A DNA stretch of 34,072 nucleotides from Kluyvera intermedia. GTDB lineage: Bacteria; Pseudomonadota; Gammaproteobacteria; Enterobacterales; Enterobacteriaceae. Below the pieces are notes generated by a model, which saw only the letters and a list, made by a program, of their open reading frames with translations, was not told where the DNA came from and did not search any database. Of the stretch, positions 1 to 34,072 are shown piece after piece. The DNA is taken from the NCBI RefSeq assembly GCF_021440345.1, contig NZ_JAKCNS010000064.1, positions 1 through 34,072 of the forward strand, given 5' to 3'. Every line of letters starts with the position of its first letter. Position 1 is the stretch's first letter. The translations under genes were made by a program, and so were the position numbers.

Positions 1-159
1 TCCAATATAATAACGTTACTGTATCAAACAAATAATTAATACTGCTGAATGAAGTTACTGGCAGGGTTAACTAAAGCAGTATTGCATATCAATTTATGCA
101 CAATCACTTAGAAAACATAAAAAATATAATAAGTAAAATTAAAACTAAGCCACACTAAT
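1..159. other. AT-rich intergenic DNA downstream of pobR-like gene
   Basis: No gene is visible. The stretch is strongly AT-rich. It holds a 9-bp inverted repeat, AATACTGCT at 38-46 and AGCAGTATT at 75-83, with a 28-nt loop. It could be a weak structure beyond the end of the minus-strand pob genes, but there is no T-run, so it is not called a terminator. Confidence 0.4.
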
Positions 160-1059
160 TTATAACTCCTTAACCATTCCCAGTTTGAATTCTTTGGGGG
201 CCATACCGCCCTTCTTACGGAAAAAACGAGAGAAATAAGTAACATCGCTAAATCCTAAGTAATCAGACACTTGCGTGACAGTCATACTGGTGTACTGCAG
301 GCTTCTTTTCGCCTCAAGCAGCAGTCGTTGATGCAAGACCCCTAACGCGCTGGTATCGTGAAATTCCCGGCACAAACAGTTCAAATGCGTCGTCGAGACC
401 CCCAGTTTTTGCGCATATTCAGCAATCGAGAGATGCTCACGATAGTGGCTTTCCATCAGACGTGAAAAATTGCGCAGCACGACACGTTTGCGCTCACTCT
501 TGTCTTCCACCGCTGCCACCTGCGCTCCTTGCCGATTAAGCCAAACCAGCAGCGCACTAAGTAGCGAGTAGAGCATCATTTCTCGCGCATCATTATCTTC
601 AGTGTATTCATTAAGTAACGTCGTAAATAGCGTCTGAATATGCCGATTCGATCGTTTAACCGGAATACAGCCAGGCCGGCTAAGTACGTCTAGCTGGCGG
701 CCAAACTGCGTTTCCAGACGACTCAGCAAAGGCAGAGCTAGCGAGAGAACATATCCCTGCGTACCCGGCGAAAAACGAAAACCATGTACGCATAGCGATG
801 GTACGACCTGAATGCTGGCCTCAGTCACCACCCTACGTTCTCCTTCAACCTCAATCTCCGCTTGTCCTTTGTGCAGGTAGAGCAGTTGTACCAGCTCGGC
901 ATGTTGATGCACCCGGATATGCCACTCATACAAACTGCTGCGCTGGAGAATCGACTCACAATGCAACAGCTCAGGCGTCGGCCAGCCCATTTGTTCACCA
1001 TAGAGCTTAAAGACCGGCACAATATCCACCGACTGCACCGCACCTCCCGCTCTTTTCAT
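160..1059 (-). CDS. pobR: AraC-family regulator, PobR-like
   Basis: Predicted activator of the adjacent 4-hydroxybenzoate hydroxylase gene. The 299-residue protein has an N-terminal cupin-like sensing half (about residues 20-150, with HIRVHQHAELVQLLYLHKG typical of AraC cupins) and a C-terminal double helix-turn-helix (about 195-295, ending in SDVTYFSRFFRKKGGMAPKEF). It begins 3 bp after the pobA stop, so the two are probably cotranscribed. The ATG at 1059 has a poor ribosome site. A GTG at codon 8 (1036-1038) is preceded by GGGAGGT and may be the true start. Family assignment is secure. The pobR name rests on context and on the resemblance of such pobA-linked AraC proteins, not on a direct match. 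Confidence 0.75.
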   Translation of the reverse strand: MKRAGGAVQSVDIVPVFKLYGEQMGWPTPELLHCESILQRSSLYEWHIRVHQHAELVQLLYLHKGQAEIEVEGERRVVTEASIQVVPSLCVHGFRFSPGTQGYVLSLALPLLSRLETQFGRQLDVLSRPGCIPVKRSNRHIQTLFTTLLNEYTEDNDAREMMLYSLLSALLVWLNRQGAQVAAVEDKSERKRVVLRNFSRLMESHYREHLSIAEYAQKLGVSTTHLNCLCREFHDTSALGVLHQRLLLEAKRSLQYTSMTVTQVSDYLGFSDVTYFSRFFRKKGGMAPKEFKLGMVKEL

Positions 1060-1062
1060 GCT

Positions 1063-2526
<1,464 letters not shown>

Positions 2527-3303
2527 ATGGAAGTCGATCAGTCAGAACAACGAGTTATTACCCGGCTCTGTATTCAGTGCGGTCTTTTTTTATTGCAGCA
2601 CGGGGCAGAAAGCGCTCTGGTGGAAGAACTCTCTACCCGGCTCGGACGCGCGCTGGGAATGGACAGCGTCGAAAGCGCAATCTCATCAAATGCGATTGTC
2701 CTGACCACCATCAAGGATGGGTTGTGTCTCACCTCTACGCGTAAAAACAGCGATCGTGGCATTAACATGCACGTCGTCACCGAAGTGCAGCACATCGTGA
2801 TTATGGCTGAACACAAACTGCTGGATCATAAAGACGTCGCCAAGCGCTTTGCGCAGATTAAACCGCTGCGCTACCCGCGCTGGCTGGTTGTGCTGATGGT
2901 TGGGTTGTCATGCGCCTGTTTCTGTAAGCTCAACAATGGCGGCTGGGATGGCGCATTTATCACTTTTTGCGCCAGCACCGTCGCGATGTATATCCGCCAG
3001 ATGCTTACCCACCGCTCCATGCATCCACAGATTAACTTCGCCCTGACCGCCTTCGTGGCAACGACCGTCTCCGGGCTGATGCTACAGCTTCCGGCATTCC
3101 AGCAAACGTCTACCGTGGCCATGGCGGCAAGCGTACTGCTGCTGGTCCCTGGTTTCCCACTGATCAACGCGGTCGCCGACATGTTTAAAGGGCATATCAA
3201 TACCGGGCTAGCCCGCTGGGCCATCGCCAGCTTGTTAACGCTGGCAACCTGCGTGGGTGTAGTGATGGCGATGACGATGTGGGGGCTACGCGGATGGGCG
3301 TAA
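2527..3303 (+). CDS. yjjP: YjjP, ThrE-family exporter subunit
   Basis: Inner-membrane protein of the ThrE/YjjP family. In E. coli YjjP and YjjB together form a succinate exporter. The 258 residues start with a cytoplasmic conserved segment ([29 protein letters not shown], in two parts; also [13 protein letters not shown]) followed by about five hydrophobic segments from residue 118 onward, including [20 protein letters not shown]. It closely resembles E. coli YjjP along its length. Its end overlaps the yjjB start by 10 bp, so the two are translationally coupled. The start ATG has AGGT six bases upstream. Confidence 0.95.
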
Positions 3304-3767
3304 TCGATTTTCTGTTACTACTGACGCAAGACATCGTGCTGTCGGCGATCCCTGCCGTCGGCTTTGCAATGGTCTTCAACGTTCCACAGCGCGCGCTACC
3401 CTGGTGTGCGCTACTCGGGGCTATCGGCCACGCTTCACGCTTTGTCATGATGACCTCAGGCTTTAATATTGAATGGGCCACCTTCCTTGCGGCGATGCTG
3501 GTCGGCAGTATTGGCATCCAGTGGTCACGCTGGTATCTGGCACACCCGAAAATTTTCACCGTGGCGGCCGTGATCCCAATGTTCCCCGGTATTTCCGCAT
3601 ATACAGCAATGATCTCTGCGGTGAAAATTAGCCATGTTGGCTATACCGAAGAGATGATGATCACCCTGCTGACTAACTTCCTCAAAGCGTCATCCATCGT
3701 CGGCGCACTCTCCATTGGCCTGTCAATTCCCGGGCTGTGGCTGTATCGCAAGCGTCCGCGGGTGTAA
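3294..3767 (+). CDS. yjjB: YjjB, ThrE-family exporter small subunit
   Basis: Second half of the YjjPB succinate export pair, a 157-residue inner-membrane protein of the ThrE_2 type with four or five hydrophobic helices. The conserved [18 protein letters not shown] segment matches the family, and the end [14 protein letters not shown] is as in E. coli. I chose the ATG at 3294, inside the last codons of yjjP, because it gives the usual 157-residue length. An in-frame alternative upstream adds five residues. A 6-bp GC hairpin (3775-3780 with 3791-3796) lies just past the stop. Confidence 0.95.
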
Positions 3768-3774
3768 CTACAAA

Positions 3775-3865
3775 GGCGGCGCGGGAGAGTGCCGCCCTTC
3801 CCAAAGCTTGTGCTACTATGTGCAGTATTCGTGCGGACTTCCCGCACCCTTCCCGTTGTTTTTTT
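3775..3865 (+). terminator. Hairpins between yjjB and dnaT
   Basis: Two GC-rich hairpins lie here: GGCGGC 3775-3780 with GCCGCC 3791-3796, and GTGCGG 3831-3836 with CCGCAC 3842-3847. A seven-T run follows at 3859-3865, 11 bases beyond the second stem. Termination or attenuation ahead of dnaT is possible, but the T-run is too far away for a textbook terminator. Confidence 0.35.
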
Positions 3866-3883
3866 CTGTATTGAGATAGTGTT

Positions 3884-4423
3884 ATGTCTTCGCGAATTTT
3901 AACGCCCAACGTGATTGGTATTGATGCGTTCAACGCCGATCCCGTTGCTATTCTTGCGCAAACCCAGGGCGGTGCGCTTGCGGTGTTTGCCAATAATGCG
4001 CCCGCGTTCTATGCCATTACGCAAGAACGGCTGGCACAACTGCTGGCACTGGAAGAAAAACTATCCCGTCCAGGCAGCGACGTGGCGCTGGATGCGCAGT
4101 TTTTTGAAGAACCCACCCCGGCACCTATCGCCGTGCCAATGGGGAAATTCGCCATGTACGCAGGCTGGCAGCCGGATGCGGAATTCCTGCGCCTTTCCGC
4201 GCTATGGGGCATTGCGCTTAGCGAGCCCGTGACGCCGGAAGAGCTGGCTTCGTTCGTTGCCTACTGGCAAGCTGAAGGCAAAGTGTTCCATCACGTACAG
4301 TGGCAGCAAAAACTGGCGCGCAGCGTGCAAATGGGCCGGGCAAACGGCAGCAACCAGACGCGCCGCGATATCAATACGGTCAGCGAGCCTGACAGTCATA
4401 TTCCACCGGGTTTCAGAGGTTGA
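3884..4423 (+). CDS. dnaT: Primosomal protein DnaT
   Basis: Primosome component that bridges PriB-bound single-stranded DNA and the DnaB-DnaC complex during replication restart. The 179 residues equal E. coli DnaT. Conserved blocks include [38 protein letters not shown], the C-terminal [21 protein letters not shown] domain, and the tail [16 protein letters not shown]. The stop codon is 2 bases before the dnaC start, matching the dnaTC operon of enterobacteria. The N-terminal 30 residues vary more than the rest, as is normal between genera. Confidence 0.97.
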
Positions 4424-4425
4424 GC

Positions 4426-5163
4426 ATGAAAGACGTTGGCGAATTAATGAAACGCTTGCAGAAGATGATGCCAGCACATATCAAACCGGCGTTCAAAACC
4501 GGCGAAGAGCTGCTGGCCTGGCAAAAGGAACAGGGCGAGATCCGCGCTGCGGCGCTGGCACGGGAAAACCGTGCCATGAAGATGCAGCGCACCTTCAACC
4601 GCTCCGGTATTCGTCCGCTGCACCAGAACTGCTCGTTTGATAACTACCGCGTCGAAAATGAAGGCCAGATGAACGCGCTGGCCAAAGCACGCCAGTACGT
4701 CGATGAATTCGACGGAAACATCGCCAGCTTTATTTTTTCCGGCAAACCGGGCACAGGTAAAAATCACCTGGCGGCGGCCATCTGCAACGAGCTGCTGCTG
4801 CGCGGTAAATCGGTACTGATCATTACCGTCGCCGATATTATGTCGGCAATGAAAGAGACTTTCGGCAATCGGGAAACCAGCGAAGAACAGCTGATAAGCG
4901 ATCTGAGCAACGTCGATCTGCTGGTTATCGATGAGATCGGCATGCAGACCGAATCACGCTATGAAAAAGTGATCATCAACCAAATCGTCGATCGTCGTTC
5001 TTCATCCAAGCGGCCAACCGGTATGTTGACCAATAGCAATCTGGAAGAAATGAACAAGATGCTGGGCGAGCGCGTGATGGACCGTATGCGCCTGGGCAAC
5101 AGCCTGTGGGTCATTTTTAACTGGGATAGTTATCGCAGTCGGGTGACTGGCAAAGAGTATTAA
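4426..5163 (+). CDS. dnaC: DNA helicase loader DnaC
   Basis: AAA+ ATPase that holds the DnaB helicase open and loads it onto single-stranded DNA at the origin and at restarted forks. It has 245 residues, as in E. coli. The N-terminal DnaB-binding part is MKDVGELMKRLQKMMPAHIK. Walker A is GKPGTGKN at 106-113, Walker B is LLVIDEIG, and the C-terminal part carries the NSLWVIFNWDSYRSRV segment. I chose ATG 4426 over a TTG at 4420 because it reproduces the E. coli start. The ribosome site AGAGG lies inside the end of dnaT, indicating coupled translation. Confidence 0.97.
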   Translation: MKDVGELMKRLQKMMPAHIKPAFKTGEELLAWQKEQGEIRAAALARENRAMKMQRTFNRSGIRPLHQNCSFDNYRVENEGQMNALAKARQYVDEFDGNIASFIFSGKPGTGKNHLAAAICNELLLRGKSVLIITVADIMSAMKETFGNRETSEEQLISDLSNVDLLVIDEIGMQTESRYEKVIINQIVDRRSSSKRPTGMLTNSNLEEMNKMLGERVMDRMRLGNSLWVIFNWDSYRSRVTGKEY

Positions 5164-5231
5164 GATAAATCCGGTGAATGAGAAGCGTATACTCATCAGG
5201 TTAACTTTTACTTGCACACACGAGTCCATCC

Positions 5232-5723
5232 ATGAAATCAGTAAAATCGATGCTTTGCCGCATCATCATTGCTAGTGCGTTTGTTTCCACTGCGGCAGGT
5301 GCCGTATCGCTACAAGATCTGAGCAGCGCAGCGACCCAGCTTACCGGCGGCAACAGCACCACCCAAAGCGGCGGTTCTTCACTCTCGTCCTTAACCAGCC
5401 TGCTTAACGGCGGCAGCCAGTCATTGAGTTCCAGCTCCATGAACAACGCGGCAGGGATCATGCAATACTGCGCGAAACAGAAACTGGCTTCCGTCACCAA
5501 CGTTGATAACGTGAAAAACCAGGTGCTGGATAAACTGGGCCTTAGTACCCCAGCCGAGCAGAAAAAAGACACCGGCTACATGGACGGTATTGAAGGTCTG
5601 CTGAGTGCCAAAGATGGCCAGAAGCTGGATCTCGACAGCTTAGGTAATACCGAACTGGGCAAAAAAGTAAAAACCAAAGCCTGCGATCTGGTGCTGAAAC
5701 AGGGCGTTAACTTCCTTTCCTGA
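5232..5723 (+). CDS. yjjA: YjjA, DUF2501 exported protein
   Basis: Small exported protein of the DUF2501 family with no known function. The 163 residues begin with a signal peptide (about 1-24, ending near STAAGA). A low-complexity Ser/Gly/Asn segment follows at about 30-70 (LTGGNSTTQSGGSSLSSL), then conserved MQYCAKQKLASVTNVDNVK and KTKACDLVLKQG with two cysteines that could form a disulfide. It follows dnaC by 68 bp, as in E. coli. A long perfect palindrome begins 7 bp after the stop. Confidence 0.93.
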   Translation: MKSVKSMLCRIIIASAFVSTAAGAVSLQDLSSAATQLTGGNSTTQSGGSSLSSLTSLLNGGSQSLSSSSMNNAAGIMQYCAKQKLASVTNVDNVKNQVLDKLGLSTPAEQKKDTGYMDGIEGLLSAKDGQKLDLDSLGNTELGKKVKTKACDLVLKQGVNFLS

Positions 5724-5729
5724 TGCCTT

Positions 5730-5768
5730 TTTACGATGAATGAGATCCTTCATCTCATTCATCGTAAA
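5730..5768. terminator. 17-bp perfect palindromic hairpin after yjjA
   Basis: The arms 5730-5746 and 5752-5768 are exact reverse complements (outer TTTACGATGA, inner GAGAT) around the loop CCTTC. Because the arms are symmetric, the RNA of either strand would fold. There is no clean T-run afterwards. It may be a terminator that relies on its outer A/T pairs, or an RNA-stabilising 3' structure for yjjA. Confidence 0.6.
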
Positions 5769-5857
5769 TATTCCGTAACACAAAAAATCGTCTATTTCTA
5801 AACCAATTCTGAATAACACCACACTTTGATCACATTAGAATTGCAGACAGATGACGA

Positions 5858-5872
5858 CACAATTAAATTGTG
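5858..5872. promoter_or_regulatory. 15-bp palindrome upstream of opgB
   Basis: CACAATT-A-AATTGTG is a perfect inverted repeat 50 bp ahead of the opgB start. It could be an operator or chance A/T symmetry. No regulator can be named for it. Confidence 0.3.
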
Positions 5873-5921
5873 AAGTTAATTTCTGTTCAGCCAGCACACC
5901 TGGCGCTGTCGAGGATGTGAA

Positions 5922-8216
5922 GTGTCAGAGTTGTTATCTCTCGTACTATTTCTGGCTTCTATCGCGATTTACGCGTGGAAGGCGGGGCGTAATAAATGGT
6001 GGTTTGCTGCCACCTTAGCGGTACTGGGCCTGTTTGTGGTCCTGAATATTACGCTGTACGCAAGTGACTACTTCACCGGCGATGGCATCACCGATGCGGT
6101 GCTCTACACCCTGACCAATAGCCTGACGGGCGCGGGTGTCGGCAAATACATTCTCCCAGGGCTGGGTATTGTTGCCGCGCTGGTCGCCGTATTTGGTGGG
6201 TTAGGCTGGCTGCTGCGCCGTCGCCGCCATCATCCCCATCACTTTGGCTATAGCCTGCTGGCACTGATTCTGGCCGTCGGGTCAGTGGACGCCAGCCCGG
6301 CATTTCGCCAGATTAGCGAGCTGGTAAAATCGCAATCGCGTGACGGCGATCCTGACTTCTCGGCCTACTACAAAGAGCCGTCGAAGACGATCCCAAATCC
6401 AAAATTAAACCTTGTCTACATCTATGGTGAAAGCCTTGAGCGCACCTACTTTGACGAGCAGGCCTTCCCTAATCTGGCCCCGGAACTGGGCGCGCTAAAG
6501 AACGAAGGGCTCGATTTCAGTCACACCATGCAGCTGCCGGGCACCGACTACACGATTGCCGGAATGGTCGCCTCTCAGTGTGGTATTCCGTTGTTTGCGC
6601 CGTTTGAAGGTAACGCCTCCGCCTCGCTTTCGAGCTTTTTCCCGCAGAATATCTGTCTTGGCGATATCCTGAAAAACTCCGGCTACGAAAACTACTTCGT
6701 TCAGGGCGCCAACCTGCGCTTTGCCGGCAAAGATGTGTTCCTGAAATCGCACGGCTTTGATTATCTGTACGGCGCGGAAGAGCTGAAAACCACCGTTGCC
6801 GACCCGGCCTACAAAAATGACTGGGGCTACTATGACGACACCGTACTCGATGAAGCCTGGAAGAAATTTGAGACCCTCTCCCGCGAAGGGAAACGTTTCT
6901 CATTGTTTACCCTAACCGTAGACACTCACCATCCGGATGGTTTCATTTCGCGCTCCTGTAACCGCAAACGCTATGACATCAACGGTAAAGCCAACCAGTC
7001 ATTTAGCGCGGTGGCCTGCAGTCAGGAAAATATTGCTGAATTTATCAATAAGATAAAAGCATCGCCGTGGTTCAAAAACACCATTATCGTCGTCTCTTCC
7101 GATCACCTCGCGATGAAAAATACCGCCTGGGATGAGCTGAACAAGCAGGACCGCAGCAATCTGTTCTTCGTGCTGCGTGGCGATAAACCCGACACGCAGG
7201 ATCTGCTGGCGGTGAAGCGTAATACCATGGATAACGGCGCCACGGTGCTGGATATTCTCGGCGGCGACAACTTTATCGGCCTTGGCCGCAGCAGCCTGTC
7301 CGGGCAATCGCTTTCCGAAGTGTTCCTTAACATGAAAGAAAAAGTGCTGGCCTGGAAGCCTGACGTTATCCGCCTGTGGAACTTCCCGAAAGAGATCAAA
7401 GCCTTCTCTATCGATACCCAGAAAAACATGATCGCATTCTCCGGCAGCCATTTCCGCCTGCCGCTGCTGCTGCGCGTTTCGGATAACCGCGTTGAACCGC
7501 TGCCGGAAAGCGAGTACTCCGCGCCGCTGCGCTATCAGCTGGCTGATTTCGCCCCGCGCGACAATTTCGTCTGGGTTGACCGTTGCTACAAGATGGCACA
7601 GCTGTGGTCACCAGAGCTCTCGCTTTCCACCAACTGGTGCGTCTCACAGGGCCAACTGGGCGGTGAGCAGAAAGTACAGCAGGTCGATAAAGCGATATGG
7701 AACGGCAAAACCGAGTTCAAAGATACGGTTATCGATATGGTGCGCTACAAAGGCAATGTCGACTCGCTGAAAATCGTCGATAACGATATTCGCTACAAGG
7801 CCGACAGCTTTATCTTCAACGTTGCCGGCGCGCCGGAGGAAGTGAAGAGCTTTAGCGGCATCTCGCGTCCTGAATCCTGGGGCCGCTGGTCCAACGCGCA
7901 GCTGGGTAAAGAGGTGAAAATTGAATATCAGCACCCGCTACCGAAGCGCTTCGATCTGGTGATCACCGCCAAAGCCTATGGCCCTAACGCCAATCAACCA
8001 ATCCCGATACGCGTGGGTAAAAACGAACAGCTGTTGACGCTGAACAACGACGTCACCACCACCACGCTGCACTTCGAGAACCCAGCGAACGCCAATACGC
8101 TGGTGATCGTCCCGCCGGATCCGCAGTCGACTAACGATGGCAATATTCTCGGCCACTCCCCGCGCCAGCTGGGCATTGGCATGGTAGAAATCAAAGTAGT
8201 CGCCTCAGAAGGCTAA
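5922..8216 (+). CDS. opgB: Phosphoglycerol transferase I
   Basis: Moves sn-1-phosphoglycerol from phosphatidylglycerol onto osmoregulated periplasmic glucans. It is anchored in the inner membrane with a periplasmic catalytic domain. The 764 residues compare with 763 in E. coli. Hydrophobic segments lie near 4-18, 29-47, 76-98 and 109-123. The alkaline-phosphatase/LTA-synthase-type domain has GES at 169-171, the likely nucleophile Thr211 in [15 protein letters not shown], and SSDHLAM. The start is GTG, with GAGGATGTGAA upstream; no in-frame ATG gives a better fit. It is separated from yjjA by a long hairpin. The E. coli lgo genes that lie between opgB and tsr are absent here. Confidence 0.97.
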
Positions 8217-8225
8217 TTCCATCGC

Positions 8226-8251
8226 GCCCGGTAGTCATCAAGCTGCCGGGC
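8226..8251 (+). terminator. Hairpin after opgB
   Basis: GCCCGGTAG (8226-8234) pairs with CTGCCGGGC (8243-8251) over nine positions, including one G-U. It starts 10 bp after the opgB stop and resembles a half REP unit. There is no T-run, so it may act as a 3' end-protecting structure. Confidence 0.45.
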
Positions 8252-8271
8252 CTATCCCCAAAGCAGGCCCT

Positions 8272-8787
8272 ATGATCTTCTCCTGTCGGCCTACGAGCCA
8301 ACTCGATGTTGCCGCCTTGCCCGCTATTGAGCGTGCAGCCGGACAACGCTTCACCCAAATACCTGAACTGGCCTGGCTTGCCGAGGGGCCCGTTATTTCC
8401 GTGGATCAGCACCAGCAGGCCGCATCTGATGGCCTGAGCTGGGTTGTGCTGGCTGGCGATTGTCCGGTCGGCTTTCTGCTGGCTGAAGCGCAAGATGATT
8501 CGCTGTTTATTACCGAAATATCGTTGCATCTGGCATGGCAGGGGCAAGGCTTAGGTCGCCGGCTGATTGATTTTGTAGCGGCAGTGGCAAGGGAGAGAGG
8601 CTTTACATCGCTGACGTTAACGACATTTCGGGAGATACCGTGGAATGCGCCATGGTACGCGCGGATGGGGTTTGAAATTTTGCCAGAGGCGACGCTAGAC
8701 GTCGCACTCCGACAGAAACGACAGGAAGAAAGTGCGCATGGCTTTGCATATGAATCACGCTGCGCCATGCGCCTGATGCTGGATTAA
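8272..8787 (+). CDS. GNAT-family N-acetyltransferase
   Basis: Acetyl-CoA-dependent acetyltransferase of the GNAT superfamily, 171 residues; substrate unknown. The acetyl-CoA loop is seen in ISLHLAWQGQGLGRRLIDFV (motif A, R/QxxGxG/A pattern as QGQGLG), followed by the beta-5 strand SLTLTTFREIPWNAPWYARMGFE, typical of the family. It lies between opgB and tsr and converges on tsr with a 25-bp gap. Similar proteins in other enterobacteria are annotated only as GNAT. The sequence gives no hint whether the target is a small molecule or a protein. Confidence 0.85.
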   Translation: MIFSCRPTSQLDVAALPAIERAAGQRFTQIPELAWLAEGPVISVDQHQQAASDGLSWVVLAGDCPVGFLLAEAQDDSLFITEISLHLAWQGQGLGRRLIDFVAAVARERGFTSLTLTTFREIPWNAPWYARMGFEILPEATLDVALRQKRQEESAHGFAYESRCAMRLMLD

Positions 8788-8812
8788 CGCGCCCGGTAGG
8801 CGCGCAACGGCA

Positions 8813-10477
8813 TCAGAAGGTTTCCCAGTTTTCCCCAGTGTCGGTGACAGCTGCTTTACGCAGCGTCGTCGGCGCAGCCGCAACCGTACTCGCTGGCTCA
8901 CGCGCCGCCGCAGCCTGGCCTTGTTGAATACGGAATACCGCCACCGCCTGTGTCAGACGGCTCGCCTGCTCTTCCAGCGCGGCAGCCGCCGCCGCCGACT
9001 CCTCCACCAGCGAGGCGTTCTGCTGAGTCACGCGATCCATCTCGGCAACCGCCAGCCCAACCTGGTCGATACCGCGGCTCTGCTCATCGGACGCCGAGGC
9101 GATTTCACCCATGATATCGGTCACGCGGGTGACTGCATTCACGATTTCATCCATGGTTTCACCGGCGCTTTCCACCAGCGTAGAACCAAGATCGACACGG
9201 TTTACCGAATCTTCAATCAGGCTCTTAATTTCACGAGCAGCCTGGGCGCTACGCTGTGCCAGGTTACGCACTTCGCCCGCGACCACCGCAAAACCACGCC
9301 CCTGCTCGCCTGCACGTGCGGCTTCAACCGCGGCGTTCAGCGCCAGAATGTTGGTCTGGAAGGCAATGCCGTCAATGACGCTAATAATATCGGCGATTTT
9401 CTGCGAACTGGCGGTGATGTCGCGCATCGTCTGCACCACGTTATCCACCACTTTACCGCCCTTCTGCGCGGTTTCCGACGCGCTCAGCGCCAGATGGCTG
9501 GCCTGACGGGCGTTTTCGGCGTTCTGCTTCACGGTAGCGGTCAGCTCTTCCATGCTGGCTGCTGTCTCTTCCAGAGAAGCGGCCTGCTGTTCGGTGCGGG
9601 AAGAGAGATCGTTGTTGCCCATCGCGATTTCGCTGGCACCACTGTAAATCGCATCGGCACCCTGACGCACTTCACCCACGGTACGCGCCAGCTCGCCCTG
9701 CATATGACGCAGAGAGTGTGCCAGTTCGCCCATTTCGTTGTGGCTCTCGACATCAATACGCTTCACCAGATCGCCACCAGCGATATGACGAATGCTGTCG
9801 ATTAAACGATTCAGTGGAGAGATAAGCGTTTTGCGCACACCCAACCAAACGGAGATGATCACCGCCAGTACCGCCACCATCACGGCAAACAGGATCCACA
9901 TCGCCTGGGTGTAAGACGCATTGCTATCTTTCACCGCCAGATCGTACAGACTGTCGTTCTGCTGCAGGTAGTTGACGTAGGCTTTCTCAAAACCATCCTG
10001 ATAGCCCTGGGTTGGCTGATCGAAGAAATCATTGATCTTGCCTGCCCCCAGCAGTTGAATAAGCTCTGCCAGCGCACCGTGGTAAATATCGTAGTTACGC
10101 TTAATTTCCAGCGCAGCCGCTTCGCTTTGACGCGGATCGCGCGGCAATGCTTCATATTCGGTCCAACGCTTTTCCGCTTCCCCCAGAGATTTGCTGGCAA
10201 TCTGCATCAGTTCAGCGACGGTTGCACCGCTACCGATATTATTCTGATCCATCATGTAGCGGATCCCGGCGCGGTTTAAGGTATTGCGCGTTTGCAGCAG
10301 TGCAACCCAGCTACCGTTTAGCCCGGACTGCTGCGTACGCACCGTTTGCAAAATGGTGAAGTTCTCTTTGTCATGCTTCAGGGAGTTAAAGAACAAGCCA
10401 CCTGATGCCAGCTGCAACAGGCCAAACAACACCAAAACCAGCACAAGGCTGGTGACGATTTTAAGACGGTTTAACAT
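8813..10477 (-). CDS. tsr: Methyl-accepting chemotaxis protein, serine receptor
   Basis: Inner-membrane chemoreceptor for serine and, in E. coli, autoinducer-2 and pH. Its 554 residues compare with 551 in E. coli Tsr. A transmembrane helix lies near 8-30 and another near 193-213. The serine-binding residues Arg64, Asn68, Arg69, Arg73, Phe151, Phe152 and Thr156 are all present at E. coli numbering. A HAMP domain follows, then the signalling hairpin with its invariant tip ([20 protein letters not shown]). The protein ends in NWETF, the CheR/CheB docking pentapeptide. The ribosome site AAAGGAAAGAG precedes the ATG. A sigma-28 promoter lies upstream at 10507-10533, so it is a class 3 flagellar-regulon gene. 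Confidence 0.98.
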
Positions 10478-10506
10478 GTTTCTCTTTCCTTTAGACGAAT
10501 AACAAA

Positions 10507-10533
10507 TTTTCGGCGGGGAAAAGAAAAACTTTA
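10507..10533 (-). promoter_or_regulatory. Sigma-28 (FliA) promoter of tsr
   Basis: Read on the minus strand: TAAAGTTT, 11 bases, then GCCGAAAA. The consensus is TAAAGTTT-N11-GCCGATAA, so only one base differs. It ends about 30 bp before the tsr ATG. Confidence 0.92.
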
Positions 10534-10584
10534 TAGAAATTATGCCTATTAATGCGCGGCAAAATCGCGATATTACGTTAGTAC

Positions 10585-10609
10585 CGCGCCGCCACTGATG
10601 GGCGGCGCG
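10585..10609 (-). terminator. GC-rich hairpin between the Ldh-family gene and tsr
   Basis: CGCGCCGCC (10585-10593) and GGCGGCGCG (10601-10609) form a perfect 9-bp stem with a 7-base loop, starting 7 bp past the stop of the Ldh-family gene. No T-run follows on the minus strand. It probably shields or ends that transcript before the separate tsr promoter. Confidence 0.5.
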
Positions 10610-10615
10610 ACGGGT

Positions 10616-11626
10616 TTATCCGCGCAGAGCACAGATTTCATCATACAGGCTGCGTGAAAGTGCCAGCCCCTGTTTTTCACTCTGCAAACGCGCCAGATAG
10701 CGCCGCTCGCCGGGCAGTCTCGCCCCTTGCGCTTGCATACCGTCAAATAACGTCTCTGCGCGCGCTAAATGCACCGGCGCCTCATCACCTAAGAACCGCT
10801 GTGGATCAAGTGCCAGAATCAGTTCACCACCGTACGGCAGACCACCAGCACCGCTATCCCAGGCCAGTGATTCCGCGCTGGTCATATCGCCAATCAGCGG
10901 CCCGGCAAACAGTTCAACCATTGCCGCCAGCGCCGAGCCTTTATGCCCGCCGAAGGTCAGCATGGCTCCGTCCAGCACCGCTTGCGGATCGGTTGTCGGC
11001 TGCCCATCGCTATCAATCCCCCAGCCTTCAGGAATAGATTTACCTGCCCGCTGGTGCAGCTGAATTTCACCGCGCGCCGCCGCGCTGGTCGCCATATCAA
11101 AGATAAACGGATGTTTATCGCCACGCGGCCAACCGAAGGCAATCGGGTTAGTACCAAACAACGGCTGGGTTCCACCCGCCGGTGCAACCCAGGCATGGCT
11201 TGGCGTACAGGCATAACCGACCAATCCGACATCGGTCAGCGGTTCAACATCGGCGAACAGCGCAGAGAAGTGTACGCAGCGGTTAATCGCCAGTGCCGCG
11301 ATACCGCAGTGGCGGGCTTTCTCAATCAACAGCGGCAGCGCCTGTTCATAAGCGCACAGCGAATACGCGCCCTGGGCATCCGCCTTTACGATAGCCGGAG
11401 CCTGATCAACGATAATCGGCTCGGCGTCCGGAGACACTTTGCCCTTACGCAATGTCTCAACGATCCCCAGCAGACGCCATAGTCCGTGCGAAGCGCAGCC
11501 GTCGCGCTCACCGGCCGTGACGTTACGCGCGATAGCTTCGGCGTGAGGTTGCGAAAAACCATTTGAGCGCAGCACGTCAAAAGCCAGCTCATACGCGTCA
11601 TTGAGCGCGATGTTTACCGTCGTCAT
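10616..11626 (-). CDS. Ldh-family (malate/L-lactate dehydrogenase type) oxidoreductase
   Basis: NAD(P)H-dependent oxidoreductase of the Ldh_2 (YlbC/DpkA/YiaK) family. Family members reduce 2-oxo acids or cyclic imines such as piperideine-2-carboxylate. The 336 residues include ERDGCASHGLWRL near 39-51 (the conserved S/H motif of the active site), a nucleotide region around FGTNPIAFGWPRG, MATSAAARGEIQLHQRAGKSIPEGWGID, and the GGHKGSALAAMVELFAGPL segment. The exact substrate cannot be read from sequence; a DpkA-like role is one option. It has its own promoter region, shared divergently with btsT, containing a CRP-like site and a 17-bp palindrome. ATG 11626 is preceded by GGAGAAGAAG. Confidence 0.8.
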   Translation of the reverse strand: MTTVNIALNDAYELAFDVLRSNGFSQPHAEAIARNVTAGERDGCASHGLWRLLGIVETLRKGKVSPDAEPIIVDQAPAIVKADAQGAYSLCAYEQALPLLIEKARHCGIAALAINRCVHFSALFADVEPLTDVGLVGYACTPSHAWVAPAGGTQPLFGTNPIAFGWPRGDKHPFIFDMATSAAARGEIQLHQRAGKSIPEGWGIDSDGQPTTDPQAVLDGAMLTFGGHKGSALAAMVELFAGPLIGDMTSAESLAWDSGAGGLPYGGELILALDPQRFLGDEAPVHLARAETLFDGMQAQGARLPGERRYLARLQSEKQGLALSRSLYDEICALRG

Positions 11627-11694
11627 TCTTCTTCTCCATATTGTCGGGCAGGTTTAAAGCATAGAGGGAGGCGCGGGTTTTACTGGGTTAACCA

Positions 11695-11710
11695 GGTGAT
11701 TTACATCACA
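11695..11710. promoter_or_regulatory. CRP-like binding site
   Basis: GGTGATTTACATCACA differs from TGTGA-N6-TCACA at one position. It is centred 76 bp upstream of the Ldh-family start and about 440 bp from btsT, so it more likely serves the Ldh-family gene, though btsT in E. coli is also cAMP-CRP dependent. Confidence 0.6.
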
Positions 11711-11760
11711 TTTATATTCATTCGCGCCAGAGATATTCTCTCCAGACTCTATCACGCCTT

Positions 11761-11777
11761 TAGTCCACTGTGGACTA
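11761..11777. promoter_or_regulatory. 17-bp palindromic operator candidate
   Basis: TAGTCCAC-T-GTGGACTA is a perfect inverted repeat with a one-base centre. Its form suits a GntR/FadR- or LysR-type dimer. The regulator is not identified. Confidence 0.5.
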
Positions 11778-11956
11778 TTGATGGTGTTTCGTTCATCGGT
11801 ATAACCTGACTCAAAGAAGTGCAACCAGCCGCAGGAGCGCCGGCCCGAACAAGACAGCCGGGGGAGCTTGTGTCGCCTTGACGGGCGACATCTTCCTTAA
11901 CCTGAAAAAACTTGAGATCTCAATCACATATTTCTTCGTTGCTCAGCGCTTGTCCA

Positions 11957-12005
11957 ACCGCTTACCCCCGCACGTAACCGCTTAGCCTCCACTTTCAACC
12001 GCTCA
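11957..12005 (+). promoter_or_regulatory. Three BtsR-type binding boxes upstream of btsT
   Basis: Direct repeats ACCGCTTA (11957-11964), ACCGCTTA (11977-11984) and ACCGCTCA (11998-12005) all fit the E. coli BtsR (YehT) consensus ACC(G/A)CT(C/T)A. Spacers are 12 and 13 bp. E. coli btsT is described with two such repeats separated by 13 bp. The pair nearest btsT keeps that spacing, so pyruvate-sensing BtsSR control is very likely. Confidence 0.88.
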
Positions 12006-12141
12006 CTCACTTACCCAACTTTACACGCGCGTCGGTCTGGCAAACTTGTCGTCAGCATAACGATCAATACCTCCTCAACCCCAAACTCAAAACAACGGCA
12101 GCTTCGGCTGAATATTCATCCTATAAAAACCAGGTTTTACT

Positions 12142-14292
12142 ATGGATACTAAAAAGCTATTCAAGCACATACCCTGGGTGATTCTCGGAATCATCGGTGC
12201 GTTTTGCCTCTCGGTCGTCGCTCTGCGCCGCGGTGAGCACGTTAGTGCCCTGTGGATCGTCGTAGCGTCGGTTTCCGTTTATCTGGTGGCTTATCGCTAC
12301 TACAGCCTGTACATCGCTCAGAAGGTGATGAAGCTTGACCCGACGCGCGCGACGCCGGCGGTCATTAACAACGATGGCCTGAACTACGTGCCGACCAACC
12401 GCTACGTGCTGTTCGGCCACCACTTCGCCGCTATCGCCGGTGCCGGTCCGCTGGTTGGTCCGGTACTCGCCGCACAGATGGGCTACCTGCCGGGTACCCT
12501 GTGGCTGCTGGCGGGCGTGGTACTGGCGGGGGCGGTACAGGACTTTATGGTGCTGTTTATCTCCACGCGCCGTAACGGTTCGTCGCTGGGCGAAATGGTC
12601 AAAGAAGAGATGGGCCGCGTGCCGGGCTCCATCGCGCTGTTTGGCTGCTTCCTGATCATGATTATTATCCTGGCGGTGCTGGCGCTGATCGTGGTGAAAG
12701 CCCTGGCAGAAAGCCCGTGGGGCGTGTTCACCGTCTGCTCGACCGTGCCGATTGCGCTGTTTATGGGTATCTACATGCGCTTTATCCGCCCGGGCCGCGT
12801 CGGCGAAGTGTCGGTGATTGGTATCGTGCTGCTGGTGGCCTCGATTTACTTCGGCGGCGTGATTGCGCACGACCCGTACTGGGGCCCAGCGCTGACCTTT
12901 AAAGACACCACCATCACTTTCGCGCTGATTGGTTACGCCTTTATCTCCGCGCTGCTGCCGGTATGGCTGATTCTGGCACCGCGTGACTACCTTGCTACCT
13001 TCCTGAAAATCGGCGTTATCGTCGGCCTGGCGCTGGGGATCGTCATCCTCAACCCGGATCTGAAAATGCCAGCAGTGACCCAGTACATCGACGGTACCGG
13101 CCCGCTGTGGAAAGGCGCAATGTTCCCGTTCCTGTTTATCACCATCGCCTGTGGCGCCGTTTCTGGCTTCCACGCGCTGATCTCCTCCGGTACTACGCCG
13201 AAGCTGCTGGCGAACGAAAACGATGCTCGCCTGATTGGCTATGGCGCAATGCTGATGGAATCCTTCGTGGCAATCATGGCGCTGGTTGCGGCTTCTATCA
13301 TCGAGCCAGGTCTGTACTTCGCCATGAATACCCCACCGGCGGGCCTGGGCATCACCATGCCAAACCTGCATGAAATGGGCGGCGAGAACGCGGCGCTGAT
13401 TGCCGCACAGCTGAAAGACGTTACCGTACATGCGGCAGCGACCGTCAGCTCCTGGGGCTTCGTCATCTCCCCTGAGCAGATTCTGCAAACGGCGAAAGAT
13501 ATCGGCGAACCGTCGGTTCTGAACCGTGCAGGCGGCGCACCAACGCTGGCCGTTGGTATCGCACACGTGTTCCACAAAGTGATGCCGATGGCCGATATGG
13601 GCTTCTGGTACCATTTCGGGATCCTGTTTGAAGCGCTGTTTATCCTCACCGCGCTGGACGCCGGTACCCGTGCTGGCCGCTTCATGCTGCAGGATCTGTT
13701 GGGGAACTTCGTGCCGTTCCTGAAGAAAACAGACTCTCTGGTGGCAGGCGTTGTAGCAACTGCGGGCTGTGTCGGTCTGTGGGGTTACCTGCTGTATCAA
13801 GGCGTTGTCGACCCGCTGGGCGGCGTGAAAAGCCTGTGGCCGCTATTCGGTATCTCTAACCAGATGCTGGCCGCCGTGGCGCTGGTGCTGGGTACGGTTA
13901 TCCTGATTAAGATGAAACGCTCTAAATACATCTGGGTAACGACTATCCCTGCAGTATGGCTGCTTATCTGCACCACCTGGGCGCTGGGCCTGAAACTGTT
14001 CAGCACCAACCCGCAGATGGAAGGCTTCTTCTACATGGCCAGCCAGTACAAAGAGAAAATTGCTGCCGGTGGTGAACTGACCGCCCAGCAGGTCGCCAAC
14101 ATGAACCATATCGTGGTTAACAACTACACCAACGCCGGCCTGAGTATTCTGTTCCTGGTAGTGGTGTACAGCATCATCTTCTACGGTTTCAAAACCTGGA
14201 TGCAGGTGCGCAATAGCGATAAACGTACTGACAAAGAAACACCGTACGTGCCGGTTCCAGAAGGCGGCGTGAAAACCTCTTCACACCACTAA
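12142..14292 (+). CDS. btsT: Pyruvate:H+ symporter BtsT
   Basis: High-affinity pyruvate transporter of the CstA family (formerly YjiY), in the inner membrane. The 716 residues equal E. coli BtsT. About 16-18 hydrophobic segments run through the protein. Conserved CstA blocks include [28 protein letters not shown] (residues 74-101, read in parts), [33 protein letters not shown], and [14 protein letters not shown]. It is preceded by three BtsR boxes and followed by a REP-type terminator and yjiX-yjiA, exactly the E. coli arrangement. The CstA paralogue for peptide uptake is excluded by the upstream BtsR sites and the yjiX/yjiA partners. Confidence 0.97.
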
Positions 14293-14295
14293 ACC

Positions 14296-14331
14296 TGATG
14301 CCGGATAGCGCTACGTTTATCCGGCCTACCG
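14296..14331. repeat. REP element
   Basis: Contains GCCGGATA (14300-14307) and TATCCGGC (14318-14325) as inverted arms in the typical TGATGCCGGATAGCG...TATCCGGCCTACCG form of enterobacterial REP/BIME units. It starts 4 bp after the btsT stop. Confidence 0.85.
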
Positions 14332-14340
14332 CAAATGCAG

Positions 14341-14373
14341 GCCCGGTAAGCGTAGCGCCACCGGGCTTTTTCT
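14341..14373 (+). terminator. REP-type intrinsic terminator after btsT
   Basis: GCCCGGT (14341-14347) and ACCGGGC (14360-14366) form a 7-bp stem, followed directly by TTTTTCT. It is the second, inverted unit of the REP pair. It would end or reduce transcription before yjiX, placing yjiX-yjiA at a lower level than btsT. Confidence 0.75.
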
Positions 14374-14387
14374 ATCTGGATGGCACA

Positions 14388-14591
14388 ATGTTTGGTAACT
14401 TAGGACAGGCAAAAAAATACCTCGGTCAGGCGGCAAAAATGCTGATCGGCATTCCGGACTATGACAACTACGTTGAGCATATGCAGACCAACCATCCGGA
14501 TAAACCGTACATGACCTATGAAGAATTCTTCCGCGAACGCCAGCAGGCACGCTACGGCGGCGATGGAAAAGGCGGCATGCGCTGCTGCTAA
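14388..14591 (+). CDS. yjiX: YjiX, YbdD/YjiX family protein
   Basis: Small soluble 67-residue protein of the DUF466 (YbdD/YjiX) family, almost always encoded just after a CstA-type transporter, where it probably modulates that transporter. The sequence [19 protein letters not shown], the DYDNYVEHM segment and the Cys-rich tail GGMRCC match E. coli YjiX nearly residue for residue. I chose ATG 14388; starting at 14298 would translate the REP terminator. The gap to yjiA is 11 bp. Confidence 0.95.
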
Positions 14592-14602
14592 AAGGAGACC
14601 AC

Positions 14603-15556
14603 ATGGCACCGATTGCAGTTACCCTACTTACCGGATTCCTCGGCGCGGGGAAAACCACCCTCCTGCGCCACATTCTCAACGAACAGCACGGCTTTAAAAT
14701 TGCCGTCATTGAAAACGAGTTTGGCGAAGTCTCCGTTGACGACCAGCTGATTGGCGATCGCGCCACCCAGATTAAAACCCTGACCAACGGCTGCATCTGC
14801 TGCACCCGCTCCAACGAACTGGAAGACGCGCTGCTCGACCTGCTGGATAACCTCGACAAAGGCACCATCAGCTTTGACCGTCTGGTGATCGAATGCACCG
14901 GCATGGCCGACCCCGGCCCAATCATTCAAACCTTTTTCTCCCACGAGGTCCTGTGCGAACGCTATCTGCTGGACGGCGTGATTGCGCTGGTTGACGCGGT
15001 CCATGCCGACGACCAGATGAACCAGTTCACCATCGCACAATCGCAGGTCGGCTATGCCGATCGCATTCTGCTGACCAAAACCGACGTGGCGGGCGACGCC
15101 GAAAAGCTCCGCGAGCGCCTGACCCGCATCAACGCCCGCGCGCCGATTTATACCGTCGTCCACGGCGATATCGACCTGTCGCAGCTGTTCAATACCAACG
15201 GTTTTATGCTGGAAGAAAACGTCACCTCTAAGCCGCGCTTCCACTTTATGGCCGATAAGCAGAACGACGTGTCGTCTATTGTGGTCGAGCTGGATTACCC
15301 GGTCGATATTAGCGACGTGTCGCGAGTGATGGAAAATCTGCTGCTGGATTTCGCCGACAAGCTGCTGCGCTACAAAGGGATGCTGTGGATTGATGGCGAG
15401 CCCAACCGCCTGCTGTTCCAGGGCGTACAGCGCCTGTACAGCGCCGACTGGGATCGTCCGTGGGGCGATGAAGCGCCGCACAGCACGCTGGTGTTTATCG
15501 GCATTCAGCTGCCGGAAGATGAAATCCGCGCCGCATTTGAAGGGTTACGCAAATAG
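14603..15556 (+). CDS. yjiA: COG0523 metal-handling GTPase YjiA
   Basis: G3E-family P-loop GTPase of COG0523, thought to act in zinc or other transition-metal handling or insertion. The 317 residues compare with 318 in E. coli. The P-loop GFLGAGKTT is at 11-19, ENEFGEVSVD follows near 38-47, and the metal motif CICC with Cys64, Cys66 and Cys67 is complete. The ECTGMADPGP switch and the base-recognition TKTD motif are present. A C-terminal CobW-C domain runs from about 225 (HFMADKQNDVSSIVVELDYPVD). The ribosome site AAAGGAGA sits 7 bp before ATG. How it serves pyruvate uptake, if at all, is unknown. Confidence 0.96.
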   Translation: MAPIAVTLLTGFLGAGKTTLLRHILNEQHGFKIAVIENEFGEVSVDDQLIGDRATQIKTLTNGCICCTRSNELEDALLDLLDNLDKGTISFDRLVIECTGMADPGPIIQTFFSHEVLCERYLLDGVIALVDAVHADDQMNQFTIAQSQVGYADRILLTKTDVAGDAEKLRERLTRINARAPIYTVVHGDIDLSQLFNTNGFMLEENVTSKPRFHFMADKQNDVSSIVVELDYPVDISDVSRVMENLLLDFADKLLRYKGMLWIDGEPNRLLFQGVQRLYSADWDRPWGDEAPHSTLVFIGIQLPEDEIRAAFEGLRK

Positions 15557-15597
15557 CCGCATCGCCATTGCCCTCTCCACCCGGAGGGGGTAATAAA

Positions 15598-15729
15598 ATG
15601 CGTAGAAATGTAAATTTACATTTTCGTGTGCGAAGATTGAGACGTTTTCGGAAATTATTAAAAAGCCAATTAATTCACATCCAACCAATTCCCGCCGCTC
15701 TGTTCAGCGTCCGTTTAGCCAAGCGCTAA
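15598..15729 (+). CDS. Possible 43-residue Arg-rich small ORF
   Basis: An ATG at 15598 is preceded by GGAGGGGGTAATAAA, a strong ribosome-site match with suitable spacing. It opens 43 codons beginning MRRNVNLHFRVRRLRRFRKL, very basic and rich in Arg. The purine run is also the 3' arm of a possible yjiA terminator hairpin, which offers a simpler explanation. No homologue is recognised. It is reported as a candidate only. Confidence 0.2.
   Translation: MRRNVNLHFRVRRLRRFRKLLKSQLIHIQPIPAALFSVRLAKR
15606..15623. promoter_or_regulatory. 18-bp palindrome
   Basis: AAATGTAAATTTACATTT is a perfect palindrome with core TGTAAATTTACA. It resembles two TyrR half-boxes (TGTAAA / TTTACA) without the usual six-base spacer. 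It may be an operator, or A/T symmetry by chance. Confidence 0.35.
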
Positions 15730-15909
15730 ACAGGTACTAAACGTCAAAAGATTAAACATTGACGTCGTTAAAAGCATACCAATCAACAACATCACAAAGT
15801 AAACCCATTAACAAAACCAGCATAAAAAATCGACTTACCTCACATTTGCAGCGGTAAACAATGATTGTTAAGGTGTCCGCAGATTAATTCTGATGACGAG
15901 GTATACACC

Positions 15910-16455
15910 ATGAAAAAGCTTAATGTCCTTCTCCTTTCCGCTCTGACCGCCGTATCCGGTTCCGCACTGGCCATGGGGGGCAGCATTGAGCAGGGTAAAA
16001 ACTTCACCAATCTGAATGTTGAAATGGGTAAATCTTCATCCGGCCTGTATACCGAAGGTAACTGGCTCAAGAATACCGATGATGGTACTCAGACCGGCGG
16101 CGTCGGTGCAGGCTATAACCTCGAAGTGGGCCCGGTGATGCTGAATGCCGGCGCGAAAGCCATCTACATCGGGCCGAAAAAAGGCGATAACGGCGTAGCA
16201 TTCCCAATCGGCGGCGGCGTTAGCGTTGCGGTAACCGACAGCATCAATGTGTTTGGTGAAGGCTATGTCGCGCCAGAAGGGCTGAACAATAGCGTCAAAA
16301 ACTACGTTGAAGCCAACGGCGGCGTAAGCTGGACCCCAATCACTCCGCTGACCCTGAAAGTGGGCTACCGCCACGTGAGCGTTGATGGCAAAGACGGTCG
16401 TCCTGGTCACACCCTGGTTGACGGTGCCTATGTGGGCGGCGGCGTGACTTTCTGA
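15910..16455 (+). CDS. YfaZ-family outer membrane beta-barrel protein
   Basis: Predicted small outer-membrane beta-barrel of the YfaZ family, 181 residues; role unknown. A signal peptide (about 1-21, ending SGSALA) is followed by GGSIEQGKNFTNLNVEMG, alternating hydrophobic strands, the family stretch GVGAGYNLEVGPVMLNAGAKAIYIGPKKGDNG (read in parts) and a C-terminal Phe, usual for outer-membrane barrels. I chose ATG 15910 (GAGG nine bases upstream) because it starts directly with the signal peptide; an upstream start would add 15 charged residues. It appears monocistronic. E. coli yfaZ sits elsewhere, so this is likely a paralogue at the btsT-pac junction. Confidence 0.85.
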   Translation: MKKLNVLLLSALTAVSGSALAMGGSIEQGKNFTNLNVEMGKSSSGLYTEGNWLKNTDDGTQTGGVGAGYNLEVGPVMLNAGAKAIYIGPKKGDNGVAFPIGGGVSVAVTDSINVFGEGYVAPEGLNNSVKNYVEANGGVSWTPITPLTLKVGYRHVSVDGKDGRPGHTLVDGAYVGGGVTF

Positions 16456-16779
16456 TAAAACAGAAACGCATACGTACCTGATAAAAAACCTGCCAGAAGG
16501 CTAACACCGTCAGTTTAAGATTGAGATACCCGGGGCGACCACCGGGTTTGGCGTCCCTCCGGGAACCCAATCCCGGCGTTTCCCCTAATCGCTTTGCTTA
16601 AGTGAACGATGTTAGCCGGAAGGCAGGTTTTTTATGTGCGCCATTCGCGATGTGCGGCCACCTGCTTCTGGCTAACAAACTCTTTAATTCCCAATCACAC
16701 TGGCAGAACACTTGGTTTGTCGCGTGCAATCAGGTTTCCAACCTCGCCCCCGCATAAGAAGCCGGGGGATGCCAAAGCA
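16456..16779. repeat. Intergenic nest of inverted repeats
   Basis: No gene is seen in this 324-bp stretch between converging genes. A 26-base arm at 16481-16506 matches the reverse complement of 16610-16635 at 22 of 26 positions (14 + 8 exact, 4 central mismatches). A shorter third copy, ACCTGC-TTCT-GGCTAACA, lies at 16660-16677. Between the long arms sit a dispersed-repeat copy (16518-16589) and short CCGGG palindromes. A possible pac terminator stem, CCCCCG/GCCGGGGG, lies at 16747-16768. Confidence 0.75.
16518..16589 (+). repeat. Dispersed repeat, copy A (interrupted)
   Basis: AGATTGAGATACCCGG (16518-16533) and CCCGGCGTTTCCCCTAAT (16572-16589) are separated by 38 bp. In copy B (22943-22971, opposite strand) the same two blocks are contiguous. 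The 38-bp interior is flanked by CCCGG and itself holds GGGTT...AACCC. Confidence 0.65.
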
Positions 16780-19320
16780 TTACCGCTGAACCTGCAGAAC
16801 CTCCTGAGACTCTTTGTGCTCGTCAACTTCCTGAGACGTTAACCACAGCGATTTGCGGCCAAAGCTCTCGTACATTTTCAGCTGATCGTCATAGTGTTTA
16901 TCGGCCTTACCATCCGGGGCGATAGAACCACTTTGCCCCGGTGCAACCACATCCCAGGCGAGAACCGGGCGATTCCCCGAGGTTGGCGAGAAGACAATCA
17001 TGTCATTTTCCGTGCCGCGGTTCTGGTACTCCGCCTGATGCCGCGCCTCTTTTGCTGCCGCCTGCGGCACGCCGAAGAAGTTATTGGCCCGGAAGGTAAG
17101 CGCCATGGCCGGGGTTTTCCAACCGGTGACGTCGTTACCATAGCGTTTTGACAGCGTCTGCCAGGCGTCGTCCAGCGCCGCCAGAACCACTTCCTGCTGC
17201 GGTTTCCCGCCAAACAGATCGACCGCCTGCGGGATTGGCGACTTATCGCCCTGCAGAGCTTCGTAAAGGATCTTCGCTCCGACGCTGATGTTCAGCGAGC
17301 CGGTTGGCCCGTCCTGCGTGGTTTCATAGCCGCTGGCGCTGTACCACTTGCCAAACGGCGCCGGGACCGCAGCAACCACCGTGCGTTTGAGCATACTGGT
17401 CAGCCAGGCGTTGAGAATCGCTGAACCCGGTTGCTGATAGGTTTTTCCGTCATCGTTGACAAGGTTTTCACCGTCCCAGGTCGCCAGTTTATCCACCAGC
17501 TGGCGGCGCGGATCGTTTTCCGCCAGACTCGCGGTGGCTTCCTTCAGCGTCGGTAAAAACAGGCGCAGGTTGAGATCCCGACGGCTGGTTTGGCGGATCA
17601 CATCCCACGCCTGATCGGCGGTGAAGCGCGGTTGCTTATCGAGGATCGTGTCGATCTCAGTGACGCGATCCGCTCCGCCCCACAGGAACGCGAACAGATC
17701 GGAGGCCGGGTAGTCTTTTTGCGGCGAGTTGTTCCAGTTGGCGATATAGCCCGACTGCGGGTTATACACTTTCGGGTTCAAATCAAACGACAGCAGCCCT
17801 TTCCAGTCCCATTTTCCGGTGCCAGGAACCGGCAGGCGCGGGTCGTGGCCGGGCTGGCGATCCGGATAGGCGCCGGTATGCACATAGCCGATATTGCCGT
17901 TCACATCGGCGTAGTACCAGTTGATGGTCAGCGCCTGTTTGGCCGCCTGCTGCGTCCACTCCTGCCAGTTTTTGGCCTTCATCTGGTGCGTCCACGCCAG
18001 CATGGACGCCACCTCTTTGCCATCCCAGGCGCGCGCTTTCGCATAGGCGGTCTGCGTCGCGGTATCGGTTTTGATGACGTTGCCGTGCAGCGTGCGCCAG
18101 ACGGTAAAGGATTCCGGCTGGCCGTCTTTGACTGCGATGGTCTCTTTGCGGCTCAACATCTTCACCCACTCGCCGTTATGCTGATAATAGCCCGGCTTAT
18201 CAGCGGAGAGTTTTTCGGCAAAGATGTCGACATCATCGCCAAAACCGGCGGTGGATCCCCATGAAATAGTGCCGTTGTGACCAAAAACGAGGCCAGGATA
18301 GGCAAACGGCGTATTGCCGGTGACGTCATAGCCCGCGCCGTGCAGGCCGATACCGTAGGTGTACGCCGGGGCATACCAGCCAAACTGCGGCCCATTGACC
18401 ATAATGGCCTTCGCATCCTGGGCTTTGTTTTTGCCAATCACCCACATATTACTGGTGGTCGGGTAGCCAGCCAGGCCGTTAGCGCCGCTTTGCGCGAACT
18501 GCGCGGCGATAGTTTCCCGGTTCTTATCGGCAGTCAGCGCCAGCAGCGCGCCATCGGCCCCTTTTGCCGGGCGATCGAGCATCGGTGCCGGTTGGTCGTA
18601 GCGCGGCAGCAGCGCCGCCGTTTGCGTGTTTTGCAGATCAAACTTCAGCGGATAGGCGCTTTCCTGCGCCGCAATGGTGGTTGGCGCGGAAGGATTCACC
18701 AGCCATTTCAGCTGGTTAAAGACCGCCATGCCCTGCTGCTTGCCGTACTTATCCTTCAGCGCCGTCAGCAGCGCCAGGTTATCAATCTCGCTGGTGCTGT
18801 CAGAGAAACGGTTCGCCATGGTGCCGACAAAAATCATCGCCACATCAAACGGTTCCCAATGCTTTGGTTTAAAACCAAAGGTGGAGAACTGCTGCGGTAA
18901 CAGCTTATCGGGGCTGGCGTTCACTTTATCGATCCACGCATTCATGCCATCGGCATAGCCCTGAAAAATGGATTTATCCTCAGCGGAGAGGGAGGCTATC
19001 TGCGCGCGAATGGAATCCGGCCAGTAGTTCTGGCGAATATCTTTATCAAAACTGACGAACGCTTTGCCCAGCACCTCGGAGACGGTCCCCTGAGTACTGC
19101 GGCGCGCCATTTCCATCTGGAACAGGCGATCCTGCGCCACCACGTAGCCATAGCCGTAAAACAGTCGATAGGTATCATCGGCGTAAATATGCGGCATGCC
19201 GTATTCATCGCGAACGATCTTAACCTCGGTTGGCGGGCTTGCCGCCAGCGCTGACAGGCTAGAACAACAGATCAGGGAAGTCATAATACCGTTCACGATC
19301 ATACGATTTCTATTTTTCAT
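16780..19320 (-). CDS. pac: Penicillin G acylase precursor
   Basis: Periplasmic Ntn-hydrolase that cleaves phenylacetylated amides, including penicillin G; the natural role is probably scavenging of phenylacetyl compounds. The 846-residue precursor has a 26-residue signal peptide (ending SALA, cut before ASPP), A chain (27 to about 235), spacer (about 236-289) and B chain starting at the catalytic Ser290 in [10 protein letters not shown]-chain residues GlnB23, PheB24, SerB67 and AlaB69 are conserved. I chose ATG 19320 (RBS AGAGGA) because it begins [11 protein letters not shown], as in known enzymes; an upstream start adds 16 residues. Sequence recalled for Kluyvera citrophila is nearly identical. 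It stands alone, without the hpa genes that neighbour it in E. coli W. Confidence 0.97.
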
Positions 19321-19552
19321 TGTATCCTCTTGCAGGTGTATGATTAGCGAATTGATACTAGCAATCACATTGATTTAATGTATTTCATGCGAATAGTTTC
19401 CACGCGAACTGTGAGTTGTGATATGAATTATTGATACAATAAATAACTAAATGTGATCTAAAGCGAATCATTTCAATTTTGCTTTTACTTGCATAGCCCT
19501 GCCGATACCGTCTGGATGTGGTATATAAAAATAAACCCACAAGGACGAGCCC
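19321..19552. promoter_or_regulatory. Divergent control region, pac / araC remnant
   Basis: AT-rich promoter region. TGTGA half-sites occur at 19410-19414, 19417-19421 and 19452-19456. pac is known to be CRP-activated in E. coli, but none of these has a good second half, so CRP sites are only suggested. ACAAGGACGAG (19541-19551) is the ribosome site of the plus-strand remnant. Confidence 0.4.
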
Positions 19553-20024
19553 ATGACCACACCGCGCGAAATCCACCAGACCTTCATCCGCACGCCCGGG
19601 CTTGAGCTGCGCAGCACCTGGCAGAGCACTCAGGCGTACAAACGCCACAGCCATGTTCAGCTGTCGATCGGTGCAATCCTTGAAGGGAACACTCGCTGCA
19701 TCTGCCAGGGACAGGAATATCTGCTGGCACCCGGCGATCTCATCGTGATCCCGGCCAACGCGCCGCACAGCTGTAACCCGCTGCAGGGGCAGCCACGCAG
19801 CTATCACATGCTGTATATCGACACGCCACTCGACTTTGGCCAGCAGCTTCTCCGCGACGATGCGCTGTTCGGCCTGCGGGATCTGGATGGCCACCGTGGT
19901 GCTGCTGTGGGATCTGCTGCTGGTCATGCTGATTGCGTTACCGCAGGTGCAGCACCGTCTTAAGCATCTTATCTGGAGGATTGAACGCCTGGCGGGCAGT
20001 ATTCTGCTGGTCTTCGGCGGCTGA
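19553..20024 (+). pseudogene. Deletion-fused araC'-'lysE remnant
   Basis: The first part (19553 to about 19880) encodes the cupin-type N-terminus of an AraC regulator (TFIRTPGLELRSTWQSTQAYKRHSH... with LAPGDLIVIPANAPHSCNPL). About residue 110 the reading turns to low-sense sequence and stops at 19963. From about 19885, in the next frame, the DNA encodes a LysE-type transporter C-terminus (WMATVVLLWDLLLVMLIALPQVQHRL...RLAGSILLVFGG, stop at 20024). AraC-LysE pairs are common neighbours in enterobacteria. A deletion appears to have removed the regulator's DNA-binding half and most of the exporter, joining the rest out of frame. The 5' part still has a good start and ribosome site, so a truncated sensor fragment could be made. 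Confidence 0.8.
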
Positions 20025-20093
20025 GTTTTGTGGCACGCCTTTGTGGGATAAGACGCATAGGGCGACAAAGAGCAGCTGTCGCCCTATCTCCCT

Positions 20094-20258
20094 TTAATAC
20101 ACATCGTTTCTACGCAGCCCGACATCTTTTAGCTGTTCATCGCTCATTCCCTGCAAAATGCGCCGCGTTTGCCACAAAATCACCTGTTTTTTGATAAAGC
20201 GCCACACCAATACAAAGCCGATAAACGGCTGTCTTGCCCGATTCTCGTGAAATTCCAT
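20094..20258 (-). CDS. yjiS: YjiS, DUF1127 small protein
   Basis: A 54-residue DUF1127 protein, starting MEFHENRARQPFIGFVLVW and ending with the hallmark block MSDEQLKDVGLRRNDVY. E. coli YjiS begins and ends almost the same way. DUF1127 proteins elsewhere include small Arg-rich regulators of phosphate and RNA metabolism, but no role is known for YjiS. The ribosome site GGTGAGGAGG precedes the ATG by about 6 bases and is very strong. It is divergent from yjiR across a region with three copies of a likely YjiR operator. Confidence 0.9.
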   Translation of the reverse strand: MEFHENRARQPFIGFVLVWRFIKKQVILWQTRRILQGMSDEQLKDVGLRRNDVY

Positions 20259-20313
20259 ACTCCACCTCCTCACCTTGTCAGAGGCTTTATCTTCACGTAT
20301 TTCCCGTCGAACA

Positions 20314-20414
20314 ATACAGATTCAAAAAACACTTTTATTTAACATACAGATTCGCTAAAACGGTATCTGCGTGCGGTTTTTGTCGCCTGACTGTACTGGT
20401 TTTTTAATCTGTAT
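20314..20414. promoter_or_regulatory. Three-copy ATACAGATT operator array, yjiS / yjiR
   Basis: ATACAGATTC occurs at 20314-20323 and 20344-20353, 30 bp apart. AATCTGTAT, the inverted copy, is at 20406-20414. MocR regulators such as PdxR use direct plus inverted repeats in divergent promoters, so these are likely YjiR sites controlling yjiR and perhaps yjiS. Confidence 0.7.
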
Positions 20415-20436
20415 GGCGATAACTGGGGATACAGCG

Positions 20437-21849
20437 ATGACGCGTTACCAACATCTGGCCAATCTGCTGGCCGAACGTATTGAACAAGGGCTGTATCGCC
20501 ACGGCGAAAAACTCCCCTCCGTACGCAGCCTGAGCCAGGAACACGGCGTCAGCATCAGCACCGTACAGCAGGCCTATCAGACGCTGGAACAGCGCCAGCT
20601 GATCACCCCGCAGCCGCGATCCGGCTACTTCGTTGCGCCGCAGAAGGCCCAGCCTCCGGTACCACCGATGTCGCGCCCGGTGCAGCGCCCGGTAGAAATC
20701 ACCCAGTGGGATCAGGTGCTGAACATGCTGGACGCCCGTAACGATAAGTCGATTATTCCCTTCGGCGGCGGCTCACCGGACGTCACCCAGCCAAGCCTGA
20801 AGCCGCTGTGGCGCGAAATGAGCCGCGTGATACAGCACAATATCGTCGACGTGCTGAGCTACGACGAGCTGGCCGGTCGCCGCGAGCTTCGCGAACAGAT
20901 CGCCCGCCTGATGCTCGACGGCGGATCGGTAGTCAACGCCGACGATCTGATCATCACCAGCGGCTGCCACAGCGCACTATCGCTGGCGCTGCTGTCAGTG
21001 TGCCAGCCCGGCGACATCATCGCCGTCGAATCCCCCACCTACTACGGCACCATGCAGCTGCTGCGCGGTCTGGGGCTGAAAGCGATAGAGATCCCCACCG
21101 ATCCCAATACCGGGATCAGCGTCGAAGCGCTGGAAATGGCGTTAGATCAGTGGCCGATCAAAGGGGTGATCCTCGTCCCCAACTGCAACAACCCGCAGGG
21201 TTTCATCATGCCCGACGCCCGCAAGCGCGCGGTGCTGAATCTCGCCCAGCGCTACGATATCGTTATTTTTGAAGATGATATCTACGGTGAGCTGGCAACC
21301 GAATACCCGCGCCCGCGCACCATTCACTCATGGGATATCGACGGCCGGGTGATGCTCTGCAGTTCGTTTACCAAAACTATTGCTCCCGGACTGCGCATCG
21401 GCTGGATAGCCCCTGGCCGCTACTACGACAAGCTGCTACAGATGAAATACGCCGCCAACGGCACCAACGTCCCCTCGACGCAGCTGGCCGCCTCCAACTT
21501 TATTCGTGAAGGCCACTACCACCGCCACGTCCGCCGGATGCGGCAGATCTACCAGCGCAACATGGAGATCTACACCTGCTGGCTGCGCGAGTTTTTCCCC
21601 TGCGGGATCTGCGTCACGCGCCCGCTGGGCGGCTATATGCTGTGGGTCGAGCTGCCCGAGCAGGTAGATATGGTGTGCGTGGCGAAACAGCTGTGCCGGA
21701 TGAAGATCCAGGTGGCACCGGGATCGCTGTTCTCGGCTTCGGGAAAATACAGAAACTGCCTGCGGATCAACTGCGCGCTGCCGCCGATTGAGAAACATCG
21801 CGAGGTGATGGTGCAGCTGGGGGAGGCGGTGAAGGTGGCGATGGAGTGA
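20437..21849 (+). CDS. yjiR: YjiR, MocR-type GntR regulator with aminotransferase domain
   Basis: Transcription regulator of the MocR/GntR group, 470 residues as in E. coli. The N-terminal winged helix spans about 1-70 (LYRHGEKLPSVRSLSQEHGV then STVQQAYQTLEQRQLI). A linker leads to a fold-type I aminotransferase domain of about 110-470. It has the NCNNPQGF loop, FEDDIYGEL, and the PLP lysine in CSSFTKTIAPGLRIGWI. I chose ATG 20437 for agreement with E. coli; the longer start at 20371 lies inside the operator region. The effector is unknown. It converges on the TauD-like gene. Confidence 0.95.
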   Translation: MTRYQHLANLLAERIEQGLYRHGEKLPSVRSLSQEHGVSISTVQQAYQTLEQRQLITPQPRSGYFVAPQKAQPPVPPMSRPVQRPVEITQWDQVLNMLDARNDKSIIPFGGGSPDVTQPSLKPLWREMSRVIQHNIVDVLSYDELAGRRELREQIARLMLDGGSVVNADDLIITSGCHSALSLALLSVCQPGDIIAVESPTYYGTMQLLRGLGLKAIEIPTDPNTGISVEALEMALDQWPIKGVILVPNCNNPQGFIMPDARKRAVLNLAQRYDIVIFEDDIYGELATEYPRPRTIHSWDIDGRVMLCSSFTKTIAPGLRIGWIAPGRYYDKLLQMKYAANGTNVPSTQLAASNFIREGHYHRHVRRMRQIYQRNMEIYTCWLREFFPCGICVTRPLGGYMLWVELPEQVDMVCVAKQLCRMKIQVAPGSLFSASGKYRNCLRINCALPPIEKHREVMVQLGEAVKVAME

Positions 21850-21875
21850 GATAGGTCCACCGCCCACCAGAAAGA

Positions 21876-22823
21876 TTAAGAGGCGGCGCTAACCGCTGAT
21901 TCAGCGCTATTCGCCGCATCCTGTGGCCTTGAAACCGTGCGACTTTTACTGCCGTCGACGCCGACTGCAATCTCACCTTCGACCGTCACCCGACGCACGA
22001 CGCGCGGCTGGGTACCGTAGTCGTTCACCGCATAGTGCTGGGTGCTGCGGTTGTCCCAAATCACCACGTCGTCCTGCTGCCACTGCCAGCGCACGGTGTT
22101 ATCGAGGCGGATAATACGGTTTTGCAGCAGCTCGAACAGCTGTGCAGACTCGCGCGAGCTAAAGCCCACCAGCCGTTTCACAAAGTGCCCCAGCAGCAGC
22201 GCGCGTTCGCCGCTAACCGGGTGGACGTGCACCACCGGGTGTTCGGCTTCCCACAGCGCAGAGACGAATACCTTTTGATGGTGCGCCAGACGGTGCGTTT
22301 CCACTACCGTGCGCTCGGCGCCGTAGTCATAGTCATTGCTGTGCACCGCGCGCAGGGTGTCGACGAAGCGTTTTAAGGTCTCCGGCAACTGTTCATAGGC
22401 GCGGGCGGTGTTGGCCCACACGGTGTCGCCGCCGTATTCCGGGATGGTGACGCCGCGCAGAATAGAAATTTTCGGGAACGCGTCAACGAAGGTGACGTCG
22501 GTGTGCCAGGAGTCGGCGCGGCCACCGCCTTTCGAGGCGTCGAGTTCAAACAGTTTGGTGCCTTCCGGGGACGGTACCGTCGGGTGAGGCACAATCTTGC
22601 CAAACCGCGCGCCGAAGGCCTGATGTTCAGCATCGGTGAGATGGCCCTGCTGACGGAAGAACAGCACTTTATATTTGACCAGCGCCGCCTCCACCTGAGC
22701 AAACGTCTCGGCATCCAGGTCTGCGGAAAGATGAATGTCGCGGATCTCCGCGCCGATATTGCCCGCCACGCGACGTAAATTTAATAAAGGAAAATCGGTA
22801 TCAGCAGTCTTCACAGCAGTCAT
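21876..22823 (-). CDS. TauD/TfdA-family Fe(II)/2-oxoglutarate dioxygenase
   Basis: Non-heme iron, 2-oxoglutarate-dependent dioxygenase, 315 residues, most like alkylsulfatase AtsK and TauD. The iron ligands are His107 and Asp109 in SWHTDVTF and His263 in TQHYAVNDYG. The 2-oxoglutarate salt bridge is one of Arg274/277/278. Typical substrates are taurine, alkylsulfates or phenoxyacetates, and the sequence cannot separate these. The Ala/Ser-rich C-terminal tail (last 15 residues) is unusual. No transporter or sulfur-regulated partner is adjacent. A 16-bp palindrome lies 56 bp upstream of the start. Confidence 0.88.
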   Translation of the reverse strand: MTAVKTADTDFPLLNLRRVAGNIGAEIRDIHLSADLDAETFAQVEAALVKYKVLFFRQQGHLTDAEHQAFGARFGKIVPHPTVPSPEGTKLFELDASKGGGRADSWHTDVTFVDAFPKISILRGVTIPEYGGDTVWANTARAYEQLPETLKRFVDTLRAVHSNDYDYGAERTVVETHRLAHHQKVFVSALWEAEHPVVHVHPVSGERALLLGHFVKRLVGFSSRESAQLFELLQNRIIRLDNTVRWQWQQDDVVIWDNRSTQHYAVNDYGTQPRVVRRVTVEGEIAVGVDGSKSRTVSRPQDAANSAESAVSAAS

Positions 22824-22878
22824 GATTGCGCCCCTTTAAATGGTCAGAAACCCGAATATAGAAATATTCCGCCGGGTG

Positions 22879-22894
22879 ACAAAGTCGACTTTGT
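22879..22894. promoter_or_regulatory. 16-bp palindrome upstream of the TauD-like gene
   Basis: ACAAAGTCGACTTTGT is a perfect palindrome, 56 bp upstream of the dioxygenase ATG on the minus strand. It is a likely operator; the regulator is not identified. Confidence 0.5.
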
Positions 22895-22925
22895 GATATT
22901 GATAGCTGTCAGGCGGGATAACCCA

Positions 22926-22971
22926 TTCCCCTAAGCCAATGAATTAGGGGAAACGCCGGGCATCTCAATCT
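22926..22971 (-). repeat. Dispersed repeat, copy B, with hairpin
   Basis: 22943-22960 is the exact reverse complement of copy A's CCCGGCGTTTCCCCTAAT, and 22961-22971 continues with the AGATTGAGAT block without interruption. TTCCCCTAA (22926-22934) pairs with TTAGGGGAA (22944-22952) to give a 9-bp stem. Confidence 0.65.
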
Positions 22972-23006
22972 ACAATGTGCGCCAGAACCGGGTACATTGC
23001 CTGATA

Positions 23007-23033
23007 CCCTACGCCTTATCCGGCCTACCGTTT
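23007..23033. repeat. Partial REP unit
   Basis: CCTACGCCTTATCCGGCCTA is half of a REP-type element, lying just before the DUF2164 gene. Confidence 0.6.
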
Positions 23034-23054
23034 ATCTTGCTGACAGGAGTCCTT

Positions 23055-23297
23055 ATGACCACGGAAATCACCCTCACCCCCGCCGAGCGCGAACGGCTGC
23101 GCGACCAGCTTTCCGACTACTGCTCAGAACATTTTGAGCTGGAGCTGGAACAGTTCGACGCCGAATTTTTTGTCGATTTCGTTATCGATAAACTGGGCCC
23201 GGCCTTTTACAACGCCGGGATCGAGGAGGCGATTCGCACCCATTTAGCGTGGAGCGAGCGCATTCAGGAAGAGATGGATGTGAAGAAAATTTTATGA
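23055..23297 (+). CDS. DUF2164 family small protein
   Basis: Acidic soluble protein of 80 residues, DUF2164 type, function unknown. It is rich in Glu and Asp (EHFELELEQFDAEFFVDFVIDKLGP) and helical. The family block LGPAFYNAGIEEA is complete. The start ATG 23055 has GACAGGAG upstream and follows a REP fragment. Its stop overlaps the next gene's start (ATGA), so the two are one translational unit with a GNAT enzyme. Confidence 0.85.
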   Translation: MTTEITLTPAERERLRDQLSDYCSEHFELELEQFDAEFFVDFVIDKLGPAFYNAGIEEAIRTHLAWSERIQEEMDVKKIL

Positions 23298-23764
23298 CTC
23301 AACACACTGTGATTTATTCTCTGCGCGAACACCCACAGAAAATGGCAGCGGTTATCGCCTACTTCCAGCAGCAATGGGCATCGGAAGAATCGATGATGGT
23401 TTACGACGACGCGCTGCGCCGCACGCCGGGGGCGAAAAATCCGTTGCCGCAGTGGTACTGGCTGCAGGACGGCGAGCGGATTATCGGCTGCGCGGGACTG
23501 ATTACGAACGATTTTATCAGCCGCGGCGAGCTCTACCCGTGGCTGTGCGCGCTCTATATCGACCCCGATTATCGCCAGCAGGGATTGGCCCGCCGGCTGA
23601 TTGACCATATCGCCCAGCACACCCGCGAACTGGGGTTTGACCAGCTGCATCTGTGCACCGATATCGAAGGGTTTTACGAGAAAGCGGGCTTCGTTTTCAA
23701 CGGTCTGGGCTATCACCCATGGGGCGAGTCATCGCGGGTCTACACGCGAGAGTTAGGCATTTAA
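23294..23764 (+). CDS. GNAT-family N-acetyltransferase
   Basis: Acetyl-CoA-dependent acetyltransferase, 156 residues, substrate unknown. Motif A is ALYIDPDYRQQGLARRLIDHI (23 positions before the RELGF helix), and motif B follows as LHLCTDIEGFYEKAGFVFNGLGYHPWGE. The start overlaps the stop of the DUF2164 gene by the ATGA arrangement; an upstream start would place it inside that gene. The tight pairing suggests a shared function, but nothing in the sequence states it. Confidence 0.87.
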   Translation: MTQHTVIYSLREHPQKMAAVIAYFQQQWASEESMMVYDDALRRTPGAKNPLPQWYWLQDGERIIGCAGLITNDFISRGELYPWLCALYIDPDYRQQGLARRLIDHIAQHTRELGFDQLHLCTDIEGFYEKAGFVFNGLGYHPWGESSRVYTRELGI

Positions 23765-23805
23765 ACCGGCGCAGCGCTGTCCAAAACGCTGCGCCACGGT
23801 TGTCA

Positions 23806-24879
23806 CTACTGCCATCTCTCCTGCTGAAGCTCCAGCAGCAATAGCATCATCAGCGCCTGCGCGTACGGCACGGGTGCCATAGCAATATCGCAGTAGTACT
23901 GGAGATCCGGACCGACCATCGTCCCTTTTGACGCTTCCAGCACGATCCCGCGCTCGTCGATCCTGTCGCGCAGTGCGTGCCACGCCCGCAGCGCATGATC
24001 GGCCACTTTCTCGTCGAGGATCCCCATGCGCACACCGCGCAGCATGCCGTAGGCGATCCCAGCGGTGGCGGAAGATTCCTGCGGGGAAAGCGGATCGTCA
24101 AGCAGCGTATGCCACATGCCGTTGTCGGCCTGCACATCACAAAGCGTATTCACCTGACGCGCCACCACCGCCGACAAATAGCGCTGCACGCTGGCGTCGA
24201 GGCTGTCGCCCAGCAGCGCGATAAACTCCGGAATAGCCACGGTTATCCAGGCATTACCGCGTCCCCAGAAGGCTTTGGAGAAATGGTGTTGACCGACAAA
24301 CGTCCAGCCGTGATACCACAGGCCGCTCGCCGGCTCGCACAGATAGCGGGTATGCAACAGGAACTGGTACGACGCTTCGTCAATCAGATCTTTGCGCTTT
24401 AGCACCACACCCGCGGTACCGAGGAACAGGCAGGTCATAAACAGCGTGTCGTCCCACAGGTGGCCGGTGTTGGGCTGCTCCTTGACCACGTGCTGGAAGC
24501 CGCCCTCTTCGGTTTTCGGCAAAGTGCGCAGCAGATCGTCGGCCCAATGATTCACGACCGCCAGCAGATCCTGCCGCCCGGTATGCCCGGCCACCAGCGC
24601 CAGGGTGATCATCGGGGCGGTGGTATTGATCTGGATCTCCGGTAGCCCTTTCGCCAGTTGGCCTTCGTACCAGGCAAGGATCGATTGTTGCAAACCCTCG
24701 TCACCCTGCTGACGCGCATACTGCCAGAAACCGTAAAGGCCAACGCCCACTTCCCATTCCCACTCTTCAAAGTGGATGGCAAAACCTTCGCCACCGTTGC
24801 CCACTTCACCGATATTTTTCAGGCGACAGAAACCCTGCACCACCTGCTCCAGCAGGGTATTTAACGCGGCGTTGTTCAT
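23806..24879 (-). CDS. GH105 unsaturated uronyl hydrolase
   Basis: Predicted cytoplasmic hydrolase of family GH105 (YteR/YesR type), which removes the unsaturated uronic acid left at the non-reducing end by polysaccharide lyases. The 357 residues form an (alpha/alpha)6 barrel. Catalytic Asp is at 143 or 144 in HLWDDTLFM, and WGRGNAW (205-211) is a family signature. There is no signal peptide. The start overlaps the upstream gene's stop (ATGA), so translation is coupled. GH88 is the nearest alternative and would act on glycosaminoglycan products; the WGRGNAW motif favours GH105. It is the last gene of the minus-strand glycan locus. Confidence 0.85.
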   Translation of the reverse strand: MNNAALNTLLEQVVQGFCRLKNIGEVGNGGEGFAIHFEEWEWEVGVGLYGFWQYARQQGDEGLQQSILAWYEGQLAKGLPEIQINTTAPMITLALVAGHTGRQDLLAVVNHWADDLLRTLPKTEEGGFQHVVKEQPNTGHLWDDTLFMTCLFLGTAGVVLKRKDLIDEASYQFLLHTRYLCEPASGLWYHGWTFVGQHHFSKAFWGRGNAWITVAIPEFIALLGDSLDASVQRYLSAVVARQVNTLCDVQADNGMWHTLLDDPLSPQESSATAGIAYGMLRGVRMGILDEKVADHALRAWHALRDRIDERGIVLEASKGTMVGPDLQYYCDIAMAPVPYAQALMMLLLLELQQERWQ

Positions 24880-27296
24880 TGTGATTCTCCTGAAAAAACA
24901 ACCTGAAGTTCATTGCCGGTGAGCGTAGGGAAGGCGGCATTTACGCCGTCGTCCTGGCATTCACCCTGCCAGCTCAGCTGCATCACGGTACGGCTGGCAT
25001 CAATAACCCGAGCGCTATCGCCCTGCAGCGCAATACGCAGCGCATCGCCGCGCTGGCAGAAGGCGCGAAACGCCTGTTCATCGCCCTCGGCCACTTCCAG
25101 CCACCACGCAACGTGGTGCCCTTCGGCACGCACTTCATCGCCATTGACGATTAACGGCTGCGAACAAAGGATCATCGCAAAAGCGTTGCCGGCACGTACC
25201 GCGTAGCCCTGCGCCAGCGGGCGCACCTCATCAAAGGCTTCCGCAGCAAGGTGGAGATGGGTCCAGTTCAGGCGCTCGCCTTCAGGCAACCGCCACAGCA
25301 TCAGCGCCCGGTTGTTCACCTGCATCACGCGCGGCAGTACGCCATTACCCGCCCAGAAGGAGGGGCGCGCTTCGCTGCCCGGCTGCACATCACCAGGATG
25401 GTTGATCCACAAACGCGCGTCGGGGCGAGTGGCAAACTGCACATCAACCAGATGCTGCTGATGCCCACGTTCACCGCTATGGTGATCAACGCAGCTGGAG
25501 AGGCTGACCGTCGGCTGTTTCCACGCCACGATATTACCGCCGCCGCACTGGTAATGCGCGCTCAGCGCCCCATGGCGCAAGCGGGCGTAGTGCGCCGTCT
25601 CCACCGGTGGCGCGTAGTCACTCAAGCAGAAAAACGGCAGCGAGGCGCATTTGCGGTTAGCATGCCCGCCGCCCCACGCCACGTGGCCAAAAGCGGAAAG
25701 CTCAGTAAGTGGGCTGGCGAGCAGCTCTTTTTCATACACCCGTCCCATGGTGCCGGCCGCAATACCGGACTGATAGTGCAGCGCGCTGGTTAGCATCAGG
25801 CGGTCGATCAGCCGATGGGCGCGCTGGCGCAGCGCGGCATCCTCGGCCAGCTGATAGAGCGCGAACAGGCCAATGTAGTCCACCGGATAATAAGGGGCGG
25901 AATTCCACTCCACGAACCCCTGCTGTTCCACGGCGTCAAACCAGGTGTGCAGACGCTGGCTGGCAATCGCCATCTGCTCTCGCCCCCTGCGGCCGGAGGC
26001 GATAAACAGCTCATCCGGGAACATCTGCCCGGCCAGATACTGGGCGACGTGGAAGCACAGCGCGTGGTTTTCACTCCAGAACCACATCACGTCGTTGCCC
26101 TGTTCGTCATACCAATAGCGATAGCCGAGGATGGCGGAGCGCACGCGCTTCCACAGCACCGCCGGGAAATGTTCGCCATGAAAATCACGCCAAATCCACA
26201 GCAGCGGCACCATGGAGAAATCCGAGCAGTCCTGGCGGGCGCTGATGCGCTGTAGCGTAGTGATGAGCAGTTCCTGCGCCTGTGGGCCGTTCTCACCAAC
26301 GTGCAGCATCGCCAGTAGTCGGCCGGTGCGCGGTACACCGTGTCGGGCAATATAGCTAAGTGCTTCGCGCTTGCGTGTTTCCAGCACACCTTCCCCGCCG
26401 GGTAGTGGCACGTCACTCAGCACAGTGGCGCTCAGGCTGCGGCTCATGACCACATCGCCCAGCGAGGCGGTGAGTTCCAGTCGATAGTGGCCGATACCAA
26501 GCGTTTCCGGGAGCGGGAGGACCAGCCCATTATGACCCGTTTTCAGCGAACCAAAATCCAGCGGACAGGTGGCGATACAGTCGTTGCCCAGGCTGTAAAC
26601 CGCGCCGCTTAGCGTCAGGCTGATATCGGCCAGACACGGAAGATGGAACGTTGAATGGCGAGTAACCACGCTCGCCGGTAGCGAATCCATAAACGCCCGC
26701 AAGGTATTGGCATCGGCGTTATTCATCTCTGGCAGCTCGGCTTCCAGCGGTTCACCCGCAAGATAAGTCATGCGGAAAGCAAAAAGGGTGTCACGCTCAA
26801 ACAACTCATCGAGATGAATAAGCAGCGCGTTATCACCGGGCTGAAGGGCTAGTTCGACGGACGTCGTTTGCAGCGTGTTGCGGGTAAATGGCGTAAAGCA
26901 GGCGGCCTGTACGCCGTTGCACCAGATACGGACGCCGCCGCAGGTGGCTATCTCAAACGGGTAACGGCCAGCTTTCGCGGCATGCAGCGTGACGCGCAGC
27001 CAACGCTGGCTATGGGTGGCAACGGGCTGCACGCCGGAAAAGGTCACGGTATCGCTGGCCCCGGTGTAGGTCACCGCGGCGGCCGGTAACGCACGTTCCG
27101 GTGAGACTTCACGCCGGGCGACGTCGCGGCGGAAAATACGCCGGCAAAAAGAATCCTCCGCCGGACCTTTACCGTTGGCGAAGTGATAATCCATCGCCGC
27201 ATCCCGCGCCTCGCCCGTGAAAAACTCGGCAAACCGCTCATTATGCGGCGCCGAAACCGTAAAACGCGTCAGCGCCTCGCCCGCTACCAGCCTCAT
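24876..27296 (-). CDS. Putative toroid polysaccharide lyase-like protein
   Basis: Large protein of 806 residues that I do not recognise as a named family. It appears to have an N-terminal beta region with a jelly-roll-like part (about 70-180: WLRVTLHAAKAGRYPFEIATCG, read in parts), an alpha-helical toroid (about 305-560) and a C-terminal beta domain. In the toroid, WFWSENHALCFHVAQYLAGQ gives Asn410-His411, and EWNSAPYYPVDYIG gives Tyr469/Tyr470/Tyr474. An Asn-His-Tyr set is the catalytic pattern of toroid lyases such as PL8, so a lyase feeding the coupled GH105 enzyme is plausible. There is no signal peptide. I chose ATG 27296 (RBS GAGGGG) over a TTG 45 bases upstream. Confidence 0.55.
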   Translation of the reverse strand: MRLVAGEALTRFTVSAPHNERFAEFFTGEARDAAMDYHFANGKGPAEDSFCRRIFRRDVARREVSPERALPAAAVTYTGASDTVTFSGVQPVATHSQRWLRVTLHAAKAGRYPFEIATCGGVRIWCNGVQAACFTPFTRNTLQTTSVELALQPGDNALLIHLDELFERDTLFAFRMTYLAGEPLEAELPEMNNADANTLRAFMDSLPASVVTRHSTFHLPCLADISLTLSGAVYSLGNDCIATCPLDFGSLKTGHNGLVLPLPETLGIGHYRLELTASLGDVVMSRSLSATVLSDVPLPGGEGVLETRKREALSYIARHGVPRTGRLLAMLHVGENGPQAQELLITTLQRISARQDCSDFSMVPLLWIWRDFHGEHFPAVLWKRVRSAILGYRYWYDEQGNDVMWFWSENHALCFHVAQYLAGQMFPDELFIASGRRGREQMAIASQRLHTWFDAVEQQGFVEWNSAPYYPVDYIGLFALYQLAEDAALRQRAHRLIDRLMLTSALHYQSGIAAGTMGRVYEKELLASPLTELSAFGHVAWGGGHANRKCASLPFFCLSDYAPPVETAHYARLRHGALSAHYQCGGGNIVAWKQPTVSLSSCVDHHSGERGHQQHLVDVQFATRPDARLWINHPGDVQPGSEARPSFWAGNGVLPRVMQVNNRALMLWRLPEGERLNWTHLHLAAEAFDEVRPLAQGYAVRAGNAFAMILCSQPLIVNGDEVRAEGHHVAWWLEVAEGDEQAFRAFCQRGDALRIALQGDSARVIDASRTVMQLSWQGECQDDGVNAAFPTLTGNELQVVFSGESQ

Positions 27297-27535
27297 GTAA
27301 ATCCCCTCAGTAACCGCTTGGTGAATGGGCGACATTGTCAAAGAAAGGGCGGGAAGCGCGCTATGCGTCTGCGGGGACGGTTTGATGGAACTGACTGGTT
27401 ATTCACACTCTGCGTTGGAGGGGAAGATAAAATGTGACGGGCATCACTTCTTAAAATCCGCTACCGCCGTGAGAGCCGGGAAAACTCACGTTTCCCGGTT
27501 TACGGGCAGCCACAAACAGTGACAATCATCACGTT
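27297..27535. promoter_or_regulatory. Control region of the lyase-like gene with CRP-like sites
   Basis: TGTGACGGGCATCACT (27433-27448) and AGTGACAATCATCACG (27518-27533) both keep the GTGA-N6-TCAC core, with centres 85 bp apart. Between them a perfect 8-bp inverted repeat, CCGGGAAA and TTTCCCGG with a 7-base gap, lies at about 27477-27499 and may be a terminator stem for the upstream gene or an operator. Confidence 0.65.
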
Positions 27536-29209
27536 TTAGCCTTTCAGCAGCGTCAGCTCATGGCTCAGGCTATCTGCCAGCATGCGGACGCGCGTGGGGT
27601 CGAACAGAACATGCAACCCTGGAGACGCCTCCGCATGCTGGGCACAGAAGCTGTCCATCTCGGAAGCGCAGCGGTACAGCTCCTGGAGATTCACCTGGCA
27701 AATCTCCCGCATGCTCCAGCTGTTTTCCACCAGCCGGGCAAAATGGAGGGTGAAGAAGGCTTTTTGCGCATGACGGAACAGCAGGCAGTAGAGGTCAAAG
27801 CCCTGCCACTCTTCAAGCCAGCGCCGATGCAGCGAGAAGGGAAACGCCGCACGGTCAGCAAAAGCCAGCGCCTGCTCGCGCAGAGTCTGCGCCGCCTGGT
27901 AGGCACGGTCTTTCTCTTCGGCAATCAGCGACAGGTTACGCCCAGAGATGCCCACGTCACTGGCGCTGAAAAAGATATCCCGCTCGGAGCCCGGCAGCCA
28001 GTGGTTGCGATTGAGCTGTCCGTACAGGCTCCAGACCGCCTGGCCATAGCTTTCCGGCACCTGACTGTGGCGATGAAAAACGTGGTCGCGCACATAGATG
28101 GCCTGATACAACACCTGCCCCGCCTGCGCCAGCAGTTGCTGAAACTCGTCAAACGTCGCCTCATCAGGGCGCCAGCCGTAGCTCTCATCCAGCCAGTAGG
28201 TGAGCAACGCCGCGTGGGTCAGATGCTCATTTTCCCGCGCCAGGATCTGGCTACAGGCCACGAGATTACATTCGCTAAGCGTCCCCATCACCCAGTGATT
28301 GTCGACCCCTTCCCAGCTGGTTTTGCACACGGCACCGGTAATGGCGGCATTGCCCCGGCACCACAGCAGGCGTCCCTGCAGTTCATCAATACGCGGGAAC
28401 GGCAGCACGCCCCAGCCCACCTCTTCCCCCACCAGATCCAGTTCGACCCATACGTCGCGGTCTTCCACATCCACCAGCGCAGGGTTATTGGGAAACGTTG
28501 GCCAGAAGCGTTCCGGCGTCAGTTTGATAGAAACCGACACACAGGAAGGCAACGTGCGGATGGCCTCCATCACATTGCTGATATCGTGGTTGCCCGCCGG
28601 GAAGGCACGCAGCACCAGGTGTTTGTTCTCCCGCATCACCGCACGCGCCATCGCGCTAAAGCATTGGCTATAGCGGGACAGACTGCGGGGATCGATATGC
28701 GGAGAGGGATCGTCCTGGCCGGTCAGTTCCCAGTTCGGCCGGGAGATCGGCAGCAAGCCGTCGGTGTTGGAAAGCGCCACCAGCAGCCCGCTCATTGCCG
28801 GAATTTGCTGGCACAACAGGGTGAGCTTATCCGCCAGGTACTGGCACCAGAATTCGACATCGAAACGTATGCTGCCGTCTTTATCAATCAGCTGCGGATG
28901 CGCCGCCAGCAAGTCGGCCGGAAAACTGAGTTCTTTTGCCTGAAGATAGAATTTCAGCCCGTTTTTCTGGCAGTAGCCGGCCAGCCGGTTGAGGTAGACG
29001 CAGCGAGCGCGCTGCTGGCTGGAGAGGCGATCGTTGTACTGATGCGGGGTGTAGCCTTTGGGGGAAACCAGCTTGTCGAACAGATCGACCTGGCCGACCA
29101 CTACGGTATTAAAATCATGGCGAACCGCCCATTGCACTAGCTCACAGGCTTTATCCCAGTTCCAGAACTCCTGGTTATTGAGCTCCAGCGCGCGCGTCTT
29201 CCACATCAT
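27536..29209 (-). CDS. Putative GH67-like alpha-glucuronidase-type barrel protein
   Basis: A 557-residue soluble protein with no signal peptide. Its central part reads like the (beta/alpha)8 domain of GH67 alpha-glucuronidases: DFNTVVVGQVDLFDKL, then KNGLKFYLQAKELSFP, LLVALSNTDGLLP, LVLRAFPAG, SVSIKLTPERFWPTFPNNPA and VWVELDLVGEEVGWGV follow the usual order of core strands. Overall likeness is remote, and the catalytic acids cannot be fixed with confidence. A role on uronic-acid-containing glycans fits the neighbouring lyase-like and GH105 genes. I chose ATG 29209 (RBS GAGGGAG); a second ATG follows immediately. The first gene of the locus is 76 bp after the DUF2955 stop. Confidence 0.5.
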   Translation of the reverse strand: MMWKTRALELNNQEFWNWDKACELVQWAVRHDFNTVVVGQVDLFDKLVSPKGYTPHQYNDRLSSQQRARCVYLNRLAGYCQKNGLKFYLQAKELSFPADLLAAHPQLIDKDGSIRFDVEFWCQYLADKLTLLCQQIPAMSGLLVALSNTDGLLPISRPNWELTGQDDPSPHIDPRSLSRYSQCFSAMARAVMRENKHLVLRAFPAGNHDISNVMEAIRTLPSCVSVSIKLTPERFWPTFPNNPALVDVEDRDVWVELDLVGEEVGWGVLPFPRIDELQGRLLWCRGNAAITGAVCKTSWEGVDNHWVMGTLSECNLVACSQILARENEHLTHAALLTYWLDESYGWRPDEATFDEFQQLLAQAGQVLYQAIYVRDHVFHRHSQVPESYGQAVWSLYGQLNRNHWLPGSERDIFFSASDVGISGRNLSLIAEEKDRAYQAAQTLREQALAFADRAAFPFSLHRRWLEEWQGFDLYCLLFRHAQKAFFTLHFARLVENSWSMREICQVNLQELYRCASEMDSFCAQHAEASPGLHVLFDPTRVRMLADSLSHELTLLKG

Positions 29210-29285
29210 CTTCTCCCTCAGGCCACTACGGCGAGCGGCTATTGTAAGCACAGATGAGGGAGAAGAATCAGCGTTCTGAAGTGAG

Positions 29286-30347
29286 CTACTTCACAATAAA
29301 TCGCGTTGGTGCAAAACAGTTGAGCAGCCGATGGAGGATAAAGACCATCGTCAGGGTCGCTAGCAGCGATACCGTCACCGAGGTTGCGCGGTAGAGATCG
29401 CTGAACACCAGGTCGCCATCCGGCTGGAGGTTCTGGCCGAACATAATGCCGATGGTGGTGATACTGGCAAACCCCACGCCCGCGCCGACTTTTTCCATCA
29501 CGTGCAGCCGTGCGCTAAAGGCAAGGCCAAGGCCAATCAGCGGCATCATCAGCAGCATATGGCTGCTGTGATCGTAGAGGATCAGCTGTACCACCAGAAT
29601 ATACAGACAGGCCAGCACCACGCCCGCCACGCGCCAGATTGAGCTGATGACCGCGCCGCGATAGTGCATCGGGAAGAGGATCAGGATCCCTGCCATCAGC
29701 GCCGAGAGCGAATCGCTCAGATCGCTTATCTGGAAAACGACGAAGATTATCGTCGCCACGGTGCCGGAGAGCAGCGATTCGTGACGCACGCGGGCGGCGT
29801 CTTTTTCAATCAGCGGCGACGGCTTACGCGCTTCCACATCCGGGATCAGGTAATGCAGCAGCGCGCTCAGCGCCACCGCCATCACGCTAGCTTCGATGTT
29901 AGAAAACAGCAGCGTATGCCAGTTGGCGGTGGGATAGCTCATAAAGTTGAGCATCACGCTTTGGCACACCACGCCCATCGAGCCAAATAAAAACAGCGGC
30001 CCTTTACTCATAAAGCGAAAGCGCACCACGTACAGTGCGAACACCGCCACCGTCATGATCACCGGCCATTGGCTCAGATAACCGATGATCAGCACCATTT
30101 CGAGGCAGTTTAACGATGCGCTGAAGATAAATTGTTTGGCGACGTGGCGATTAAACACCGGCACCAGCGACATCAGTAGCAGTGGATAAACCACAAAGAA
30201 GACGCCGTAGTGGGTGTCGTAAAAGGTCGAAATGCTCAGCGCAATCGTCCCGGCGATAGAAATGCGCATGGTCTGACGGAAATCATTCGCCGTATAGACG
30301 ATGTTTCCGTGAGGGGTAAAGACCTGCGCGAGGGTGTTAATAGACAT
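29286..30347 (-). CDS. DUF2955 (FUSC-like) efflux membrane protein
   Basis: Polytopic inner-membrane protein of the DUF2955 / aromatic-acid exporter-like group, 353 residues with about ten hydrophobic helices in two clusters separated by a cytoplasmic stretch (about 170-195, PDVEARKPSPLIEKDAARVR). Such proteins work with a HlyD-type periplasmic adaptor, like AaeB with AaeA. It overlaps the adaptor gene by 11 bp, so translation is coupled. The substrate is unknown; aromatic acids or drugs are the usual choices. No outer-membrane channel gene is adjacent, so a general TolC-type channel may be shared. Confidence 0.85.
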   Translation of the reverse strand: MSINTLAQVFTPHGNIVYTANDFRQTMRISIAGTIALSISTFYDTHYGVFFVVYPLLLMSLVPVFNRHVAKQFIFSASLNCLEMVLIIGYLSQWPVIMTVAVFALYVVRFRFMSKGPLFLFGSMGVVCQSVMLNFMSYPTANWHTLLFSNIEASVMAVALSALLHYLIPDVEARKPSPLIEKDAARVRHESLLSGTVATIIFVVFQISDLSDSLSALMAGILILFPMHYRGAVISSIWRVAGVVLACLYILVVQLILYDHSSHMLLMMPLIGLGLAFSARLHVMEKVGAGVGFASITTIGIMFGQNLQPDGDLVFSDLYRATSVTVSLLATLTMVFILHRLLNCFAPTRFIVK

Positions 30348-31404
30348 AGTGCAGCCAGCTAATCAGGTGGATTTGCAGCCCGGAGAAGAAGCGGGCAAAA
30401 GCGCCTTCGCTGTTGTAGAGCTGCACCGTGGCGCGTGCACCGGTCGGCAGCGTTTTCTCCAGCGGTTCATCGAGGGCGACGTGAATACGCATACGCTGCG
30501 CGTCACGCACCCAGCGAGTCGATTGCTCGGGCTGGGACAGCTCGCCGTTTACCGCTTCCTGGCCTGCGAGAATACCGGCATCGCTGCTGGTCACTTTCGC
30601 GGCAAAAACTTTCCCGGGAAACGCATCAAAGACTACCGCCGCATCGGTACCCTGTTTGGTATGACGCAGGCTCTTTTCGCGGAAATCGGCGACGATATCG
30701 GTGTTTTGATTCACCACAGCCATCACTGCGCTGCCTGCTGCCGCGTACAGCCCTGGGCTCAACTGCAGGTTGCTGACGGTACCATCCGCTTCGGCGCGGA
30801 TCTTCGTCCAGCCGAGGTTCAACTGCGCTTCCTGAAGCGTGGTTTGATACTGCTTCAGCGTCACATTGCGATTATCGTCACGTTCACCGCGCTGGATTTG
30901 CAGATTGTAAATGGTGGCGTGCAGCGCGGTGACCGACTGTTCGCTGGTCTGCCAGGTAGTACGCACTTTATCGAGATCCGCCTGCGAGACGTTCTGCATG
31001 CTGCTTAAACGCTGATAGCGATCGTAGGTCACCCGATCGTTACGCGCGGTGAGCTGCGCGGTTTTCAGGTTCGCTTCGGCGGCGGCAATTTGCGCATCAA
31101 GCTGCTGGTTGCTCAGTTTGGCCTGCGCCAGCGCCAGCGTGGCAGCATCGACTTTATTCTGGAACGGCGTGGGATCGAGCTCATACAGCAGATCGCCTTT
31201 TTTCACTGCGCTGTTGTTGTGCACGTAGACCTGCGAAACGTAGCCGGACACACGCGAGGAGATCGGCGTGACCACGCGCATCACCGTGGAGTCCGGGGTG
31301 AGCGGGATCCAGATATCAGCGACGATAAAATAGGCAAACATCAGCAGGAAAGAGACAATACTGACCCTTACCCAGCGGGCAAACTTTTGTTCTGGCGTCA
31401 TCAT
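30337..31404 (-). CDS. HlyD-family membrane fusion protein
   Basis: Periplasmic adaptor of a two-component efflux pump, 355 residues. A single membrane anchor lies at about 13-32 (VSIVSFLLMFAYFIVADIWI). The lipoyl half-domains (VTPISSRVSGYVSQVYVHNN and AEADGTVSNLQLSPG) flank a helical hairpin at about 80-180 (LALAQAKLSNQQLDAQIAAAEANLKTAQ, in parts). A beta-barrel domain follows, ending near the C-terminus. I chose the first of two tandem ATGs, 4 bp after the MarR stop. It shares the operon marR-like/hlyD-like/DUF2955. Confidence 0.9.
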   Translation of the reverse strand: MMTPEQKFARWVRVSIVSFLLMFAYFIVADIWIPLTPDSTVMRVVTPISSRVSGYVSQVYVHNNSAVKKGDLLYELDPTPFQNKVDAATLALAQAKLSNQQLDAQIAAAEANLKTAQLTARNDRVTYDRYQRLSSMQNVSQADLDKVRTTWQTSEQSVTALHATIYNLQIQRGERDDNRNVTLKQYQTTLQEAQLNLGWTKIRAEADGTVSNLQLSPGLYAAAGSAVMAVVNQNTDIVADFREKSLRHTKQGTDAAVVFDAFPGKVFAAKVTSSDAGILAGQEAVNGELSQPEQSTRWVRDAQRMRIHVALDEPLEKTLPTGARATVQLYNSEGAFARFFSGLQIHLISWLHYVY

Positions 31405-31408
31405 GGTG

Positions 31409-31876
31409 TTATTCGGTTTTGTTATTCTCTTCGCGGATAATCCGCAGATTGCAGGCAATGTGATTCAGGGTGTCGCTAAACTTCGCGATGTCTTCGGCGG
31501 GGATATCGTGTGATACCCGGGTCTGGAACGCTTCAATCACCTGATTTAGCGTCTGGAGTACGGACCGACCTTCATCGGTGAGCGTCAGCAGGCGAATGCG
31601 TTTGTCATACGGCGAAACCGTGCGCAGCAGATAGCCCTGCTGCTCCAGCAGCGTGAGCGTGCGCATCAGCGGCGGCAGCTCAATGCCCTGCATTTCCGCT
31701 AGCTCGCTCACCGACACGTTATCGCCCAGCTGATGAAGCTGCATCAGCACCGTCCAACTGGACTGGGTCAGGCCGGTATCGGTAATCGCATGATCGATGA
31801 TAGATCGCCATTGGCGTACAACCATCGCCATACGCATCCCCATCGGGCGGCGGGCAAACAGTTCATCTTCAGTCAT
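31409..31876 (-). CDS. MarR-family regulator of the efflux operon
   Basis: Winged-helix repressor of the MarR/SlyA type, 155 residues. The DNA-binding region is about 50-100: SVSELAEMQGIELPPLMRTLTLLEQQGYLLR (in parts), with wing residues SPYDKRIRLLTLTDEG. It leads the three-gene efflux operon and is 4 bp from the adaptor gene. A perfect 20-bp palindrome lies 33 bp upstream of its ATG and is the likely autoregulatory operator. Ligand release by the pump substrate would be expected. Confidence 0.92.
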   Translation of the reverse strand: MTEDELFARRPMGMRMAMVVRQWRSIIDHAITDTGLTQSSWTVLMQLHQLGDNVSVSELAEMQGIELPPLMRTLTLLEQQGYLLRTVSPYDKRIRLLTLTDEGRSVLQTLNQVIEAFQTRVSHDIPAEDIAKFSDTLNHIACNLRIIREENNKTE

Positions 31877-31909
31877 GACAATCTCCGATTATTTCGTACC
31901 AGCACGATA

Positions 31910-31929
31910 ATACTTACCATGGTAAGTAT
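31910..31929. promoter_or_regulatory. 20-bp palindromic MarR operator
   Basis: ATACTTACCATGGTAAGTAT is a perfect palindrome between the MarR-like gene and the YebF-like gene, of the size expected for a MarR dimer. It is placed to block the efflux operon promoter. Confidence 0.8.
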
Positions 31930-31971
31930 CAAGGAACGTAATCGGTAAACCGCATGGAATGCACAATGGCC

Positions 31972-32328
31972 CTACTTTCCGGCGATGTATTCCACATCCA
32001 TCGACACACAGTCAACAAAGCCGATACGGGCAAGGGTGGTGGCGGGGCCTTTGGCGACGAACGGTACGCGATATTCATCGTCTTCAATGGTCACTTCGCC
32101 AAAAACTAATTCTGGCGTCAGGGTACCGAGGGTACTTTTTTCACGATACCAGTGGGGAAAACGGCCTCGTAAATAGTCGTCTTTAACCATTAATAGTGCT
32201 TTGCGGGAGAAGTCATGGCGGCACAATTCGCTATCATCCGAGCCAATTTCATAAATGAAAAATATCACCGCAACGCCCGAAGTCAGCAGGGCACAAAATA
32301 GTGCAGTCACTAATAATGTTTTTTTCAT
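31972..32328 (-). CDS. YebF/Cmi-family exported protein
   Basis: Small protein of 118 residues, the same length as E. coli YebF. It has a signal or anchor segment (about 4-27). The pattern C...VKDDY...R..HW...K..G...P...DDEYRVPF..KG...VDC..MDVEY follows that of YebF. The two cysteines, Cys36 and Cys107, correspond to the disulfide pair of YebF and of colicin M immunity protein Cmi. The hydrophobic start lacks a clear cleavage site, and FFIYEIG could keep it membrane-anchored, as in Cmi. Its role may be export to the medium or immunity to a bacteriocin, and neither can be decided. It is not part of the MarR operon by spacing (95 bp). Confidence 0.72.
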   Translation of the reverse strand: MKKTLLVTALFCALLTSGVAVIFFIYEIGSDDSELCRHDFSRKALLMVKDDYLRGRFPHWYREKSTLGTLTPELVFGEVTIEDDEYRVPFVAKGPATTLARIGFVDCVSMDVEYIAGK

Positions 32329-32786
32329 GCTGAAGGTAAGTTGATTGGTTTAAAGGGTTATGGCATCAATAGTCATTCTAGAAACAAATAAATTCTTGTA
32401 AAGCAATGCGTTGGTATTGTTTCGTAAATATCGTTCGATTCAATCAATAAAAAATACCAAGCCTACGAAATTAATCATAACGATAGCCAGTAAACGCATC
32501 ATTTCGTTTTAGATACGATAAAAATGACACTTTATCATTCCTACAGCATTAGGACCGTCTAATCTATTATCATTAAAAAGTCATCCTTGAGTACGTAAAA
32601 TGAAATCGGTTTGTATATTTATCGGATATATATTATTTCAATAAAGACAATAAATATAAAACTTGGGAGATATCATTTACCTCACGCATTATTTTTGGTG
32701 GTTGCGACAAACCTCCCTCTTCCGCTTAACGAAATCACAGGATCCAAGAGTGGACAACCGCCCCCGTTTGGTGGCAGGATAAAAAG
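32329..32786. other. AT-rich intergenic region upstream of trpS2
   Basis: No gene is seen in this 458-bp stretch. It is markedly AT-rich, especially 32380-32690, unlike the coding DNA around it. It must contain the promoter of the minus-strand YebF-like gene and that of the trpS2 leader. No confident -35/-10 pair and no TrpR operator (CTAGTTAACTAG type) was seen. H-NS binding is possible for such DNA. Confidence 0.5.
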
Positions 32787-32840
32787 ATGAACACAAATGT
32801 GACCGTCCTTCGCTCAAACCGTTGGTGGCTGCCTGCATAA
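32787..32840 (+). CDS. Trp-type leader peptide of trpS2
   Basis: A 17-codon ORF, MNTNVTVLRSNRWWLPA, with two adjacent TGG Trp codons at 32823-32828, just inside the first hairpin. The ribosome site AGGATAAAAAG precedes the ATG. It is too short for ordinary gene finders. Its layout matches TrpL of the trp operon, though the sequence itself is not a copy of it. Confidence 0.9.
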   Translation: MNTNVTVLRSNRWWLPA

Positions 32841-32903
32841 CAGGCGGCACGGGTTACGTTACCTATTTTCCAGAAGCCGCCGAAAGGCGGCTTTGTTGTT
32901 TCT
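32828..32903 (+). promoter_or_regulatory. Trp attenuator of trpS2 (mutually exclusive hairpins)
   Basis: Strand 1 GCTGCCTG (32828-32835) pairs with strand 2 CAGGCGGC (32841-32848). Strand 2's GGCGGC can instead pair with strand 3's GCCGCC (32876-32881). Strand 3 AGCCGCC (32875-32881) pairs with strand 4 GGCGGCT (32886-32892) around a GAAA loop, followed by TTGTTGTTTCT. Stalling at the Trp codons would free strand 2 to block the terminator. Confidence 0.92.
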
Positions 32904-32944
32904 CAGTGGCGTCTTTCGGCTCAATGCATGATGAGGAGTCTCTG

Positions 32945-33952
32945 ATGAACACCACCCACACAATCCTGACCGGCGACCGTCCAACTGGGCAACTGCATCT
33001 TGGCCACTATGTTGGTTCTCTGCGCCTGCGCGTCGAACTTCAGCATGAACATCAACAGTTTATCCTGATTGCCGATCTTCAGGGGCTGACGGATAACGGC
33101 AGCAATCCGCAGAAAATCAGCCACAACATCCTTGAAGTGATGGCCGATTATCTGGCCGTCGGCATCGATCCAAAACGCACTACCATTTGCCTGCAGTCAG
33201 CCCTCCCTGCGCTGGCTGAGCTGACCGCGCTATATATGAATATCGTCACCGTCGCCCGCGTCGAGCGTAATCCGACGGTCAAAAACGAGATTGCGCAGAA
33301 AGGCTTTTCCAGCGCGCTGCCGGTGGGTTTTATGGCCTATCCTATAAGCCAGGCCGCCGACATTACCGCTTTCAACGCAGACTTTGTGCCTGTGGGCGAC
33401 GACCAGCTGCCAATGATTGAGCAAACCAACGAGATTGTGCACAAAATGAATAGCCTGACGACCACGCCGGTGCTGCGCCACTGTAAAGCGCTGCTGAGCG
33501 ATGTAAGCCGTTTGCCGGGTATCGATGGTGGCGCGAAGATGTCGAAATCGTTAGGCAATACGCTGACCCTTTCCGCCAGTGAAAGCGAGATCCACCAGGC
33601 GGTAAGCGCCATGTATACCGACCCCAACCACCTGCGGGTGGCCGATCCGGGGCAGATCGAGGGTAACGTCGTTTTCACGTACCTGGATGCTTTCCATCCA
33701 GATAAAGCCCTTGTCGCCGAGATGAAAGCCCACTATCAGCGCGGTGGCCTTGGTGACAGGCAGTGTAAGAATGTGCTGGAGAGCTGCTTACAGGAGTTGC
33801 TGGCTCCTATCCGCGAACGCCGCGCCAGCGTGGTTCAGGACAAAGGACAGTTGATGGAGCTGCTGCGCCAGGGCAGCGAGCGGGCACACGAAGTGACACA
33901 GCAGACGCTGCATGCCGTGAAACGCGGGCTGGGATTGCCGGTGCTGTTCTGA
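32945..33952 (+). CDS. trpS2: Tryptophanyl-tRNA synthetase, second type (TrpS2)
   Basis: Class I tryptophan-tRNA ligase of 335 residues. The HIGH-type motif is HLGH at 18-21, the KMSKS loop is at 198-202, and GDDQLP at 151-156 is the family tRNA/ATP region. Enterobacteria have a housekeeping trpS in the dam-rpe-gph group. This gene lies elsewhere, with its own trp attenuator, and its sequence is clearly different from E. coli TrpS, so it is a likely second copy. I chose ATG 32945 (RBS GAGGAGT); an upstream start would read through the attenuator. Conditional expression when charged tRNA-Trp is low is inferred. Resistance to a TrpS inhibitor is a possibility. Confidence 0.92.
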   Translation: MNTTHTILTGDRPTGQLHLGHYVGSLRLRVELQHEHQQFILIADLQGLTDNGSNPQKISHNILEVMADYLAVGIDPKRTTICLQSALPALAELTALYMNIVTVARVERNPTVKNEIAQKGFSSALPVGFMAYPISQAADITAFNADFVPVGDDQLPMIEQTNEIVHKMNSLTTTPVLRHCKALLSDVSRLPGIDGGAKMSKSLGNTLTLSASESEIHQAVSAMYTDPNHLRVADPGQIEGNVVFTYLDAFHPDKALVAEMKAHYQRGGLGDRQCKNVLESCLQELLAPIRERRASVVQDKGQLMELLRQGSERAHEVTQQTLHAVKRGLGLPVLF

Positions 33953-33959
33953 AGTTTTC

Positions 33960-33985
33960 GTGGGCATTTGCTAGTAGATGCCCAC
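33960..33985 (+). terminator. Hairpin after trpS2
   Basis: GTGGGCAT (33960-33967) and ATGCCCAC (33978-33985) form a perfect 8-bp stem with a 10-base loop, 8 bp after the stop. No T-run follows, so terminator function is unsure. Confidence 0.5.
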
Positions 33986-34010
33986 TTCACATCTTGATGG
34001 AAGGAGATAT

Positions 34011-34072
34011 ATGGTGGAATGGAAGCGAACAATATCCGATTTTTTACCACTATACAGACGCAAAAAAGCCCA
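34011..34072 (+). CDS. 5' part of an unidentified gene, cut by the window end
   Basis: An ATG at 34011 is preceded by AAGGAGATAT, a near-perfect ribosome site. It opens 20 codons, MVEWKRTISDFLPLYRRKKA, and stays open to the end of the window. The fragment is too short to name. It may share a transcript with trpS2 if the hairpin between them does not terminate. Confidence 0.5.
   Translation, partial: MVEWKRTISDFLPLYRRKKA

Follow-up and report, generated by a model that had tools for sequence, protein, structure and literature searches.

The trpS2 locus and its leader

The window analysed here, by which we mean the whole stretch of 34,072 nt, carries trpS2, a gene for an auxiliary tryptophanyl-tRNA synthetase (TrpRS), preceded by a predicted promoter, a short leader open reading frame containing tandem Trp codons (the WW leader) and a run of RNA strands able to pair in alternative ways (Table 1). 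All coordinates were checked by script, apart from the end of the T tract, which was read from the letters. The pairings 1:2, 2:3 and 3:4 are mutually exclusive, with isolated duplex energies of -16.9, -14.6 and -15.8 kcal/mol, respectively, and 3:4 forms an intrinsic terminator upstream of trpS2; this hairpin is the single site returned by a terminator scan of positions 32560-33000 (shuffles: mean 0.4). The window leader also folds more stably than its shuffles (z -2.48; 3 of 200 shuffles equally good) and, when folded alone, adopts 1:2, 3:4 and a pairing between a further strand, strand 5, and the Shine-Dalgarno (SD) region of trpS2 (5:SD). Searches of the whole window with the Rfam 15 leader families and T-boxes gave no match at the gathering score, the region 32700-32960 yielding sub-threshold matches only, and a T-box was likewise not found in 14 of the 15 related loci that we took from a plasmid collection (L184 being left out). 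The leader ORF, its tandem Trp codons, the exclusive pairings and the terminator with its GAAA loop had all been described in the original prediction for this DNA, and they are borne out with correct coordinates, such that the reading of this region as a Trp attenuator is well supported by its sequence.

Table 1. Positions, within the 34,072-nt window, of the elements of the trpS2 leader and of the gene that follows
Feature	Coordinates	Strand	Basis or remark
Predicted -35 (TGGACA), 18-nt spacer	32751..32756	+	Hexamer test
Predicted extended -10 (TGG-CAGGAT; TGGCAGGAT, 32772-32780)	32775..32780	+	Ends 6 nt before leader ATG
Leader peptide ORF (MNTNVTVLRSNRWWLPA), 17 aa	32787..32840	+	Script check; WW leader in 168/180 loci
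Tandem Trp codons (TGG TGG), putative regulatory stall site	32823..32828	+	
Strand 1	32827..32835	+	Script check; 1:2 swap test
Strand 2, immediately 3' of leader stop codon	32841..32849	+	Script check; swap test
Strand 3	32873..32881	+	Script check; 2:3 swap test
GAAA loop, part of strand 5 partner	32882..32885	+	
Strand 4, terminator 3' arm	32886..32894	+	Terminator scan
Interrupted U tract (TTTGTTGTTTC)	32892..about 32902	+	Sequence reading and terminator scan
Strand 5 (GGCGTCTTTCGGC); complements strand 3-loop-4 and, imperfectly, Shine-Dalgarno	32908..32920	+	Alignment, swap test, sliding window
trpS2 Shine-Dalgarno region (GAGGAGTC)	32933..32940	+	
trpS2, auxiliary TrpRS, 335 aa	32945..33952	+	Gln46 at His43 position

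The trpS2 product matches TIGR00233, the tryptophan--tRNA ligase family, above its cut-off, and the nearest named relatives among the matches listed are proteins from four Kluyvera, at 93-96% identity. Its proposed standing as a second TrpRS beside a housekeeping enzyme holds, since the same genome has three PF00579 matches, these being the housekeeping TrpS, TrpS2 and one protein that we take, from its length and N-terminus, to be TyrRS. At the aligned position that is presumably His43 of the Geobacillus TrpRS, Gln is found in all 180 TrpS2 proteins compared and His in the genome's own housekeeping TrpS. Replacement of His43 by Asn is an indolmycin-resistance change, and TrpS2 is probably less affected by inhibitors that, like indolmycin, target the Trp site. 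Among solved sequences, the nearest are 2a4m, entitled 'Tryptophanyl-tRNA synthetase II' (E 2.4e-112), and 1yi8 (E 2.6e-112), both of which we take to be the Deinococcus enzyme.

Conservation of the leader and its promoter

A tandem-Trp mini-ORF lies within 330 nt upstream of trpS2 in 168 of 180 related loci, a set drawn as the best hits among the matches listed, which includes the window itself, one place entered twice (L138 and L183) and near-duplicates. One of the relative listings behind this set holds the best 80 of at least 581, so that distant relatives are under-represented, and the 180 loci reduce to 144 distinct leaders, with 71 representatives that are <92% alike. A chance origin of the mini-ORF is ruled out by comparison of these upstream regions with control windows of 330 nt taken from 80 of the loci with leaders excluded, where the same rule found a WW mini-ORF in 37 of 1600 and a stricter rule in 23 of 1600, two short loci in the latter set being able to touch the leader. 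Upstream of the genome's own housekeeping trpS, TGGTGG is missing from the corresponding 330 nt. The WW codons are absent from 12 of the 180 loci, namely L076, whose leader on inspection reads LW instead, L096 (a Candidatus Enterovibrio plasmid), L108 (Pseudoalteromonas luteoviolacea), L138/L183, L172, L176 (at a contig edge), L178 and L179-L182 (52-57% identity).

In the window, the leader stop codon directly precedes strand 2. Of 70 leaders, 64 have it 12-18 nt past the first Trp codon, a spacing at which strand 2 would be expected to lie under a ribosome that terminates there; six leaders (L103, L104, L137, L140, L141 and L142) fall outside such a simple picture, their stop codons lying 24-42 nt past the first Trp codon and thus beyond strand 2.

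Further upstream, 53 of the 71 representatives have a -10-like hexamer (A2, T6) at a gap of exactly 6 nt from the leader ATG; among the remaining gaps between 0 and 35, none yields more than 11, and an extended TGn element is present in 48. A -35-like hexamer (four or more of the six TTGACA positions matched, spacer of 16-19 nt) was likewise found in 48 of 71, the count at six shifted anchors being 12-27; at one shift (+20) it was again 48, probably because the TTG-TA within the extended -10 can pass for a -35. A generic promoter scan of the window region did not list the predicted -35, and among the Aeromonas-type leaders the -10-like hexamer occurs at gaps 5-7 in 0 of 5. With the -10 ending 6 nt ahead of the ATG, the predicted transcription start falls on the AUG or beside it, which suggests that the leader mRNA is leaderless and begins at its own start codon. 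Nine of the 71 representatives, the window included, do carry an AGGA, GGAG or GAGG string, which could serve as an SD for a transcript begun farther upstream. The original prediction made no mention of this leaderless-type promoter spacing.

Covariation of strands 1-3 and the terminator

Pairing was assessed across 70 leaders <92% alike with a swap test, in which the duplex energy of a leader's own strands is set against that of strands exchanged between leaders, and whose z-values ignore kinship in part; it covered 1:2 and 2:3, with 3:4 being assessed by folding alone. Both pairings covary over the full set (1:2, z -8.7; 2:3, z -5.0) and within the 40 enterobacterial-type leaders (z -6.8 and -2.4). 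For the 14 Vibrio-type leaders, the corresponding values are z -3.5 and 0.1 (p 0.54), and in the 11 of Shewanella type neither pairing is significant (2:3, p 0.66). Conservation of the Trp codons and covariation of the strands were the comparative checks named in the original prediction; the first turned out favourably in 168 of the 180 loci, and the second did so for 1:2 and 2:3 over the 70 leaders together, 2:3 being silent within the Vibrio- and Shewanella-type leaders alone.

The terminator itself differs among these groups. A T-rich tail (at least 5 T in 8) follows 3:4 in 28 of 40 enterobacterial-type, 9 of 11 Shewanella-type and 3 of 5 Aeromonas-type leaders, and in just 3 of the 14 Vibrio-type leaders, of which the other 11 retain the strands. 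With so few T-rich tails, control in the Vibrio type may act mainly on translation.

Spread of trpS2 and a possible link to indolmycin

Counting its own genome, TrpS2 was found in 41 of 295 genomes of the family at E <= 1e-60 and, at E <= 1e-90, in 65 of 394 at the order level, 2 of 369 at the class level and 25 of 398 at the phylum level, the four samples overlapping. In the phylum-level sample, 9 of 15 loci from outside the order carry a WW leader. The plasmid collection holds 102 matching records, and among the 15 loci taken from them the leader is again present in nine, including Variovorax and Burkholderia (beta), Methylocystis and Roseibium (alpha), Deinococcus and one Streptomyces; WW codons were not found at the loci from Rhizobium, Acinetobacter, Enterococcus, S. 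epidermidis, Bacteroides and a second Streptomyces record. Occurrence beyond the enterobacteria had not been considered in the original prediction. Within a collection of 5426 E. coli genomes, trpS2 is present in two, both times on a plasmid and with a WW leader; these two plasmids are among the nine leader-bearing loci of the plasmid collection. A tree of 55 proteins (from 56 chosen rows, L198 falling below the search threshold and being left out) requires 7 changes of WW label as compared with 13.4 in shuffles, one tip, L076, being mislabelled as WW although it reads LW. In this tree Cocleimonas is placed inside Vibrionaceae and Providencia inside Enterobacteriaceae, and it suggests that trpS2 has been horizontally transferred.

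A clue to function comes from P. luteoviolacea HI1 (L108), where the gene order is methyltransferase, glyoxalase-family protein, class I/II aminotransferase and TrpS. This fits unk5, unk3 (aldoketomutase), unk2 and unk1 of the indolmycin cluster which, in the available excerpts of PMC5069768, is proposed for three other strains of the P. luteoviolacea group, and the HI1 relative of TrpS2 looks to sit in a presumed indolmycin cluster. Its gene is without the WW leader and is nested in the tree among attenuated genes, as sister to the TrpS of the Enterovibrio plasmid; both are WW-less within a WW-leader clade. This single case would agree with constant expression of the enzyme in a producer and expression on demand in others, and a link between TrpS2 and indolmycin is plausible.

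The alternative that survives best accepts the attenuator as real and has TrpS2 serve ordinary Trp starvation, for example as a TrpRS for low Trp, in place of inhibitor resistance. The leader would, after all, sense charging whatever the cause of a shortage, and in Salmonella the gene moves with those for Trp biosynthesis: trpS2 of S. Typhimurium (STM4508) rises 2-fold in biofilm alongside trpD, C, B and A (PMC2805695, in excerpt), and a Salmonella tolC mutant has trpS2, mtr and trpABCDE down (PMC12506092, in excerpt), with TrpRS inhibitors unmentioned in the excerpts of either paper. Both patterns fit control by Trp status. The invariant Gln and the relative in the presumed indolmycin cluster nevertheless count against a purely nutritional role, and the patchy spread within the family, the signs of transfer in the tree and the plasmid copies are more like those of an accessory resistance gene; we therefore treat starvation as a possible explanation that deserves to be kept in view, and prefer to see TrpS2 as a probably inhibitor-tolerant spare.

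A fifth strand that covaries with the Shine-Dalgarno

In the leader alignment, a conserved segment between the terminator and the SD, strand 5, complements both strand 3-loop-4 and the SD region. By the swap test, both pairings covary strongly over the 70 leaders (5:SD, z -12.9; 3-loop-4:5, z -13.2), within the enterobacterial type (z -7.9 and -6.5) and within the Vibrio type (z -4.8 and -4.2), and neither is significant among the 11 Shewanella-type leaders (p 0.077 and 0.60, respectively). As a control for kinship, a window was slid along the alignment with permutation confined to lineage groups. Scored against the SD, it peaks at strand 5 (z -7.6), with overlapping neighbours at -2.6 to -5.0 and positions away from strand 5 at -3.4 to +2.6, the -3.4 falling at strand 2. 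Scored against strand 5, it peaks at 3-loop-4 (z -7.8; overlapping windows -5.3 to -6.9), and non-overlapping windows range from z -2.3 to +2.9; elsewhere in the leader, nothing of similar strength is seen with either the SD or strand 5. Covariation of this strand with the SD was absent from the original prediction.

Tests on single sequences give a more mixed picture. The best SD partner in the window is no better than in shuffles (p 0.73), and the same per-sequence test of 5:SD reaches p<=0.05 in 20 of the 71 representatives. In a separate comparison of the window and five alpha, beta and Deinococcus relatives, 5:SD is significant in one relative (Roseibium, 0.046). With arms picked by eye, the downstream partner of the strand 3-loop segment beats shuffles in Burkholderia (p 0.001, 13 pairs in a row), Variovorax (0.001), Methylocystis (0.002), Roseibium (0.019) and the window (0.022), and is no better than shuffles in Deinococcus (0.52); with automatic choice of the hairpin, which often picked implausible ones, p<=0.02 was obtained in 4 of 14 loci (L188, L189, L208 and L209).

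Equilibrium folding, tried as proof that strand 5 forms a second gate, failed, as the energies favour 5:SD even with 2:3 formed. In that setting, the state in which strand 5 is engaged and the SD free averages 6.4 kcal/mol above 2:3 plus 5:SD, coming within 3 kcal/mol in 11 of 70 leaders, and predicted SD exposure differs by 0.05 on average, in the expected direction in 56 of 70. The energy model takes no account of the order of synthesis, coaxial stacking or 30S binding, and since it predicts no clean release, a second gate would need co-transcriptional kinetics or competition by the 30S subunit.

These energies, together with a 5:SD pairing that is at chance in the window alone and significant in one of five distant relatives, speak for a plain four-strand Trp attenuator in which strand 5 has no regulatory part and serves, for instance, for steady partial occlusion of the SD or as an mRNA-stability hairpin. 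We consider this unlikely, as the three-way covariation peaks at the right windows even under lineage-restricted controls, the strand 3-loop:5 complementarity recurs in Burkholderia, Variovorax, Methylocystis and Roseibium, and the 11 of 14 Vibrio-type leaders that keep the strands with <5 T in 8 may be controlled at translation. We infer instead that strand 5 may be a second, translational gate.

A proposed mechanism

Taken together, the leader with its WW codons, strands 1-4 and the covariation of strand 5 with both of its partners, all read directly from the aligned leaders, lead us to propose a sensor of tRNA-Trp charging in front of an auxiliary TrpRS, with a second gate at strand 5 and expression turned on under shortage, a reading to which we assign a probability of about 0.78. 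When charged Trp-tRNA is short, a ribosome would stall at the WW codons and cover strand 1, so that 2:3 forms and transcription continues. With charged Trp-tRNA in supply, an unstalled ribosome at the stop codon would cover strand 2, allowing the 3:4 terminator to form, and a leader left untranslated would form 1:2, again permitting 3:4. Once transcription has gone past the terminator, the trpS2 SD would be covered by strand 5 if 3:4 has formed, keeping translation off; if 2:3 has formed, the loop and strand 4 would bind strand 5 and leave the SD open. These ribosome positions and this on/off logic are predictions in which both gates have the same sign, each being on under Trp-tRNA shortage. 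As the leader would sense charging and the product is probably inhibitor-tolerant, any shortage, including one that follows from inhibition of the main TrpS, would bring the spare into use.

A wider and more tentative version, which we would put a little short of even odds, is that a leaderless Trp leader places a terminator and a strand-5 translation lock in series, that the Vibrio type may keep the translational gate only, that the leader and an inhibitor-tolerant TrpRS form a horizontally mobile cassette and that the switch may have been lost in an antibiotic producer. A specialised role in substrate use, such as that of Deinococcus TrpRS II, a partner of nitric oxide synthase concerned with nitro-tryptophan, would suit the closeness of TrpS2 to 2a4m and 1yi8 but is highly improbable, since control by charging appears better suited to a general backup.

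If the proposed charging sensor is correct, attenuated and probably inhibitor-tolerant TrpRS genes extend from Streptomyces to the enterobacteria and other Proteobacteria, a range that includes loci of Klebsiella, Enterobacter and Salmonella as well as plasmids, and susceptibility tests of TrpRS inhibitors could miss such an inducible spare target. The covariation of strand 5, for its part, makes this leader a case in which ribosome-mediated attenuation, possibly exerted first on transcription and then on translation, can be put to the test.

Comparison with known systems

The enterobacterial trpL leader works through tandem Trp codons and the logic of 1:2, 2:3 and 3:4 pairings. The trpS2 leader has both of these properties in common with it and differs in controlling a TrpRS rather than biosynthesis, in the -10-like element that abuts its ATG and in strand 5. 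Attenuation of an aminoacyl-tRNA synthetase also has a parallel in pheST, which encodes an essential housekeeping synthetase. The pheST attenuator of gamma-proteobacteria, mentioned in the available excerpts of PMC1262725, likewise governs a synthetase operon, for a different amino acid. In Sinorhizobium meliloti, the trpL/rnTrpL leader RNA starts at the ATG of its leader peptide and is subject to Trp attenuation, according to the excerpts of PMC7298713; it resembles the trpS2 leader in attenuation by Trp and, if the latter is leaderless as predicted, in its AUG start, and differs in preceding trpE(G).

The closest precedent is found in Streptomyces, where an auxiliary TrpRS gene preceded by a Trp attenuator is already known. 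An attenuated auxiliary TrpRS of Streptomyces that is resistant to antibiotic was reportedly described by Vecchione and Sello in 2010. In excerpts of the published work, an attenuator is predicted at trpS2 of S. avermitilis (PMC1262725) and an indolmycin-resistant auxiliary TrpRS is described from S. griseus (PMC6804068). The attenuated Streptomyces system shares with ours a second TrpRS gene that follows a Trp leader and a terminator, and its regulation has the sense predicted here. Among our own loci, Streptomyces sp. BHT-5-2 has a WW leader ~330 nt upstream of a distant TrpRS match (39% identity). This precedent does not appear in the original prediction. For proteobacterial trpS2, we found no report of an attenuator in the literature searched, mostly its subscription-free part, the comparative-genomics papers cited in the excerpts of PMC1262725 being outside that scope. 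What separates the present system from that of Streptomyces is its occurrence in gamma-proteobacteria and other lineages and, probably, its fifth strand covarying with the SD; the new part is the five-strand arrangement together with that covariation.

Related synthetases on other replicons

TrpRS proteins related to TrpS2, the auxiliary enzyme, at approximately 55% identity are found on small Gram-positive plasmids of Staphylococcus epidermidis (L187) and Enterococcus faecium (L197), both of which have Gln at the same position as in TrpS2. Upstream of these plasmid genes there is neither a WW leader, the small ORF with tandem Trp codons that precedes trpS2, nor an Rfam T-box at gathering score. 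In the tree, a nearly identical relative of the S. epidermidis protein is the TrpRS of NZ_CP107771.1, a plasmid of 9.3 kb attributed to Streptomyces griseorubiginosus; this record is possibly contamination. On Rhizobium pRL23b4, genes for an FAD-dependent oxidoreductase and a coproporphyrinogen-III-oxidase family protein are followed shortly downstream by a trpS without a WW leader, and this locus may be a further natural-product operon that carries a resistant synthetase of its own.

As far as the match table shows, 17 of the 30 plasmid records listed (all Klebsiella; for example, NZ_CP096267.1 and NZ_CP084820.1) matched query residues 77-335 alone, and in two listed rows an annotated IS1 transposase lies over this match.

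Leader variation and upstream region

A divergent ORF lies upstream of the leader in the window, and one equally long, also divergent, lies upstream of trpS2 in Kluyvera sichuanensis.

Coordinates of the features described
Feature	Location	Strand
118-aa divergent ORF upstream of leader	window 31972-32328	minus
Divergent ORF, K. sichuanensis	L034:1636-1992	
trpS, S. epidermidis plasmid	L187:8992-9999	
Rhizobium pRL23b4 locus	L190:1-2499	

In the Morganella-type leaders (L103, L104, L106, L109, L144, L146 and L147), the peptide extends past WW (WWRTTCGA...). In L103 and L104, the two that were scored, the first Trp codon is thus followed by the stop codon at a distance of 42 nt, which departs from the enterobacterial geometry.
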